Shown in pieces: positions 1 through 64,000 of a stretch of DNA of 64,000 nt (its first letter is position 1; each line of letters starts with the position of its first letter). This DNA is from Bernardetia sp. (GTDB lineage Bacteria > Bacteroidota > Bacteroidia > Cytophagales > Bernardetiaceae): the NCBI GenBank assembly GCA_020630575.1, contig JAHDBD010000004.1, forward strand, positions 1 to 64,000, written 5' to 3'. Below the pieces are notes generated by a model that did not search any database, had not been told where the DNA came from, and was given only the letters and a program-made list of their open reading frames with translations. A program made the position numbers and the translations under genes.

Positions 1-63
1 TAAGATACTAACTTTTCCTTAAGTTGACAGCATTGAGCATCACGCTAAGAACAGAATATGGTT

Positions 64-615
64 TTATACCATTGTCAAATCCACTTTACTTTTTTCTATT
101 TCTGCGTAAGCTCTTGCACTACTCCAAATCCAGTCGTGTGCTTCGGCTACAAAACCTGCACGAACAGGGTTTTGATGTGTATAATTGATACGTTGATGTA
201 GCATATCTTGCGTAGTGAGTGCGACAGGGTGGCTATGTTGTAACCAAAACTGAAAATCTTTATTTCTATGATTTTTCTTTCCTGCACGTCCGAACATCCA
301 CAACATCCATTCTCTGCGACTTTCTTTTTCATTTTGTTCGATAGCTTTACGAATATGACGAGAGGTAAAACTTTTTAAATCTCTAACAATATCCGAAAGT
401 TCAAAACCTTCTTTTGCTCCGATAACCAAATGAACGTGGTTTGTCATAATACAGTAAGCAAAAACTTCTAAGCCTTTATTTTTCTGACAATACACCATAC
501 TATCAATAAAAATCTCTCTATATTCATCTCTTGTAAAAATATCAATCCAATTTACGACGGTAAAGGTTACAAAATAAACATCATCAGAACTATGTATAGC
601 ATATCTTCTTCCCAT
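64..615 (-). CDS. REP-associated tyrosine transposase (RayT/TnpA_REP, Y1_Tnp)
   Basis: This 183-residue protein has the HUH-endonuclease signature MTNHVHLVI near residue 60. A later helix, INYTHQNPVRAGFV, is typical of REP-associated tyrosine transposases and supplies the candidate catalytic tyrosine. Such proteins act as monomers or dimers on short palindromic REP sequences in single-stranded DNA and are usually domesticated single-copy genes. The ATG is followed by GRRYAI, and the length fits a complete protein. Short hairpins that could be its REP substrates lie just upstream (about 689-726) and again near 3996-4015. The family call is firm; whether the protein is active is not known. Confidence 0.88.
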   Translation of the reverse strand: MGRRYAIHSSDDVYFVTFTVVNWIDIFTRDEYREIFIDSMVYCQKNKGLEVFAYCIMTNHVHLVIGAKEGFELSDIVRDLKSFTSRHIRKAIEQNEKESRREWMLWMFGRAGKKNHRNKDFQFWLQHSHPVALTTQDMLHQRINYTHQNPVRAGFVAEAHDWIWSSARAYAEIEKSKVDLTMV

Positions 616-680
616 AAAAGTAGTTTTTTGTAGATTCTAAAATAGAAAGATAATGAAAGTTTTTTATAGATATAAAAAGT

Positions 681-726
681 CTGTTTGTAGTGTACTAGTA
701 AGCACTATGTATTCGGCTTCCAGCCG
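681..726. repeat. REP-like hairpins upstream of the rayT gene
   Basis: Two short inverted repeats lie in the 245-bp space between the transposase gene and the next gene: AGTG/CACT around 689-706 and CGGCT/AGCCG at 714-726. The first resembles the stronger hairpin at 3996-4015; both begin with CTGTTYGTAGTGT. Location beside a RayT gene suggests REP substrates, which is inference. Confidence 0.4.
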
Positions 727-751
727 TGATTTTGTATTTCAAGATTTTATT

Positions 752-841
752 TTTTGTATATTGTAAACACCATTGGTTCTTTTTTTGGAACTGGTGGTGT
801 TTTTTTAATAACTGAACGCAGTTGCGTTTATAAATAAGTTA
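752..841. repeat. 90-bp structured repeat, copy 1
   Basis: This copy matches 2533-2623 over its whole length. It contains a terminator-like hairpin (15-bp stem at 765-779/788-802, then a T run), followed by a second imperfect palindrome that starts TAAC (809) and ends GTTA (841), with AACGC and GCGTT inside. The two copies differ at paired positions in a way that keeps the stem. It ends 20 bp before the start codon of the gene at 861. Confidence 0.75.
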
Positions 842-860
842 TGCTTAATTAAGAAAATAA

Positions 861-1343
861 ATGACTGAAAAATTTACACCAAAGGATAGAAAAAAAGAGT
901 TTGACAAAATATTTAAAGACAAGATTTTACCTTTTTTTGAGACCAATGGTTTTAAAAGACACACCAAAACATCAAAACGATTGTTCAAAGAATTGGGAAA
1001 TGAATTATCAGTATTTATTTTTTTTGATTATAAAAATTTTGGAGATGGATTTTATGATATGACAATATCTTACTTTGATAGTGAATTTGGAGATGTGTAT
1101 GATGATCAATATATTGTAATGGCTCAAATTAGTATGCCAACGATAAGTGGATTAAATGCTGAGCAGTTAAACTCTTCTACGGATTTATGGATTAAAGATA
1201 TTAATTCAAATATTCTTCCATTTATAAATAAACATTCGACTCACAAAGCAATATTAAATGCGAATCAATTTTATATTTCCAAATCACGAGAAAAAGAACG
1301 TATAGATTTATTGGAAAGAAAGTCCAAAATGAATAAAAACTAA
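861..1343 (+). CDS. DUF4304-like hypothetical protein
   Basis: A 160-residue soluble protein with no signal peptide or membrane segment. The N-terminal part (KKEFDKIFKDKILPFF, then GFKR) and the following beta-rich stretch resemble the DUF4304 group of small proteins of unknown function, often found as orphan genes in variable regions. The C-terminus is basic and coil-like (REKERIDLLERKSK). It is preceded by one copy of the 90-bp repeat and followed by an IS element; before that insertion its 3' side abutted the second repeat copy, giving a cassette-like layout. Family assignment is from general pattern only; no function is proposed. Confidence 0.65.
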   Translation: MTEKFTPKDRKKEFDKIFKDKILPFFETNGFKRHTKTSKRLFKELGNELSVFIFFDYKNFGDGFYDMTISYFDSEFGDVYDDQYIVMAQISMPTISGLNAEQLNSSTDLWIKDINSNILPFINKHSTHKAILNANQFYISKSREKERIDLLERKSKMNKN

Positions 1344-1470
1344 TCCCCTATGTTAAGCGTAGTGTTTGACTGCGATTTATCAGTTAGCAAGTCTTAGACT
1401 TGCGTTTTGAGGATACAAAATAGAGTAGAAATAGAAAGATAGTTAGGTAGTAATTTGAATTACTAATTAA

Positions 1471-2520
1471 ACGTGAACTCGGTATTTAACTATCTGATAT
1501 TTAGTGTTTTAGGCTGTTTTTTTTAGTCGTTTTTTATTAAAAAAGGCTCAAAAAGGTTATTTTTGAATAGTATTAATCAACTTTAACCCTTTTTCGCCTT
1601 ATGAACGACAAAAATATAAAATTTGATGAAGACCAACTAATCGGTATTTTTTATTTAGTAGATGAGTTCTGTTTACAAGCTCAATCCTATGTCTCTAGCC
1701 ATTGGGTAGGTAGCAAGAGTCAATCTTCTTCTCATTCTCCAACTCGTATTCCTGAATTAAGCGCAAGTGAAATGATGACTATTTTGATTTATTATAACTA
1801 CTCTGGCTACAAGAATTTTCAATACTATTATCAACGTCTTGTTAGTACAGATTTACTACCTTATTTTCCTAAACTTTGCTCCTACAATCGCTTTTTAGAA
1901 CTCATAGAAAGAGTGAGCCTTCCCATGTATGTGTTAGCTAAATTACTCTGTGCTAAAAGTCAAAAAACAGGAACTTATTTTATAGATTCTAAGAAAATAG
2001 TAGTTTCTGATAATCGTCGTATTCACTCACATAAAGTATTTAAAGACCTTGCAAAACGAGGAAAAGGCTCAATGGGCTGGTTTTTTGGCTTTAAACTTCA
2101 TTTAGTTATTAATCAATTAGGGGAGGTAATGTCATTTGAAATCACAGCAGCTAACAAGGCTGACAATAACCACAATCTATTGAAAAAATTACTCAATAAC
2201 TTGGAAGGAAGTTGCTTCGGAGACAAAGGCTACTTAACAAAATTATGGCAACAACTCTATGAAAATGGGCTTAAATTAATTACTAAAGTCAAAAAGAACA
2301 TGAAGAATCAACTTATTACTTTGAAAGAAAAATATACCCTCAGAAAAAGAGCTGTTATTGAATCTGTAAATGACATTCTGACTTCTGTTTTTGACCTAGA
2401 ACACGCTAGACATAGAAAACCAATAAATGCTTTTACACATATGTCGGCTACCATAGTAGCATATCATTTATATACAGAAAAACCTAGAATATTTGTTCCT
2501 AACTAATACCGAGTTCACGT
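1471..2520 (+). mobile_element. Complete IS982-family insertion sequence
   Basis: The element is bounded by inverted ends: ACGTGAACTCGGTATT at 1471-1486 and its reverse complement at 2505-2520. It is flanked by the 7-bp direct repeat TAATTAA (1464-1470 and 2521-2527), a target-site duplication. It is 1050 bp and carries one intact DDE transposase gene. The ends and duplication are perfect, suggesting a recent insertion. The right end lies about 12 bp from repeat copy 2. The AT-rich duplication could be one base shorter or longer because flanking bases repeat. Confidence 0.92.
1601..2506 (+). CDS. IS982-family transposase
   Basis: A 301-residue DDE transposase. The acidic triad is visible as Asp129 (TYFIDSKK), Asp208 (CFGDKGY) and Glu254 (AVIESVND), with spacing typical of the IS982 family. 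The middle region (GWFFGFKLHLVINQLGE) matches the conserved core that precedes the second Asp. The gene fills the element between the inverted ends, with a 130-bp 5' leader inside the element and the stop codon about at the right inverted repeat. The frame is intact, so the element is probably functional. The family call rests on overall pattern and on element architecture. Confidence 0.9.
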   Translation: MNDKNIKFDEDQLIGIFYLVDEFCLQAQSYVSSHWVGSKSQSSSHSPTRIPELSASEMMTILIYYNYSGYKNFQYYYQRLVSTDLLPYFPKLCSYNRFLELIERVSLPMYVLAKLLCAKSQKTGTYFIDSKKIVVSDNRRIHSHKVFKDLAKRGKGSMGWFFGFKLHLVINQLGEVMSFEITAANKADNNHNLLKKLLNNLEGSCFGDKGYLTKLWQQLYENGLKLITKVKKNMKNQLITLKEKYTLRKRAVIESVNDILTSVFDLEHARHRKPINAFTHMSATIVAYHLYTEKPRIFVPN

Positions 2521-2532
2521 TAATTAATTGCT

Positions 2533-2623
2533 TTTTGTATATTGTAAACACCATTAATTCCTTTTTTGGAATTGGTGGTGTTTTTTTTAATAACTGAACG
2601 CAGTTGCTTTTATAAATAAATTA
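2533..2623. repeat. 90-bp structured repeat, copy 2
   Basis: Second copy of the repeat at 752-841. The hairpin stem is 2546-2561/2568-2583, followed by a T run and a TAACTG...CAGTT palindrome. Relative to copy 1, a G-C pair has become A-T and a G-T pair A-T, so pairing is retained. It ends 15 bp before the Crp/Fnr gene at 2639. The hairpin could also work as a rho-independent terminator on the plus strand. Confidence 0.75.
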
Positions 2624-2638
2624 GATGCAATTTGAAAT

Positions 2639-3217
2639 ATGGATAAAAATAAATCTTCATTAATAAATTTCATCAAACGAATCATTCCAATAAATGAAAT
2701 TGAAGCTGAAGAAATTGCTAATGCATTTCACTTTACAAAAATTGAAAAGAACTCACTTTTTTTAGAAGAGAATAAAGTTAGTGATGACTATTTTTTTCTT
2801 CAAAAAGGATTAATGAGAGTTTTTCTTTATGATTTAGAAGGAAATGAAATTACCACAGATATTTTCACGGAAAATAATATCGTTTTTGAAATTACCTCTT
2901 TTTTCAATAGAGTTAAATCTGAAACCAATATTCAAGCTCTAACTGATTGTACAGGCTATCGCATTTCTTACGAAGAATTAAACACACTGTTTCATCATAA
3001 ACCTGCCTTTAGAGATTTTGGAAGAGCTATTTTAGTTAAAGAATTCATCGCTTCCAAAAAGAGAAACTATGCAATGATTAATCAAACTGCCGAACAACGC
3101 TACCACCACTTACTGACTTCAAGACCTGAAATAATAAAATATGTACCCTTAAAATATATAGCTTCCTACATAGGAGTTACAGATAGTACACTAAGTAGAA
3201 TACGAAAGAAAAAATAA
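2639..3217 (+). CDS. Crp/Fnr-family transcriptional regulator
   Basis: A 192-residue regulator. Residues of about 15-130 form a cyclic-nucleotide-binding-type jelly roll (LFLEENKVSDDYFFLQKGLMRVF). The C-terminal end holds a helix-turn-helix (LKYIASYIGVTDSTLSRIRK) that would contact DNA. This short arrangement is common in Bacteroidota regulators that lack clear cAMP-binding residues. The effector is not evident; there is no cysteine cluster of the Fnr type. A membrane protein follows on the same strand about 80 bp later and may be its target or co-transcribed partner. A conserved repeat lies directly in front of the start codon. Confidence 0.88.
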   Translation: MDKNKSSLINFIKRIIPINEIEAEEIANAFHFTKIEKNSLFLEENKVSDDYFFLQKGLMRVFLYDLEGNEITTDIFTENNIVFEITSFFNRVKSETNIQALTDCTGYRISYEELNTLFHHKPAFRDFGRAILVKEFIASKKRNYAMINQTAEQRYHHLLTSRPEIIKYVPLKYIASYIGVTDSTLSRIRKKK

Positions 3218-3297
3218 CCCTAGCTTTTTCTTGCCTTTTGTCAAGTGGATTGCATTTTTGAGTGTCTAACTTTGAATTTCACAATAAAGATTACAAC

Positions 3298-3987
3298 ATG
3301 GCAGAAATTTCAATTTTCACATCTCTTGGACTAATTCTTACAACCCTACTCTCTGTTTGGTTATTTTTTAAGGCTTCTAATCATAAAAAAACTCTTTACG
3401 GCATTATTATATGGATGTTTATTGTAGGTGTATTAGGAATAAATGGATTTTACCAAAAATTGGGAACATTTCCACCAAGGTTTACTTTATTACTTGCTCC
3501 GACTATTTTATTTATTTTGATACTTTTTACCAATAAAAAGGGCAAAAAGTTTATTGATAACCTTAGCCTAAAGTATTTAACCATAGTGCATATTGTACGC
3601 ATTCCTGTGGAAATAACTCTTTATTATATCTTTTTAGGTGGGTTAATTCCTGATTTAATGACCTTTGATGGCTATAATTATGACATCATATCAGGAATTA
3701 CAGCTCCAATAGTATATTATTTCGTGTTTGTTAAGAAAATAATAGGAAGAAAAGGTCTTCTACTATGGAATATTGTGTGTTTAGGGTTATTGATTAATAT
3801 ATTGGTGATAGCTGTATTAAGTGCACAAACTCCCTTTCAACAATTAGCATTTGATCAACCCAATATTGGAGTAACTTACTTTCCTTTTGTATGGCTTCCA
3901 ACAGTGATAGTTCCGATAGTTTTGTTTTCACACTTAGCTAGTATTAGACAATTGGTAGTAAGAAAAAAAGCTCCTAACAATGTATAA
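3298..3987 (+). CDS. Multi-pass membrane protein, unknown function
   Basis: A hydrophobic protein with about seven predicted membrane segments, starting MAEISIFTSLGLILTTLL. I prefer the ATG at 3298 over an in-frame GTG at 3262: a sequence matching the Bacteroidota -7 box (TAACTTTG, 3267-3274) sits between them, and the ATG begins directly before the first membrane helix. The extra 12 residues from the GTG would be polar. No catalytic motif or family was recognised; the size and topology resemble small DoxX-unrelated integral proteins found behind Crp/Fnr genes. It is followed by a REP-like hairpin and a terminator shared with the convergent vWA gene. Confidence 0.7.
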   Translation: MAEISIFTSLGLILTTLLSVWLFFKASNHKKTLYGIIIWMFIVGVLGINGFYQKLGTFPPRFTLLLAPTILFILILFTNKKGKKFIDNLSLKYLTIVHIVRIPVEITLYYIFLGGLIPDLMTFDGYNYDIISGITAPIVYYFVFVKKIIGRKGLLLWNIVCLGLLINILVIAVLSAQTPFQQLAFDQPNIGVTYFPFVWLPTVIVPIVLFSHLASIRQLVVRKKAPNNV

Positions 3988-3995
3988 ACACACCT

Positions 3996-4015
3996 GTTCG
4001 TAGTGTGCTACGAAC
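3996..4015. repeat. REP-like perfect hairpin
   Basis: GTTCGTAG and CTACGAAC form an 8-bp perfect stem with a TGTG loop. The sequence resembles the degenerate hairpin near 681-704 close to the RayT gene, which suggests a REP element. There is no T run, so it is not a plain terminator. Confidence 0.45.
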
Positions 4016-4084
4016 CTACAAATGTATTTAGTTTCACTTCAAAACCCTCACTCAGCAAAACCAAGTCTTTAGGGGAACATAACG

Positions 4085-4125
4085 CAAAAAAGCTATTCCT
4101 AAATTAAATTAGAAATGGCTTTTTT
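4085..4125. terminator. Bidirectional terminator hairpin
   Basis: An A-rich left arm (AAAAAAGC at 4086-4093) pairs with GCTTTTTT on the right (4118-4125), with a further imperfect stem inside. It lies between the convergent membrane-protein and vWA genes and has A/T runs on both sides, so it can serve both strands. Confidence 0.7.
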
Positions 4126-4186
4126 AGATAAATTTGGTGATTAATTTTAGTTTTTCATAAGTGCATTTTATTGTTTTACTTAGACC

Positions 4187-5893
4187 TTATTTGGACATAA
4201 GTTGACAGCTTTCTACCAATTTCAAAAACTCTGTACGGTAGCCTTCTGTATCTTTTCCTTTTGCATTTTTGGCAAGTGTAATAACTTGATTATAAGAAGC
4301 ATTAGACTTAAATTCAGAGTTTTTCAGAATCATTCCAAATTCTGCTACGGCAGCCGAAAAACGGAAATTATCAGACGTTTTTTCTAAAGCAATATTATCA
4401 TCTTTCAATGGATTGACAATCAAATTACTTGTATCTTCATTTGGCTTTTTGTAACGCAATTTTAAGTTTAATAACTCATCAGAAGAGGCAGCAGCCGTAT
4501 AAGATGCTTTTATTTTATTTTCTTCTTTCTGATAACGCAAATCATCTACTGAAGGAAAAAACTCGCTTTTTACACCAACTGGAATAATTTCGTAAAGAGC
4601 TGTTACAGTGTGTCCTGCTCCAAGTTCACCAGCATCTTTTTTGTCATCGTTAAAGTCTTCTTTTGCAAGCATTCTGTTTTCGTAACCAATCAAACGATAG
4701 GCTGCTACTTTTGTAGGATTAAACTCAATTTGAATTTTGACATCTTTAGCAATTGTAAAGAGTGTGGCTCTCATTTGTGTTACAAAAACCTTTTTTGCTT
4801 CTTGAATATTGTCGATATAAAAGTAATTTCCGTTTCCTGCATTACTCAAATCTTCCATTTGATGGTCTTTATAATTTCCCATCCCAAAACCACAAACAGT
4901 CAAATAAATTCCGTCATTTCTTTTGCTTTCAATCATAGTTACTAATTCTTTCGGAGAATTTACACCTACATTAAAATCGCCATCGGTACACAAAATAACT
5001 CGGTTGTTTCCCTCTTTTATCAAATTATCTTTTGCTAGAGAATAGGCAAGTTGTATTCCTGCGCCACCTGCTGTGCTTCCACCTGCCGAAACGGCTTCTA
5101 AGGCGTTCATAATTTTGTTTGTTTCGGTTGCTGGCGTAGATTCCAAAACCAACCCTGCTGCACCTGCATAAGCAACAATCGCAATACGGTCGTTTTTGCT
5201 TAATTGTGTAAGAAGAAGTTTGAGCGAAGAGCGAAGAAGAGGTAATTTATTTTGAGCTTCCATTGAACCCGAAGCATCAATCAAGAAAACTAAATTTGAA
5301 GGCGCAAGATTATCATAATCCAAATCTTTTCCTTGAATTCCGACGTGAACTAATTTATGTTTTTCATTCCAAGGGGCAGTAGAAATTTCTGTACTGACTG
5401 AAAAAGGATGTTTTCCTGTTGGTTTTTGATAATCGTAATTAAAATAATTGATAAATTCTTCGATACGGACAGCATCAGCATTGGGAAGCTGACCAGATTG
5501 AATAAAACGACGAGCATTTGAATAAGAAGCATTATCAACATCAATCGAAAAAGTAGATAGAGGTTCTTTGAGAGATTGAATGAATTTATTTTCTATCTGT
5601 TTTTGATATTCTTCTGTATTTTGTTGGATTTGGTCATCAGTTCTATAGGATTCACTTTCAAGAGAGATAGAATAATCTGCATCTTGATTGCTATTATATG
5701 ACATATCTCTTTTCTCTTTATTACTGCTCGTTCTGTTAGGAGAAGAAGCTATATTTCCTTGTGCATCAGCAGTAGAACTATCAGTTGATTCATAATTTGC
5801 ATTCTTATTTGTGCTACATGAAACAATAAATAAAGCAGAAGTAGCCACTAAAGCGACTTTCGTAATTGAAGATAATTTCTTTAAAGATTCCAT
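4187..5893 (-). CDS. YfbK-like von Willebrand factor A domain lipoprotein
   Basis: A secreted lipoprotein. From the ATG at 5893 the product has a signal peptide ending in a lipobox with Cys26 (FIVSCSTN). An upstream in-frame ATG at 5989 would add 32 hydrophobic residues and is unlikely. Then come a low-complexity Ser/Asn linker, the N-terminal domain that precedes vWA in YfbK-type proteins (LSTFSIDVDNASYSNARRF), a vWA domain with an intact metal site (DASGSM), and the C-terminal DUF3520-type region. These proteins are common in Bacteroidota; the role is thought to be in envelope protein interaction but is not established. The gene is monocistronic by spacing. Confidence 0.88.
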   Translation of the reverse strand: MESLKKLSSITKVALVATSALFIVSCSTNKNANYESTDSSTADAQGNIASSPNRTSSNKEKRDMSYNSNQDADYSISLESESYRTDDQIQQNTEEYQKQIENKFIQSLKEPLSTFSIDVDNASYSNARRFIQSGQLPNADAVRIEEFINYFNYDYQKPTGKHPFSVSTEISTAPWNEKHKLVHVGIQGKDLDYDNLAPSNLVFLIDASGSMEAQNKLPLLRSSLKLLLTQLSKNDRIAIVAYAGAAGLVLESTPATETNKIMNALEAVSAGGSTAGGAGIQLAYSLAKDNLIKEGNNRVILCTDGDFNVGVNSPKELVTMIESKRNDGIYLTVCGFGMGNYKDHQMEDLSNAGNGNYFYIDNIQEAKKVFVTQMRATLFTIAKDVKIQIEFNPTKVAAYRLIGYENRMLAKEDFNDDKKDAGELGAGHTVTALYEIIPVGVKSEFFPSVDDLRYQKEENKIKASYTAAASSDELLNLKLRYKKPNEDTSNLIVNPLKDDNIALEKTSDNFRFSAAVAEFGMILKNSEFKSNASYNQVITLAKNAKGKDTEGYRTEFLKLVESCQLMSK

Positions 5894-6207
5894 AATCATA
5901 AAAATTAGAGTGAGGTAAATTTGTTTGTTTAGTAAGTAGATGCAAGACTTAACAAAATTCCACACAAAAATTTTTATTTTTTTCTGCATTTAAAATTTAG
6001 ACAAAAAAAATACCCTTTCTATATCTCAAGTTTCCTGTACTTAAACGAAAACTATCACTGATTAGAAAAGGTACTTTTTTGCAAGTAATGAGAAAGGTAT
6101 AAATTTAAAGTACACCTATATAACGGATTTGGGTTTAAAAAAGTTTATTTTTAATAGAAATATTTTAGCAATTACTAAGAAACTAATCATTGATAGTTAA
6201 TAACTAA

Positions 6208-7755
6208 TTATTCTACTTTCTTCAATTTTTTGAAAGTTCTGTATTCTACTAAAATTGTAATGGCTAAAAAGAAAACAAGTAATCCATTTTGAATCAAATG
6301 TTTTTGCCAAAATCCTGTCCACTCTATATTTAAACAAACCAAAATAAGCGTTGTAGAAGTTCCTAAATACAAAATCATTTTCAGAATTGGATAAGGAATA
6401 GGTTGGTATTTTCTACCCAAAAGATAACACAATGCTGCCATCGTAAAATAACAAGAAAGGGTCGCAATCGCACTTCCAAAATATCCTAAAAATGGAATCA
6501 AAATAAAATTGCAACTAATCGTAATAGCTGCACCTGCAAGGCTTATCCAAAGTCCAAAATGGGTTCGGTCAGAAACCTTAAACCAAACCGAAAAATTATA
6601 ATATAGTCCCAAACAAATATTTGCCAAAAGCAGAATCGGAACAATAAAAAGTCCTTCGTGATATGCTTTATTTGTTATAAAAATATTTGCAATCCATTCC
6701 ATATTCAAACTTACTCCTAGCATCATCAAAACACAGACAATCGTAAAAAAATGAGTAATGGTAGCAAATGTTTTGGGTGAATCTTTCTGACTAGCTTGTG
6801 AGAAAAAAAATGGCTCTGCACCATATTTAAAAGCTTGAACAGCTAAAGTAATAAAAATTGAAAGTTTGTAACAGGCTGAATAAATTCCTACTGCATCCAT
6901 TGGAGATTTATTCGGATAAAAATTATCTGGAAGCCATTTTTGTAATAAACTTCTATCAATTACTTCATTAATGGCATAAGCAATTCCTGCAAAAAGTAAA
7001 GGATAGGCATATAAAAGCATAGGTTTGAAATCTTTCCAGTTCTTTTTCCAATTGAATGTAAAACGAAAATCTTTAAATTCTTTCCAAAGCAGTGGAATAA
7101 CAGAAGAGTTTGCAATCAAGGTGGCTAAAAAAACATAGCCTAAAGCAATTTCTGGATCATAAATTAGTTTTGCATACTCTTGAAAAAATAAAAACTGAGT
7201 TCCTTCAACGCTATTTTTACAAAAATAAAGAAAGAAAAAATTGAGAAAAAGAGTAAGAACAATAACTGTCATTCGAAGAGAAGCAAATTTCATTGCTTTT
7301 CCTTCGGCTCTCAATCGTGCATACGGAATCGCAACAATAGCATCAATGGCAATAATACCAGCAAACCATTTTACAAATTGTGCATTATTCGGATATTCTA
7401 AAAAAGTGGCAATTGGCTCTGCAAAAATCCACATCAAACTACTCAAAATGAGCGAAGTAAACATGACAGAACTTAGAGAAAGATTGTAAGGCTTTCCATT
7501 TTTAGGGGATGGATTATTCTCATCCTCATTATTTCCTTCATTATTTTTAGCTATGAAACGAAAGTAAGTCGTTTCCATTCCATGTGTATAAATCACATTC
7601 AGAAGTGCAGCATACGCATAAAAAACGGACATACCACCATATTCATCAGGAAGGAAAATTCCTGTGTAGAAAGGTGTAAGTAAATAATTGAGTAATCTAC
7701 TAATTATTCCAGTAAGTCCGTAAATGGCTGTTTGAGAAAGAAATTTTTTATACAT
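6208..7755 (-). CDS. Polysaccharide flippase (oligosaccharide flippase/MOP superfamily)
   Basis: A 515-residue integral membrane protein with about 12-14 predicted helices. The N-terminus (MYKKFLSQTAIYGLTGIISRLLNYLLTPFYT, split by helices) matches Wzx-type polysaccharide exporters of the MOP superfamily, which flip lipid-linked glycans across the inner membrane. A polar insertion of Asn/Glu-rich residues near 75-90 sits in a loop. No glycosyltransferase or polymerase genes are adjacent, so the substrate cannot be inferred from context. The start ATG lies at 7755 and the family length is normal. Whether it serves capsule, O-antigen or another glycan is unknown. Confidence 0.88.
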   Translation of the reverse strand: MYKKFLSQTAIYGLTGIISRLLNYLLTPFYTGIFLPDEYGGMSVFYAYAALLNVIYTHGMETTYFRFIAKNNEGNNEDENNPSPKNGKPYNLSLSSVMFTSLILSSLMWIFAEPIATFLEYPNNAQFVKWFAGIIAIDAIVAIPYARLRAEGKAMKFASLRMTVIVLTLFLNFFFLYFCKNSVEGTQFLFFQEYAKLIYDPEIALGYVFLATLIANSSVIPLLWKEFKDFRFTFNWKKNWKDFKPMLLYAYPLLFAGIAYAINEVIDRSLLQKWLPDNFYPNKSPMDAVGIYSACYKLSIFITLAVQAFKYGAEPFFFSQASQKDSPKTFATITHFFTIVCVLMMLGVSLNMEWIANIFITNKAYHEGLFIVPILLLANICLGLYYNFSVWFKVSDRTHFGLWISLAGAAITISCNFILIPFLGYFGSAIATLSCYFTMAALCYLLGRKYQPIPYPILKMILYLGTSTTLILVCLNIEWTGFWQKHLIQNGLLVFFLAITILVEYRTFKKLKKVE

Positions 7756-7970
7756 TTCGTTTTTTGTGCATTCTGTTTAAAGAATCAAAAGTAGTTATAA
7801 AATGAAGGATTATCAAAAAGTAGTTTTTGAAGTATTAAACTTGTTTTTCTTGATTGATTAACTAATTTTACAAGAATGATGTGTAATTATTCTGTATTTT
7901 ATCGTACAAATCAGAATAATTAGTTATTGGTCTTACCACAATTATTTCATTTTATATCAAAATACACACA

Positions 7971-10142
7971 ATGAAAAAAATAGTCTTACAATTATCCATT
8001 GCTGCAACTTTGCTTTCAGCTTGTGGAACAGAAAAAAAAGAAACCCAAGAAGAAAAAATGCCTGTTACATTTGAATATCCTGAAACAAAAAAAGGAACAG
8101 TAGAAGATACTTACTTTGAAACGGTGGTCAAAGATCCTTATCGTTGGTTGGAAGACGACCGAAGCACAGAAACAGAAAGCTGGGTAAAAGCTCAAAATAA
8201 AGTTACTTTCGATTATCTAAAATCTATTCCTTATCGTGATCAGCTCAAAAATCAGTTAGAGAAGGTTTGGAATTATGAGAAAATATCTAGTCCATTTAAA
8301 GAAGGAAATTATACTTATTTCTACAAAAATGATGGATTGCAGAATCAATATGTTGTTTATAGAAAAAAAGAAGGCGAAGAAAAAGACCAAGTTTTTATTG
8401 ACCCAAATACATTTTCAAAAGATGGTACAGTTTCAATGGCAGGACTTAATTTTTCAAAGGATGGTTCTCGTGCAGCCTACCAAATTTCAGAAGGTGGAAG
8501 TGACTGGAGAAAAGTAATTGTAATTGATACAGAAAGTAAAGAAGCAATTGAAGACACACTCAAAAATGTAAAATTTAGTGGTGTAAGTTGGAAAGGAAAC
8601 GACGGTTTTTATTATTCTAGCTATGATAAACCAGAGGGAAGTGAACTTTCAGCCAAAACAGATCAACATAAATTATACTTTCATAAAGTAGGAACTCCTC
8701 AAAGTGAAGACAAAGTTATTTTTGGAGCAACAGCAGACCAGAAACACAGATATGTAGGTGGCTCTGTTACAGAAGATGAAAACTATTTGCTCATCTCTGG
8801 AAGTAATGCAACCTCTGGTAATAAACTTTTTATCAAAGATTTATCAAAAGCAAATTCTCCTTTGGTTACTATTGTAGATAATGAAGATAGTGATACATAT
8901 TTAATGGATAATGAAGGTTCAAAACTTTATTTGGTTACAAACCTAGATGCGCCAAATCAGAAAGTAGTAATGACAGATGCTTTAAAGCCAACTCCTGAAA
9001 ACTGGAAAGATGTAATTCCTCATACAGAAAACGTTTTGAGTGCTTCTTCAGGTGGTGGATATTTGTTTGCTGAATATATGGTAGATGCCATTTCTAAAGT
9101 TGTTCAATATGACATGGACGGCAAAGAAGTTAGAGAAATAAAATTACCTGGTGTTGGAAGTGCTGGTGGTTTTGGTGGAAAAAAAGAAGATAAAGAAATG
9201 TATTTTTCTTTCACAAATTATAATACACCAAGCAGCATTTATAAATTTGATGCAGAAACTGGAGAATACGAATCGTACTGGAAACCTGCTATTGATTTCA
9301 ATTCAGATAATTACGAATCAAAACAAGTATTCTATAACTCAAAAGATGGAACAAAGATTCCTATGATTATTACTTATAAAAAAGGAACAGAACTAAACGG
9401 TAAAAATCCAACTATTCTATATGGCTATGGTGGATTTAACATTAGTCTTACGCCTAGTTTTAGTGTAATTAATTCAGTTTGGTTAGAGCAAGGTGGTGTT
9501 TATGCTGTTGCAAACCTTAGAGGTGGAGGAGAATATGGAAAAGAGTGGCATGACGCAGGAACTCAACTTAAAAAACAAAATGTTTTTGATGATTTTATTG
9601 CTGCTGCCGAATTTTTAATCAAAGAAAAATATACTTCTAGTGAGTATTTAGCAATAAAAGGAGGTTCGAATGGTGGACTTTTGGTAGGTGCAGTTATGAC
9701 TCAACGTCCAGACCTTATGAAAGTAGCTATTCCTGCTGTTGGTGTTTTGGATATGCTTCGTTATCATACCTTTACAGCTGGTGCAGGTTGGGCTTATGAT
9801 TATGGAACTTCTGAACAAAGCAAAGAAATGTTTGAATATATAAAGGGGTATTCTCCTGTTCATAATGTAAAAGAAGGAGTTTCTTATCCTGCAACACTTG
9901 TTGTTACTGGCGACCATGATGATAGAGTTGTTCCTGCTCACTCATTTAAATTTGCTGCCGAGTTACAAGACAAACACAAAGGAAATAATCCTGTTATGAT
10001 TCGTATTGAAACAGATGCTGGTCATGGTGCAGGAAAACCAACTAGCAAAACAATTGAAGAAAATGCTGATATTTTTGCTTTTACACTTTATAATATGGGA
10101 TTCGAAACGCTTCCTAAAAATGAAGTAAGTGAGAAAAAATAA
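7971..10142 (+). CDS. Prolyl oligopeptidase-family serine peptidase (S9A), lipoprotein
   Basis: A 723-residue protein with a lipoprotein signal (LLSACGTE, Cys18), so probably periplasmic or envelope-anchored. An N-terminal seven-bladed propeller (about residues 75-430) gates the active site. The C-terminal alpha/beta-hydrolase has the catalytic triad in sight: Ser566 in GGSNGG, Asp650 in DHDDRV, and His685 in AGHGAGKP. Prolyl oligopeptidases cut short peptides after proline. The gene is followed by a strong terminator and faces a convergent permease gene. All key residues are present, so the enzyme should be active. Confidence 0.94.
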
Positions 10143-10186
10143 CTTGTTATTGTTCTTATAAAAGAAGTAAATTAATCTTATGTTAT

Positions 10187-10222
10187 TCAAAAAACGCTTA
10201 TAAATTTATAGGCGTTTTTTTT
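10187..10222. terminator. Bidirectional terminator
   Basis: AAAAAACGC and GCGTTTTTT flank a palindromic TATAAATTTATA core, giving a long stem with an A run on one side and T run on the other. It lies between the convergent peptidase and permease genes. Confidence 0.85.
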
Positions 10223-11273
10223 ATACCCTAACACGAGGGTCAAGTAACGCATACAATAAATCTACAATAAGTGTAATAATTACAAAAATGACTGCTACTA
10301 CAAGTGTTGCGCCCATCACAACAGGAAGGTCAAGTTTTTGAACAGCATCAATTGTGAGCCAGCCCAATCCTTTCCAACTAAATACATATTCTACAAAAAA
10401 AGCACCTGCTATAAGTGTAGCAAGCCAGTTTGAGATAGCTGTTACAACAGGATTAATAGCATTTTTGAGGGTATGTTTGAAAATAACAATAGTTTGAGGT
10501 AACCCTTTTGCTCGTGCTGTTCTGACATAATCCTTTGAAAGTTCTTCTATCATCGAAGAGCGTGTTAGTTGAGTAATAATTGCCAAGGGACGCAAACCAA
10601 GTGTAAAAGCAGGCAAAATAATGTTTTTTAGAGCTAATTGTTTTCCATCAAAGACACTCATTATCCAAAGTGAACCTGTCATGTCAAGTCCTGTGTATTC
10701 ACTTAAATAATAACCAAAAATGAGAGCTATAAAAATGGCTGCTACAAAAGAAGGTGTAGAAATACCCAAGACAGAAATAGAAACTAAGGCATGGTCTAAA
10801 AAAGAATTTTGCTTGAGAGCGCAAATGATTCCGAAGATAACACCAAAAAAAGTAGCAAAAATCATTGCAGCTACTGACAAAACAAGAGTTGCACTTACTC
10901 TGTCGAAGAGCATTTCATCTACTCGGCTATCACTATAATAAGATTTTCTTAGATACGGTTTTTTGACTACAAATGCTTTATCTGAAATACTAAAAAGTTT
11001 GAAGTAATCATATTTTACTTGATTGCTTTTTGTGTCTTCATGAACAGAAACAATAGACAAATCATTAAGATAATAGGCAAATTGAGTGCTTAGAGGCTTA
11101 TCTAAACCTAAGTCAGTTTTGATACTAGCAATTGTTTCAGGCGTGGAACGAGGTCCTGCAATCATCTTTGTAGGATCACCAGGTAATGCATGAAATATAA
11201 AAAACACCACCACAGTCACTCCAAAAATGACTAGAAAACCATATCCCAATTTTTTTAAAAAATATGCAATCAT
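10221..11273 (-). CDS. ABC transporter permease, DppB/OppB type
   Basis: A 350-residue inner-membrane permease. The N-terminus carries the family motif FHALPGDP after the first helix. The cytoplasmic EAA loop is visible as YVRTARAKGL followed by FKHTLKNAINP. The end DPRVRV is typical of OppB/DppB. Between the first and second helices there is a periplasmic insertion of roughly 60 residues (about 70-125), usual for Bacteroidota versions. No binding protein, second permease or ATPase gene is adjacent, so the transporter must be assembled from genes elsewhere. Substrate is probably peptide, but this is inferred from the family only. Confidence 0.9.
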   Translation of the reverse strand: MIAYFLKKLGYGFLVIFGVTVVVFFIFHALPGDPTKMIAGPRSTPETIASIKTDLGLDKPLSTQFAYYLNDLSIVSVHEDTKSNQVKYDYFKLFSISDKAFVVKKPYLRKSYYSDSRVDEMLFDRVSATLVLSVAAMIFATFFGVIFGIICALKQNSFLDHALVSISVLGISTPSFVAAIFIALIFGYYLSEYTGLDMTGSLWIMSVFDGKQLALKNIILPAFTLGLRPLAIITQLTRSSMIEELSKDYVRTARAKGLPQTIVIFKHTLKNAINPVVTAISNWLATLIAGAFFVEYVFSWKGLGWLTIDAVQKLDLPVVMGATLVVAVIFVIITLIVDLLYALLDPRVRV

Positions 11274-11338
11274 TTGACAAATTAATATTCTAGAAAATCT
11301 CTTTCTAAATTTTTACTTCTAATTATCTAAATCTATTT

Positions 11339-12196
11339 TCAAATTGAATTTGTCTTCAATACTAATAAAGGCACATCAGTATGAAAACTTATTTCCTTTG
11401 CTTTACTTCTATGCCATAAACTCTCAAAGAAATTGCGATGATGAGTAAGCATAACCAAAATACTTGTTTCATAACTTTCTAGATAACTATCTATTCCTTT
11501 ATCTAAATCATCATTTTCTCTGAATCTAAAGTCCAACATAGAAACAGGTATTTTCTTAAAAGCTGCTTTCAAACGATGAAGTCTATCAATATCTTCAATA
11601 CGCTCTTTATCATTACTGATATGTAAATAATCTACTTTCGAATTTGGAAAATAACTAGCCAGTTCTAAAAGAATATCAATTACTTTCTCATCTTTTTCAG
11701 AAAAATCAGCAGCATAAACAATGCGTTCCCAATTTGAAAATGTTGCATTACTAGGAATAGCTAATACAGCCGGAGTTTCTTTAGAAGCAATAATATCAGC
11801 TGTTACACTTCCTAACAAAATTTCTTCTGCTCGTGTCATGCCATGAGTTCCCATAACAACTAAAAAAGCTCCATACTCTTTCGAAACTTTTTCAATAGAA
11901 GGAATTATCCCATCCTCACTCTCCAAAATGGATGTGATTTTGAGCTTTCCACTCCCATCTAGGTAAGTTAATTCAGAAAATTGATTTATATACTCTTCTA
12001 ATTTTGCCTTTCCTTTTTCTACTTCTTCTTTTAATAAGCCTACATGAAGATGATAATTAGTAGCAGAAGGTAAAGGAGCGCAAGCTACATGAAGTAAAAT
12101 AATTTCAGCACCAATTACTTGGGCAAACTGTAATGCGTAATTTAGAGCAGCCTCTGAAGGCTTAGAAAAATCAACTGGAACTAGAATTTTTTGCAT
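11339..12196 (-). CDS. Universal stress protein with two UspA domains
   Basis: A 285-residue cytoplasmic protein with tandem UspA domains. The first (1-145) begins QKILVPVDFS and holds the full nucleotide-binding motif G-2x-G-9x-G-S (GTHGMTRAEEILLGS). The second lacks these glycines, so only one ATP site is expected. The ATG at 12196 is preferred to an in-frame TTG two codons upstream because USP proteins start right at the first beta strand. Two-domain USPs are common in Bacteroidota stress responses. The gene stands alone downstream of a long AT-rich spacer. Confidence 0.92.
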   Translation of the reverse strand: MQKILVPVDFSKPSEAALNYALQFAQVIGAEIILLHVACAPLPSATNYHLHVGLLKEEVEKGKAKLEEYINQFSELTYLDGSGKLKITSILESEDGIIPSIEKVSKEYGAFLVVMGTHGMTRAEEILLGSVTADIIASKETPAVLAIPSNATFSNWERIVYAADFSEKDEKVIDILLELASYFPNSKVDYLHISNDKERIEDIDRLHRLKAAFKKIPVSMLDFRFRENDDLDKGIDSYLESYETSILVMLTHHRNFFESLWHRSKAKEISFHTDVPLLVLKTNSI

Positions 12197-12674
12197 AACC
12201 AACTTATCAAAATAAGAGAATAGAATACAGGAATAAATAACCTGAATTTGTTTTATAAGGCAATATACTTTTTTTGTAGCAAAAAACTAAATTAAAAATT
12301 CAGTCGGTTTATTATATGCAATAAATTTAAAATTAACTCCTCTTCTCTATTTTAGATTTTATACTAGTGCAATTTTGTTAGAACATTTAATTTCAAGATT
12401 TCTAATATTAAAAGTATAAGTTACTTATAAGCAAATAGCTCCTAATCACTAAGAGTAAAAGACCTCATTGTAAATTAAATGTGAACAGTTTGTTACGTAA
12501 CGTAATGTTAATATTGAAGCAATTTCGTAGTAAAGATAAGGTTGTTCTTTTGCATCAAGTTTAGACAAAAACACTAAAAAACTTTCCGAACAAAAGCTAA
12601 AATAACAATTAGTTTTTATTCTAATAATTGTTCAAAATCAATTCACTAAGATTAATCTAAATTAATTTAATCCA
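12197..12674. other. Long AT-rich intergenic region between divergent genes
   Basis: No coding frame is supported over this 478-bp stretch between the divergent USP and PKD-lipoprotein genes. It should contain promoters for both. The one visible structure is the palindrome TTACGTAACGTAA at 12493-12505, listed separately. Confidence 0.6.
12493..12505. promoter_or_regulatory. Candidate operator palindrome TTACGTAACGTAA
   Basis: A 13-base palindrome (TTACGT-A-ACGTAA) lies about 170 bp upstream of the PKD lipoprotein gene. CG-containing palindromes stand out in this AT-rich spacer. It could be a regulator site for the downstream lipoprotein/TonB receptor pair; no regulator is identified. Confidence 0.3.
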
Positions 12675-14342
12675 ATGAAATTACAAAATTTCTTTCAATT
12701 AGCATTCATTTTTCTATTTGCAGCTCTTGTATTAGTAAGCTGTAAAGATGATGAAGATGACACAGCAAAAGCTCCAGTAGCCTCTTTTACATTTAGTCCT
12801 GCAAGCCCTAAAGTTGGCGAAACAGTAACTTTTACTAACACAAGTACAGATGCAGAAACTTTTGTTTGGTCTGCAACAGGTGCAGCTTTTAGCTCAACAG
12901 AAAAAAACCCAACATTTACTTTTACTACTGAAGGAGCTGTTCAGGTAACTCTTACAGCTAATGGAGACGGTGGTACTAATACAAATACTCAAACTGTTAC
13001 TGTTTTGGGAGAAGACGCTCCACCACCACCAACTTATCCAGCTAACTATACAACAGGAACTGATGCTGCAACAAGTAGAGCTTCTGTTACTGTAAAGGCT
13101 GACCCAATTGGTATTGGTGAAACAGCTATTACTTGGACAAAAGATAAAGTTTGGATTCTTGATGGCTTTGTATTCGTAAACGAAGGACAAACTCTTACTA
13201 TTGAAGCAGGTACAGTAGTGAAAGCAAAACCAGGTGAGCAAGAAAGTGCTTCTGCACTTGTTGTAGCTCGTGGTGCTAAAATTATGGCAAAAGGAACAGC
13301 TGCCGAACCAATTATTTTTACTGCTGAAAAAGATCCATTGGATGGTTCTCTAGGTGTAGAAAATGGTCTTTGGGGTGGTGTTATTGTTTTAGGAAAAACT
13401 ACAATTGCTCGTGGTACTGCTGAAGCATCTATTGAAGGTATTCCAACTACTGAAGGTCGTGGTCTTTATGGTGGAACTAATGATGATGACAACTCTGGAG
13501 AATTAAGTTATATTTCTATTCGTCACGGTGGTACTTCAATTGCTGCTAATAACGAAATCAATGGTCTTACTCTTGGTGCTGTTGGTAGAGGAACTAAAAT
13601 TGACCATATCGAAGTATTTGCAAACCAAGACGACGGATTTGAGTGGTTTGGTGGAACTGTAAATGCTAAATATCTTGTTTCTACAGCTTGTGGAGACGAA
13701 GCATACGATACTGACTTAGGTTTTAGAGGAATTAATCAATTTGTTGTAGCTTATCAACGTACAGATGATGGTGAAAATGGTGGTGAGCATGACGGTGGAG
13801 ATTCTCCTAAAGATGCTCAGCCATATGCAACTGCTACTTTCTATAATGCTACTTATGTAGGTAGAGGAAATGGTGGAAAAAACAGAGTATTCTATTTCCA
13901 AGATAATGCAGGTGGAGAATACCACAACAGTATTTTTGTAGGTTTTGAGCAAGGTCTTGCTGTTCAACTTACTCCAAGTGGTGAAAATAGTTACAAACGT
14001 TTCCAAGAAGGAACTTTAAAAGTAGTGAATAATACATTCTTTAATGTTGCTAGTAATGATGTAGCTGCCCTTTCTGATATTATTACTCCTTCAGGTGCAG
14101 ATATAGATGCTGCTGTTTTAGATGCTGCTAAATTAGACCTTGCTACTTATTTCACAGAGTCTGGAAATAAAGTAGAGGATTTGGGTATAACTCGTTCAAA
14201 CTTAGTTCCGACAGCTACAGGTGGAGATGTATCAGAAACTTCTAATACTTTCCTTAGTCCTGCTGCTTATAGAGGTGCTATCGAACCAGGTACAACGCCT
14301 TGGTATAATGGCTGGACAATGACAGCAAGCTATATTCAATAA
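12675..14342 (+). CDS. PKD-domain lipoprotein with beta-helix-like region, TonB receptor partner
   Basis: A 555-residue surface or periplasmic lipoprotein with lipobox Cys23 (LVLVSCKDD). Residues of about 31-110 form a PKD domain (ASFTFSPASPKVGETVTFTN). After a Pro linker, residues of about 125-555 are rich in short Gly/Thr turns (IEAGTVVKAKPGE, ISIRHGGTS, DDGFEWFGGT) typical of right-handed beta-helix-like folds. Homologous proteins in Bacteroidota typically sit beside a TonB-dependent receptor, as here. The role is probably substrate capture for that receptor. A terminator hairpin follows the stop codon. The C-terminus is not an obvious type IX secretion sorting domain. Confidence 0.8.
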   Translation: MKLQNFFQLAFIFLFAALVLVSCKDDEDDTAKAPVASFTFSPASPKVGETVTFTNTSTDAETFVWSATGAAFSSTEKNPTFTFTTEGAVQVTLTANGDGGTNTNTQTVTVLGEDAPPPPTYPANYTTGTDAATSRASVTVKADPIGIGETAITWTKDKVWILDGFVFVNEGQTLTIEAGTVVKAKPGEQESASALVVARGAKIMAKGTAAEPIIFTAEKDPLDGSLGVENGLWGGVIVLGKTTIARGTAEASIEGIPTTEGRGLYGGTNDDDNSGELSYISIRHGGTSIAANNEINGLTLGAVGRGTKIDHIEVFANQDDGFEWFGGTVNAKYLVSTACGDEAYDTDLGFRGINQFVVAYQRTDDGENGGEHDGGDSPKDAQPYATATFYNATYVGRGNGGKNRVFYFQDNAGGEYHNSIFVGFEQGLAVQLTPSGENSYKRFQEGTLKVVNNTFFNVASNDVAALSDIITPSGADIDAAVLDAAKLDLATYFTESGNKVEDLGITRSNLVPTATGGDVSETSNTFLSPAAYRGAIEPGTTPWYNGWTMTASYIQ

Positions 14343-14369
14343 AAATAGATTTGTTTGAATCAAATCAAA

Positions 14370-14400
14370 AAAGCAGCTACTTCAAAAGAGTAGCTGCTTT
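14370..14400 (+). terminator. Rho-independent terminator or attenuator
   Basis: AAAGCAGCTACT pairs with AGTAGCTGCTTT in a 12-bp stem with a 7-base loop. It separates the PKD lipoprotein gene from the TonB receptor. It may set a lower level of the downstream gene by partial read-through. Confidence 0.8.
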
Positions 14401-14512
14401 ACTTGCATTTTCTTTAAAAAACAATTTCAAAGTATCTTTTTTAGCATTTTCATTTTTGACTAAAAAAACACAGAAATTTCATTTAACTTCAATAATTTAC
14501 AACCAAAAGGTA

Positions 14513-17353
14513 ATGAAAAATCATTTACTGACATTTGCTACACTTGTATTATTACTTATTAGTTCCACTTCTTTTGCCCAAACCACAAAAGGAACAATTA
14601 GAGGAACAATTAAAGATGCTGCTAATGGAGAAGAACTCATTGGTGCTACTGTTGTTATTGTAGGAACTACAAACGGTTCAGCAGCTGACTTAGATGGAAA
14701 ATATTCTATTTCTGTCGAAGCAGGCACGTATGATCTCCAAATTTCTTTTGTTTCTTACCAAACTAAAACAGTTACAGGAGTAGAAGTAAAAGCAGGACAA
14801 GTAACTGTAATTGATGCTACTTTAGGTGAAGATACAGAGATGTTAGAAGCTGTAGTGATAGAAGCGAAAGCAGAAACTGCATCTACAACAGCAGTTTTGG
14901 CAGCACAAAAAAACTCAGGAGTTGTTCAAGATGGACTTGCAGCAGAACAGATTGCTCGTTCAGGAGATAGAGATGCAGCAGCAGCCATTACAAGAGTAAC
15001 AGGTGTTTCGGTAGAAGGTGGAAAATATGTATATGTACGTGGACTTGGCGATCGTTATAGCCAAACAACACTCAATGGAGCAAGCCTTCCAAGCCTTGAC
15101 CCAAATAGAAACTCAGTTCAGATGGATTTATTTCCTAGTAATTTAATTGATAATATTATTGTATCTAAAACTTTCTCACCAGATCTTTCAGGTTCTTTTG
15201 CTGGTGGAAATATAAATGTAGTAACTAAAGATTTTCCAGATAGATTTACATTTCAATGGAATTCTTCATTAGGTTTTAATGACCAAACAAGTTTAAATAA
15301 TAACTTTTTGACACATAAAGGAGGAAAAACAGACTTTTTAGGAATTGATGATGGAAGCCGTTCTATACCAAGTGGAATATCTAATGAATTTCTTGATCCT
15401 AGAAGCTTTCTCACACCAGAACAAAAACAACAAGTAGATAATCAAACAAAATCTTTTGGAACAAATATGGACTATGAGCGCAAAGCTCCATTTTTAAATC
15501 AATTTCATTCTCTTTCATTAGGTAATCAAATCAATGTTTTAGGTCGTCCTTTTGGTTTTGTATCTTCACTAAGTTATCAACGTAATTTTAGTTATTATGA
15601 TAATGGAGTTACAGGTCGTTTTAGTAGAGATGGAGTAGATGTAATCCAACTTAATCCAACTTACCAGCTCAATACCGAACAAGGAACAGAAAGCGCACTT
15701 TGGGGAGCAAATTTAAATATGTCTTACAAAGTAGCTCCGACAAGTAAAATCTCTTTAAATTTAATGTATAATAGAAGTGGAGATAAGACAACTGATTATC
15801 GTTCAGGACTTTGGAATAGAGGAGGTGCAGGTTTGGAAGAAGGATATGTATATCGTACACAAACAATGCAGTTTTTAGAGCGTGGTATTGCTTCAGCTCA
15901 ACTTAAAGGAAAGCATACTGTTGGAAAAAGAAATATAGAAATTGAATGGCTTTCTTCATTGGCTCAATCTACTCAAAATGAGCCAGATTTGCGTTATTTC
16001 TCTGATGATTATTATGAAAATGGAGGAGAGCGTTTTTATGATATTGCTATTTCGTCTTATAATTCTCCTGCTCGTTATTATCGTGATATGAATGAAATCA
16101 ATTGGGATAATAAGGTAGATGTTACTATACCATTTACTTCAAAAGGAGGAGACAGTAAATTTAAATTTGGTGGTGGATATTTAATGAAAGATAGAGATTT
16201 CAATGAAAAAAGATACCAGTATATTAACTTCAAAAACTCAGGTGTTTTAGATAATTATCGTCAGACTGGAACAATAGATGATTTTTTCCAAAATGTAGGT
16301 GTAATGGATAATGGTAATCTAGGTGTAGTAATCACAGATTTTACTTCTCCAAGAAATAGTTATACAGGTTATCAAGAAATTATTTCTTTTTATGGAATGA
16401 CAGATTGGCATTTTACCAAAAAATTCCGTGCTGTAATGGGAGTACGCTATGAAGGAACAAACCTACAAGCAGCAAGTGATGATGAAACATTAAATAAAGC
16501 AAATATTCAAGAAAATGACTTTTTACCTGCCTTGAATTTGATTTATGAACTTAATAAATCAACTAATCTTCGTGCTTCGTATGGTAGAACATTAGCTCGT
16601 CCTACTTTTAGAGAGCTTGCTCCTTTTCCTAGCTTTGCTTTTGCTGATGACTTTACTATCATTGGTAATGAAAACTTACAAAGAACACTTATCGATAACT
16701 TTGATTTGCGTTATGAAATGTATCCAAATACAGGTGAGATTATTTCAGTAAGTGCTTTCTACAAAAAATTCTCTAATCCTATCGAACGTGCATTTGATCC
16801 AAGAGAACCAAATGGACAGATTCAGTACAAAAATGTAGATCAAGCATTTGTTGCTGGTCTTGAGTTTGAAGTGCGTAAGCGATTAGATTTCTCTGATGCT
16901 CTCAAAAACTTTAGTGTAGGTGCAAACTTTAGTTTAATGTATTCAGAAGTAGATATTGATTCAGCAGAATATGCTTTTATCTTAAAAACTGACCCAAATC
17001 GTGAGCCTACTCGTACTATGTTTATGCAATCACCTTATGTTCTAAACTCATTTATTTATTATGACCTTCCTGAGAAAGGACTTAGTGTTAGTGGAAATTT
17101 CAATGTGTTTGGAAAACGTTTGGCTATTGTAGCACAAGCAGGACAGCCAGATGTATATGAAGTGCCTCGCCCATCTTTAGATTTTGCTGTTAAGAAAACC
17201 ATGGAAAGTGGTTGGGGATTCAGTTTCAGAGCTAGAAACTTATTAAATCCTGAATACAAACAAGTACAAGATTTCCAAGGAACAGAATATATATATGATT
17301 CTTATACTGTTGGTCGTACTTTCTCTTTAGGAGTTACGTATTTGATTGACTAA
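14513..17353 (+). CDS. TonB-dependent receptor with CarboxypepD_reg-like N-terminal domain
   Basis: A 946-residue outer-membrane receptor. I set the start at the ATG 14513 (MKNHLLTFATLVLLLIS), which gives a clean signal peptide; the longer open frame from a TTG at 14351 runs through the terminator hairpin and is implausible. Residues 27-110 form the CarboxypepD_reg-like domain (GTIRGTIKDAANGEELIGAT). The plug follows (about 130-235) with YVYVRGLGDRYSQTTLNG and AGGNINVVTKDFPD. The rest is the beta-barrel ending TFSLGVTYLID. It is probably paired with the upstream PKD lipoprotein. The substrate is unknown. Confidence 0.92.
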   Translation: MKNHLLTFATLVLLLISSTSFAQTTKGTIRGTIKDAANGEELIGATVVIVGTTNGSAADLDGKYSISVEAGTYDLQISFVSYQTKTVTGVEVKAGQVTVIDATLGEDTEMLEAVVIEAKAETASTTAVLAAQKNSGVVQDGLAAEQIARSGDRDAAAAITRVTGVSVEGGKYVYVRGLGDRYSQTTLNGASLPSLDPNRNSVQMDLFPSNLIDNIIVSKTFSPDLSGSFAGGNINVVTKDFPDRFTFQWNSSLGFNDQTSLNNNFLTHKGGKTDFLGIDDGSRSIPSGISNEFLDPRSFLTPEQKQQVDNQTKSFGTNMDYERKAPFLNQFHSLSLGNQINVLGRPFGFVSSLSYQRNFSYYDNGVTGRFSRDGVDVIQLNPTYQLNTEQGTESALWGANLNMSYKVAPTSKISLNLMYNRSGDKTTDYRSGLWNRGGAGLEEGYVYRTQTMQFLERGIASAQLKGKHTVGKRNIEIEWLSSLAQSTQNEPDLRYFSDDYYENGGERFYDIAISSYNSPARYYRDMNEINWDNKVDVTIPFTSKGGDSKFKFGGGYLMKDRDFNEKRYQYINFKNSGVLDNYRQTGTIDDFFQNVGVMDNGNLGVVITDFTSPRNSYTGYQEIISFYGMTDWHFTKKFRAVMGVRYEGTNLQAASDDETLNKANIQENDFLPALNLIYELNKSTNLRASYGRTLARPTFRELAPFPSFAFADDFTIIGNENLQRTLIDNFDLRYEMYPNTGEIISVSAFYKKFSNPIERAFDPREPNGQIQYKNVDQAFVAGLEFEVRKRLDFSDALKNFSVGANFSLMYSEVDIDSAEYAFILKTDPNREPTRTMFMQSPYVLNSFIYYDLPEKGLSVSGNFNVFGKRLAIVAQAGQPDVYEVPRPSLDFAVKKTMESGWGFSFRARNLLNPEYKQVQDFQGTEYIYDSYTVGRTFSLGVTYLID

Positions 17354-17380
17354 ACAAAGGTTATACTTATAGTTTTACAA

Positions 17381-17417
17381 AAAAACAGTTCTAACTTTGC
17401 GTTAGAACTGTTTTTTT
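17381..17417. terminator. Bidirectional terminator
   Basis: A 14-bp stem, AAAACAGTTCTAAC (17382-17395) with GTTAGAACTGTTTT (17401-17414), with a 5-base loop and a T run. It lies between the convergent TonB receptor and Cys-rich lipoprotein genes. Confidence 0.9.
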
Positions 17418-17431
17418 ATAAAATAGAACTA

Positions 17432-17995
17432 CTAAGAACAGTAATTAACTTCAAATGTTACAGAAGTAGTACCATAGGGTCTTTCACAAGAAAAATTATT
17501 TATGACTACTCTAATAATACATACATTAGGATATAAAGATGCAATTTGAATCCTTCTGTTTTCTATTTCGCTAACAATTATAGTCAGATCCACATCATCA
17601 TCACGATCTATGTAATAAGTAAAAGATTCTGAAATATTTGCTTGCTGGTTATTACAGTTTGAAGGAGGAGAACATGCTAATGGGGAATTGTTAGCAGCAG
17701 GATATCGACTACACATAGCAAAATAACATTCAAGAACTTGCTTTGCTTCATCACAACCTTTATCAGTACTTATATTACAATATCGATTTGAATTATAACC
17801 ATAAGCAGCTAAACAAGAAGGATGAACACTTTGAACTTTGTTTTCATCTAAAACAGATGATTTACCTTTATTCTGCTTAACTACTTTTGTTTCGCCAATT
17901 TTTAACTTAGAAGGAGTAGCATCTTCTATTTGTTCTTTACAGCCGAAGGAAAAAATTATAGTAAATAGCAACATGAAATGTTTTAAATAATTCAT
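17432..17995 (-). CDS. Small cysteine-rich lipoprotein, unknown function
   Basis: A 187-residue lipoprotein with a lipobox at Cys19 (IIFSFGCKE). After a Lys-rich linker it holds about nine further cysteines (CLAAYGY, YCNIS, GCDEA, ECYFAMC, ACSPPSNC, NVCI, FSCER, NYCS), suggesting several disulfide bonds outside the cytoplasm. The C-terminal half is beta-rich. No family was recognised. It is convergent with the TonB receptor gene and shares its terminator, so it is not co-transcribed with it. The disulfide-rich design is less usual in this kind of proteome. Confidence 0.7.
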   Translation of the reverse strand: MNYLKHFMLLFTIIFSFGCKEQIEDATPSKLKIGETKVVKQNKGKSSVLDENKVQSVHPSCLAAYGYNSNRYCNISTDKGCDEAKQVLECYFAMCSRYPAANNSPLACSPPSNCNNQQANISESFTYYIDRDDDVDLTIIVSEIENRRIQIASLYPNVCIIRVVINNFSCERPYGTTSVTFEVNYCS

Positions 17996-18413
17996 AACAG
18001 TGTGGTTTTAAAAGAGAAGACGAACGAATAAGCATTTTCTCAATTGTTTGTGATAAAAAAAATATACGACTGATATTCTAATATAGCTTTTTCCTCATTC
18101 TATAATTTTGAATTAAGTAAGCTGAATAAAAATCAATTGACGAGTAAATTTAAAAATACTATCATTTTCTTTATCACTTAAAAATATAATTAAAAAATAA
18201 TTAATTTAATAAATTATTTTTAAAAAATACATTCATAATTAATAAAAATTAAATTTAGAAACTAAATAGTACTTTCTATAAATTTTTAGTTTACAGCATC
18301 CAACAAAGCCATTCCAAACATTCATGACTACAAACCGTTTGCTTTTCAATTAAAACAAGTAGATAAAGTCGTTATTTCAAATCGACTGACACAACAAACC
18401 ACACCAAATAATT
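17996..18413. other. AT-rich intergenic region, no gene seen
   Basis: A 418-bp spacer between divergent genes. The segment near 18190-18260 is almost pure A/T. It should hold the promoter of the glutamate dehydrogenase gene, but I could not fix one. Confidence 0.5.
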
Positions 18414-19769
18414 ATGTCTAAAAATAATCATGATACACAAGTAAAAGGGTTTATAGAGTCTGTAAAGACCAAACAACCTCATGAAGAAGAGTTTTTACAA
18501 GCTGTTGAAGAAGTAGCCGAATTCATTATTCCATTTATAGAAGAAAATCCAAAATACAAAAAAGCAAAGTTGTTGGAAAGAATGGTTGAACCTGAAAGAG
18601 CTATTTTATTTCGTATTGCTTGGTTAGATGATAAGAATGAAATTCAAATCAATAAGGGGTTTCGTGTTCAGTTTAATTCTGCCCTTGGTCCTTATAAAGG
18701 TGGTGTTCGTTTTCACCCTAGTGTAAACTTATCTATTCTAAAATTTTTAGGTTTTGAGCAGGTTTTTAAAAACTCTCTTACAGGTTTGCCTTTAGGTGGT
18801 GGAAAAGGAGGTTCTGATTTTGATCCAAAAGGAAAAAGTGATGAAGAAGTAATGCGTTTTTGTCAGAGTTTTGTAACCGAACTTTTTAGACATATTGGCT
18901 CAAATACAGATGTTCCTGCTGGCGATATTGGAGTAGGTGCTAGAGAAGTAGGTTATATGTTTGGACAATACAAACGACTAGCTAACGAATTTACAGGAAC
19001 ATTTACAGGAAAAGGCGTAAAATGGGGAGGTTCACTTCTACGAACAGAGGCAACAGGTTATGGACTTCTTTATTTTGTAAAAGAAATGATGGAACACAAA
19101 GGAGATTCTTTAGAGAATAAGACAGTGGTAATTTCGGGTTCTGGAAATGTAGCGCAATATGCCTGTGAAAAGGCGATAGAATTGGGAGCAAAAGTAGTTA
19201 CTCTTTCAGATTCTGATGGGTATATTTATGATGAAGAAGGAATTACAACAGAAAAACTAGAGTTTGTAAAAGAACTCAAAAATGAAAAAAGAGGTAGAAT
19301 AAAAGAATACGCCAAAAAATATTCTTCTGCAAAATTCCATAAAGACAAACGTCCGTGGGATGTAAAATGTGATATTGCACTTCCTTGTGCTACTCAAAAT
19401 GAACTAGAAGAAAAAGGAGCAAAAGCTCTTGTAAAAAATGGCTGTCAGTTAGTTGCCGAAGGTGCAAATATGCCAACAACATCAGAAGCGATTGATATTT
19501 TTGCTAAAAATGATGTTCTGTATTCACCTGGTAAGGCTTCAAATGCTGGTGGTGTGGCTACTTCTGGACTAGAAATGACACAAAACTCTCTTCGTTTATC
19601 TTGGACAAAAGAAAAGGTAGATGAAGAATTGAAAGAAATTATGAAGAAAATACATGCTAAATGTGTAGAATACGGAGAAGACAAAAAGGAAGTAAATTAC
19701 CTTAAAGGGGCTAATATCGCAGGTTTTGTTCGTGTAGCTGATGCTATGATCGAACAAGGTGTAGTATAG
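18414..19769 (+). CDS. gdhA: NADP-type glutamate dehydrogenase
   Basis: A 451-residue cytoplasmic enzyme that interconverts 2-oxoglutarate plus ammonia and glutamate. The glutamate-binding lysine is in GGGKGGSDFD and the catalytic aspartate in PAGDIGVG. The N-terminal domain opens with the family block RVQFNSALGPYKGGVRFH. The C-terminal Rossmann domain shows VVISGSGNVAQYACEKA, with Ser-Gly at the position typical of NADP-preferring hexameric enzymes. The length is that of the short (about 450-residue) class. It is monocistronic. The cofactor call is inferred from subclass, not from direct evidence. Confidence 0.95.
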   Translation: MSKNNHDTQVKGFIESVKTKQPHEEEFLQAVEEVAEFIIPFIEENPKYKKAKLLERMVEPERAILFRIAWLDDKNEIQINKGFRVQFNSALGPYKGGVRFHPSVNLSILKFLGFEQVFKNSLTGLPLGGGKGGSDFDPKGKSDEEVMRFCQSFVTELFRHIGSNTDVPAGDIGVGAREVGYMFGQYKRLANEFTGTFTGKGVKWGGSLLRTEATGYGLLYFVKEMMEHKGDSLENKTVVISGSGNVAQYACEKAIELGAKVVTLSDSDGYIYDEEGITTEKLEFVKELKNEKRGRIKEYAKKYSSAKFHKDKRPWDVKCDIALPCATQNELEEKGAKALVKNGCQLVAEGANMPTTSEAIDIFAKNDVLYSPGKASNAGGVATSGLEMTQNSLRLSWTKEKVDEELKEIMKKIHAKCVEYGEDKKEVNYLKGANIAGFVRVADAMIEQGVV

Positions 19770-19858
19770 TTTTGTCCACAAATAAATTTGTGGGTTTCTA
19801 TTATAAACGAATTGTGGTTTTATGCTGCAATTCGTTTTTTTGATTATGTATTCTCAAT

Positions 19859-20551
19859 TTATTCCATCCAACTTTTATATGTCCATTCATATTCTTTTGG
19901 AAAACGATGTTCTAGACAATCAAATGTTTCTTGTACATTGAATATTTTTTGTTTTTCTTCATCTTTGTCAAATTCTTTATCAAAAAAATGAAGTAAACTA
20001 TGTTTATCAACTATTTTATCTACTTGATGAGCTAATTTTTTAAAACAATATAGTCCACCAAACATTCCATTTCCTATTGGATGATAATTTGAAAGCTTAC
20101 AACTTACACAAGTTTTGATTTTGGTATTTTGTGGTAATAAACTCTGAATTTCTAGCAATGCATCTTCAAAGGAATCGTAGTTTTTTGTGTTTTTGAAATT
20201 GCCAAAATCAGTTTTGAGTTCTAAGAAAACGTTTGTACCTTTTTTATTTCCTGTACTAATTTGTGCAATCATTTCCTCCATTTGTGGATTATGTTCGATG
20301 GCAAGTTGAATTTGAAATTTTACTTTCATTTCAAAATTAGTAAGTATTTTTGAGCCGTCTTGATATTTTTCCCATTCAAATTTATCATTTTTTTGATTAT
20401 CAAATTCAGATATTTCAAGTGTTTCGAAGCATTGTCCTTCAAAACGAGTATCTCGCAATTTTATATGTAATGTACTTCCCGAAGTAGTTATTTTAGCTTT
20501 TTCTTCTCCGAATTTGTCTTTGTATATAATTGGGTAGATTAGTATTCTCAT
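19859..20551 (-). CDS. Hypothetical protein (possibly DUF6304-like)
   Basis: A 230-residue soluble protein without signal peptide. The N-terminal half is beta-rich (ILIYPIIYKDKFGEEKAKI, then LRDTRFEGQCFETLEI). The C-terminal half has CVSCKLSNYHPIGNGMFGGLYC, where a CxxC and a further Cys, with CLEH near the end, could make a metal site. The general layout recalls small immunity-like or DUF6304-type proteins, but I am not certain of the family. The minus-strand neighbour at 20642 lies about 90 bp upstream and could be co-transcribed. Function is unknown. Confidence 0.65.
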   Translation of the reverse strand: MRILIYPIIYKDKFGEEKAKITTSGSTLHIKLRDTRFEGQCFETLEISEFDNQKNDKFEWEKYQDGSKILTNFEMKVKFQIQLAIEHNPQMEEMIAQISTGNKKGTNVFLELKTDFGNFKNTKNYDSFEDALLEIQSLLPQNTKIKTCVSCKLSNYHPIGNGMFGGLYCFKKLAHQVDKIVDKHSLLHFFDKEFDKDEEKQKIFNVQETFDCLEHRFPKEYEWTYKSWME

Positions 20552-20641
20552 AGTTTCAGTTTGAAGTCATTTATGAACTATAAATATGCTCAAATAATTG
20601 TTGATTTATTAGGCAGGAAAAACTGCTTGGAGTATATCTTT

Positions 20642-21286
20642 TTATTTTTCTTTATCAATGTGTTTTTCCTTTATTTCCATAGAAAGCTCGTGAGCTAGAT
20701 TTACCAACAAGTCAGCAAACCCTGCTGTTTCTGCTAAAGCATTTTCTAAATAAGAATACTTTGGTTTCAATTTATTAGTTCCTTCTTTATAGAAGTGTTC
20801 CATACCCTTATCATAATCTGCTGTTACATATTTGTCATAAAATATATTATAGTCCTTTATATTTTCTAATAAATTTTGATGAACAGTATTAAACCTTGTA
20901 ATTTTTTTAAAAGTTGCTACGTCAATATCCCTTAAAAATCCATTTTGAACAAAAGAATTAATAATTGGTATTTTCCAATAGTCGCCATATAAAGTAGTCC
21001 TAACAGGAATTTCTCTACTATTAATCAAACTATCTGAGCGTCTATCTAAGCTTTCAAAGAAATTCACAAATCCTTTTTTATTTTCTCTTTTGCCTGATTC
21101 ATAAAAAGAATTTAAGTCTTCATAAATAGCAATATAAATTTCTCTCTTTTTGTCCTCTTTTTCTCTATTATCTTTATGTTCGCTTAACCAAAAAGCTAAA
21201 AACACTCCTGTAAATATTATGATGAAATCAAAGAGATATTTACATATTTTCAAAATAATAGGCTTGTATTCTTGTAACTTATTCAT
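20642..21286 (-). CDS. Single-TM membrane-anchored protein, unknown function
   Basis: A 214-residue protein with one N-terminal membrane helix (FDFIIIFTGVFLAFWLSEH) followed by a long basic and helical soluble part. The helix followed by WLSEHKDNREKEDKK resembles the DUF6090-type proteins of Bacteroidota (helix, then Trp and charged coil). No enzymatic motif was recognised. It sits in a run of small minus-strand genes, with spacing of about 110 bp from the gene upstream. The protein is probably facing the cytoplasm or periplasm as a helical domain; this cannot be decided from sequence alone. Confidence 0.65.
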   Translation of the reverse strand: MNKLQEYKPIILKICKYLFDFIIIFTGVFLAFWLSEHKDNREKEDKKREIYIAIYEDLNSFYESGKRENKKGFVNFFESLDRRSDSLINSREIPVRTTLYGDYWKIPIINSFVQNGFLRDIDVATFKKITRFNTVHQNLLENIKDYNIFYDKYVTADYDKGMEHFYKEGTNKLKPKYSYLENALAETAGFADLLVNLAHELSMEIKEKHIDKEK

Positions 21287-21397
21287 AGTTGTACTATTTA
21301 ATGAATTTTCTCCTGATACATTTTTAAAAAAATTAAATACTAATTTAAAAAAATCCCCAATGAGTATTTCATATCTTAAAAAACAAATATTATCTAA

Positions 21398-22015
21398 TCA
21401 ATCCCTTTCCCATTTTCTCTTTTTGATACCTTCTTGTTTGATAATTTTCCAACCCTTATCTTTTGCCATTCTGAACAGTCGTTTGCGTAATTTTCTAGGA
21501 TAAAATATTTTTCTACCTGTTTTTTTATTCGAATAGCTTTTCAAAATATCCATTTGAGCCAAAATTTCATAGGTTGCTGCACCACAACGCATTCCAAAAA
21601 AAGCATAATCATAAGGGGCATGACCTATATAAGCAGACACAATGCTATCAAATGTTTCTTTTTGATGAATACTTATTGGAATGTAAATAATTGCTAGTTG
21701 AACGCTATCTGGGTGTTCTCCAAAAATGCCATAAAAACTAGGAACAGAGTGAATAGCATATGTGCTGTGTTTGTCTTTTTTATTTGAAAACCAATGAAAA
21801 CTCTCTCTACTTGGAAGAAAATTCAAAACTTTATCATCCTCTACTTCAATGCCAACATGTCCTCCTAAGATTCCACCAAACCATTTTTGTTCTGTATTTT
21901 TATCACTTTTCAATGGTTTTGAGCCATATAAAAAATGAACTTTTAGAAAAGTGGTTTCTTGAGAATAGCTTTGAAAGGAGATAAAACAAAAAAGTAGAGT
22001 TAGAATTTGTTTCAT
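21398..22015 (-). CDS. Secreted protein with possible permuted NlpC/P60-like (YiiX-type) fold
   Basis: A 205-residue protein with a signal peptide (MKQILTLLFCFISFQSYSQ). Mature residues include GGHVGIEVEDDKVLNF and later YDYAFFGMRCGAATYEIL. A His in a GHxGI strand followed at distance by Tyr-Asp and a Cys at a helix start is the order seen in circularly permuted NlpC/P60 (YiiX/YebB-like) cysteine hydrolases. The C-terminal 40 residues are highly basic. If so it could cleave amide bonds in lipids or peptidoglycan outside the cytoplasm. The fold call is inference; the two motifs are what is seen. A hairpin precedes it in the transcript. Confidence 0.55.
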   Translation of the reverse strand: MKQILTLLFCFISFQSYSQETTFLKVHFLYGSKPLKSDKNTEQKWFGGILGGHVGIEVEDDKVLNFLPSRESFHWFSNKKDKHSTYAIHSVPSFYGIFGEHPDSVQLAIIYIPISIHQKETFDSIVSAYIGHAPYDYAFFGMRCGAATYEILAQMDILKSYSNKKTGRKIFYPRKLRKRLFRMAKDKGWKIIKQEGIKKRKWERD

Positions 22016-22044
22016 ATTAATTTTTAGATTTTATTTTATCTATT

Positions 22045-22073
22045 CTTCCTCATTTATCTTATAAATGAGGAAG
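22045..22073. other. Intercistronic hairpin
   Basis: CTTCCTCATTTAT (22045-22057) pairs perfectly with ATAAATGAGGAAG (22061-22073). It sits between the SpoIIAA-like gene and the NlpC-like gene on the minus strand. The T run is on the 5' side of the minus-strand hairpin, so it is not a classical terminator. Confidence 0.6.
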
Positions 22074-22086
22074 AAAAAACAGTAAT

Positions 22087-22509
22087 TTACATAGTTTCAC
22101 TATCAGAAAAACTCAAAATCCATTCTTTTGCCTCTTCTTTACTATCAAAGTATTTTGTGGTAAACTTTTGCGCTGATGGCTCTTCCATAAGTTGTTCTAT
22201 AGCAAGTTGAGCTATAAACTCCTTACTTACTACAAAAGCCGTTTGCTTCAAGCCCATTTCTACATTAGGAGCTGAAATAGTCTCGTTTGTCCAGGTTTGT
22301 AAAGTTGGCGTAGTAGTAAATAAAAAGTCTTGCGTATTAACAAGTACTCGCTTAGGCTTGAAATCTAAGGCTAACTTTAAGTAGTTTAAAAGCTCCTCCT
22401 TATATTCTTGTTCTGTTAAATGTTCAGTTGCAGCAGACCAAGTTGCTTCTATAAAGTTATGCTCTTTGAAAAAATCTAAACGCAAAAAAATACTCTCATA
22501 AATAGTCAT
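22087..22509 (-). CDS. SpoIIAA-like (STAS/SEC14) protein, paralogue A
   Basis: A 140-residue protein from the ATG at 22509 (MTIYESIFLRLDFF). A longer open frame adds a hydrophobic tail that the paralogues lack. It aligns along its whole length with the proteins at 42200-42604, 42784-43212 and 43446-43838: shared features are a Thr-Trp near residue 23, LTEQEY, QTW, EFIAQLAIEQL and TKYFDSKEEAKEWI. The pattern fits SpoIIAA-like STAS/SEC14 domains, which bind partners or lipids. This copy lies 20 kb from the signalling cluster that holds the others. Partner is unknown. Confidence 0.75.
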   Translation of the reverse strand: MTIYESIFLRLDFFKEHNFIEATWSAATEHLTEQEYKEELLNYLKLALDFKPKRVLVNTQDFLFTTTPTLQTWTNETISAPNVEMGLKQTAFVVSKEFIAQLAIEQLMEEPSAQKFTTKYFDSKEEAKEWILSFSDSETM

Positions 22510-22622
22510 AAAAAATAATATTAGTAGTAAAAAAGATTTATACAAACTAATATACATTTTTTACTCAAAAAAATGAAATTATTTCTACACAAAATACATT
22601 AATAATCTGATTTTCTTTATCT

Positions 22623-23861
22623 TTATTTATTCTTTCTAATAATGAAAATAGAAACAGCAATAATTAGTATATATCCAATTATGAGTAAAGTTAATATGTA
22701 GGTTTTGTTACGCTGCATAACTACATAATCAGCTATTCCTGCTTTCAAAAAAATCCATTCGTCTGCTATGGACGAAGCTATATTCCAGTTTCCTGTTTCT
22801 AATATTATTATTCCAGATTTAGATTTGAGGTCTATTCTTGCAGCAGTATTGATAGCATTATTTCCACTACCATCGTGTCCAATAATATTTGATTTTATAT
22901 CATCTTGACTATACAAATGAGGACCTAATCCATACACTTTTGTATTATTAATAAATGATTCTGGTTTACTCATTGTTTGAATAGTCTCTTGGGAAAGAAG
23001 ATTATTTTCTGACACATTGGCTATCAAAAATTTTGATAAATCTTCTGTAGTTGTGTACAATCCTGCTGCTGCAAGAGCAGTAAATTTATTCATTTGTCTT
23101 GTTGTTCCATCCACTTTATAAACTTGAGCAAGTTGAGTGTTTGAGTTTTCAGGATACTCAAAAGTAGAATTTTCCATTTTCAAAGGTTCAAAGACAGTTT
23201 GTATCATATATTCTTGAAAAGATTTTCCACTAACTTCTTCAATAACTAATTGCAATATCGTATAACCTGCCCCCGAATACATATACTTACTATTCGGTTC
23301 ATATCCTACTATTGCAACTCCGTCAGAACTGCCTGCATCGGCAGCTTTTGTCAATGATTCTTCGATTGTCTGAATAGTTTCATTAGGAGCAAAACCATCA
23401 TATCCCAAATCATCTATCAGTCCTGATGAGTGCGAAAGTAGATTTCTAATAGTTACTTTTTTAGTATCAAATTCACTTTTAGGAAGATGCCACCTTGTGA
23501 GATAATCGTCTATTGGTTTGTCTAAATCTAACTTTCCTTCTTCTACCAATTTCATAACTCCGAAGGAAGTAACCCATTTACTAATAGATGCAACAGGAAA
23601 AACTGTCTTTTCGTTTACAGGCTTATCTTTATCAACAGAATAAAAAAAATCTTGAGATACTTTTCCATTTTCTATCAAAACCATGCCAAAACTTCCTACA
23701 AATTCATTGTCTATTTTTTCTTGAGTAGCACTAATAAAAGACTCAGCATTATCTTCAGAAATAGATCTTAATAAAAATCCATTCATAAATCCATAGCCAA
23801 TAAAAGCTGTCCAAACTAGAAAAGCAATAAATATAAAAGCCACATTTTTGAATTTTTTCAT
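22623..23861 (-). CDS. Beta-lactamase-family serine hydrolase (class C/esterase fold)
   Basis: A 412-residue protein with an N-terminal membrane helix and a C-terminal helix (YILTLLIIGYILIIAVSIF), so it is anchored at both ends with the catalytic domain outside. The nucleophile motif is SISK (Ser-x-x-Lys). The second motif is YSGAG where class C enzymes have Tyr-x-Asn, so Asn is missing. The third region ends HDGSGN. This pattern is typical of penicillin-binding-protein-like esterases or D-aminopeptidases rather than true beta-lactamases. Substrate is unknown. It lies about 110 bp from the SpoIIAA-like gene on the same strand. Confidence 0.85.
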   Translation of the reverse strand: MKKFKNVAFIFIAFLVWTAFIGYGFMNGFLLRSISEDNAESFISATQEKIDNEFVGSFGMVLIENGKVSQDFFYSVDKDKPVNEKTVFPVASISKWVTSFGVMKLVEEGKLDLDKPIDDYLTRWHLPKSEFDTKKVTIRNLLSHSSGLIDDLGYDGFAPNETIQTIEESLTKAADAGSSDGVAIVGYEPNSKYMYSGAGYTILQLVIEEVSGKSFQEYMIQTVFEPLKMENSTFEYPENSNTQLAQVYKVDGTTRQMNKFTALAAAGLYTTTEDLSKFLIANVSENNLLSQETIQTMSKPESFINNTKVYGLGPHLYSQDDIKSNIIGHDGSGNNAINTAARIDLKSKSGIIILETGNWNIASSIADEWIFLKAGIADYVVMQRNKTYILTLLIIGYILIIAVSIFIIRKNK

Positions 23862-24001
23862 TTCTTTTTTGAGTTAGTTGTGATTATGTATTTGACAAAC
23901 ACCATTTGCTCTTTATGGAAGAAATACTAACAATTATAAAACAATGGCACTAATGTCTAAATGCAGATACAAACAAAAAGTAACAAAAAACTTCTTTCTA
24001 T

Positions 24002-25675
24002 CTAAAAATCAGCCTGTACTTTGAAACTAAATCTCTTTTTCGTCTTTGGATGACTAAATTCTAAATATTCAGCATGTAAATGCAAACGATTTGCTCTTTT
24101 TCCATACAAATCATCACCTACTATGGCAGCATTCAAGCCATTTGGATGCGCTGCATGAACTCTCAACTGATGTGTTCTTCCTGTAAGAGGATAAAAATAA
24201 ACACGAGTTTTTCCATCTTTAATTTCTAACACTTCATATTTTGTTTGTGCAGATTTCCCATGTTGGTAACAAACTAATTGATGTGGGCGATTATTCAAAT
24301 CTACACGCAAAGGCAAATCTATAAAAGCTGTTTTTTCTTGTAAAATACCATCTAATATAGCCAAATAGCGTTTATTTACAGTTCTTTTTATAAACTGACT
24401 TTGCAAATTATGATAAGTTTCTTTGTCTTTTGCAACAAGTAACAAACCAGATGTACTTTGATCTAAACGATGAACCAACATGGCATCAGGATATAATTTT
24501 TGCATTCTTGTCTGAACAGAATCTTTTATATTTCGTCCTGGAACAGACAGAAACTCGGCAGGTTTGTTGACTAACAAAAGATATTCATCTTCATAGACAA
24601 TTTCTAAGTCTTTTCCTTCTGCTGGATTTTTCAGCATTGGATTTTCTTCTACTTCTAATCCTTCCAACATAAAACCCAAAATAGGCTCACATTTATTACG
24701 ACAAGAAGGATAGAACTCTTTGTGTTTTCGGATTTCAGATTTTGGAGACTGTCCCCACCAAAACTCTCCTAGTGCTATTGGTTTAAGGTTGTTTTTATAG
24801 GCATAATGTAAAAGTTTTGGAGCTGCACACTCCCCAGCACCAGCAGGGGGAGCAATTTGTAATTCTTTACTAAAAATAGTTTGAAGACTTTTATACTCTC
24901 CTTTTGCATTCAGAAACCTATAATTATCAAACAAACGCTGTTGTAACTGATTACTTCTTTGTTTTCGCTCACTCTTAAGTGCTGCTATTTTATCTGTAAA
25001 GACTTTGAGTTGAGTTTCAGATTTCTCTAAACATTCTTCCCAGTCTTTTTTGAGTTTTTTGAAAAAATATTGTTGTTTCAGACTTTCATCTTTTAACTCT
25101 TCCTTTAAGTTTTCAAAATCGGTTTGAGAAAGTGTAGTTACAGCCAAATTCCTTTTAATTTTTCTTTCTCTTTTCTTTTTTGCTAGTTCTTTTTTAGCTT
25201 CTTCTATTTCAGTTTTGGCTATTTTATTTTCTGTCTCAACGTATAATTTTAGTTTTTTAAAATCTTGGTTATTTTCTAATTCTTCTATTTCTTTATTTAG
25301 AGTATTCAACACTTCCTCTTCAGGTTTATAAAAACCATTTTTTGTTAGCATATCAAAAACAGGAGGAACAAAATAAGCATGTTGATTACTATCAGCCAAT
25401 TTGCCTGAGTAAGCAGCCAAAAAACCAATTTCATTGTTGCTGTTTTCTACCACCAAAACGCCAAACATTTTTCCAATTACTAAACCTGTATCTTTCTGAT
25501 TTAAGCCAAAATTATGTTTCCAGTCTTTTTGATTAATTAAATATTCTTGTACTTGCTCAGCTGCTAATTTTACAATTTCATGAGCTTGATAATAAAAAGG
25601 GAAATTGAAAAGTGAAGGCAGTTCGATTCCTAAAATAGATTCTTTGAAAGGAATAAAACGATTTTTATTTGTCAT
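24002..25675 (-). CDS. RluA-family pseudouridine synthase with long N-terminal extension
   Basis: A 557-residue enzyme. The C-terminal 210 residues are an RluA-type synthase with the catalytic Asp405 in HRLDQSTSGLL and the later motif PLTGRTHQLRVH. The N-terminal 330 residues include a long charged coiled coil (about 120-260) and a part with SCRNKCEPILGF, usual in the long Bacteroidota/Vibrio subgroup. There is no S4 domain. RluA-type enzymes isomerise uridines in rRNA or tRNA; the target site here cannot be read from sequence. The gene is single and starts at a clear ATG. Confidence 0.9.
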   Translation of the reverse strand: MTNKNRFIPFKESILGIELPSLFNFPFYYQAHEIVKLAAEQVQEYLINQKDWKHNFGLNQKDTGLVIGKMFGVLVVENSNNEIGFLAAYSGKLADSNQHAYFVPPVFDMLTKNGFYKPEEEVLNTLNKEIEELENNQDFKKLKLYVETENKIAKTEIEEAKKELAKKKRERKIKRNLAVTTLSQTDFENLKEELKDESLKQQYFFKKLKKDWEECLEKSETQLKVFTDKIAALKSERKQRSNQLQQRLFDNYRFLNAKGEYKSLQTIFSKELQIAPPAGAGECAAPKLLHYAYKNNLKPIALGEFWWGQSPKSEIRKHKEFYPSCRNKCEPILGFMLEGLEVEENPMLKNPAEGKDLEIVYEDEYLLLVNKPAEFLSVPGRNIKDSVQTRMQKLYPDAMLVHRLDQSTSGLLLVAKDKETYHNLQSQFIKRTVNKRYLAILDGILQEKTAFIDLPLRVDLNNRPHQLVCYQHGKSAQTKYEVLEIKDGKTRVYFYPLTGRTHQLRVHAAHPNGLNAAIVGDDLYGKRANRLHLHAEYLEFSHPKTKKRFSFKVQADF

Positions 25676-25832
25676 TATAGGAAGTGAAATTTGTTTTTTA
25701 TGTAAAGGTAAGAAAATGATTCTTTGTATTTATTTTGATTTATTAAAGCAAAAAACCAACAACAATTTATTGTTATTGGCTTCTGTAGCTAAGTAATAAA
25801 AATTAAATTCACTTTTTACTTGTCTTTACTAA

Positions 25833-26213
25833 TTAATACCTAATCAATATTGAACTTGTTCCAAAACCATTTGAGTTACTTCCAAATAAAGTTACTCTAT
25901 AATATCCTATAGTAGTATGAGTATATTGTATGTTTTCTTCTTTAGATTCGAATACAAGTTGAGGACTAATTTCATCAGGAGAATTTACACCAATATACTC
26001 AATAGTCCATTCATAAGTAGCTGGATCTGCATTTTTGCTGGTATTTGTATATACTACAGATAACCCTGAGCTTGTAGAGGTTTCGTCGGCTTCGAAGTCT
26101 ATCTGTGGTGCAGGTACAAATTCAACCTCTTCATCTTTATCTTTTCCACAAGAAACTAAGCCAATGACTAGAAGAAGAAAGAATATTGTTTTGAAAATGT
26201 ATTGATTTTTCAT
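25833..26213 (-). CDS. Small PKD-like lipoprotein
   Basis: A 126-residue lipoprotein with lipobox Cys22 (VIGLVSCGKD). After a Glu/Asp-rich linker the rest looks like one PKD-type beta-sandwich: PQIDFEADET, then VVYTNTSKNADPATYEWTI, and a closing YYRVTLFGSNSNG. No partner gene is adjacent. Such single-domain lipoproteins are common in Bacteroidota; function is unknown. It is preceded upstream by a separate hemerythrin gene with a 170-bp spacer and is likely monocistronic. Confidence 0.75.
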   Translation of the reverse strand: MKNQYIFKTIFFLLLVIGLVSCGKDKDEEVEFVPAPQIDFEADETSTSSGLSVVYTNTSKNADPATYEWTIEYIGVNSPDEISPQLVFESKEENIQYTHTTIGYYRVTLFGSNSNGFGTSSILIRY

Positions 26214-26384
26214 ATTTTAATTGTTTTTTTTGTTTAAAGTTACAAATATAACAATTTTGAGTAAAAATATTGCAAACTTTATTTATCAGAGTAATATTGA
26301 TTCATGAAATTAATACTTTGTTTGATTTAGGTTGTGCCTAAAATATAAACTTGTTATTCAGGTGCTACAAAAAATAATAGAATT

Positions 26385-26825
26385 TTAATTTCTTTTTTCT
26401 TGAATAAAACTTTGATATTCAGTAGCCAGTTGTGTTTTTTGTTTTTCAGAAAAAACTTTACCTGCTAGTTGGAAAATAGTGTGTTCTTCATCATCCAAAT
26501 GATGATATACTTTGTCTCGTAACTCTTTAGCATAGGTAAGCCAAGCAGAAGAACTCATTTCAGTTTTGTCTAGTTTTTCCATAAGTTCGTCCATTTCGTG
26601 ATGTTCAGCTACTCCATGGCGTGCGTGGTCTTGTGTCATGTCGTCATCAAACAAAGGAACATAAAAATGACGCTCTTCGCCATCTGCGTGTATTTTAAGT
26701 TCATGTTTGAGTTGGTCATATAGTGAATGTCTTTCAGAAGTATCACCTGAAGTTTGAATAAGTTTGTCAGCTAAATCTTTCTGAGTATCATGGTCTTTTC
26801 GAAGAGCTTCAAAGATAGTTTTCAT
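26385..26825 (-). CDS. Hemerythrin-domain protein
   Basis: A 146-residue four-helix protein. Iron-binding residues are in sight: HDTQKDL at the first helix, HELKIHADGEERHFYVPLF in the second, HGVAEHHEMDEL in the third, and HHLDDEEHTIFQLA in the fourth. Such cytoplasmic HHE-domain proteins carry a di-iron centre and may sense or store oxygen or nitric oxide. The length is complete and the start is a clear ATG. It is not in an obvious operon. Confidence 0.9.
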   Translation of the reverse strand: MKTIFEALRKDHDTQKDLADKLIQTSGDTSERHSLYDQLKHELKIHADGEERHFYVPLFDDDMTQDHARHGVAEHHEMDELMEKLDKTEMSSSAWLTYAKELRDKVYHHLDDEEHTIFQLAGKVFSEKQKTQLATEYQSFIQEKRN

Positions 26826-26940
26826 AATTAAATTTTTAAATTAATAACTTGATTGATTGTGATAACTATAAACTAGGAAAAGTTGTTTGAAGGTATCATT
26901 ATGACTAACGCAAGATATTTAACACAGAAAAAATATAATC

Positions 26941-27855
26941 TCAAAAAATAGACAGCTCTGATTTTGTAGTAAAATCTTCCAAAAATCGCATTCCTTTATA
27001 CGAGTTTCCTTTTTTATTTAGTTTTGGACTCCAGACGGCAATTGTATATTGATTGGGATGGACAGCTATAATTCCTCCACCAACGCCACTTTTTCCAGGT
27101 AGACCAACTTTAAAAGCAAACTCTCCAGACTCATCATAAAACCCACAGGTTTGCATAAGTGCATTTATCCTTTTTGCTTGACTTTTAGTAAGTATTGAAA
27201 GATTATCAACTGTTCTGCGACCATTATTTGCAAAAAATAAGAATGCTTCTGAAAGTTCTTGACAGTTCATTTCAAGAGAGCAAAGATCAAAATAGAAATC
27301 AAGAACTTCTGTAGGGTCATTTTCAATATTTCCAAAGGATTTAATAAAATTACACAAGGCTACATTTCGGAAACCAATCGCTTTTTCTGATGCAGCCACT
27401 TCATGTGAATAGTTTAATTCTGAATTATTAGAAAGGCTTCTAACAAAAGCTAGAAAGTCATCTTTTGGATTTTCTAAATGACTAATCAAAATATCTGAAA
27501 TAACGATTGCACCAGCATTTATAAATGGATTTCTAGGTATTCCGTTATCTACTTCAAGTTGAACAAGAGAGTTGAATGGAGTTCCAGAAGGTTCAACACC
27601 AAGCCGTTTCCATATTTTTTCGCCTAGCATTCTATATGCTAAAGCTAGAGATAGCACTTTTGAGATACTTTGAATAGAAAATTTATCAGTATAGTTTCCA
27701 ATACCAAAATTGCCTTGTTCAAGTGTTGATATATGTATTCCAAAATTTTCTGAATCTACATAAGCTAATTCAGGAATATAAGAAGCTAATTCTCCTTTAT
27801 CTTCTACAACTTTGATTTTTTGGTATATTTCTTCAATTATTGCTTTAAAATTCAC
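26941..27855 (-). CDS. glsA: Glutaminase
   Basis: A 304-residue beta-lactamase-fold glutaminase that hydrolyses glutamine to glutamate and ammonia. The catalytic Ser-x-x-Lys is in FSIQSISKVLSLALAYR. The family block RNPFINAGAIVISD and the C-terminal GLPGKSGVGGGIIAV are intact. The start codon is GTG at 27855; no ATG lies between it and the upstream stop, and the resulting length matches the family norm. It is single, with a TonB receptor upstream on the same strand about 110 bp away. Functional link to glutamate dehydrogenase at 18.4 kb is only general nitrogen metabolism. Confidence 0.93.
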   Translation of the reverse strand: MNFKAIIEEIYQKIKVVEDKGELASYIPELAYVDSENFGIHISTLEQGNFGIGNYTDKFSIQSISKVLSLALAYRMLGEKIWKRLGVEPSGTPFNSLVQLEVDNGIPRNPFINAGAIVISDILISHLENPKDDFLAFVRSLSNNSELNYSHEVAASEKAIGFRNVALCNFIKSFGNIENDPTEVLDFYFDLCSLEMNCQELSEAFLFFANNGRRTVDNLSILTKSQAKRINALMQTCGFYDESGEFAFKVGLPGKSGVGGGIIAVHPNQYTIAVWSPKLNKKGNSYKGMRFLEDFTTKSELSIF

Positions 27856-27968
27856 TTTTGATTAGTTTAATTATTCTGTTCAAGACATAAAATTACCACT
27901 CTTTGAGACTTTAAAAGATACTTGTTAACACTCAATATGCTATAAGTTATTGATTAATTTAATGCTTC

Positions 27969-30191
27969 TTAAAAATTAAATTGGATTGATGTTTTAATAA
28001 AAAATGGAGTTCCAGGAGTAAAAGTGATTTCTTCTACAGGTTCAGTTTCATTTTGTAATTGTGATTCTGTAGCAAATTGAGTTTCGTTCCAGTCAGTATC
28101 AAATAGATTTTGAATCTGAAAACCCAAATTAAACCTTCTCCATTTATATCCTGCATTCAAATCAAAAATAGTATATCCTTTTGCTACTATTGAGTTATCT
28201 TCATTAGCAGGACGATTATCCAAATAACGCATATTTATACTTCCATAAATGCCTGATCTATGAATAATATTGAGTCCACTAACCAATGTAAAATCAGGAG
28301 CTAAAGGAATATAATCCATTTCTTTAGCTTCGTCAATAGAACGAGCGTATGTATAATTAGCATCAAAACTCCAAAAAAACCAAGATAATGGCTGATAACG
28401 ATAACTTAAATCTACTCCTTGACGTTTAGTTTTTCCACTTGGTTCTACAATTCCAGCATCACCTACATACACAAATTCTTGCTCTAAGTAAAGATACCAA
28501 TAGGCTATGTTAAATAACATTTTTGGCGTTGGTTTCCATATAAACCCAGCATCCAAACCATAAGCAGCAGGAAGTATTTTTTTACCATCTTGTGCCACAA
28601 CTACACGTGTATCATTAGAATGAAAACCTTTTCCAGTCTTTAAGTAAAGCTGGAGTTTTTGTGATTGATTGTAAAAAATATTAAATTTTGGACTAACAAT
28701 AGCTTTGGTTTCTTCTTGTGTTTTATAAGTTGGAAGTAAATCATCATTATATTGAAAGTCAAAATAATCTAATCGTAGAGAAGGATTAAAAGTCCATTTA
28801 TTGATATAAATATCGGTTGCTATATATGCTCCTAAATTAGTTTCATTAATGTCTCCTAATTTAATTTGTTCAAGAGTTTTTGTACGATTTAGAGTATGAG
28901 ATAATTCGGTATCATTAGTTTGATCATTACGAAGACTGACTCCTAATTTCCAGTTTCCATTCAGACCACTTGTAGAAAAAGACTCATTGTATTCAGTATT
29001 TACACCATAAATAATACGATTTTCTTTTTGTTTAATTTGATCTCCATTTATAGGGTCTTCTAGAAAAAATGTAAAATTAGAAAAAAGTTCAAAATCATAC
29101 TGACTCAAATAAACAGAACTTTTTAAAGAAGAATTTTTAGTAATCAATTTATCATAATCAATTTTTAGATTACTTCTTGAAGTATTTCCTCCTTCGGTAT
29201 CATCTATCGCACCAAAACGACTTATCAACCCACTATCTACTGCACGTTGAGGTATCTGACCCGAGGCATCCCATTTACTAGTAAAATGAGAAGCAGTAAT
29301 ACTAATTTTATCAGTCTCCGAAACTAGAGCTGTATATTTTCCAAAAATATTAATTCTATTAAAATTTTGAGGACTTTCAAAAGCTCCATCAGAGGATTGA
29401 AATTCGGTTGCAATATATGCGTTGTTTTTGTTAGTATTGATTAGATTAAACATTCCTAATAACCTATATGTATCAAACTGTCCAACTTCTAGTTTTATAG
29501 AATTATAATCTAATTTTTGTTTTGTATTAAAATCTACATAGCCTGCAGTAGTAAAATTTCCTTTGTCTTCGTAATAAACTCCCTTGCCAAAATCAATTTT
29601 TTCAATTGTTTCAGGAATTACAAAATGTAAATCAGCATAGCCTTGTCCGTGTGCATGGGATACCATATTGACTGGAAGTCCGTCGACTGAAATACTAATA
29701 TCTGTGCCATGATCTATATCAAAACCACGTAAGAATATCTGTTCAGCTTTACCACCACCTGCATGTTGTCCAATGAAAAGCCCAGGTATTTTTCTCAAAA
29801 TATCCTGTGAAGAGTTTACAGGATTTGTTTGTATATCAATATCAGTTATGAGTTGAAGAGCATTTAGTTGTGGTTTAATAATTATTTCATCTAAATTTAT
29901 TGATGTTGCTTTCAACATAATATATAAAGGTATTTTTAAATCACTTATTACAAACAATTGACTTTGATAGCCAATATGCGAAAACTGTAAAGTATCTCCG
30001 ACAGATATATTTTCAAAGACAAAATTACCTTTTGCATCTGAGTGTGTATGATTATCAGTTGCTTTGCTTAAAATATTGACTTCTTGAAGAGGTCTTTCAT
30101 ATTCATCAACTACTGTTCCTGTAATGTTTTGTGCTATTGATAATGAAGTATTTAAAGCTATTAAAATAAGGGTAAAGAATGTTAATTTCAT
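27969..30191 (-). CDS. TonB-dependent receptor with CarboxypepD_reg-like domain
   Basis: A 740-residue outer-membrane receptor with signal peptide (ending SLSIAQN). Residues of about 22-95 form a CarboxypepD_reg-like domain (GTVVDEYERPLQEVNILS). The plug (about 120-225) includes LRKIPGLFIGQHAGGGKAEQ and DGLPVNMVSHAHGQGYADLH, a His-rich segment. The barrel ends FIKTSIQFNF. There is no SusD or lipoprotein partner next to it. The shorter size and single-gene context fit a small-ligand or metal receptor rather than a glycan system. The His cluster in the plug is a hint only. Confidence 0.9.
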   Translation of the reverse strand: MKLTFFTLILIALNTSLSIAQNITGTVVDEYERPLQEVNILSKATDNHTHSDAKGNFVFENISVGDTLQFSHIGYQSQLFVISDLKIPLYIMLKATSINLDEIIIKPQLNALQLITDIDIQTNPVNSSQDILRKIPGLFIGQHAGGGKAEQIFLRGFDIDHGTDISISVDGLPVNMVSHAHGQGYADLHFVIPETIEKIDFGKGVYYEDKGNFTTAGYVDFNTKQKLDYNSIKLEVGQFDTYRLLGMFNLINTNKNNAYIATEFQSSDGAFESPQNFNRINIFGKYTALVSETDKISITASHFTSKWDASGQIPQRAVDSGLISRFGAIDDTEGGNTSRSNLKIDYDKLITKNSSLKSSVYLSQYDFELFSNFTFFLEDPINGDQIKQKENRIIYGVNTEYNESFSTSGLNGNWKLGVSLRNDQTNDTELSHTLNRTKTLEQIKLGDINETNLGAYIATDIYINKWTFNPSLRLDYFDFQYNDDLLPTYKTQEETKAIVSPKFNIFYNQSQKLQLYLKTGKGFHSNDTRVVVAQDGKKILPAAYGLDAGFIWKPTPKMLFNIAYWYLYLEQEFVYVGDAGIVEPSGKTKRQGVDLSYRYQPLSWFFWSFDANYTYARSIDEAKEMDYIPLAPDFTLVSGLNIIHRSGIYGSINMRYLDNRPANEDNSIVAKGYTIFDLNAGYKWRRFNLGFQIQNLFDTDWNETQFATESQLQNETEPVEEITFTPGTPFFIKTSIQFNF

Positions 30192-30491
30192 TTAGTGGAT
30201 TCTGATTGATGGATATTTCAGTTTGTGTATTTTGTTTATAAGTAAAAACAGTCTTTAATTATTAATAAAGCTATTTTTTTAGAATTGCAATGTTACGACT
30301 AGAAGTTTAATTTAAAAAACTCTCTTTGTTTTCTTAACATAAAAAGTGACTAAAATTTACTGCTATTTGTAACAAATTGAGAATATTCCAATTTTTAAGA
30401 GGTAGGTTGGTTTTAGATGGGAACTTCTTATTTGATTTTAGAGTTTTGTTGATTATATAAGATTTTATGTATCAAAACTCCTTAAATTCAA
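30192..30491. other. Intergenic region with an inverted repeat before the next gene
   Basis: A 300-bp space between divergent genes without coding frames. Near its right end GAGTTTTG (30441-30448) and CAAAACTC (30473-30480) form an 8-bp inverted repeat ending 11 bp before the start codon at 30492. It may be an operator or leader hairpin. Confidence 0.4.
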
Positions 30492-30782
30492 ATGAGAAAC
30501 TACAAATTAGAAAAATTGCAAAACGGAGAAACATTCGTTACAAGTGAAAAAGGAAATTCGATGATACCTTTAATTAAATCAGGTCAGAAACATAAACTTG
30601 CACCTGTCAAATGGGAAGATTGCAATGAAAAAGATATTGTTTACTGTAAAGTGAGAGGTAATTTTTATACTCACTTAGTAAAAGCGAAGAGTAATGATAA
30701 AGGGTTACTTATCGGAAATAATAAAGGTGGAACTAACGGATGGACAAGGCAAGTCTATGGGCGTGTGATTGAGATTCTTTAG
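30492..30782 (+). CDS. Small S24/S26 peptidase-like protein
   Basis: A 96-residue protein. The N-terminal GNSMIPLIKSG resembles the Ser-Met-Pro motif around the nucleophile of LexA/signal-peptidase (S24/S26) domains. About 30 residues later NEKDIVYCKVRGNFYTHLVKA follows, matching the region where these enzymes carry the second catalytic residue. Here a His is at the place used by archaeal/eukaryote-type signal peptidases. No DNA-binding or membrane helix is present. It may be a stand-alone, perhaps phage-derived, protease-like domain or an inactive one. The start ATG follows an 8-bp inverted repeat. Confidence 0.65.
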   Translation: MRNYKLEKLQNGETFVTSEKGNSMIPLIKSGQKHKLAPVKWEDCNEKDIVYCKVRGNFYTHLVKAKSNDKGLLIGNNKGGTNGWTRQVYGRVIEIL

Positions 30783-30956
30783 CCTTGCATATAACGATTT
30801 TTGGATTGATAATTAGTAAAAAATTTATACAAAAGAAAAAAGTCAAGTTGATTTGAGAATGATATAAACATCAAAAAAACTTTTCTTTGCATTAAGCTAA
30901 GAACTTGGGAAAATTAAAGGTGTGATGTTTTGATATATTTACAGAATGAAGCTTTT

Positions 30957-31151
30957 TTATATAAACATTGACCCACACATTCCCAAACCAATAAGTAAAT
31001 ATATTGCAGCAAGTATAAAAAGCACTTTGCTTGCTTTTGGATTGTTTTTATATAAAAAAACACCTATTACACTTAATAACAGAGGTGGTCCAAACATTAC
31101 TCCTATTATAAGAGCTATCAATCCATTTAGATTCCCAATTTCTAGTATCAT
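30957..31151 (-). CDS. Small two-TM membrane protein in the radical SAM operon
   Basis: A 64-residue protein with two membrane helices (about 9-31 and 43-62) and a short Lys/Asn turn between. It begins 4 bp after the radical SAM gene stop, a spacing typical of translational coupling. An overlapping plus-strand frame covers the same bases but has no context, so I take this strand. No family was recognised. It could hold the radical SAM enzyme at the membrane or be a short envelope protein; that is speculation from gene order. Confidence 0.6.
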   Translation of the reverse strand: MILEIGNLNGLIALIIGVMFGPPLLLSVIGVFLYKNNPKASKVLFILAAIYLLIGLGMCGSMFI

Positions 31152-31154
31152 AGT

Positions 31155-32552
31155 TTAAAATTTAATTTCGTTACGTAATTCTTCTAATCGGACTAACTTT
31201 TCATCTCTATAAAACAAATTCATTGTCTCAAATGGAATAATTTTATTATTCTTATCAACAATATGTACACAAGATTTTTTTATCGCTCTAACATCAAAAT
31301 TATAGGCATCAATAAATTGCATAATGATGATTCTAAATAAGTTGTCATAGCCTAAATTAGGAGCATCAATATTTGGCAAACAGCACATAATAGATTTTAA
31401 GTTTTCTTCTGCCACTTCAACAGAATTTCCTGTGCTAAATAATTCAATCATTTTTTCTTGAAGCACATTATCTTGCTCGTAGATTATAGTATTTTTACTA
31501 TTATCTAACAAATCATTTGGATTGATATACCTTGTTAAAGGAAAAACCTCATTGTCTAGTTTTAAAGCATAACCCATAACCAAAGCATCAGGATTACATG
31601 GAACTGGCAATAAATCATCTGCATGAAAAATAGAAGTCTGCTCCAAAATTTTTCTTCTCACTTCAGTTAAAGTCATTCTATCCGTTTCTGGATTGAAATT
31701 TTCTAAACGTCCAACAATTTGTGTGGGTTGAAATGTCACTCCTCTAATGCACTTTTGTTGTAAGGCAAACTCAATTATTTTTCCGATTTCATTATCATTT
31801 AAACCTTTTTGTAAAGTAACGACGAGTGTTGTTGAAAGGTTAAGTTCATTCAGATTTTCAATAGCTTGTTTTCTAATTTCATTCAAATTAGCTCCTCTCA
31901 TTTTTTTTAAAACACTATTCTCAAAAGAATCAAATTGCAAATAGATTTCAAAATCTGGTGAATAACTTTTTAATCGTTTCGCAAATTCTTTGTCTTTGGC
32001 TATTTTGATTCCATTTGTATTTAACATCAAATGTCTTATAGGTAAAGATTTTGCATAATCTAGTATTTCAAAAAATTGTGGATGAATAGTTGGTTCTCCT
32101 CCACTAATCTGAACAACATCAGGTTCTTTTTCATTTAAAACAATAGTATCCAACATCGTTTTTACTTCCTCTAATGTTCGATGTCTTCCATAAGTGGGTG
32201 AAGAACCAGCATAACATGTAGGGCAAGTTAAATTGCACCTGTCTGTAACTTCAATAACTGTCAAACAAGAATGCTGCTCGTGGTCTGGACACAAACCACA
32301 GTCATACGGACAACCATAGTCAGTTTTTGTATTAAATTTATAAGGTGTTTCTGAAGGTTTATTATAGTTTCTTATATTTTTGTAATATGGAATATCATCA
32401 GCAATCAATACTTTAGATTTTCCGTGTTCTGGACATCGTTTGAGCATATAAACGTTATCATTTTCAAAAACAATTTTGGCATCAATTCTCTTTAAGCATT
32501 CTGGACAAAGGCTCAATGTATAATCGTAATAGGTGTAATTTCTAACTGGCAT
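31155..32552 (-). CDS. Radical SAM enzyme, tetraether lipid synthase (Tes)-like
   Basis: A 465-residue enzyme. The radical SAM motif CxxxCxxC is Cys106-110-113 in TDRCNLTCPTC. The N-terminal part carries many more cysteines: CPEC (16, 19), CPEHG (40), GCPYDCGLC (81, 85, 88) and Cys96, which should hold extra iron or Fe-S sites. SAM-binding GGE is in ISGGEPTIHP; LQFDSF and LNTNGIKIAKD are also present. This layout matches the archaeal tetraether synthase Tes and bacterial relatives (including TrsS-type). Tes joins lipid alkyl chains at terminal carbons. It overlaps by 11 bp an Lgt-fold gene, which supports a lipid substrate. The exact reaction is inferred. Confidence 0.85.
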   Translation of the reverse strand: MPVRNYTYYDYTLSLCPECLKRIDAKIVFENDNVYMLKRCPEHGKSKVLIADDIPYYKNIRNYNKPSETPYKFNTKTDYGCPYDCGLCPDHEQHSCLTVIEVTDRCNLTCPTCYAGSSPTYGRHRTLEEVKTMLDTIVLNEKEPDVVQISGGEPTIHPQFFEILDYAKSLPIRHLMLNTNGIKIAKDKEFAKRLKSYSPDFEIYLQFDSFENSVLKKMRGANLNEIRKQAIENLNELNLSTTLVVTLQKGLNDNEIGKIIEFALQQKCIRGVTFQPTQIVGRLENFNPETDRMTLTEVRRKILEQTSIFHADDLLPVPCNPDALVMGYALKLDNEVFPLTRYINPNDLLDNSKNTIIYEQDNVLQEKMIELFSTGNSVEVAEENLKSIMCCLPNIDAPNLGYDNLFRIIIMQFIDAYNFDVRAIKKSCVHIVDKNNKIIPFETMNLFYRDEKLVRLEELRNEIKF

Positions 32553-33282
32553 TTTTGAAGAGATTAAAAATTGTTTTGTAATAATAAGTTAAGCAAATTA
32601 GACATAAAATTTGAATGGAACTCAAACCAAAAATAAAAAAGACATTCGGTTTTAAAAATTCAATAAAAAAACGAAAGCCAAAATAGCAAATCATGAAATA
32701 TTGAAATAATAAGCCATTTTTTAAATTTGTGTGTTTTAGTTTTGATAAAAACAGAAAAAGAAGCACCAAAAACACTAATTCATAAAGTGCAATTGGATGT
32801 CTTTTTAAATTATCTCCAAGATTCATTCCCAGAAAAAAAGTGGTTACTTTTCCATAAGTAAACTCATTAATCCCAGACAAAAAGCAACCAATTCTTCCAA
32901 TAAAAATTCCAAGAATAATTGGAAATACAAATAAATCACCTGATGATTGTTTTTCTCCAATAATTTTTTTAGCAATCTCAACTCCTAAAAGTCCTCCAAA
33001 CAAACCACCCATAATAGTTTTGGAGTTTAGATAAGTAATTATAGTTGAAACATCATAAGTAAAAACTGGATTTTCTAACAAGGCTATAATTCTTGAACCT
33101 AAAAAAGCTCCAATTGCAGCTCCCAATATTATTGAAAGTCGGTTTGAACTTGGAATAAAATCTATAGACCGTTTTCTTAGCCAAACATAATATCTATAAG
33201 ATAAAAAAAAAGCTAAATACTCAAGAATTAGATGAATATTGAGTTTATAGTCCAAAATGACTGGTTCAAATGGTATTGTCAA
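32542..33282 (-). CDS. Lgt-like membrane protein (prolipoprotein diacylglyceryl transferase family)
   Basis: A 246-residue protein with about seven membrane helices, first gene of an operon with a Tes-like radical SAM enzyme. Lgt family marks are the loop GRIGCFLSGINEFTYG, HPIALYE and FRFFIEFLKP. In canonical Lgt a His-Gly-Gly motif follows the second helix; here the stretch is GGLFGGLLG and the His is replaced by Phe. So it may not transfer diacylglycerol to lipoproteins in the usual way. The start is TTG at 33282, the only start codon that fits the family N-terminus (TIPFEPVI). A housekeeping Lgt is expected elsewhere. Confidence 0.8.
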   Translation of the reverse strand: MTIPFEPVILDYKLNIHLILEYLAFFLSYRYYVWLRKRSIDFIPSSNRLSIILGAAIGAFLGSRIIALLENPVFTYDVSTIITYLNSKTIMGGLFGGLLGVEIAKKIIGEKQSSGDLFVFPIILGIFIGRIGCFLSGINEFTYGKVTTFFLGMNLGDNLKRHPIALYELVFLVLLFLFLSKLKHTNLKNGLLFQYFMICYFGFRFFIEFLKPNVFFIFGLSSIQILCLICLTYYYKTIFNLFKNAS

Positions 33283-33723
33283 TGTTTTTCGTTTATATGA
33301 AGTTGTATATGTTTATGCTATTTAGTCAATAGTAAGTAACTAAAATGCACTTATTTTTTTGGTCTTATTTTCAGCTAAAAATACAATTTTATTTACAAAA
33401 CATGCCAAATTAGAAATTTGGAAAATTAATCATAAATATTCTTCGTCTAGGTGATACAGAAGGTCTATTTTTGCGAAATAAATTGTGAAGGAATTGAGAT
33501 GTATTTTTATCTAAAATAGCATCTGCTATTTCCTACTGTCTATTAAAATAAAAATCTCCAACAAATACTTCTTACAGGAATTTCAATTTAAAGTTTTTCT
33601 CCACACTCTTGATAAGATAACCACTCAAGTTCAGATACGTTATAAAACCTATTGTACAAGTAAAATTTTATAATATCAAGGCATTAAACTACATCTCTTA
33701 TCAGCACATAAAAAATCTATAAA
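33283..33723. other. AT-rich intergenic region between divergent genes
   Basis: A 441-bp spacer with no coding frame. It must contain the promoter for the Lgt-like/radical SAM operon and possibly for the gene at 33724. Only a weak 7-bp hairpin (AAATAGC/GCTATTT near 33515-33532) was seen. Confidence 0.5.
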
Positions 33724-34035
33724 ATGAAACAGCAATCAATGAACTTAAATATAAGGTACGATTTACCAAATGAAATTTGGGAAACTGTTATTCCTGTAAT
33801 TTACGAATCTATGGAAGGTTGGTTAGGATTTGAAAATGATGGTATTGCTTATTGGTTTAGTGTTGATAAAACAAAAAAGCATATTTGGACATCTGTCGAA
33901 CCTAGTGGATTATTATTTGTAGGAATGATGAAGGATGACGAGTGGAAACAATGGAAATTAAAAATAAAGAAAATAGCAACGCAAAAGCTAGGTTTTAAAG
34001 TCGGAGAAATTGAATTAGAAGAGGTAGATTCATAA
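33724..34035 (+). CDS. Hypothetical protein
   Basis: A 103-residue soluble protein with alternating beta strands and a C-terminal helix (WKQWKLKIKKIATQKLG) ending in an acidic tail. Notable features are many Trp residues (IWETV, GWLGF, YWFSV, IWTSV, EWKQW). The true start may be the internal ATG five codons on (MNLNIRYDLP), since the first residues are Gln/Ser-rich. No family was recognised. It lies 160 bp before acpP and is probably a separate unit. Confidence 0.6.
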   Translation: MKQQSMNLNIRYDLPNEIWETVIPVIYESMEGWLGFENDGIAYWFSVDKTKKHIWTSVEPSGLLFVGMMKDDEWKQWKLKIKKIATQKLGFKVGEIELEEVDS

Positions 34036-34123
34036 AAAAGATTCGTGTAATGTGTTATATTTCCTTCATTTTAGCATAAAAATAGATTAAGACCTCAACT
34101 TTCTCTTAAAGTTTGTCTAATGA

Positions 34124-34155
34124 TTTGATTTTATTGAGATAAATCTTTTTCTTTG
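34124..34155 (+). promoter_or_regulatory. Candidate Bacteroidota-type promoter for acpP
   Basis: TTTG at 34124-34127 and TTTCTTTG at 34148-34155 are spaced by 20 bases, close to the TTTG-N19-21-TAnnTTTG consensus of Bacteroidota sigma factor. The -7 box has T for A at one position. It would put the transcript start about 37 bases before the acpP ATG. Confidence 0.35.
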
Positions 34156-34198
34156 CATTCAGTTTACTCATTACAAAACTAAACAAGACAAAAACATT

Positions 34199-34441
34199 AT
34201 GTCAGATATTGCAGCACGTGTACAAAACATCATTGTTGAGAAATTAGCAGTTGAGCCTTCAGAAGTAACTCCTGAAGCAAGTTTTACAAATGACTTAGGA
34301 GCAGATTCTCTTGATACAGTAGAACTTATTATGGAATTTGAGAAAGAATTTAACGTTTCTATCCCAGACGACCAAGCAGAACATATTTCTACTGTAGGAC
34401 AAGCAATTAAGTATTTGGAAGAGCATTCAGCAAAAGCATAA
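34199..34441 (+). CDS. acpP: Acyl carrier protein
   Basis: An 80-residue acidic four-helix protein. The phosphopantetheine attachment site is Ser37 in [10 protein letters not shown]. It carries growing acyl chains in type II fatty acid synthesis. It lies upstream of fabF and rnc, the conserved acpP-fabF-rnc order of many bacteria, but a terminator hairpin lies between acpP and fabF, so acpP is likely made in excess. Confidence 0.97.
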
Positions 34442-34598
34442 GCAAAATACTATTTGTTTATTTATTTTCTGAACACAATCTATCAGAATTACTTTTTTGA
34501 ATCAATTATGGATTAGATTTTATGAGAAGTGAAAACGCAGAACAAAAGTTAAGCTCTTTTCATTTTATCAAAATTATTCTTTTTTGATTTGGATTTGT

Positions 34599-34645
34599 AC
34601 AAACCTACGGAGTAAATTTGTGTTACTCGGTAGGTTTGTTTTTTT
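34599..34645 (+). terminator. Terminator after acpP
   Basis: ACAAACCTAC (34599-34608) pairs with GTAGGTTTGT (34630-34639), with an inner GAGTAA/TTACTC stem and a T run after it. It lies in the 374-bp space between acpP and fabF; the rest of that space shows no gene. Confidence 0.85.
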
Positions 34646-34815
34646 ATAAATGATTATATTTGAAAATATTTTTTGACTATTCTGTTGAAAAGTTGAACTC
34701 AAAAAAAGGTTTCACAAAATAATAGAAGTAAATTAGCACTGCTAAATTTTCCTTCTTTTATCTAAAATTAAAACTAACACACAAACACACATCATTCTAC
34801 CCAAACTACAATCTT

Positions 34816-36072
34816 ATGCAACTTAAACGAGTCGTAATTACAGGACTAGGAGCTATTACACCATTAGGAAACGATGTCAAAACGTTTTGGGACGCACTAG
34901 AAGCAGGAAAAAGTGGCTGCGACATGATTACTCATTTCGATACTACTCATTTCAAAACAAAATTTGCTTGTGAGGTCAAAGACTTTGACATTACCAAATA
35001 TATGGACAAAAAAGAGTCAAGAAGACTTGATTTGTTTGCTCAATATGGTATGGGTGCAGCTTCTCAAGCAATGGACGATTCAGGATTAGAAGTAGGAAAA
35101 AATGTAGATGCAGACCGTGCAGGTGTAATTTGGGGTTCTGGAATTGGTGGAATTCATACGTTTCAACAAGAAGTAACTGATTTTAATAAGGGAACAGGTG
35201 TACCTCGTTTCAATCCTTTCTTTATCCCTAAAATGATTGTAGATATTGTCTCAGGACATATTTCTATCAAATACGGCTTACGAGGCCCCAACTTTGTAAC
35301 TGTTTCGGCATGTGCTTCTTCTACCAATGCAATTATTGATTCGTTCAATTATATTCGTTTAGGACAAGCAGATGTAATTGTTTCAGGAGGAAGTGAAGCA
35401 GCAGTTATTGAATCTGGTGTAGGTGGTTTTAATGCCATGAAAGCACTTTCAGAAAGAAATGATTCTCCTCAAACAGCTTCAAGACCATTTGATAAAACTC
35501 GGGATGGTTTTGTGATGGGAGAAGGTGGTGTTGCTCTTATTTTAGAAGAATTAGAACACGCAAAAGCAAGAGGCGCAAAAATTTATGGTGAAATCATTGG
35601 TGGTGGAATGTCGGCTGATGCCTACCACATGACAGCACCACATCCAGAAGGATTAGGTGCAGCCAACGTAATGAAAAATGCACTTAAAGATGCAGAAATT
35701 AGTCCAGAAGATGTAGATTATGTAAATGTTCACGGAACTTCTACACCTCTAGGCGACCCACAAGAATTAAAAGCAATTACTACTATTTTTGGAGAACATG
35801 CCTATAAAATGAATATCAGTTCTACCAAATCTATGACAGGACATTTACTTGGTGCAGCAGGTGCAATAGAAGCATTAGCGTGTGTGATGGCACTAGAAAG
35901 ACAAGTTGTCCCTCCTACAATTAACTTCGAAACGCCTGATGAAGCAATTGACCAAAAATTAAATCTTACACTCAATAAAGCAGAAAAAAGAAATATTGAC
36001 GTTGTTTTAAGTAATACATTTGGTTTTGGAGGACATAATGCTTCGATTGTAATGCGTCGTTATAAAGCATAG
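34816..36072 (+). CDS. fabF: Beta-ketoacyl-ACP synthase II
   Basis: A 418-residue condensing enzyme that extends acyl-ACP by two carbons using malonyl-ACP. The catalytic Cys is in VSACASSTNAI, and the two active-site His residues are in HGTSTPLGDP and KSMTGHLLGAAGA. The glycine-rich C-terminus NTFGFGGHNAS is intact. The length is normal. Downstream rnc starts 70 bp later, with a hairpin between them. The FabF rather than FabB class is taken from size, sequence and the acpP neighbour. Confidence 0.97.
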   Translation: MQLKRVVITGLGAITPLGNDVKTFWDALEAGKSGCDMITHFDTTHFKTKFACEVKDFDITKYMDKKESRRLDLFAQYGMGAASQAMDDSGLEVGKNVDADRAGVIWGSGIGGIHTFQQEVTDFNKGTGVPRFNPFFIPKMIVDIVSGHISIKYGLRGPNFVTVSACASSTNAIIDSFNYIRLGQADVIVSGGSEAAVIESGVGGFNAMKALSERNDSPQTASRPFDKTRDGFVMGEGGVALILEELEHAKARGAKIYGEIIGGGMSADAYHMTAPHPEGLGAANVMKNALKDAEISPEDVDYVNVHGTSTPLGDPQELKAITTIFGEHAYKMNISSTKSMTGHLLGAAGAIEALACVMALERQVVPPTINFETPDEAIDQKLNLTLNKAEKRNIDVVLSNTFGFGGHNASIVMRRYKA

Positions 36073-36084
36073 TTTTTAGAAATA

Positions 36085-36119
36085 AAACCTATAAGGTTTC
36101 AAGAAAATCTTATAGGTTT
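36085..36119 (+). terminator. Hairpin between fabF and rnc
   Basis: AAACCTATAAG (36085-36095) pairs with CTTATAGGTTT (36109-36119). No T run follows directly, so this may be a weak terminator or mRNA-processing stem that RNase III itself could cut; the latter is speculation. Confidence 0.5.
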
Positions 36120-36145
36120 GAGTTTAGTATTTTTTAAACTAAAAT

Positions 36146-36892
36146 ATGAGTTGGATTGGTAAAATAGCTACAAAAGTTAGCAAATTTTCTCTTAATGAAT
36201 CAGATAAAAGGCTCTATAATGCAATCACACGCATTATCGGAACATCGCCTACCAATCTTTCTATATACAAACTTGCTATGCAACATACTTCTGTTGCAAA
36301 AGAAAACAAAGATGGTTTTAAAGAAAGTAATGAACGTTTAGAATATTTGGGAGATGCTGTTTTGGGCAGCATTGTAGCACATTTTTTATTCAAACGCTAT
36401 CCTTACAAAAATGAAGGATTTCTGACAGATATCCGTTCTAGAATTGTTAGTAGAGCTTCATTAGGAGAGCTTTCTAAGAAAATGGGATTGGATGAAATTA
36501 TTGAAGTAGACAACAAGCGAAAAAATGCTTACTCTCATAAATCTCTTTATGGTGATGCTATTGAGGCATTTATTGGAGCTGTTTATTTGGATAAAGGATT
36601 TACTTTTTGTCAGAAATTTATCGTTAATAGAATTTTGCTAACTCACTTGGATTTACAAACCATTATAGAAACTGATAAAAATTATAAATCCAAACTTATA
36701 GAGTGGGCGCAAAAAGAAAATAGAAATGTCCAGTTTTCTATTTCGAAAGATAAAGCAGAAAATAATAGCCGTCAGTTTGTAGCACAAGTTTTATTGGATG
36801 AAAACCCTATCTCAACAGGAAATGGCTATACAAAGAAAAATGCTCAACAAGATGCAGCTCGTAGAGCCTGTGAAGAGTTAGATATTGATTAA
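36146..36892 (+). CDS. rnc: Ribonuclease III
   Basis: A 248-residue double-strand-specific RNase. The signature NERLEYLGDAVL holds the catalytic Glu and Asp residues; the second acidic pair is in YGDAIEAFIGAVYLDKG. The C-terminal third is a dsRNA-binding domain ending KKNAQQDAARRACEEL. It processes rRNA precursors and structured mRNAs. Gene order after fabF is conserved in many bacteria. A strong terminator lies downstream at 37014-37053. Confidence 0.96.
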   Translation: MSWIGKIATKVSKFSLNESDKRLYNAITRIIGTSPTNLSIYKLAMQHTSVAKENKDGFKESNERLEYLGDAVLGSIVAHFLFKRYPYKNEGFLTDIRSRIVSRASLGELSKKMGLDEIIEVDNKRKNAYSHKSLYGDAIEAFIGAVYLDKGFTFCQKFIVNRILLTHLDLQTIIETDKNYKSKLIEWAQKENRNVQFSISKDKAENNSRQFVAQVLLDENPISTGNGYTKKNAQQDAARRACEELDID

Positions 36893-37013
36893 TCTTTATG
36901 GCTCTTAAATATTTTGGGTCACTAAAATAAAGTTGTTTAAAAATAGGTTGTGCGTGTATTTGTTGGTGTCGCTACGCTAAAATACCAACAAAGGCTAAAA
37001 AATCTCTTTTAGC

Positions 37014-37053
37014 AAAAAAGGCTTTGAAAATACTATTTTCAAAGCCTTTTTTT
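37014..37053. terminator. Bidirectional terminator after rnc
   Basis: A 13-bp or longer stem GGCTTTGAAAATA / TATTTTCAAAGCC with an A run before and a T run after. A further small hairpin (TGTTGGT/ACCAACA, 36961-36990) sits just upstream. Confidence 0.88.
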
Positions 37054-37062
37054 ATTTTCAAT

Positions 37063-37260
37063 AAACATTATCACGGTTATTTTTGTATAAGCTGTTTTTG
37101 TGCATTCGTTTGCTCACAAACGAATTTGTCGCTTCCTCAGAAGCGTCATTTTGTGCTTTAATCACGCTTTTGAGGAAACGTTTTTGTTCAGTTCTGAGAA
37201 CGACGTAGTACTCAGCGAAGCTAAACGAACACATATGAATAATTAACCGTGATAACATTT
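37063..37260. repeat. Hairpin-array intergenic element, copy 1
   Basis: The element is framed by a 16-base imperfect inverted repeat (37063-37078 and 37245-37260, core TTATCACGGTT). Inside are short hairpins: TTCGTTTG/CAAACGAA (37105-37124), CGCTT/AAGCG (37130-37145), one around 37164-37180 and one around 37190-37200. Loops contain CTCA or CTGAG. The same series occurs at 47938-48060. A 66-residue open frame over it is a by-product of the palindromes. Confidence 0.7.
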
Positions 37261-37281
37261 AATGCAATTAATACAATTGGT

Positions 37282-37680
37282 CTAATAGCTTATAATATTT
37301 AAGTGAATATCACTCTCATCCATAAAATCTTCCCCTTCTACTCTCATGTCGTCATGGTCTTCTTCAGGATAATACCAATTAATAGTTATTTGCTTTCCTT
37401 CATCTTGAAACTCTTTAAGCAAACGAAACAAATCTAATAAAGCTCTTGAAGAACTTGTATTAAAGTACGAAAGTTTACAATCTAAAACGACTTTTTGATT
37501 CGTTTTAAAATACTCTTTAAACCAATTCATCAAATTGTCATAAAACTCAAAAGCATCTTCTAAATAAGATTCTCCTTCAATAAGACAATGCTGAGCATCA
37601 GCATCAAAATTTATGTGAGGCACAAAGTAGGCATCTTTTTTACTTTCTACTACTAAATTTTTGCCATTTTCTGTAAACAT
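37282..37680 (-). CDS. SiaC-like phospho-regulator (DUF1987)
   Basis: A 132-residue protein with the SiaC/DUF1987 core. In Pseudomonas aeruginosa SiaC is phosphorylated at a Thr by SiaB kinase, dephosphorylated by SiaA, and in the unphosphorylated state activates the diguanylate cyclase SiaD. The matching residue here is Thr75 in LSYFNTSSSRALL. An acidic C-terminal tail is present. The gene is last in a minus-strand cluster, 30 bp after the SiaB-like gene. No SiaD homologue is in the window, so the output partner is unknown. Family assignment rests on motif and context. Confidence 0.85.
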   Translation of the reverse strand: MFTENGKNLVVESKKDAYFVPHINFDADAQHCLIEGESYLEDAFEFYDNLMNWFKEYFKTNQKVVLDCKLSYFNTSSSRALLDLFRLLKEFQDEGKQITINWYYPEEDHDDMRVEGEDFMDESDIHLNIISY

Positions 37681-37710
37681 AATTTATAGTTTATAATTGT
37701 GATTTTTTAT

Positions 37711-38277
37711 TTATTTTTCGATAGTCGCAGAAATTATAAAATACGAATTTTTATCATCTACTTCTTTGAATTCTACTTGAAGAGGATGTTCTGACTTGAG
37801 AGCTACCTGTATGAGTCCAATATTGCCTCCTTTTTGCTCTTCGGTACGTTCTATACTTCTAACTTCTTTTTTCAAGGCTCGTAGTTCGTCTATGCTAAGA
37901 GAATTTATTTGCTCACATTTAGCAATAATTTCTTTTACTTTTTCTGATGGAACAAGATTTCCAGCACTCAAAACAACTTCTGAACCTTCGTTATGTATAA
38001 CGACTGTTCCAACTCCATTATTTTTTTTGTCTTCATGTGAATATTTAATATCCTTTTTTACTTCTTCATCATAAAAGAAATTTGACTCCTCAGAATAATA
38101 GGCAATATTTTGAGCCAACTCAATAAAAATAGAGAAAAGTTTGGCACTCATGCGTGGATTATCAGTAAATCTACGGCGTAATTGTAGACTAATATTTGCT
38201 AAAATATCTTTATCAAAAGGTCCTTTGTAATATAATACAGCACTTTGAGGGTCTAGACGTGTATGATAATCCATCAT
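37711..38277 (-). CDS. SiaB-like protein kinase (DUF6272)
   Basis: A 188-residue protein with a GHKL-type ATP-binding fold. The N-box is ELAQNIAYYS and a late glycine motif is GGNIGLIQVALKS. In the SiaABC system SiaB phosphorylates SiaC on Thr. It lies between the SiaA-like phosphatase (66 bp upstream) and the SiaC-like gene (30 bp downstream), all on the minus strand. A second ATG follows directly after the first, so the start is uncertain by one codon. The kinase role is inferred from the family and neighbours. Confidence 0.85.
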   Translation of the reverse strand: MMDYHTRLDPQSAVLYYKGPFDKDILANISLQLRRRFTDNPRMSAKLFSIFIELAQNIAYYSEESNFFYDEEVKKDIKYSHEDKKNNGVGTVVIHNEGSEVVLSAGNLVPSEKVKEIIAKCEQINSLSIDELRALKKEVRSIERTEEQKGGNIGLIQVALKSEHPLQVEFKEVDDKNSYFIISATIEK

Positions 38278-38343
38278 AGTTGAAACTTATTTTTATGAAA
38301 AATTAATTATTAGTAGAATAGGTTATTTGTTATATATTTGATT

Positions 38344-41300
38344 CTAAACTTTGAAACCAAATACAGTAATATCATCTCGCTGTTCGGTTGCTTTTTGATG
38401 ATTAGCAAGACGTGTTTCAAAAATTTTCATTTGTTCTTTTGCTGATAAATGTGCTACTTCTAACATGAGTTCTCTAAAACTTTTCTTAGAAAAACTCTTT
38501 CTGTCTTCATTTGCTTGATCTGGATATCCGTCAGTAGCTAAAAAGACAGCATCATTTCTTTGAAGTACAATACTTTCTTGTGTGTACTCTCTCTCATCAT
38601 CTCGTTTGCCTCCACCAATAGAACGTCTATTGCCTCTGAGTTCGATGAGTTCTTTATCCCTAACAATGTATAGATTTTGTTTGACACCACCAAATGTTAG
38701 TTGAGTTTGATTATTTGATATTCCTTCTAGCAAACAAAGCGTCAAATCCATTCCATCATTATTTGCACCTTCTTTTTGATTGAGTTTCTTGACTACTCCT
38801 TTATGCAGCTCTTGTAGTATAATATTAGGTTGTAAAATTCCTTTTTGGTTAATAATTTCACTCAAAATATTAGAAGCTACTAAGCTCATAAATGCACCAG
38901 GAACGCCGTGTCCTGTACAATCAATTACACCAACAAGTGTTTTATTTTCATGTCTGGATAACCAATAAAAATCTCCTGAAACAATGTCTTTAGGCTTATA
39001 GATAATAAAGCTATCAGGTAAAGTTTCTTTTATTAATTTCTTTGATGGCAATATAGCTTTTTGTATTGTTTCTGCATAACTAATACTTTTAGTGATTTGA
39101 CGATTGCTAATTTCAAGTATATCTTTTTGGTAAGCTAACACTTCTTGTGTAGTTTGGAGTTCTTCCATGTTTTGGCGTAGCTCTTCCTCCTGTGTTTGCA
39201 AGGCATCAAAACTTTCTCTGAGCTTCATATCTTGCGTTTTCATTTTTTGGAATGCTTTTTTGAGGACAGCTTCATTAGAGGCAAGTTTTTCATTTTGCTT
39301 TTCCAATGAAATTTTAGCTTCTTCTACTAATTTCTGTTTTTGCTCCATAGCTTCTTGTGTAGCTTCTAGCTCTTCCATATTTTGGCGTAACTCTTCCTCT
39401 TGAGCTTGCAAAGAACCTAAACTATCTTTTAATTGATCTTCTTGAACTTTCATTTTTTCGAAAGTCTTTTTAAGAACAGATTCATTAGCAACCAACTTTT
39501 GATTATGTTTTTCTAAAGCTGCTTTTGAATCTTCTATAAGAATTTGTTTTTCTCTCATAGCTTCTTGAGTAGCTTGAAGTTCTTCCATATTTTGACGAAG
39601 TTCTTCTTCTGTAGCTAATAGTTCTTCTTGTCTAGTTTGAGCTTCTATTTCAGTTGCTTTTTGAAGATTATAATTGCTTGCAATTTTTATTATTCGTACA
39701 ACTTGTCCAGCTTCATTCTTAATAGGACAATATGCTCCAAAAAGCCATAAATCATTACCTGATTTAGTTTTACGTTTAAAAACACCTATATAAGTCTCAC
39801 CTCTTTCTAGGGTTTGCCATAGCTCATCATACTGCTCTTTATCCTCTTGTGTAGTAGGTATTAAATCAATATGTGATTTGTGTTGAAGCTCATCTACCTC
39901 ATACTCAAACCATTCAGCTAAAAGAGAATTTACTCGTGTTACCTTTCTATTAGTATCCACTTCAATGTATCCAAAAGCAGAATTAATGGCTTTGAATTGA
40001 GCATCTAATTCAGCAAAGGCACTATTAACACGGTCTTGTGTCGTTTCTAGTTCCTCCATATTTTGACGCAATTCTTCCTCTTGTGCTTGTAATGAAGCAA
40101 AACTATCTTTTAATTGGCTTTCTTGCAATTTCATTTTATCAAATGCTTTCTTGAGAATAGCCTCATTATGTATCAACTTAGCATTTTGCTTTTCTGTAGT
40201 TAGTTTTGATTGTTCTATAAGAGTTTGTTTTTCTCTCATAGCCTCTTGAGTAGTTTGAAGTTCTTCTAAGTTTTGACGAAGTTCTTCTTCTGTTGTAGCT
40301 AGAATTTCATTTTTTTCTTTTAACTCTATTTCCTTTGCTTTTCTTTCAGTAACATCTTGAAAAACAGAAATAGCATATTCGACATTTCCATCTTCGTTAT
40401 ATATAGGAGATGCATGTACTTCTAATGGTGTGCGCTTAGAACCATTAACAACTTCAATATCATCAATATAAGTTTGTTTTCCTTGAAGAGCAACAGTAAG
40501 TGGTAATTTTTCTTGAGGATAATTTTCTTCTGTTCCTGCTATTTTGGTAGGATAAAGAGTAGCCAGATCATCTCCTTCTTTGAAATCAACTAATCCTTTA
40601 CCAAAAACTGTTGTTGCTATTTCATTAGAAAAGAATAAAACGCCATTGTTGTCAATAATAGAAATACCAGCAGGTATATTATTCAAAAACTGAAACAAAC
40701 GTTTCTCATTTTGCCTTACTTTTTCTTGTTCTTCTAGTTGTTGCTTTGTTTTAATTGCAATAGTAATCACATCTGCAACTCCTTTAATAAAAGCAATATC
40801 TTCGTCTGTCCAATTTCTATATTTATTTTGAGCTTCACAGCAAATTACACCTGCTAATTTTCCATCTATAAAATAGGGAATATCAAGCATTGATTTTATT
40901 TTTAATGGAATTAGATAAGAATCAACAAACTCCACTAAAGCAGGATGATTTTGGGCAAAGTCAGCGACTATATTTTTTTCAGTAATTATATCTGCAAAAT
41001 ACTTTGGAGTATCGTTTTGCTTTATTTGAGCACCTTGAGTAAAAGCATGTCCTTTTTCAGTGGTTTCATATTGTTTTTGACAAATAATTTTGACTTCATT
41101 TGTAGTATCGTATCGCCAAATACCTACACGTTCTATGTTTAGAGTTTGGGCTACTAATTTAGTAATTAATTCAAAAGCAACATCTAAATTGCCTGCATAT
41201 ATGTCTTTATTTTTATTTATATCTAAAAGAACTTGACTATTTCTTTCTAAAATTTCACTTTTTGTTTTGATTTGTTTGTTAATCTCTTGAATATAGTCTC

Positions 41301-42141
41301 GTTGAGTTTCTAATTCCTCTAAATTTTGACGCAGTTCTTCTTCAGTAGCTTGTAATTGCTCTTGATTCGCTTGAATTTGATTTTCTTGTTCTTTTCTATC
41401 TGTAATTAAATAACGAATAGATAAGTAACTAGTAATTTTCTTATTTGCATTTAATATAGGATTAATGACCGTATCGACCCAATAAAAAGAACCATCTTTG
41501 GCTTTATTTTTCACATCAGCACGCCAAGTTTTTCCTCTTGTTATGGTTTGCCACATCTTTTGCCAAAATTCTTTTGGATGATATGCTGAATTTACGATTT
41601 TATGGTCTTGTCCTAAAAGTTCTTGTTCTGAATATTGAGAAATTCGACAAAACTCTTGATTTACTTTTATAATTTTGCCTTGTATATCAGCAATAGAAAT
41701 GATTGCACTTCGATCTAAAGCCTCTGTAATGGCTTTTAACTCTTGGTCTTGATTTTTTGTAGTATCATTTTCTACTCTATCGTTATTACGAAGTATAATT
41801 TGTACTAGTTTTTTGTCATCTATTAAAATTTTAGATAAAAATATTTTCACATGTGTTTTCGTGTTCTTCTTATCAAGAAAAGTCCACTCAAAAACATCTT
41901 TACCTTCTAATAAACATTTATTCAAATGCTTCTCTAATTCAAGACTTTCAACCTTACTTTGAGCAAAATCAGATAATGTTTTATTTATCAGTTCTTGTTC
42001 GTCTTCAACTTGAAAAAGTAGCTGAGCTAATTCATTACACAGAATAATTACTCCCTGCTGCAAAACTAAGATTGCATCTGGATAAGTTGTATAGAAAGAT
42101 TTATATAGTTGCAGTTCGTTACTTGTTCTATTTTGGTTCAT
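38344..42141 (-). CDS. PAS/GAF/coiled-coil SpoIIE-type PP2C phosphatase, SiaA-like input
   Basis: A 1265-residue cytoplasmic sensor phosphatase. Order: PAS (about 12-110), PAS with PAC (138-250), coiled coil, GAF (305-470), PAS (480-600), coiled coil, PAS (725-840), long coiled coil (850-1020), SpoIIE/PP2C (1045-1265). Metal-binding motifs are intact: GVIDCTGHGVPGAFMSL, NDGMDLTLC and FLATDGYPDQ. The coiled coils contain six repeats of EEELRQN(L/M)EEL with a near 70-residue period. It probably dephosphorylates the SiaC-like protein encoded two genes downstream. There is no membrane segment, so the signal is probably a small cytoplasmic ligand or redox state. Confidence 0.9.
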   Translation of the reverse strand: MNQNRTSNELQLYKSFYTTYPDAILVLQQGVIILCNELAQLLFQVEDEQELINKTLSDFAQSKVESLELEKHLNKCLLEGKDVFEWTFLDKKNTKTHVKIFLSKILIDDKKLVQIILRNNDRVENDTTKNQDQELKAITEALDRSAIISIADIQGKIIKVNQEFCRISQYSEQELLGQDHKIVNSAYHPKEFWQKMWQTITRGKTWRADVKNKAKDGSFYWVDTVINPILNANKKITSYLSIRYLITDRKEQENQIQANQEQLQATEEELRQNLEELETQRDYIQEINKQIKTKSEILERNSQVLLDINKNKDIYAGNLDVAFELITKLVAQTLNIERVGIWRYDTTNEVKIICQKQYETTEKGHAFTQGAQIKQNDTPKYFADIITEKNIVADFAQNHPALVEFVDSYLIPLKIKSMLDIPYFIDGKLAGVICCEAQNKYRNWTDEDIAFIKGVADVITIAIKTKQQLEEQEKVRQNEKRLFQFLNNIPAGISIIDNNGVLFFSNEIATTVFGKGLVDFKEGDDLATLYPTKIAGTEENYPQEKLPLTVALQGKQTYIDDIEVVNGSKRTPLEVHASPIYNEDGNVEYAISVFQDVTERKAKEIELKEKNEILATTEEELRQNLEELQTTQEAMREKQTLIEQSKLTTEKQNAKLIHNEAILKKAFDKMKLQESQLKDSFASLQAQEEELRQNMEELETTQDRVNSAFAELDAQFKAINSAFGYIEVDTNRKVTRVNSLLAEWFEYEVDELQHKSHIDLIPTTQEDKEQYDELWQTLERGETYIGVFKRKTKSGNDLWLFGAYCPIKNEAGQVVRIIKIASNYNLQKATEIEAQTRQEELLATEEELRQNMEELQATQEAMREKQILIEDSKAALEKHNQKLVANESVLKKTFEKMKVQEDQLKDSLGSLQAQEEELRQNMEELEATQEAMEQKQKLVEEAKISLEKQNEKLASNEAVLKKAFQKMKTQDMKLRESFDALQTQEEELRQNMEELQTTQEVLAYQKDILEISNRQITKSISYAETIQKAILPSKKLIKETLPDSFIIYKPKDIVSGDFYWLSRHENKTLVGVIDCTGHGVPGAFMSLVASNILSEIINQKGILQPNIILQELHKGVVKKLNQKEGANNDGMDLTLCLLEGISNNQTQLTFGGVKQNLYIVRDKELIELRGNRRSIGGGKRDDEREYTQESIVLQRNDAVFLATDGYPDQANEDRKSFSKKSFRELMLEVAHLSAKEQMKIFETRLANHQKATEQRDDITVFGFKV

Positions 42142-42199
42142 TGAAAGTAGAGTATGATTGTATTTTTTAATAATTATTTTTCACATCATCTAACTAAAT

Positions 42200-42604
42200 C
42201 TAAATATTTACTATCCATTCTCTCGCCTCTTCTATATCATCAAAATACTTTGTCATAATTTGTTGTGCAACTTCTTCTTCCATTACTTGTTCAATGGCAA
42301 GTTGTGCAAAAAACTCTGTACTCATCACAACAGCAAGTTTACTAAAACCAGCTTCCATAGCAGGAACAAATACATTTATATTCATCCATTCTTGCACTTT
42401 TGGATTAGCTACAAAACCCAGCTCTTTTATATTACCTAAAATTCTTTCTACTTTTTTATCTAACATAAACTTGAGAAGTTCTACATGCTCATTTTTGTAT
42501 TCCTCTGAAGTCATATTTGCTGTTGCTGGCAGCCATGTTAGTTCTAATAATTTCTGCTCATCAAAAGCATCTATTTGTAAGTAATCACTTTGATATAATT
42601 TCAT
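42200..42604 (-). CDS. SpoIIAA-like (STAS/SEC14) protein, paralogue B
   Basis: A 134-residue protein ending 58 bp before the start of the large phosphatase gene. It shares with paralogues C, D and A the blocks LTWLPAT, MTSEEYK, VQEWMN, EFFAQLAIEQVMEEE and TKYFDDIEEAREWI. The fold call is SpoIIAA-like: a beta-alpha domain of the STAS/SEC14 kind. In this position it may be a partner that reads or buffers the phosphatase/kinase switch. It lacks a clearly recognisable phospho-serine motif of canonical SpoIIAA. The role is inferred from neighbourhood only. Confidence 0.8.
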   Translation of the reverse strand: MKLYQSDYLQIDAFDEQKLLELTWLPATANMTSEEYKNEHVELLKFMLDKKVERILGNIKELGFVANPKVQEWMNINVFVPAMEAGFSKLAVVMSTEFFAQLAIEQVMEEEVAQQIMTKYFDDIEEAREWIVNI

Positions 42605-42783
42605 AAAGGGTAAGGGTAAAAAAGCATATAATTATTTTATTCCTAACAAAGAACTACCATTGAGTCTAATAGTAAAGCTATTGTATATTTTAATTTCAAT
42701 ATAGAAAAAAATCTGCTCTCATAAAACAACTCTCTATAAAAATGTAGAAAAATTCGATGAATTTTATTCATTAAATTCTAAAT

Positions 42784-43212
42784 TTACTCTTCAACTGCAA
42801 TATCATCAATAGAATTAAGAAGCCAGTTTTTTGCCTCATCTCTATCAGAAAAGTACTTAGTTGGAATTTGTTTTCCGATTTCTTCATCCATTAGTTGTTC
42901 TATAGAAAGTTGAGAAATCAGTTGTTCACTAGCCACAAGTCCAAATACCATAGAACCAGCTTTAATAATAGGTATAAATATATTTTCATTCATCCATTCT
43001 TGTAAATCAGGATTAACTACAAATGCCAAATCTCTAACATTACCTAGAACTTTTTCTACTTTGTTGTCTAATATAATTCTAAGAAATTCTTTATGTTCCA
43101 CTTTGTAATCTTCATCTGTCATATCTTCTGAAGCAGGCAGCCATGTAAGTTCGAATATGCCATTTTCATCACAGTAATCCATTTTTACATATTTGCTTTC
43201 GTAAATATTCAT
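42784..43212 (-). CDS. SpoIIAA-like (STAS/SEC14) protein, paralogue C
   Basis: A 142-residue protein from the ATG at 43212 (MNIYESKYVKMDYCD). A longer frame from 43263 adds 17 residues that the paralogues lack. It is closest to paralogue B, sharing ELTWLPAS, LGNVRDL, LQEWMNENIF and LSIEQLMDEE, ending with a short acidic tail. It is co-directional with B and D and the phosphatase, 180-230 bp apart, so each may have its own leader. The likely role is the same STAS-like partner function. Confidence 0.8.
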   Translation of the reverse strand: MNIYESKYVKMDYCDENGIFELTWLPASEDMTDEDYKVEHKEFLRIILDNKVEKVLGNVRDLAFVVNPDLQEWMNENIFIPIIKAGSMVFGLVASEQLISQLSIEQLMDEEIGKQIPTKYFSDRDEAKNWLLNSIDDIAVEE

Positions 43213-43445
43213 AAATGTTAATTTAATATTGGTAGGAATAATATCTGTTGAAAATTCAGACAATAGTGCTATTAACTCTATCTATGTAAGAGATTAGTTA
43301 TATTATAACTTTTACAAGTTTGTACTATCAAGATAAATTTTTTTTTCTAAAAAAAGTATTTTTTATGATATTATTTTTTAATTTATCCGTGTTCTGATAC
43401 ACACAGAATATAAATAAATTTCAAATATTTTCTCTATTTCTCTTC

Positions 43446-43838
43446 TTAATTAATCAACCAATTTCTTGCCTCTTCCATATTATCAAAATATTTTGTACTT
43501 ACAGCACTTGTAGTAGTAGCTGTACTTATATCGTTTGTAAGTTGCTCAATAGACAGATTTGCTATAAATTCTTTAGGCATGATAAATGCGTGTTTGGAGT
43601 AATTCGTTGTTTGCAATAAAGGTATTGTAACTGCATTTATTGCCCATTCTTGTAATTCAGGAGTCATGGGTAGTATAAATGATGAAGCATCAGTTACTAC
43701 ACAACTAACATTATTTTCTTCTACCATTTTTTTGGAGATCAAAAGCAGATTTTGAAAATCCTCTTCAGAAAGAGCATCTGATTTTTCATTCCAAGTATCT
43801 ATGAGAAGATTATTTTCTTCTTCTACTATAATATTCAC
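43446..43838 (-). CDS. SpoIIAA-like (STAS/SEC14) protein, paralogue D, start unclear
   Basis: The reported frame uses GTG at 43838 and gives 130 residues. Reading upstream in frame gives K-I-V-Y-Q-D-D-C before that GTG, which aligns one for one with the N-termini of paralogues B (MKLYQSDY) and C (MNIYESKY). No ATG, GTG or TTG exists between this GTG and the upstream stop codon. The paralogue start aligns with AAA followed by ATA. So either a rare ATA start is used near 43859 or the N-terminus is truncated. The C-terminus TKYFDNMEEARNWL is conserved. Most diverged of the four. Confidence 0.7.
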   Translation of the reverse strand: MNIIVEEENNLLIDTWNEKSDALSEEDFQNLLLISKKMVEENNVSCVVTDASSFILPMTPELQEWAINAVTIPLLQTTNYSKHAFIMPKEFIANLSIEQLTNDISTATTTSAVSTKYFDNMEEARNWLIN

Positions 43839-43909
43839 ACAATCGTCTTGATAAACTATTTTTGATTCCCTGTTTTTATTAGTTTAAATAATTATAATTG
43901 CATTTTTTT

Positions 43910-43951
43910 AGCCTTGATAATAAACTTTTATTTGAGTTTATTATCAAGGCT
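43910..43951. other. Perfect 16-bp stem hairpin between the M28 and SpoIIAA-like genes
   Basis: AGCCTTGATAATAAAC (43910-43925) pairs with GTTTATTATCAAGGCT (43936-43951). On neither strand does a T run follow the stem; a T run precedes it on the plus strand. It may still end the M28 transcript, but it resembles the hairpin at 22045 in lacking the usual trailing Us. Confidence 0.7.
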
Positions 43952-43981
43952 AAAATCTATTTTACTAAAAAAAATTAATAA

Positions 43982-45592
43982 TTAATTATCATTCTTAATA
44001 CGTTCTTCTCTATTGACAATATTCCAAGCTGTTGCAAAAACCAAACGAGTAATTTCCTGCATTTTACCAAAATGAATTTTGTCTACTTCGTCAGTATGTT
44101 GGTGGTAGTCAGCATGCACTCCATTAAAATAAAATATTACTGGAATATCATGTTTTGCAAAATTATAATGGTCTGAACGATAATAATAACGGTTTGGATC
44201 ATCTTTATCATTGTAAGTATAATCTAATTTTACATTTGGCGCATACATTTTAGCAGTTGATTCACTAAGATTGTGTAGTTCTGTTGAAAGCATTGTTGAG
44301 CCAATGATATAAACATAATTTGGGTCTTCATTGTGGTCTTTATCCATTCTTCCAATCATATCAATATTAAGGTTTGAAACCGTATTTTTGAGAGGAAAAA
44401 CAGGATTATCAGAATAATAACGAGAACCTAAAAGCCCTTTTTCTTCCCCTGTAACAAGCATAAACAGAATGCTTCTTCGTGGCGCATGTCCTTCTTTTTT
44501 AGCAAGAGCAAATGCTTCAGCAAGTTCTAAAACTGCTGTCGTTCCAGAGCCATCATCATCAGCTCCATTATAAATTTTTCCATCAATGATTCCTATATGG
44601 TCGTAGTGTGCAGTAAGTACGATAAGTTCTTCTTTTTTATCTGTTCCCTCTAAAAAGCCCAAAACATTTTCAGTTTCTACTTTTTCAATTTTCATTTCAG
44701 AAGAAACTTTAGCTTTGGCTTCCAAAATAGTTTCGTTTTTCTTATTCCATTTTTTGAATACTTTTTTCCATTTTTTGTCTGTGTATCCCAAAAGATTTGG
44801 AAGTTTGTCTTCTGTTAAAAGTGCTGCTAAAAACTCAGGTTTATCTTTCTTTTTTTCTTTTGAAGGAATATCCCATTTTGGTTCTTTAAAATAATGTCCA
44901 TACATTTCATCAAAATCTTTAAATTCTGCCTTTTTAGTTATAAAAATAACTCCTTTTGCTCCTTTTGTCTTTGCCAATTTTCCTTTGTAAGTCATTTGTA
45001 AATAAACTGACTTTCTAGCTTCTTCATTTGGAATTAGGCTTTCTTTGTCTTTAGGTGTTCCCATGATGATTACAGCTATTTTATCTTTTACATCAATAGA
45101 TTTGTAAGAAGAATATCCATTTTCGCCTTCTTCTTCCAATCCATAGCCAGCAAAAATAATATCATGTTCTTCGTCCTTTTTATCTTCTCCAAACGAACTT
45201 GCTACAATGATTTCATCTTTAGATAATTCGATTTTCCCTGTGAGTGTTTCGATTCTAAATTCTGCCAACGAAGTTTTGGTAAGTTCAAATTTTTGAAAAT
45301 AAGAACCCTTACCTTCATTCAATACAGGAGCTGTAAGACCAAGTTCTTTGAATCGATTTGCTAGATATTCAGCAGCCATTTTTTGTCCTTTTTCACCTGT
45401 CTCTCTGCCTTCATATTCGTCAGAAGCCAAAATAGAAAGGTGCTTTTTCATGTCTGCTTCATCAATATATTTTAGATAGTTTGTCAGCAGACTATCCTGT
45501 TTTTGCACGTTTTGTTGTGCTTGAGCAAAAGGCGAAAAAATGAATAAAAACAAAATTGAACAAGCAATTTTGGAAATAGTAGTTTTTAACAT
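43982..45592 (-). CDS. M28-family zinc aminopeptidase, secreted
   Basis: A 536-residue enzyme with a signal peptide ending near AQAQQNV. A PA-type insert sits between the halves of the catalytic domain. Zinc ligands are visible: LTAHYDHIG, GADDDGSGT, TGEEKGLLGS and NIDMIGR, followed by a late DHYNFAKH and a final FNGVHADYHQHTDEVDKI. M28 peptidases remove N-terminal residues from peptides using two zinc ions. The position outside the cytoplasm suggests protein scavenging. The gene has its own transcription unit. Confidence 0.93.
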   Translation of the reverse strand: MLKTTISKIACSILFLFIFSPFAQAQQNVQKQDSLLTNYLKYIDEADMKKHLSILASDEYEGRETGEKGQKMAAEYLANRFKELGLTAPVLNEGKGSYFQKFELTKTSLAEFRIETLTGKIELSKDEIIVASSFGEDKKDEEHDIIFAGYGLEEEGENGYSSYKSIDVKDKIAVIIMGTPKDKESLIPNEEARKSVYLQMTYKGKLAKTKGAKGVIFITKKAEFKDFDEMYGHYFKEPKWDIPSKEKKKDKPEFLAALLTEDKLPNLLGYTDKKWKKVFKKWNKKNETILEAKAKVSSEMKIEKVETENVLGFLEGTDKKEELIVLTAHYDHIGIIDGKIYNGADDDGSGTTAVLELAEAFALAKKEGHAPRRSILFMLVTGEEKGLLGSRYYSDNPVFPLKNTVSNLNIDMIGRMDKDHNEDPNYVYIIGSTMLSTELHNLSESTAKMYAPNVKLDYTYNDKDDPNRYYYRSDHYNFAKHDIPVIFYFNGVHADYHQHTDEVDKIHFGKMQEITRLVFATAWNIVNREERIKNDN

Positions 45593-45778
45593 ATTTTTTT
45601 TAAATAATAAATAGAATTGAAATATTTTAAAATAAGTAGCGCAATTTAATCAATTATTACAAAATTGATTTGTAGAGCGTAAAATATCCGTCCTTTATCT
45701 AAAAACCCATTTAAAAATCATTTTTTTTATGGAACTTAGAGCTAAAGAGCTTTATACTTCTTTTATCTACCTACTCCA

Positions 45779-46243
45779 ATGCAACGCTTTATAGATTACT
45801 TGGTGGTTTTTGCAATGAGCATGTTCAAATTTATTTTTGGCTGTGTGGGTGGTGCTGTACGTAATTTTTCCTATTTAGAAACTGTTTTAATTACTGTTTT
45901 GGGAATGATGACAAGTGTAGTTCTTTTTACGTTCTTTGGAATTGCCATACGAAATTGGTTTTTTATAGCCTTTAGAAGAAAAAGAAAAATATTTTCTAAA
46001 CGCAACCGTAGAATTGTAAAAATATGGCGTAAATATGGAATTATTGGAGTTGCATTTTTGACGCCCATACTTTTCTCTCCTATCCTCGGAACACTCATTG
46101 CAGTTTCATTTGGAGAAGATAAAAAACGTATTTTCTTTCACATGCTTTGGAGTGCTGCTCTATGGGCAATAATCCTTTCTTATATTACCACCCAGTTTGA
46201 TATAGAGTCAGCAAAAGAATTGAAAAATTACTTTTTAAAGTGA
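45779..46243 (+). CDS. Sm_multidrug_ex (COG2426)-like small membrane protein
   Basis: A 154-residue integral membrane protein with about three to four helices, separated by a strongly basic cytoplasmic loop (FRRKRKIFSKRNRR). The stretch KYGIIGVAFLTPILFSPILGTLIAVSFG matches the Pro/Gly-rich re-entrant segment of the putative small multidrug export family (COG2426) and resembles DedA/SNARE-like proteins. Transport function in this family is not well shown. It faces pncB convergently, with a structured spacer between. Confidence 0.7.
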   Translation: MQRFIDYLVVFAMSMFKFIFGCVGGAVRNFSYLETVLITVLGMMTSVVLFTFFGIAIRNWFFIAFRRKRKIFSKRNRRIVKIWRKYGIIGVAFLTPILFSPILGTLIAVSFGEDKKRIFFHMLWSAALWAIILSYITTQFDIESAKELKNYFLK

Positions 46244-46244
46244 T

Positions 46245-46311
46245 AAGTTATAGGTGGTAAGTTGTAAGAAAATTACAACTAAGTATTTTCTATCACTTAC
46301 CACTTATAACC
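46245..46311. terminator. Long imperfect hairpin between convergent genes
   Basis: AAGTTATAGGTGGTAAGT and ACTTACCACTTATAACCT are near-complementary arms (15 of 18), with an inner GTTGTAA/TTACAAC hairpin. No long T run follows. Bidirectional termination is likely by position. Confidence 0.5.
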
Positions 46312-46325
46312 TAACAACTATTCAT

Positions 46326-47804
46326 TTACTCCACTTCTCTCAATTTCAAGATTAGGTCAGTTTTTAAGTCATACAATCCTTTTTCAAGTCCAACAGGATA
46401 AGAGTGAGGGTTTGTAAAACGTTTTATACTTCTGTGAAGCGTTTTGAGTTCGTCTTTTACTTTAGCTTGAATAGTTTGAAGATCAGGTTTTTTATAAACT
46501 CGTTTTCCTTCTCTAAAAATTGGCTTCAAGAGGTCTTTGTATTCTCCTTCTATGCTTGTCATTTTCTTACGACGAGTCATATCCATTGGATCAATGATTG
46601 TCCAATTATCTGAATTTGGTTTGTTTTCCTCATCAAAAATAGCATCACCAATACATTCTCCATTCAAATAAAAACGACGAACTTGCTGAATTCCGGGGGT
46701 AGAAATTTTGATGGCTTGTTCGGATAGTTTCACTTTGTAATCCCAAGCTGTATTTTCTTTATTTCGTAGAGCAGATAATTTATAAACTCCTCCCAATGCT
46801 GGTTGGTCATAAGCTGTAACCATTTTTGTACCCACTCCCCAAACATTGATTTTGGCATCTTGCTGCTTCAAACTATCAATAATATGTTCATCCAAATCAT
46901 TACTTGCTACAATAGAAGTATCTGTAAAACCTGCTGCATCTAGTAATTCTCTAGCTTTTGTACTCAAATAAGCAAGGTCACCAGAATCCAAACGAATTCC
47001 TGCAAACTTATAGCCTTTTTCTTTGAGTTTGTTTCCTACCGTAATGGCGTGTTTTACTCCTTCAACTGTATCATAGGTATCTACTAAGAAAATGCAGTTA
47101 TTTGGCAAGGCTTCGGCATAGGTTTCGAAAGATTCAATTTCTGATTCAAAGGACATTACCCAACTATGAGCATGTGTTCCTTTTACAGGAATACCGAAAA
47201 GTTTTCCTGCCAAAACATTTGAAGTTGCAGCACAACCACCAATATAAGCAGCACGACTAGCAGCCAAACCTCCATCAATTCCTTGCGCTCTTCGAAGACC
47301 AAACTCCAAAACCTCTTCTCCCTTTGCAGCCAAACAAATACGTGAAGATTTGGTAGCGATAAGCGATTGAAAATTTACCATATTCAGAAGCAAAGTTTCC
47401 AAAATTTGGCATTGAATCAGCGAACCTTTGATACGAATGAGTGGCTCTTGTGGAAAAACTACTGAGCCTTCTTCTACTGCATCTACATCACAAGTAAACT
47501 CAAGTTGCTGTAAATATTCCAAAAATTTTGGGTCAAAAAGAGCTTTATCGTCATTTCCTTTTAGTGTAGAAAGGTAGGCTACATCTTCATCAGAAATATC
47601 AAAATTTTCTAAAAAATCAATTACATAACTGAGTCCACACGCAATAGCATACCCACCTTTGAAAGGATTACGACGGAAAAATAAATTAAAAACGGCTTCT
47701 CGTTCGGTCATTCCAGCTTTCCAATAGCCATACGCCATTGTGAGTTGGTACAAATCGGTCAGTAAAGTAAGATTGCTACTGTATAAATTTCTAGTGATTT
47801 TCAT
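46326..47804 (-). CDS. pncB: Nicotinate phosphoribosyltransferase
   Basis: A 492-residue enzyme of the NAD salvage (Preiss-Handler) pathway, making nicotinate mononucleotide from nicotinate and PRPP. Key parts are LTDLYQLTMAYGYWKAG at the N-terminus, GGLAASRAAYIGG, KGTHAHSWVMSF with the phospho-accepting His region, and GIRLDSGDLAYLS. The length fits the long (about 480-500) class. The start is the ATG at 47804. It is monocistronic, with the hairpin-array element upstream. Confidence 0.95.
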   Translation of the reverse strand: MKITRNLYSSNLTLLTDLYQLTMAYGYWKAGMTEREAVFNLFFRRNPFKGGYAIACGLSYVIDFLENFDISDEDVAYLSTLKGNDDKALFDPKFLEYLQQLEFTCDVDAVEEGSVVFPQEPLIRIKGSLIQCQILETLLLNMVNFQSLIATKSSRICLAAKGEEVLEFGLRRAQGIDGGLAASRAAYIGGCAATSNVLAGKLFGIPVKGTHAHSWVMSFESEIESFETYAEALPNNCIFLVDTYDTVEGVKHAITVGNKLKEKGYKFAGIRLDSGDLAYLSTKARELLDAAGFTDTSIVASNDLDEHIIDSLKQQDAKINVWGVGTKMVTAYDQPALGGVYKLSALRNKENTAWDYKVKLSEQAIKISTPGIQQVRRFYLNGECIGDAIFDEENKPNSDNWTIIDPMDMTRRKKMTSIEGEYKDLLKPIFREGKRVYKKPDLQTIQAKVKDELKTLHRSIKRFTNPHSYPVGLEKGLYDLKTDLILKLREVE

Positions 47805-47937
47805 AAAAAAATAATAAGATTATAAAATACGTGGAACTTCTTGTCAATTAAAGAAGCAATATAATAAAATTATCTTAGTGTACGAAAAACACTTACTAAA
47901 AGTTTTGATTGAATGTATATATCTCTAAAAATTATTT

Positions 47938-48060
47938 TGTGCGTTCGTTTTCTCAAAAACGAGTGAAACGCTTGCTTAGAAGCGTGATTCAAGCAAGTAA
48001 ATCATGCTTCTGAGGAAGCGAAACATTCAGTTCTGAGGAACTGAATGCACGGTGTTTCGC
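47938..48060. repeat. Hairpin-array intergenic element, copy 2
   Basis: This copy repeats in the same order the hairpin series of 37063-37260: TCGTTTT/AAAACGA (47945-47962), CGCTT/AAGCG (47969-47984), one at 48005-48020 (loop CTGAGG), and ATTCAGTT/AACTGAAT (48025-48046). In the first hairpin a G-C pair of copy 1 is a T-A pair here, so pairing is kept. Confidence 0.7.
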
Positions 48061-48089
48061 TAAAAAGTTGGAAGATCCTCTATTTTACT

Positions 48090-48998
48090 TTAACTAGAAA
48101 GTTGATTTTCACTTTTTAATCTATTTATTAAAGAATCAATGACTAATTCAATTATTAGATTTCTTTGTTCGTAAATAGCTGTCCATTGCTCATTATTCCA
48201 ACTATCTTCTTGAACTTTATACATTCCATGAGCTAATATATTTCGCATTGTATCAATTTTAGATTCATTAAATAGTTCATTTTGAGATTTTATTTTTCTT
48301 TCTATTATCTCTCTCTTAGACTTTCCATCCTTCTGTGGTGCATAATCTTCTAACATTGCTCTTATACTTTTTTCAATATTAGACTTTCCTCTCTGATTAT
48401 GCCAAAAACCTTCAATAAAAGTATATAGCTTTAATAATTCAGTTAAAACCTCATCTATTTCTGTTATTTTATAAATTTCTTCAAGAACACTATAACAACT
48501 TCTATCTAGTTTGATCAAAGTCTCAAAATAACTCAAAACTTTATTGAAGCTATCTGAACTGATTTCTTTTTTTGAAATAATACGCATGTTTCTAACATTT
48601 TCCCAAGTGGGCATTATTATGGCTGCATTAGGAATAAACTCGGAAACCTTTGAAATCGAAGTTGGTTGATAATATACCAGTTTTAAACATAACCTAAATA
48701 AGTAAGAGAAGTCTTGTGAATTATGGTTCTTATATCCATTTTTAGTTAAAACAAATATTGACTTTATGGGAAGAGGATTATTTGATAAATTTCTCATACC
48801 ATGATTAACTATTTTATTATGAATCCAATCATGAAATGGTTCTTCTATATCCTTTAAGTTTTCATAATTGCTTATTAGTAATTCAATCTGTTCTCCATTA
48901 AACTCAATAGTTTTGGTAAACTCTTCTCCAGAAAACTTAATGTTGTCCATTAGCCAACAGGCATATCTAATATCATCTTTCATAATTTTATAGCTCAT
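48090..48998 (-). CDS. HEPN-like protein, unknown function
   Basis: A 302-residue mostly helical soluble protein. The C-terminal part contains the HEPN-type RNase motif R-x4-H as Arg252-His257 in TMRNILAHGMY, with helices on either side and a polar loop. The N-terminal 180 residues are helical with a short beta stretch and resemble the N-terminal parts of ApeA/abortive-infection-type HEPN proteins, but no exact family was fixed. Such proteins often cut RNA in phage defence. It stands alone, with the hairpin-array element directly at its 3' side. Function is inference from the motif. Confidence 0.6.
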   Translation of the reverse strand: MSYKIMKDDIRYACWLMDNIKFSGEEFTKTIEFNGEQIELLISNYENLKDIEEPFHDWIHNKIVNHGMRNLSNNPLPIKSIFVLTKNGYKNHNSQDFSYLFRLCLKLVYYQPTSISKVSEFIPNAAIIMPTWENVRNMRIISKKEISSDSFNKVLSYFETLIKLDRSCYSVLEEIYKITEIDEVLTELLKLYTFIEGFWHNQRGKSNIEKSIRAMLEDYAPQKDGKSKREIIERKIKSQNELFNESKIDTMRNILAHGMYKVQEDSWNNEQWTAIYEQRNLIIELVIDSLINRLKSENQLSS

Positions 48999-49099
48999 TT
49001 AGATAAATCTTTTTTAATATTTCTAGTTCAAACACCGTTGTGATACCTTTAGTTTCAGCTTAAAATTATAATAACTTTAGATTTTTTATCAAGAGAGAA

Positions 49100-49438
49100 C
49101 TATTTCTCTCTATACTCTTCAATCTTCTTTATCACACCACCAACGGGCAAAACCCCTCTATCAAAAATATGAACTTCTTTATCCTTCATTTGAATATGTA
49201 ATTGATTGAAAAGAAACATCACTTTCAAAGGAGCTACTGCATTTATTTCATCTAAAGGAATCACAAAACCTCCTTCAATAGCACTTACACTCAAGTTTTC
49301 GATTTGGAAATTTCCTTCAAAATAGAGGTTTTTCTTTGTCAAATAAAGAATTCCATTGTATTTATTTTTTTGAGGAGAAAGATAATGAAAAGTCCATTTT
49401 CCTTGTAGGAGTTCATTTTTTGGGAGTTGGAAAGCCAT
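49100..49438 (-). CDS. GRAM/PH-like small protein
   Basis: A 112-residue soluble protein with all-beta character followed by one helix (VGGVIKKIEEYREK). The order GILYLTKKNLYFEG, then IPLDEINAV and IQMKDKEVHIFDRG is what GRAM/PH-like domains of Bacteroidota show, where the fold binds lipid or protein. It has no signal peptide. The relic of an OmpA-type gene lies just downstream. Fold call is by pattern only; function unknown. Confidence 0.65.
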   Translation of the reverse strand: MAFQLPKNELLQGKWTFHYLSPQKNKYNGILYLTKKNLYFEGNFQIENLSVSAIEGGFVIPLDEINAVAPLKVMFLFNQLHIQMKDKEVHIFDRGVLPVGGVIKKIEEYREK

Positions 49439-49500
49439 TTTTTATATTTTTAAACCGTCGTTGAGGTCTGAACCGTCAACAAGGATTAGTATAATAATTT

Positions 49501-49555
49501 ATTAATCCACAAAGATAACTTCTACTCTTCTATTTTCCTTCATTTGTTCTGGGTT
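49501..49555 (-). pseudogene. Relic of an OmpA-type C-terminus
   Basis: These 55 bases match 51162-51216, the 3' end of the neighbouring OmpA/propeller gene, with one difference. On the minus strand they encode PEQMKENRRVEVIFVD and the stop codon. They are cut off from any reading frame of length. They appear to be left from an earlier tandem copy or from a recombination that replaced the 3' end of the gene at 49594-51120. Confidence 0.85.
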
Positions 49556-49593
49556 ATTCCTTTTTATAAAATTTCATTTCATAATCAACAAAA

Positions 49594-51120
49594 TTAATCT
49601 ACACTATAAAACATTATCTCTACTCTCATATTCTGACTCATCTGATTTGTATTTGTTGTGAGAGGCTGAGTATCTCCATACCCATACGTTTTGATTCTTT
49701 CACCACTTATACCCTGTTCTAGCAAATATTTTTTCACTTCATTCGCTCTTTCTTCTGATAGCTTTTGATTTTTCTGAGCATCACCAATAGGTGCAGTATG
49801 CCCCTGTATTGATACTAATAACTCCGTGTTTTTCTTCATATAACTAACTATCTCATTTAATTCGTCTTCATATTGAGGTAAAATAGTAGATTTTGCTGTC
49901 TTAAATTGCACCTTTAATTGAAACTGTTTTCCTTTTATATCTTCTATTGTTTCTGTCTTTAAAAGAGTTGATAAGTCTTCTACTTCTTTTATTTTTTCTG
50001 CTTCTACTTTTTCTGTTGAAACAACAGCAGTCTCAGTTTTTGGACTCTCCTGCTCATTGACTTTTTTAAAAACAAAGGCACTAAGGTTTCCTATATCCGT
50101 TCCCACCCAAATATACTGACCAGGTTCGGTTACACTAGTTGATATATGATTTTTCATAATAGTTAGTGATAGTATCTTTTTACCATGAACTCTATCCTGT
50201 TCTTTATATTCAGTCCAAGATTTATCTCCAAAAACTTCAAACTTTGCTATTCTGTCAGAAGCAACCCATAAATTGCCTTTGCCATCGAATGCCATTAAAC
50301 TAGGTACTTGTTGATATTCAAAAAATTTTGGTATTGGGTAAGTCGTCCAATTTTTCCCGTCTTTCGTTGATTTTAAAGTACTTTCGCTATCCTCATCAAG
50401 TCCTAAAATCCATAATTGATTTTGATATACAACCATTTTATTTGCCTTTGAAAAAGAGGAAACCTGTATAAATTTATGACTTTTATTGGTCGTCGATATA
50501 TCTTCAGTGTAATAAAGACCTTCAGTAGCAGCTACCCATAAATTATCATCAAAGAGTAATATATCACTTATATCTTCTGGACTATCCTTCTTCTGTATCT
50601 CTACTTTGGTAAATTCTTGACCTGCTTTTTTCCACAATCCATCTCCTCTACTCGCTATCCAAAAATTTTCTAAATCCTTGGGAAATGCTAAGTTACTGAC
50701 TTTTAAATTTTTAAGAAAACGGAAATTAAAATCTTCTACTATCTTTCCTTTTAAATAAATATAGCGATAAGCATTTATAACTTTTTGTTTATCTAAAATA
50801 ATCACTTCATTTCTGTGAGTGACAAACAATACCTGACCATTTGGAGCGTCTGCAACAAGATATGTCGGTATTGGTGGAACACAGGTCTGAACCACGTTAT
50901 TACCAGCGAAATGATTCCTTATATATATACCCTCATCTGTTGCTGCCCATAAACTATTAGATTCATCTGCAAACATAGAATGAACAAGTGTGTTTTCAAG
51001 TATATAATCATTAGGCCACATAAACCACTCCCGTTGGACAGATTGAGCAACAAGCAAATGAGATTGTATAAATAAAAAACTAATTAAAGTTAGGACGATT
51101 AGGTTTATTTTTTTTGGCAT
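49594..51120 (-). CDS. Propeller-OmpA family envelope protein
   Basis: A 508-residue exported protein (signal peptide ending HLLVAQS). Residues of about 30-350 consist of repeats with ASxG...LW patterns (LWAATDEGIYI, FWIASRGDGLWKK, LWVAATEGLYY, LWVASDRIAKF, IWVGTDIGNL) typical of regulator-type beta-propellers. After a Glu-rich linker, residues of about 395-508 form an OmpA_C domain (VQFKTAKSTILPQYEDEL, NQKLSEERANEVKKYL) which binds peptidoglycan. It is the downstream copy of a tandem pair; the C-terminus has diverged from its partner (MSQNMRVEIMFYSVD). Confidence 0.85.
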   Translation of the reverse strand: MPKKINLIVLTLISFLFIQSHLLVAQSVQREWFMWPNDYILENTLVHSMFADESNSLWAATDEGIYIRNHFAGNNVVQTCVPPIPTYLVADAPNGQVLFVTHRNEVIILDKQKVINAYRYIYLKGKIVEDFNFRFLKNLKVSNLAFPKDLENFWIASRGDGLWKKAGQEFTKVEIQKKDSPEDISDILLFDDNLWVAATEGLYYTEDISTTNKSHKFIQVSSFSKANKMVVYQNQLWILGLDEDSESTLKSTKDGKNWTTYPIPKFFEYQQVPSLMAFDGKGNLWVASDRIAKFEVFGDKSWTEYKEQDRVHGKKILSLTIMKNHISTSVTEPGQYIWVGTDIGNLSAFVFKKVNEQESPKTETAVVSTEKVEAEKIKEVEDLSTLLKTETIEDIKGKQFQLKVQFKTAKSTILPQYEDELNEIVSYMKKNTELLVSIQGHTAPIGDAQKNQKLSEERANEVKKYLLEQGISGERIKTYGYGDTQPLTTNTNQMSQNMRVEIMFYSVD

Positions 51121-51162
51121 TTTATTGTTATTTATTACGATATTTTTTATAAAAAAGTTGGA

Positions 51163-52626
51163 TTAATCTACAAAGATAACTTCTACTCTTCTATTTTCCT
51201 TCATTTGTTCTGGGTTTGTAGAAATTGGGCGACTTCCACCATAGCCTACTGTTCGGATTCGGTTCTGACTTATTCCTTTTGCAATCAAATAATTTCTTAC
51301 TTCAACGGCTCTTTGTTCCGATAATTCTTGGTTTTTTTGAGCATTTCCGATAGGTGCAGTGTGTCCTTCTATCAAAATTCTTATTTCTGTGTTTTTGTTC
51401 ATAAAGGCAACAAGCTCATTTAATTCGTCTTCATATTCTGGCAAAATATCAGCTTTTGCCGTTTTGAACTGAACTTTCAATCTTAGTTTTTTTCCTTTGA
51501 TAGTTTCTGTTTCTTCTGAATTTAATAATTCTGCAAGGTTTTTCTCTTCTTTTAATTCTTCTAAATCAGCAATGGTTTCGATTTCTTGTTCTAAGTCGTC
51601 CTCTTTTTTTGTCAGTTTTTCAGGATAATTTACTCTTACAAAAAGTCCTCTTCCTTCTGTTCCAACCCAAACATTATCATTTTTATCAACTGCTAAAGAA
51701 AGTGCTGACTTGCTTTGAAAGCCTTGTTTTTCTCCAAATTCTGTCCATTTTTTATTTCCTAAAGGCTCAAATTTTGCCACTCTATCAGCAGCAACCCATA
51801 AATTATCCTTACTATCAAACATCATTATATTAGGAACTTGGTACTCAAAAGATTCTGAAAGTGAATAGCTTGTCCAGTGTTTGCCATCTTTTGTAGTTTT
51901 TAATATCGCTCTGTCTTTTTTATCATATCCCAAAATCCACAACTGATTTTTATAAACTATCATTTTACTTCCTTTTGTAAAATCAGACACAGATTTGAAT
52001 TTGTGTTTTTTATCATTTGCAGAAATATTTTTTGAATAATAAAGTCCCGTTTCAGAAGCAGCCCAAATCATTCCATTAAAAAATAAAATATCATTTATAT
52101 TTTCATCATTCTTTTCTACTTCTACTTTTGTAGCATTTGAGTTTGAATTTACTGATTTTTTCCACAAACCATTTCCTCTACTGGCTACCCAAACTGTTTT
52201 AGAATCATTTGAGAAAGCTAGATTACTAACTATTTTACCTTTAAGAAAATCAAAATTTTGCTTTTCTTGTTGCTTCGTTTTTATATCTAATACTGTAATT
52301 TCATTGGAGTATGTAACAAACCAAATTTTATCATTGGGAGCTTTTTTGATAAGCAAAATAGACGTTTTTGGCAAAAATTCGTTTGCATTTACGAGAGCTT
52401 CTTCAGTTACTTCTTCAATTTGATAGACTCCGTTTTCTGTTCCTATCCATTTATGATTATCTTCGCCTACAAAAATAGAATGAACAGGCAGTTTGTCGTC
52501 AGAATGGTCAGAAACCAAATCGACTGGCAGAAACACTTGTGAGTAAACACAGTTAGATTGCAAATAAGATTCTATAAAAAAGAAACTAATCAAAAACAGA
52601 ACTCGTATATTTATTTTTTTTATCAT
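51163..52626 (-). CDS. Propeller-OmpA family envelope protein, paralogue
   Basis: A 487-residue exported protein, first of a tandem pair, with 42 bp between the genes. The N-terminal part holds the same propeller repeats (KWIGTENGVYQ, VWVASRGNGLWKK, IWAASETGLYY, LWVAADRVAKF, VWVGTEGRGLF). The C-terminal OmpA_C domain is VQFKTAKADILPEYEDEL, ending MKENRRVEVIFVD. The pair arose by duplication, and a fragment of a further copy survives at 49501-49555. These proteins probably link an outer-membrane propeller to peptidoglycan; the ligand is unknown. Confidence 0.85.
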   Translation of the reverse strand: MIKKINIRVLFLISFFFIESYLQSNCVYSQVFLPVDLVSDHSDDKLPVHSIFVGEDNHKWIGTENGVYQIEEVTEEALVNANEFLPKTSILLIKKAPNDKIWFVTYSNEITVLDIKTKQQEKQNFDFLKGKIVSNLAFSNDSKTVWVASRGNGLWKKSVNSNSNATKVEVEKNDENINDILFFNGMIWAASETGLYYSKNISANDKKHKFKSVSDFTKGSKMIVYKNQLWILGYDKKDRAILKTTKDGKHWTSYSLSESFEYQVPNIMMFDSKDNLWVAADRVAKFEPLGNKKWTEFGEKQGFQSKSALSLAVDKNDNVWVGTEGRGLFVRVNYPEKLTKKEDDLEQEIETIADLEELKEEKNLAELLNSEETETIKGKKLRLKVQFKTAKADILPEYEDELNELVAFMNKNTEIRILIEGHTAPIGNAQKNQELSEQRAVEVRNYLIAKGISQNRIRTVGYGGSRPISTNPEQMKENRRVEVIFVD

Positions 52627-52731
52627 TTTATTTTTTTAATTAATAACTTAGATTAAACTACTATCAACAAATAAAGTTTTATCAAAACAGACTAGGCAGT
52701 TTGTATTACAAGTAAACAAAAAACTATCCGA

Positions 52732-53499
52732 ATGAAAAAACATATTCCTAACTTTTTGACGTGCTGCAACTTATTTTTTGGCTGCATCGGTATTATTTTT
52801 AGCTTCAAAAACTCACTTGATATTGCTGCTTATTGTATCGGAATTGCTGCTATTTTTGATTTTTTAGATGGTTTTGTAGCAAGAATGCTGAAAGTCAGTT
52901 CGCCTATCGGAAAAGAATTAGATTCTCTAGCTGATTGTGTAACTTTTGGTGTTTTGCCTGCTTTTATTTTGTATCAACTCATGATTTCGGCAAGTTTGGA
53001 AAAAGTATCTCAAGATTTAGTAGAAGGACAAATTCCTACTGCAATGGATTCTTATTTGCCTTATATTGCGCTCCTGATTGCTATTTTTTCGGCTTTGCGT
53101 TTAGCTAAATTTAATGTAGATACTCGTCAGTCGGATTCTTTTATTGGTGTTCCTACACCTGCAAATGCAATTTTAATTGGTTCGATTCCTCTTATTTTAC
53201 TACAAAATCCAACGTATTCAGCCATTATTTTAAATCCTATTTTATTAGTTGTTTTGGCTATTGTGATGAGTTTACTTTTGGTGGCAGAACTTCCACTTTT
53301 TGCATTAAAGTTTAAATCTTTTGCCTTCAAAGGAAATGAAATTCGTTATATTTTCCTTCTTTCAAGTGTTCTTTTATTGATTTTCTTGCAGTATTTGGGA
53401 ATTCCTTTGATAATTTTACTTTATGTTGTGCTTTCTGTGATTAATAATATAATTTCTGTAAAAGTAACTGATGAAGATAAATTGATTGAGAAAAAATAA
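52732..53499 (+). CDS. pssA: CDP-diacylglycerol-serine O-phosphatidyltransferase
   Basis: A 255-residue membrane enzyme of the CDP-alcohol phosphatidyltransferase family. The signature D-G-x2-A-R-x8-G-x3-D-x3-D is complete in DGFVARMLKVSSPIGKELDSLAD. The N-terminus (KHIPNFLTCCNLFFGCIGI) is the usual type II PssA start. It makes phosphatidylserine, the precursor of phosphatidylethanolamine. About eight membrane helices. A long hairpin lies downstream. It is divergent from the OmpA pair. Confidence 0.92.
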   Translation: MKKHIPNFLTCCNLFFGCIGIIFSFKNSLDIAAYCIGIAAIFDFLDGFVARMLKVSSPIGKELDSLADCVTFGVLPAFILYQLMISASLEKVSQDLVEGQIPTAMDSYLPYIALLIAIFSALRLAKFNVDTRQSDSFIGVPTPANAILIGSIPLILLQNPTYSAIILNPILLVVLAIVMSLLLVAELPLFALKFKSFAFKGNEIRYIFLLSSVLLLIFLQYLGIPLIILLYVVLSVINNIISVKVTDEDKLIEKK

Positions 53500-53508
53500 T
53501 TAAAAATA

Positions 53509-53608
53509 GGGTGGTGTTGTAAAAAGTATGATAAGTTATTTGGTTGTTGGTGTCGCTTTTCTATTCTAAAACGCTTAAAAAAAATCATACTTTGTGTAAT
53601 ACCACCTT
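53509..53608 (+). terminator. Long-arm hairpin after pssA
   Basis: Arms 53509-53532 and 53584-53608 are near-complementary (GGTGGTGTTGTAAAAAGTATGAT with ATCATACTTTGTGTAATACCACC). The 50-base loop contains TTGTTGGTGTCGCTT, a motif that recurs at 36960 and 55150. It is probably the end of the pssA transcript or a mobile hairpin element. Confidence 0.5.
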
Positions 53609-53796
53609 CAAGAAATGTGTAGTAAAAAAAACTGATTTATTTCTTAGCTAAGAAGTTGAATCTGACAAATGTTATATAAGTTGGTCATAAGGGATAGCCT
53701 AACAAAACAATTTTCACTTCTTCTAGAACCTGATAGAAGAAAATATGAAGATATACTATTATCAGTCCAATACTAAAGAAGAACCCTCATTTATTA

Positions 53797-54648
53797 TTAT
53801 TTCTTAATCCGAACAAACACAAAAACAAGCGCAAAAATAACACCTGCCACACTTGTCATCGAACCTGCAATAGAAGCATTCAGAAAAGCAGCTGTATAAT
53901 AACCCAAAATAGCCACAATTATTCCGATGAAACAGGATAGAAAAAGCATTTTTTTGAAATTGGTAGTCAATAAATAAGCTGTTGCAGGAGGAACAACCAA
54001 AAATGAAAGCACCAAAACAGCTCCCACAGACTCAAAAGCTGCAACGGTAGCCAAAGAAACTAGACTCATTAGTGAATAATGCCAAACCGAAACATTGATG
54101 CCGATAGCAGAAGCAAAAGCTGGATCAAAGGTCGTGAGCAGCATTTCTTTATAGAAAACAGTTACAAAAAACAGAATAATTAGAAGTACAGAACCAATCC
54201 ACCAAGCAGCTTTTGCTCCCAAATTCAGAATTGCACCATCGCCTAAATCTATGCGCCAAACGTGTAGAGGGACATACGCAATTTCACCAAAAAGGACACA
54301 TTCGGCATCTAAATCAACTTTACTGGCAAAAACTGAAATCAGAATTACTCCCAAAGCAAAAAGCGAAGTAAAGGAAACACCAATGGAAGCATCTGTTTGA
54401 AGTTTTCCTTGTTTATGTAGAAATTCAATTAACAGTGTTGTAAAAACACCCAAGATAGCAGCACCAATAAGCATAAAAATAGAATCGAAACGCTGAACAA
54501 CCAAAAAAGCAATTACAATCCCTGGTAAAACAGCATGAGAAATAGCATCTCCTACCATTGCCATTTTGCGCAAAACCAAAAAACATCCTAAAATAGCACA
54601 ACTAATGGCAACCAAAATGCCAACTAATATTATTTGAAAATCATTCAT
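53797..54648 (-). CDS. Metal ABC transporter permease (ZnuB/MntB type)
   Basis: A 283-residue inner-membrane protein with about eight helices. The N-terminal ISCAILGCFLVLRKMAMVGDAISHAVLPGI is the well-conserved block of ABC-3 type permeases for zinc, manganese or iron. Later SATVAAFESVGAVLVLSFLVVPPATA holds the family's second block. No ATPase or binding protein gene is adjacent in the window. The metal is not decidable from the permease. The start is an ATG at 54648. Confidence 0.92.
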   Translation of the reverse strand: MNDFQIILVGILVAISCAILGCFLVLRKMAMVGDAISHAVLPGIVIAFLVVQRFDSIFMLIGAAILGVFTTLLIEFLHKQGKLQTDASIGVSFTSLFALGVILISVFASKVDLDAECVLFGEIAYVPLHVWRIDLGDGAILNLGAKAAWWIGSVLLIILFFVTVFYKEMLLTTFDPAFASAIGINVSVWHYSLMSLVSLATVAAFESVGAVLVLSFLVVPPATAYLLTTNFKKMLFLSCFIGIIVAILGYYTAAFLNASIAGSMTSVAGVIFALVFVFVRIKK

Positions 54649-54833
54649 TTAAAAATCTTACTAAAACTAAAATAAGTAAATTTGTATCATACTTTTCTCA
54701 CTCTACAGAGTGAGCTATATAATGAACAGTAATTATATAAAGATAATTCTAACCCTAAAAGTTAGATAAATCTAAAACAAATTCAAAATAAAGTCTTTAT
54801 TACTTTATAATCAATACTTAAACTAATTATAAA

Positions 54834-55133
54834 ATGAACTTATTACGTGTCGTCAGAATGACTTTTGAAGAAAAACATATTCAAGATTTTATTGATAATT
54901 TCGAAGAAAATAAAACAAGAATCCGTCATTTTGAGGGGTGTAAACATTTAGAATTGTGGCAAGATGCTCATAATCCGTGTGTTTTTCTGACATACAGCCA
55001 TTGGGAAAGTGAAGAGAAACTAAATAATTATAGAAAATCAGAGCTATTTGGAAAAGTTTGGAAGACCACAAAACAATGGTTTTCTGACAAACCTGTTGCT
55101 TTTTCTTCTTTTCAGAAGGTTTTAGTGGAATAA
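54834..55133 (+). CDS. ABM-domain (antibiotic biosynthesis monooxygenase-like) protein
   Basis: A 99-residue ferredoxin-like dimeric alpha/beta protein. The order LLRVVRMTF, FEGCKHLELWQDAHNPCVFLTYSHWES and a final helix then SSFQKVLVE fits ABM-domain proteins. Such small proteins may be heme-degrading or quinol monooxygenases, or have no enzyme role. There is no conserved Asn-Trp-His heme set that I can place with certainty. It is followed by a terminator. Confidence 0.85.
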   Translation: MNLLRVVRMTFEEKHIQDFIDNFEENKTRIRHFEGCKHLELWQDAHNPCVFLTYSHWESEEKLNNYRKSELFGKVWKTTKQWFSDKPVAFSSFQKVLVE

Positions 55134-55193
55134 AATACATTTGGAAGTCGTTGGTAAGACACCAACAACGGCAAGAGAGAATAAAAATACATG

Positions 55194-55229
55194 AAAAAAG
55201 GAACAGCATTTAAAATGCTATTCCTTTTT
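55194..55229 (+). terminator. Terminator after the ABM gene
   Basis: AAAAAAGGAACAGCATT pairs with AATGCTATTCCTTTTT around a short AT loop, ending in a T run. A small hairpin GTTGGT/ACCAAC lies just upstream (55149-55166). Confidence 0.85.
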
Positions 55230-55308
55230 AGGAAATTAAATAAAGCACTATTTTTAATTCATTAGAATTAAAAAGTTACATTCGCAATTTATAATTTGTA
55301 ATTATTCC

Positions 55309-55749
55309 TTATGCGATATTAAGTTTACGATTAGTAAGTGTTTTGAGTTCTTTTTGGATTTCCTCATTTTTCAAATCATTTTCTAAAATAGAGCGATATG
55401 ATTGTAAATTTTTGAGTAACTGTCCAAAATGTTGAAGAAAATCTTGTATTGGTTCTGAAATATTACTTTTCATCAAGACAGCTAATGAATTATAGGTAGT
55501 TTCTACTGCTTTTTCTACTTCTTGCGTCTTATAAAATTGCTTTTTTGCATACTCTAAGTCAGCATGTTGCCAAGCCCAATTTTTTAATTTTTCAACAGAA
55601 TTATTTATCTCTGATAGTTTTTTTATGTTCTTTTTGATAAGTGAAAGATTGCTTTCATCTGGGTTAGCAAAAAACTCAAACACAACTCCTACAAGTGAAG
55701 AAATATCAGTAGTAGTTATGGATAAAACAGGTTGTGTAGAGCTAAACAT
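55309..55749 (-). CDS. Hypothetical helical protein
   Basis: A 146-residue protein without signal peptide or membrane segment; after an N-terminal beta-like stretch it is nearly all helical with coiled-coil character (KKNIKKLSEINNSVEKLKNW, then SILENDLKNEEIQKELKTL). No known family was recognised. Neighbours give no clue; it stands as a separate minus-strand unit between a terminator and the MmcQ/YjbR gene. Confidence 0.6.
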   Translation of the reverse strand: MFSSTQPVLSITTTDISSLVGVVFEFFANPDESNLSLIKKNIKKLSEINNSVEKLKNWAWQHADLEYAKKQFYKTQEVEKAVETTYNSLAVLMKSNISEPIQDFLQHFGQLLKNLQSYRSILENDLKNEEIQKELKTLTNRKLNIA

Positions 55750-55990
55750 ATTTAAGGAATTAATAGATAAGTTATTGAATAGAACAGAAAGAATATTTTT
55801 CTAACAATTTGATTATTAGAGTTTTGACTGTTTAAAAGTAATTGGAATATTTAGTAGTTGTTGTGAAATCTTGTGTCTATATACGGACATAGTGAACAAA
55901 TAGTTGTCCGTATTTCTGATTTTATTAAGATTCTCAACTCTTTCTTACTTTAGTAACAGATTGTTCATTTTATAGCCTATTTTACCCTCT

Positions 55991-56386
55991 TTAATTCGGA
56001 TCTATTTTTTCCAACTCAACTTGTACTACTACTCTAATCTTTTTGGGTAGCTTACTAACAACAAGTTCATAAGAATGACGAATCCAATGTTTGAGCTGTT
56101 TTTCTGTAAGTAATGTTTCGAATGCTGTATTTATTCCACCAAAATAAATTGTATTCCAGTGTTTCTTATTCATGTGATAACCAGCTTTAATACAGTCATA
56201 TTTTTCTCGTAATTCTATAGCTTTTTCAGGGTCACACTTTACATTAAAACCATCAGGTTTATTGAGATTAATGAGTGCAAACATTTTTCCTTCTACCTTA
56301 AAAACTAGAGTATCTTCTCCAAATGGTAAACCTTCTGTCACAGCAGGAAAGGAAAGACAAAAATCTCTAAATGATTCTATATCCAT
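55991..56386 (-). CDS. MmcQ/YjbR family protein
   Basis: A 131-residue protein of the CyaY-like DNA-binding fold family. Typical parts are FPAVTEGLPFGEDTLVFKVEGKMFALINL at the N-terminus, then NVKCDPEKAIELREKY, and GYHMNKKHWNTIYF. Family members are small double-wing proteins; DNA binding was proposed from fold and not proven for most. The length is complete. It is a single gene with long AT-rich spacer upstream. Confidence 0.9.
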   Translation of the reverse strand: MDIESFRDFCLSFPAVTEGLPFGEDTLVFKVEGKMFALINLNKPDGFNVKCDPEKAIELREKYDCIKAGYHMNKKHWNTIYFGGINTAFETLLTEKQLKHWIRHSYELVVSKLPKKIRVVVQVELEKIDPN

Positions 56387-56654
56387 AACATATTGATTTT
56401 TGATGAATTAATTTTATTTTTTTTAGAATTTGTAAAAATAATCACTTTTTTTTGATAAAAAATAAAACAATATTTGCAAATTAATAGTATTTATACTAAA
56501 TTTAATAGTATAACTATTGACTTTAGTTGCAAAACTAACAGAATGAAATTTTTATAGTTTATTTACTGTGCATTTTTAATCATTACAATAGACTATTTCC
56601 ATTATATTTTACAATATTCAAGATAGACAATTAAGCAGAAAGAGGAAGCAAAAA
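56387..56654. other. AT-rich intergenic region
   Basis: No gene is visible in this spacer. It contains small A/T inverted repeats around 56485-56518 (AGTA/TACT and AATAGTAT pairs), probably by composition. The terminator of the SDR gene follows. Confidence 0.5.
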
Positions 56655-56684
56655 GCTGTTCCCAATTGGGAACAGCCTTTTTTT
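56655..56684. terminator. Strong bidirectional terminator
   Basis: GCTGTTCCC and GGGAACAGC form a perfect 9-bp stem around AATT, with a T run on the plus side and a shorter T run for the minus strand. It ends the SDR gene transcript on the minus strand. Confidence 0.88.
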
Positions 56685-56729
56685 GTTTAAGATTTTAAAC
56701 CGTTTTTAAAATAGAGTTCTAAATATTTT

Positions 56730-57524
56730 CTATAAGTTTCTTGTTCTTCCCCCATCAACAGGCAAGTTAATTCCGTTTACATAACTTGCTTTATCTGATG
56801 CTAAAAATAAAATAGCATTTGCAATCTCTTCAGCTTCAGCAAAACGATAAGCTGGGATAGTTGATTTTAATTGATGAATAGCTTCATCTTCTGAAATATT
56901 GGCTGTTTTAGATTTATTCTTAACAATTGCATCTAATCTTGAAGTAGAAGTCATGCCTGGAAGAACATTATTTACTGTAATTCCATATTGAGCTAATTCA
57001 AAAGAAAGAGTTTTTGCCCAATTTGCAACGGCTGCACGTATTGTATTAGAAACGCCCAAGTTATCAATCGGTTGTTTTACACTTGTAGAAATAACATTGA
57101 TAATTCTTCCAAACTCTTCTTTTTTCATAAATGGAAAAAGAGCTTGTACTAATATTTGATTACAAATAAGATGTTGTTCAAAAGCATCTCTGAAAGACTG
57201 TAAAGAGGCTTCGTGTGCTTTATTTGGAGGAGGTCCTCCTGTATTATTGACTAAAATATGTGCGCCTTCAAAAGTTCCCGCTTTATGAGCATCACTCAAA
57301 ACATCTTGTAATGTTTTGGGAGAAGAAAAATCAGCTACTAAATAACCATGTTTTTGATTTTTTGGTATTGAAAGTTCTACAACAACCTCCTTTAATTTTT
57401 CTTCATTTCTTGCCAAAAGAATCACTGTTGCACCACTTTGTGCAAAGAGTTGAGCTGTTGCAAGTCCGATTCCTTGAGTACTTCCTGCTACTAAAGCTAT
57501 TTTTCCTGTTAAATCTAAGAGCAT
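56730..57524 (-). CDS. SDR-family protein lacking the usual Tyr-x3-Lys pair
   Basis: A 264-residue Rossmann-fold protein. The nucleotide motif is AGSTQGIGLATA and the NNTG motif is LVNNTGG. At the place of the catalytic Tyr-x-x-x-Lys the sequence is GVSNTIRAAVANW, so Tyr is replaced by Ser and Lys by Arg. A subgroup of oxidoreductases with similar LSNSxR sequences exists, often named 3-oxoacyl-ACP reductase-like, for which the reaction is not clear. The C-terminus ends VNGINLPVDGGRTRNL as usual. It is 27 bp upstream of the SpoIIE gene cluster and could share a transcript. Confidence 0.85.
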   Translation of the reverse strand: MLLDLTGKIALVAGSTQGIGLATAQLFAQSGATVILLARNEEKLKEVVVELSIPKNQKHGYLVADFSSPKTLQDVLSDAHKAGTFEGAHILVNNTGGPPPNKAHEASLQSFRDAFEQHLICNQILVQALFPFMKKEEFGRIINVISTSVKQPIDNLGVSNTIRAAVANWAKTLSFELAQYGITVNNVLPGMTSTSRLDAIVKNKSKTANISEDEAIHQLKSTIPAYRFAEAEEIANAILFLASDKASYVNGINLPVDGGRTRNL

Positions 57525-57550
57525 GTGTTTGTGTATATTTTAATTATTTC

Positions 57551-59740
57551 TTAATTTGTTTTGTCTATTTGAAACCCAAATACTAAGATGTCGTCAATTT
57601 GTCGGTTTGTATAACCCATCCAATTTTTGAGCGTAAGCCTTAAAAACTCTTGTTGTTCTAAAAAAGGTTGTTTTGAAGCTTCTAAGAGTGTTTCTCTAAA
57701 TCTTTTTGTAGTATATTTTTTATCTTTTGCTCCTCCAAACTGATCTTGAAAACCATCTGTAAATAAATAAAAACTTATTTTCTGCGTAAAATCGAATTTA
57801 TGATTAGTAAATAATTTTTTATTGAATTGATTTTTGATAAGATTTCCTCCAATAGATTGTCTGTCTGCTTTAATGGTTTTTAGTTCACCATTTTCTATAT
57901 AAATAAGAGGGTTTCTTGCTCCTGCATATTCCATGACTTGAGTTTCCAAATCATAGACACAAAAAGCTGCATCCATTCCATCACGTATTCTAGTATCTGT
58001 TTGGCGAAGAACTTTTGTAATTCCCTCATCTAATCTATCTAAAATATGAGATGCCTTTGTAACTGATTTTGACTCTACTATTTCATTGAGTAAATCATTT
58101 CCAATCAAAGACATAAAAGCCCCTGGAACGCCATGACCTGTACAATCAATAGCTCCAATAATTACCTTTTGATTAACTTGTTTGAAATAATAAAAATCTC
58201 CTGAAACAATATCTCTAGGCTCAAAAAACACAAAAGAATTGGGAAAAATAGTTATAATTTCTTCTAAACTAGGAAGCATTGCATCTTGTATTCGTTTTGC
58301 ATAAGTTATACTAGCTGTAATGTCTTGATTTTTTTTCTCAATGACTATATTTTGCTCATGTAATCGTTCAAGATTTACAGATAATTCTTCATTGACTACA
58401 TTTAATTCTTCTGTGCGTTCGACAACTCGGTCTTCTAATCGTTTATTTTGTGTCTCTACAAATACTCTGTGTTCTTCAGATGTTTTTAACATTTTTGCTT
58501 GTAACTCTGCTTGATTTTTTTTGTAAAAATCTATTTTGGCAGCCAATGCTACAGAAAGAACAACCACTTCTATTGCAGAACCAATCAAAAGACCACTAGA
58601 AGTAAAATCGTTATAATCAATTATTCCTGCTCCTGCTAATATAAAAATAAATAATCCTATTAGATAAGATGACCAAGCTACAATCATATATTGGGCAGGT
58701 TTATATCCTTTATAATAGATAAAAATAGCAACCAAAAGACCATTTAGACACGAAAATCCAAGAGCAGCTTGATTCATAGAAGAACCCAATGCTTTATAAC
58801 CAAAAAGAACAACAAAAATTATGAAAATAAAACAGACTATCAACCCTTGTATTATGCGATGAAATACTATAGCATTACGTTTTGTATGAAGAAAATCTAT
58901 AAAAAATAAATTCGCAAAAATGCTTGATACAGAATAAATAATAGGGTCATAATCATTTACCCAAGGATAATTTCCCCATAAAAACTCAAAACTGTGTCCT
59001 CTCAACTGAGCAATACCTAAGCCTAGAGTAAGTAGGTAGATAATATAATATAAATATCCTTTTTCTTTTAGTGTAAAGTAGAGAAAGAGATTATAAAGAA
59101 ACATAACCAAAATAAAACCATAATACATTCCTTCAGCTAAATCTACTTTGTGGTCTCTCTCAAAATAATATTCCCAAGGTGCAACATGGATAGGAGCTTG
59201 AAAATAATGACTCTCTATACTTACAAATAAGGTTTGTGATTCTTCTTTTTCTAGTTGAAGGGGAATTAGGAAACGGTCAGTTTGGAGAATTCTTTCTTTG
59301 AAAGGCTTGTTATATCCAAGTTCTATTTTTTTATATGTTTTGTCAGTTTGTGGGATAAAAATATTTATTTTGGCTCTTCCACTTCCTATTTCAAAATACC
59401 ATTTTTCTAAATCTGTTTTGTTTTTTAGAGGTATTTTGAGCCAAATTTTTTGATTTTTTCCATTAAGATTAATAAATTTATTTATTTCTTGCTCAAAATA
59501 TACATTTTGTATAGTTTCTATATTTTCTTTTTTATCTGGATTTTCTTTGAAAATTCCGATTCTGTTAGCTATTGAGTAGGATTTTGTTTCATTATCTAAG
59601 TCTATAGTAGAAATTTCTTGAGAAAAAGCAGAGTTAAAGAAAGATATAAAAAAAGATATTAGTATAAATACTAAGATAGAACTGTCTGTTTTTTTATTTA
59701 AAACAAATTTTATATTGTATTTAGAATAAATATTTTTCAA
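57551..59740 (-). CDS. 7TMR-DISM receptor with SpoIIE phosphatase, tandem copy 1
   Basis: A 729-residue receptor phosphatase. After the signal peptide, residues of about 55-190 form the periplasmic DISMED2 domain (KWYFEIGSGRAKINIFIP, QAPIHVAPWEYYF). About 200-400 are seven membrane helices (7TMR-DISM). A coiled coil follows (ERVVERTEELNVVNEEL-type), then SpoIIE/PP2C from about 490 with intact IGAIDCTGHGVPGAFMSL, DGMDAAFC and FYLFTDGFQDQ. The only start codon is TTG at 59740, directly after a stop. It probably senses an envelope ligand and dephosphorylates a protein partner. Confidence 0.9.
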   Translation of the reverse strand: MKNIYSKYNIKFVLNKKTDSSILVFILISFFISFFNSAFSQEISTIDLDNETKSYSIANRIGIFKENPDKKENIETIQNVYFEQEINKFINLNGKNQKIWLKIPLKNKTDLEKWYFEIGSGRAKINIFIPQTDKTYKKIELGYNKPFKERILQTDRFLIPLQLEKEESQTLFVSIESHYFQAPIHVAPWEYYFERDHKVDLAEGMYYGFILVMFLYNLFLYFTLKEKGYLYYIIYLLTLGLGIAQLRGHSFEFLWGNYPWVNDYDPIIYSVSSIFANLFFIDFLHTKRNAIVFHRIIQGLIVCFIFIIFVVLFGYKALGSSMNQAALGFSCLNGLLVAIFIYYKGYKPAQYMIVAWSSYLIGLFIFILAGAGIIDYNDFTSSGLLIGSAIEVVVLSVALAAKIDFYKKNQAELQAKMLKTSEEHRVFVETQNKRLEDRVVERTEELNVVNEELSVNLERLHEQNIVIEKKNQDITASITYAKRIQDAMLPSLEEIITIFPNSFVFFEPRDIVSGDFYYFKQVNQKVIIGAIDCTGHGVPGAFMSLIGNDLLNEIVESKSVTKASHILDRLDEGITKVLRQTDTRIRDGMDAAFCVYDLETQVMEYAGARNPLIYIENGELKTIKADRQSIGGNLIKNQFNKKLFTNHKFDFTQKISFYLFTDGFQDQFGGAKDKKYTTKRFRETLLEASKQPFLEQQEFLRLTLKNWMGYTNRQIDDILVFGFQIDKTN

Positions 59741-59785
59741 TTATATGATATTGTAAGTAGTAGTAAGAGAGGGTTTGTAAGCAGC

Positions 59786-59810
59786 TAATTTACTAAAAAA
59801 AATGTACAAA
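59786..59810 (-). promoter_or_regulatory. Conserved leader motif, copy 1
   Basis: TAATTTACTAAAAA (plus-strand reading) lies exactly 46 bases upstream of the TTG start of the gene at 59740, and the same words lie 46 bases upstream of the next paralogue. It is a likely common promoter or leader element. Confidence 0.45.
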
Positions 59811-59838
59811 AGCACTTTAGCTTATAGCTTCACTTTTA

Positions 59839-62025
59839 TTATTTTCCTACTTTAAATCCAAATACTAAAATATCATCAATCTGTCGGTTGGTATAACCCA
59901 TCCAGTTTTTGAGTGTGTTTTTTAAAAACTCTTGTTGTTGCGAAAAAGGTAGTTTTGATACTTCTACTAAAACATTTCTAAATCTCTTAGTAGTAAACTT
60001 TTTATCCTCTTTTCCTCCAAACTGGTCTTGGAAACCATCTGTAAATAAGTAGAAACTAGCTGTTTTATTTGTATTTAAAATGTGATTGGTAAAATGTTTT
60101 TTATTGAACTGATTTTTAATAAGATTTCCACCAATAGACTGTCTGTCTGCTTTTATGATTTTTAATTCTTCATTTTCAATATAAATAAGAGGATTTTTTG
60201 CTCCTGCATATTCCATAATCTGAGTTTCTATGTCATAAACACAAAAGGCTGCATCCATACCATCACGTACTTGAGTATCTGTTTGACGTAATACTTTTGT
60301 GATTCCTTCATCTAATTTGTCTAAAATATGAGAGGCTTGAGTAACAGATTTATTCTCTACAATTTCATTTAATAAATCATTTCCAATTAAAGACATAAAA
60401 GCCCCTGGAACGCCATGACCTGTACAATCAATAGCTCCAATAATCACTTTTTGATTAACTTGTTTGAAATAATAAAAGTCTCCAGAAACAATATCTCTAG
60501 GCTCAAAAAACACAAAAAAGTTAGGAAAAATACTTGCTATTTCTTCCAAACTTGGTAGCATTGCATCTTGTATGCGTTTTGCATAATTGATACTAGCCGT
60601 AATATCTTGGTTCTTTTTCTCAATAACAACATTCTGTTCGTGCAAACGTTCAAGGTTTACTGAAAGCTCTTCATTGACTACATTCAACTCTTCTGTACGC
60701 TCAACGACTCGTTCTTCTAATCGTTTGTTTTGTGTTTCGACAAATTCTCGGTGTTCTTCCGAAGTTTTTAGCATTTTGGCTTGTAGCTCTTCTCTACCTT
60801 TTTTATAAAACTCTATTCTTGCAGCTAAAGCGACTGAAAGTAATATCATTTCTACTGCTGAACCTAGTAAGATACCACTAGAAGTGAATGTATTGTAGGG
60901 AATAATATCTACTCCTGCCAAAACAAAAACAAGAATACCTAATAAATATCCAGACCAAGCCACTATAATATATTTTGCAGGTTTATATCCAGTATAATAA
61001 ACATAGATAGCAGCAGCTAATGAATTTATAGTAGATATTGCTCCAACAACTTGATTGATATAAGAAGCAATATTTTTGAAACCTAAAATACTTGCTACAC
61101 CAGCTAATGCAAACGCATAAATAGTAATATGTAAAGTGATATGAAAAAAGCGTGAGTTCTTTTGAGTATGAAGAAAATCTATCAAAAATAAACTGGCACA
61201 AATTCCCCCAAAAACATAAAAAAGTGGGGCATAATTATTTACAAAAGGAAAGCTAAACCATAAAAACTCAAAACCATGACCTCTAATTTGAGCCATTGCA
61301 AGACCAAAGAAAAGCAGATAACCTACATAATAAAGATAACCTCGTTCTCTCAAAGTAAAAAACACAAACAGGTTGTACAAAAACATGACTATCACAAAGC
61401 CATAATAAACTCCCTCTGCTATATCTGCTTTATGATCTCTTTCAAAGTAATATTTTAAAGGAGCAATACGAACAGGAGCTTGAAAATAATTACTTTCGCC
61501 ACGTACAAAAATAGTCATGGATTGATTTTGTAGTAAATATAAAGGCAATAAAAATCTATCTGTTTGTATCAAACGTTCTGAAAAGGGCACTTTCTCTGCA
61601 AGTAATATCTTCCGATAGGTTTTTATAGAGTTATTTGTTTCAGAAATATAAAATTCTAAATCTCCATGTCCACTACCTATTTCTAAATACCATTCTTTAA
61701 GAAGAGTTTTGTTTTGAATAGGAATTTTCAACCAAAAGCCATTTTTATCATTATTGACAGTAATTATTTCCTTTCCTTCAACTATAAAATCAATTTCTTG
61801 TATAGACTCAATAGTTTTTTCTTGTTGATTTTCTTCTCTAAAAACACCTATTTTATCTGTAATGATATAAGATTGAGTAGAGTCTGATAAAAAAGTAGTA
61901 GAGACCGATTGAGCAAAAGCAGAGTTGGAAAAGCACAACAAAATAATTATTACTATAAAGTTAGTAATATATTCTTTTGTTTTTTTTGTAAAATAAAAAA
62001 TACTTTTATAATAAAATTGTTGCAA
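59839..62025 (-). CDS. 7TMR-DISM receptor with SpoIIE phosphatase, tandem copy 2
   Basis: A 728-residue paralogue of the gene at 57551, same domain order: signal peptide (ending NSAFAQS), DISMED2 (about 55-195), seven helices, coiled coil and SpoIIE. The phosphatase part is nearly identical to copies 1 and 3 in long runs, while the periplasmic and membrane parts differ more. Metal residues are intact (IGAIDCTGHGVPGAFMSL). Its start is also TTG (62025), with no ATG between it and the previous stop, so both whole copies use this weak start. About 100 bp separate the copies. Confidence 0.9.
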   Translation of the reverse strand: MQQFYYKSIFYFTKKTKEYITNFIVIIILLCFSNSAFAQSVSTTFLSDSTQSYIITDKIGVFREENQQEKTIESIQEIDFIVEGKEIITVNNDKNGFWLKIPIQNKTLLKEWYLEIGSGHGDLEFYISETNNSIKTYRKILLAEKVPFSERLIQTDRFLLPLYLLQNQSMTIFVRGESNYFQAPVRIAPLKYYFERDHKADIAEGVYYGFVIVMFLYNLFVFFTLRERGYLYYVGYLLFFGLAMAQIRGHGFEFLWFSFPFVNNYAPLFYVFGGICASLFLIDFLHTQKNSRFFHITLHITIYAFALAGVASILGFKNIASYINQVVGAISTINSLAAAIYVYYTGYKPAKYIIVAWSGYLLGILVFVLAGVDIIPYNTFTSSGILLGSAVEMILLSVALAARIEFYKKGREELQAKMLKTSEEHREFVETQNKRLEERVVERTEELNVVNEELSVNLERLHEQNVVIEKKNQDITASINYAKRIQDAMLPSLEEIASIFPNFFVFFEPRDIVSGDFYYFKQVNQKVIIGAIDCTGHGVPGAFMSLIGNDLLNEIVENKSVTQASHILDKLDEGITKVLRQTDTQVRDGMDAAFCVYDIETQIMEYAGAKNPLIYIENEELKIIKADRQSIGGNLIKNQFNKKHFTNHILNTNKTASFYLFTDGFQDQFGGKEDKKFTTKRFRNVLVEVSKLPFSQQQEFLKNTLKNWMGYTNRQIDDILVFGFKVGK

Positions 62026-62070
62026 GGTAATGGTAGTAGAAAGTAGCTAATATATAAGTAGTGTAAAAGG

Positions 62071-62096
62071 TAATTTACTAAAAATAATTGTATAAA
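62071..62096 (-). promoter_or_regulatory. Conserved leader motif, copy 2
   Basis: TAATTTACTAAAAATAATTG (plus-strand reading) begins 46 bases upstream of the TTG at 62025, the same spacing as in the paralogue leader at 59786-59810. Confidence 0.45.
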
Positions 62097-62131
62097 TTAA
62101 ATCAAAAATTCATACTCATATCCAAAAATAA

Positions 62132-64000
62132 TTAATTCATTTGTGAAGGTTTAAAACCAAATATTAGTATGTCATCAATTTGTTGAGTTTTATTTCCCAT
62201 CCAATCTGTAAGTGTATTTTTTAAAAAAGATTTTTGTTCTGAGAAAGGTAGTCTAGAACATTCTAATAAAGTATTTCTGAATCTCTTTGTTGTAAATTTC
62301 TTATCGTTTTCTCCTCCAAATTGGTCTTGAAAACCATCTGTAAAGAGATAGAAACTTATGTTTGGATTTTGTTTCAAATCTATAGTATGTGTTGTAAATG
62401 GCTTTTTATTGAATTGATTCTTAATAAGACTTCCACCAATAGACTGTCTGTCTGCCTTTATTATGTTTACCTCTCCATTTTCCACATAAATAAGAGGATT
62501 TTTTGCTCCAGAATATTCCAAAATCTGTGTGTCTAAATCATATACACAGATGGCTGCATCCATTCCATCTCTAACCTGTGTATCTGTTTGACGCAATGCT
62601 TTTATAACACCTTGATTCAATTTATCTAAAACATGGGATGCTTTGGTAACTGATTTATTCTCTACAATTTCATTTAATAAATCATTTCCAATCAAAGACA
62701 TAAATGCCCCTGGAACGCCATGTCCTGTACAATCAACAGCTCCAATAATTACTTTTTGATTAACCTGTTTGAAATAATAAAAATCTCCAGAAACAATATC
62801 TTTAGGTTTAAAAAACACAAAGGAGTCAGAAAAAACACTTTCAATCTCTTCCAAACTTGGTAGCATAGCATCTTGTATGCGCTTGGCATAGGTTATACTT
62901 GAAGTAATATCTTGATTTTTTTTCTCAATGACTAAGTTTTGCTCGTGTAGTCGCTCAAGATTTACAGAAAGTTCTTCATTAACGACATTCAATTCTTCTG
63001 TACGTTCTACTACTCGTTCTTCTAATTTTTTGTTTTGATTCTCTACAAGTTCTCTATGTCTTTCTGATGCCTCTAAAACTTCTTCTTGCAGTTTTTCTTG
63101 CCCTTTTTTATAAAAATCTATCTTAGCAGCTAATGCTACAGAAAGCAATATCATTTCTATTGCCGAACCGAATAAAATGCCATTAGAAGTAACATCATTA
63201 TAAGGAATTATCTCTGCTCCTGCTAAAACAAATAAAAGTGTTCCTATTAAATAAAATGTCCATCCTACAATAATATATTTGGCTGGTTTATACCCTTTAT
63301 AATAAATAAAAATAGCAGCAGCCAAAGCATTTATGGTAGATAAACCTGCAACAATTTGGTTGATAAGTGATGCAAGAGGTTTAAAGCCTAATAAACTTAC
63401 TAGTAAACCTAACAAAAAAGTAGCTAAGACAATATGTAGTGTGATATGAAAAAAGCGTGAATTCTTCTTTGTATTTAGAAAGTCTATCAAGAATAAACTT
63501 GCAAATGTTCCTGATAAAGAATGAATAACAGGAGCATAGTGATTTAGAAAAGGAAAATCAAATAGAAAAAACTCAAACAAATGTCCTCTTAGTTGCGACA
63601 TCGCCAAACCAAGAAACAATAAATAACTTAAATAATATAAATATCCTTTTTCTTTAATTGTAAAGAAAATAAATAAATTATATAATACCATTACAATCAC
63701 AAAACCATAATAAATCCCCTCAGCTAAATCCACTTTATGATCCCTTTCAAGATAAAATTCAATAGGAGCAATGCGAAAAGGAGCTTGAAAATAATCACTT
63801 TCTATGCGTAAATAGATTGTTTTTTTCTGATTTTTAGGTAATTCAAGAGGAATTAAAAATACATTGGTTTGAATAAATCGCTTTTCAAATGGCAGTGAAA
63901 AACCTAAAGAAGTTTTTTTGAAGGAATTGGTAGTATTATTTTCTATTGGAATAAATACATCAATATCAGCTAGTCCGTTTCCAATTTCTAAATACCATTT
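62132..64000 (-). CDS. 7TMR-DISM receptor with SpoIIE phosphatase, tandem copy 3 (5' end outside window)
   Basis: Third paralogue of the array. The frame stays open to the window edge: codons at 63734-64000 encode KWYLEIGNGLADIDVFIP and later DYFQAPFRIAPIEFYLERDH, which is the DISMED2 domain matching copies 1 and 2. So the GTG at 63733 is not the true start. The seven helices, coiled coil (EERVVERTEELNVVNEEL) and SpoIIE part with IGAVDCTGHGVPGAFMSL and FTDGFQDQFGG are complete. The remainder of the signal peptide and N-terminus is beyond the edge. Confidence 0.9.
   Translation of the reverse strand, partial: KWYLEIGNGLADIDVFIPIENNTTNSFKKTSLGFSLPFEKRFIQTNVFLIPLELPKNQKKTIYLRIESDYFQAPFRIAPIEFYLERDHKVDLAEGIYYGFVIVMVLYNLFIFFTIKEKGYLYYLSYLLFLGLAMSQLRGHLFEFFLFDFPFLNHYAPVIHSLSGTFASLFLIDFLNTKKNSRFFHITLHIVLATFLLGLLVSLLGFKPLASLINQIVAGLSTINALAAAIFIYYKGYKPAKYIIVGWTFYLIGTLLFVLAGAEIIPYNDVTSNGILFGSAIEMILLSVALAAKIDFYKKGQEKLQEEVLEASERHRELVENQNKKLEERVVERTEELNVVNEELSVNLERLHEQNLVIEKKNQDITSSITYAKRIQDAMLPSLEEIESVFSDSFVFFKPKDIVSGDFYYFKQVNQKVIIGAVDCTGHGVPGAFMSLIGNDLLNEIVENKSVTKASHVLDKLNQGVIKALRQTDTQVRDGMDAAICVYDLDTQILEYSGAKNPLIYVENGEVNIIKADRQSIGGSLIKNQFNKKPFTTHTIDLKQNPNISFYLFTDGFQDQFGGENDKKFTTKRFRNTLLECSRLPFSEQKSFLKNTLTDWMGNKTQQIDDILIFGFKPSQMN

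Follow-up and report, generated by a model that had tools for sequence, protein, structure and literature searches.

A three-gene cassette encoding a Cys-variant Lgt paralogue, a Tes-like radical SAM enzyme and a two-helix cysteine peptide: a possible membrane lipopeptide system

Gene content of the locus

The window, by which we mean the whole stretch of DNA analyzed here, comprises 64,000 nucleotides of a Bernardetia genome (assembly GCA_020630575.1, contig JAHDBD010000004.1) and contains a cassette of three consecutive genes on the minus strand. The first gene (32542..33282, -) has a TTG start and encodes a multi-pass membrane protein of 246 amino acids, an Lgt-like paralogue that we call Lgt2. 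The second (31155..32552, -) encodes a 465-amino-acid radical SAM enzyme resembling Tes and TrsS (rSAM hereafter), and the third (30957..31151, -) a 64-amino-acid peptide with two transmembrane (TM) segments, the proposed lipid acceptor. The frames of Lgt2 and rSAM overlap by 11 bp (32542-32552). An earlier, sequence-only reading of this locus had described three minus-strand genes with an 11-bp overlap, and the ORF coordinates agree on both counts; it also gave a 4-bp gap before the peptide gene, which the coordinates correct to 3 bp.

On the other strand, a 96-amino-acid ORF (window 30492-30782, +) adjoins the cassette; its S24-like match is weak and falls below cut-off (E 0.01). At window 37711-42141 (-), a DUF6272 protein lies beside a 1265-amino-acid PAS/GAF/SpoIIE-phosphatase protein, possibly a stress or partner-switch signaling pair. 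We also considered a defense system and rejected it, since the PADLOC matches were limited to weak pVip ones in the radical SAM domain (49.5 bits).

Relationship of the radical SAM enzyme to Tes

The Pfam matches of rSAM are Radical_SAM (1.4e-28) and Zn_ribbon_HMPTM (3.4e-21). Its metal-site residues are almost invariant among the 37 core rows of the family alignment. In the rubredoxin-like site C16-x2-C19-x20-C40-x2-H43 (CPEC...CPEH; 32424..32507, -), each cysteine is present in 37/37 rows and the histidine in 36/37, and the spacing is the CX2CX20CX2H described for GDGT-MAS (PMC9433317). Conservation is complete (37/37) for the N-terminal auxiliary cluster motif GCPYDCGLCPDH (C81-x3-C85-x2-C88-x2-H91; 32280..32312, -), for the radical SAM motif CNLTCPTC (C106-x3-C110-x2-C113; 32214..32237, -) and for C428 (31269..31271, -), which lies in the C-terminal auxiliary-cluster region and aligns with RCCIHY of 7tol. 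The multi-cysteine layout noticed earlier (CPxC...C, the N-terminal auxiliary motif, CNLTCPTC) is thus present at defined residues.

The predicted structure of rSAM has the overall fold of GDGT-MAS (MJ0619, PDB 7tol/7tom), and the closest fold to the model is that of a lipid enzyme; one row (L121) is out of frame in the alignment behind the model and the 7tol comparison, which slightly weakens both. Together with the alignment to 7tol and the conserved metal-site residues, the fold comparison bears out the Tes-type architecture first suggested from the letters. Shared with GDGT-MAS are the full-length fold, the rubredoxin-like Cys2-Cys-His site, the N-terminal auxiliary cluster motif, the radical SAM motif and the C-terminal DAYNFDV…C…IIPF region. 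The window enzyme differs in its bacterial host, in the Lgt paralogue and TM-Cys peptides alongside, and in the neighborhood of the C-terminal cluster, where ISCMHF of GDGT-MAS corresponds to IIIMQF and where C390-C391 are extra. The labile Met and a C-terminal Cys align between the two proteins, whereas the Cys adjoining the Met does not; part of residues 349-396 is poorly modeled. Because residues of the C-terminal cluster differ, the chemistry of rSAM may differ from that of GDGT-MAS.

Against NCBIfam Tes (NF045702), rSAM scores 297 bits, below the cut-off of 450, and against TrsS (NF045646), the best-scoring curated family, 345 bits, below 490. We therefore rejected membership of either family, and file rSAM, from these scores, as a divergent relative of Tes rather than a member. 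Related rSAMs of M. vanbaalenii (335 bits) and Halorarius (352 bits) also fall below the TrsS cut-off, and their partner is a DVU_1556-like methyltransferase instead of an Lgt and a peptide. TrsS is named a "(seleno)protein," a name that allows Cys forms; the window gene is an open frame without internal TGA and is partnered by Lgt2 and the peptide. A search of the genome (84.5% complete) gave one additional match (32%, residues 94-269), which is a different rSAM, and no second copy of full length.

Substitutions in the Lgt paralogue

Lgt2 matches the broader Pfam family LGT (3.4e-24; 85.9 bits over a cut-off of 24.9) and structure comparison supports an Lgt fold, in agreement with the family assignment of the sequence-only reading. 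The genome has one other Lgt, on contig C74, which is the stronger match (229.7 vs. 85.5 bits). Against TIGR00544 (Lgt), Lgt2 scores 42.8 bits, below the cut-off of 118.9. What Lgt2 has in common with Lgt (5azb; TIGR00544) is the fold, R143, G154, R239 and the HPxxLYE motif; R143 and R239 of EcLgt are kept as R130 and R204, each in 27/27 rows. R130 forms part of the signature GR-x-G-C (32884..32895, -), found as GRxGC in 50/50 family rows, whose cysteine C133 occupies the place of EcLgt N146: this position is Cys in 50/50 Lgt2-family rows and Asn in both canonical Lgt rows. The HGG histidine (H103) is also lost, with no His in the motif in 50/50 rows, and the Y26 position is mostly His. Given these changes, the sub-cut-off score and the different partner genes, we file Lgt2, judging by sequence, as a divergent relative rather than a member of Lgt proper.

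EcLgt requires both H103 and N146 (PMC4728403, PMC13251419). Since both are changed, transfer by Lgt2 may be weak, different or absent. As described in PMC13251419, some Lgt proteins have Y, W or F at H103, distant Lgt proteins have C at N146, and a Leptospira Lgt with N146C partly works.

Cysteine peptides downstream of the enzyme

The window peptide ends in …LIGLGM-C-GSMFI, with a lipobox-like cysteine at C59 (30975..30977, -). We surveyed 135 rSAM loci for the first small TM ORF lying no more than 450 bp downstream, chosen regardless of Cys. Such an ORF was found at 118 loci and was absent at 13; the contig was too short at four. Among the 118, 110 (94 distinct sequences) carry [GSA]-x-C followed by 3-20 residues at the C-terminal end, and 114 have some Cys in the last 25 residues. 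In four of these the Cys does not belong to the motif: it lies in an inner helix in L027, L029 and L054, and the ORF of L113 is a chance one. The eight ORFs without the motif are this chance ORF and a two-TM paralogue in each of seven loci (L027, L029, L040, L054, L058, L059, L060), where it lies directly after rSAM and is itself followed by a Cys peptide; the L059 paralogue has a Trp about where the Cys would be. Where the downstream ORF is absent, the peptide is upstream of Lgt2 in L110-L112, L114 and L145 (the same place as L110) and after Lgt2 in L120, L124 and L125; L118 and L119 are short pieces of L124 and L125. No TM-Cys peptide was seen at L072, which has ~1 kb of sequence downstream, or at L105/L138, both from a single genome (G092).

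A second survey, of ORFs of 50-130 amino acids, used a hydrophobic 15-mer free of charged or strongly polar residues and ending at a Cys ≤25 residues from the C-terminus. This TM-Cys motif occurs in 172 of 2697 short ORFs, and 168 of the 172 lie within 2.5 kb of rSAM on the same strand. It is absent at 17 of 138 rSAM loci, owing to cut contigs, lengths >130, polar helix residues, two Tes-clade loci or real absence. In the window, the peptide is the sole ORF with a C-terminal TM-Cys among 76 ORFs of 50-130 amino acids. In both surveys many loci are close relatives and some overlap, and the motifs were written after the peptides had been seen.

A further set of 35 peptides was hand-picked for Cys, so that Cys is present in 35/35 by choice and the two ORF surveys are the less biased. 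In this set, position -2 is G or S in 32, position -1 is A, S or T in 21 and I/M/V/L in 14, position -3 is mostly F, and the tail after the Cys has 3-14 residues (median 7). Because of the residues at -1 and -3, the motif is not a textbook lipobox, and L-G-M-C of the window peptide does not fit [LVI][ASTVI][GAS]C. Before the last helix, Lys+Arg outnumber Asp+Glu in 31 of the 35 peptides and equal them in four; they are fewer in none.

Tandem divergent peptides occur in several loci: four (GFSSC, GASTC, GFSVC, GFSLC) follow one rSAM in L008/L141 (genome G019), three are found in L009/L127 and two in several others. A search of the window's own genome for paralogues of the peptide, of a kind that would miss divergent peptides, gave nothing beyond one match at E 0.5.

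Co-occurrence and linkage

The sequence-only reading had proposed a neighborhood survey for conserved pairing of the radical SAM and Lgt-like genes; pairing is indeed conserved. Our named loci are the 80 best among 248 relatives; by their record titles, they all belong to Flavobacteriaceae-type Bacteroidota. Among these best 80, Lgt2 is matched in all, four times as fragments only (L013, L029, L065, L088), and the peptide has a homologue in 79, the exception being L072. Across loci, pairwise identities of rSAM and of Lgt2 are correlated (r 0.90, 35 loci); shared ancestry could by itself produce such a correlation.

We then took 395 Bacteroidota genomes as one set for both rSAM and Lgt searches, scoring four (rSAM) and six (Lgt profile) first-look candidates per genome; the Lgt profile was built in part from genomes that it then counted, and L003, a canonical Lgt, is among its rows. 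At 1e-30, 34 of the 395 genomes give an rSAM match, and 31 of these score at least 349 bits. Lgt profile scores split into 32 genomes with at least 250 bits and other matches with at most 173. Lgt2 is present in all 31 high-scoring rSAM genomes and in one of the 364 others (G075). In 29 of the 31, rSAM and Lgt2 lie within ~1.2 kb of each other; G092 and G323 carry them on separate contigs, and in G092 no TM-Cys peptide is near either gene. Of the other three genomes with an rSAM match, G123 and G353 contain the Tes-clade loci treated below, and G151 has a divergent rSAM, an adjacent GRVGC Lgt-like gene (below the Lgt survey threshold) and an upstream TM-Cys peptide found at a laxer threshold only. 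The Lgt2 of G075 (L157, 6153-6998), without an rSAM match at 1e-30 in its genome, is possibly a relic or a case of solo use.

We rejected a wider gene cluster around the cassette. When ORFs of at least 80 amino acids in the 80 named loci are clustered (top 14 clusters), rSAM (80) and Lgt2 (79) come first; the next cluster reaches only 54 loci, mostly on the opposite strand, and the one after it 47, on either of the two strands. At a distance of 3-5 kb upstream there are two same-strand clusters, one found in 45 loci and the other in 38.

In a distant rSAM group (L120 4285-5356, L124 5771-6448, L125 5518-6513), a DUF4395 gene lies between rSAM and Lgt2, assigned by Pfam in L120 and L124 and by homology in L125; L120 has an additional ICMT/PEMT-like methyltransferase. 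Such genes may point to additional processing of a thiol or lipid product. They would also suit a reading that we consider quite unlikely, in which Lgt2 is no transferase but a lipid-binding or lipid-handing subunit, its Cys133 pairs with the peptide Cys through disulfide or thiol exchange, and the peptides are subunits of an rSAM membrane complex. The loss of H103 and N146, the new conserved Cys and the predicted position of the two conserved cysteines on the same membrane face agree with such a role; the retention of R143, G154, R239 and HPxxLYE, and the partial activity of the Leptospira N146C enzyme (PMC13251419), speak for a transferase, and one to four divergent peptide copies resemble substrates more than subunits.

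Horizontal transfer

A tblastn search of plasmids yielded 10 records, of which eight were examined (those of Haloarcula halophila and Halalkalicoccus were left out). A Persicobacter (Bacteroidota) plasmid record contains Lgt2, rSAM and a 59-amino-acid peptide. Plasmids of M. branderi, M. avium and Nonomuraea encode an rSAM 27% identical to that of the window, a GRxGC Lgt-like gene and two, two and one TM-Cys peptides, respectively, so that the trio is present in two genera of Actinomycetota. In M. branderi, one of the two Mycobacterium plasmid loci (L167, L169), an IS200/IS605 transposase and TnpB come after the trio; one opposite-strand ORF of L169 fits the TM-Cys motif and is taken as chance. 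The records of M. vanbaalenii and three haloarchaea have a methyltransferase partner, which is DVU_1556-like but, in the two scanned, scores below the family cut-off. They lack a TM-Cys ORF at the threshold used for the trio; a laxer one gives two such ORFs in L163 and one in L166, unlike the peptides of the cassette family.

The second mycobacterial Lgt homologue MSMEG_5408, as described in PMC13251419, combines Y26H with N146C, as do Lgt2 and the plasmid copies of M. branderi and M. avium; neither "radical" nor "operon" occurs in the text of that paper. The cassette offers a possible role for such second Lgt copies with N146C.

Within Bacteroidota, comparison of the window with five Flavobacterium loci aligns only 30953-33289 (77-82% DNA identity), and the flanks do not align. 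Five congeners have no rSAM match at 1e-20; their alignments cover the sequence to the right of ~33.7-34.1 kb but leave out the operon, and for one of them the contig ends there. In G004, whose contig ends ~1.9 kb upstream of fabF, the site was comparable only in part. The window rSAM nests within Flavobacterium in a quick tree (SH-aLRT 97 for the window with the same species, 95 for the 13-row set). Bin contamination was considered, given the 95% identity between rSAM and its counterpart in Flavobacterium aquaticum, and was rejected on two grounds: a second genome of the same species carries the operon (28406-33428, 96% identity), and the right flank belongs natively to the genus. The earlier placement of the operon in a Bacteroidota cell is right, to which the alignments, the congeners and the tree add that the cassette, on this sequence evidence, is horizontally acquired.

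The co-occurrence of the three parts, their linkage across phyla and the transfer of the trio alone weigh heavily against ordinary redundancy, that is, a second Lgt for normal lipoproteins lying by chance beside an unrelated rSAM; Lgt family membership fits that explanation, which we nevertheless hold to be very improbable. That the three parts form one functional unit we regard as almost certain.

A possible lipopeptide pathway

We propose that the unit is a three-part membrane lipopeptide system, a reading to which we give a probability of roughly 0.4 as a whole. Its motif and charge pattern suggest that the peptide would insert so that the loop preceding its last helix faces the cytoplasm, following the positive-inside rule, which would place the conserved Cys at the outer face of the inner membrane, in the geometry of a lipoprotein signal. 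Lgt2 keeps the two arginines by which Lgt holds phosphatidylglycerol, with a rebuilt acceptor side (no HGG His, Asn146 to Cys, mostly Tyr26 to His), and would move diacylglycerol onto the peptide Cys as a thioether; that this Cys is the acceptor of Lgt2 is a prediction we narrowly favor. The cytosolic rSAM, judged by its fold and metal sites, would take lipid chains into its active site and abstract hydrogen from C-H by means of a 5'-deoxyadenosyl radical. It may join the chain ends or alter them in another way, working either on the donor lipid ahead of the transfer or on the lipid already bound to the peptide; action of rSAM on lipid chains is, on modeled fold and metal-site conservation, slightly better than an even prospect. 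What results would be a very small membrane peptide whose lipid anchor is unusual and perhaps cross-linked.

Several observations count against this model. A cytosolic rSAM stands opposite a lipid fixed at the outer face, an access that the model leaves unaccounted for. L072 and G092 lack a peptide nearby, Lgt2 is unlinked in G323 and stands without an rSAM match in G075, and in seven loci the nearest TM ORF is motif-less, though a Cys peptide comes next. A more specific form of the model, in which the Cys-variant Lgt lipidates the C-terminal Cys of two-helix peptides and the Tes-like rSAM then welds the chain ends, in Bacteroidota and Actinomycetota alike, we think unlikely. If true, the welds would lie inside a single anchor or run between anchors or membrane lipids, and the peptide would be covalently lipid-stapled and possibly membrane-spanning, a product class not known before. 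The lipopeptide model in general would extend lipid attachment from N-terminal lipoboxes to the Cys of a C-terminal membrane helix.

The closest published idea is the DAG-RiPP (PMC12636315). Its dyb product, as described there, resembles our proposed product in being a genome-encoded small peptide of Bacteroidota with a diacylglyceryl-Cys. DAG-RiPPs use a canonical N-terminal lipobox, the housekeeping Lgt/LspA pathway and an MNIO, whereas in the cassette the Lgt paralogue is dedicated, the Cys is C-terminal and the radical SAM enzyme is Tes-like. These RiPP-lipoprotein hybrids are also a Bacteroidota precedent for an improbable rival reading: rSAM would be a maturase acting on the peptide proper, with the conserved Cys as one example of a site, and Lgt2 would lipidate or anchor that peptide. 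Small, tandem, divergent, precursor-like peptides do adjoin rSAM; set against this, they are mostly hydrophobic helices with little in common beyond [GS]-x-C, their Cys is predicted on the side away from the cytosolic enzyme, and the closest fold to rSAM is that of a lipid enzyme.

A search of open PMC full text, with subscription papers outside its scope, found no paper describing the peptide-Lgt-rSAM trio; as far as that text reaches, the lipopeptide cassette is an undescribed three-part system. Bacterial relatives of Tes are numerous and their roles unproven (PMC8941075, PMC11868695, PMC9433317). Here such an enzyme has a conserved partner and, in cultured Flavobacteriaceae, a concrete candidate for the acceptor peptide, which makes the role of bacterial Tes-like enzymes directly testable.

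Zeng et al. (PMC8941075) proposed that bacterial Tes homologues make membrane-spanning lipids. Applied here, rSAM would couple iso-branched fatty tails into bulk lipids of the iso-diabolic type, with Lgt2 and the peptide as accessories. The fold and metal sites of GDGT-MAS suit this, and Flavobacterium johnsoniae counts iso-branched C15:0 among its most abundant fatty acids (PMC4484230). We consider it unlikely, given that rSAM falls below the Tes cut-off and that the multiplied divergent Cys peptides and the co-occurrence of Lgt2 would be left unaccounted for. Moreover, neither Lgt2 nor a TM-Cys peptide was found alongside the two Tes-clade loci of Bacteroidota (L122 and L123, of G123 and G353), whose rSAMs score 493.8 and 441.9 bits, the first passing and the second just missing the Tes cut-off of 450. 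The sequence-only reading had inferred "an unusual membrane lipid or lipid-protein link"; its parts were right and its emphasis on lipid is plausible, while the peptide changes the picture. These loci and the family scores of rSAM argue against the bulk membrane lipid, and the lipobox-like Cys of the two-TM peptide makes the lipid-protein link the better fit. The rSAM of L122 (4364-5818), over the Tes cut-off in a Bacteroidota genome, is itself a candidate for true bacterial tetraether-type chemistry.
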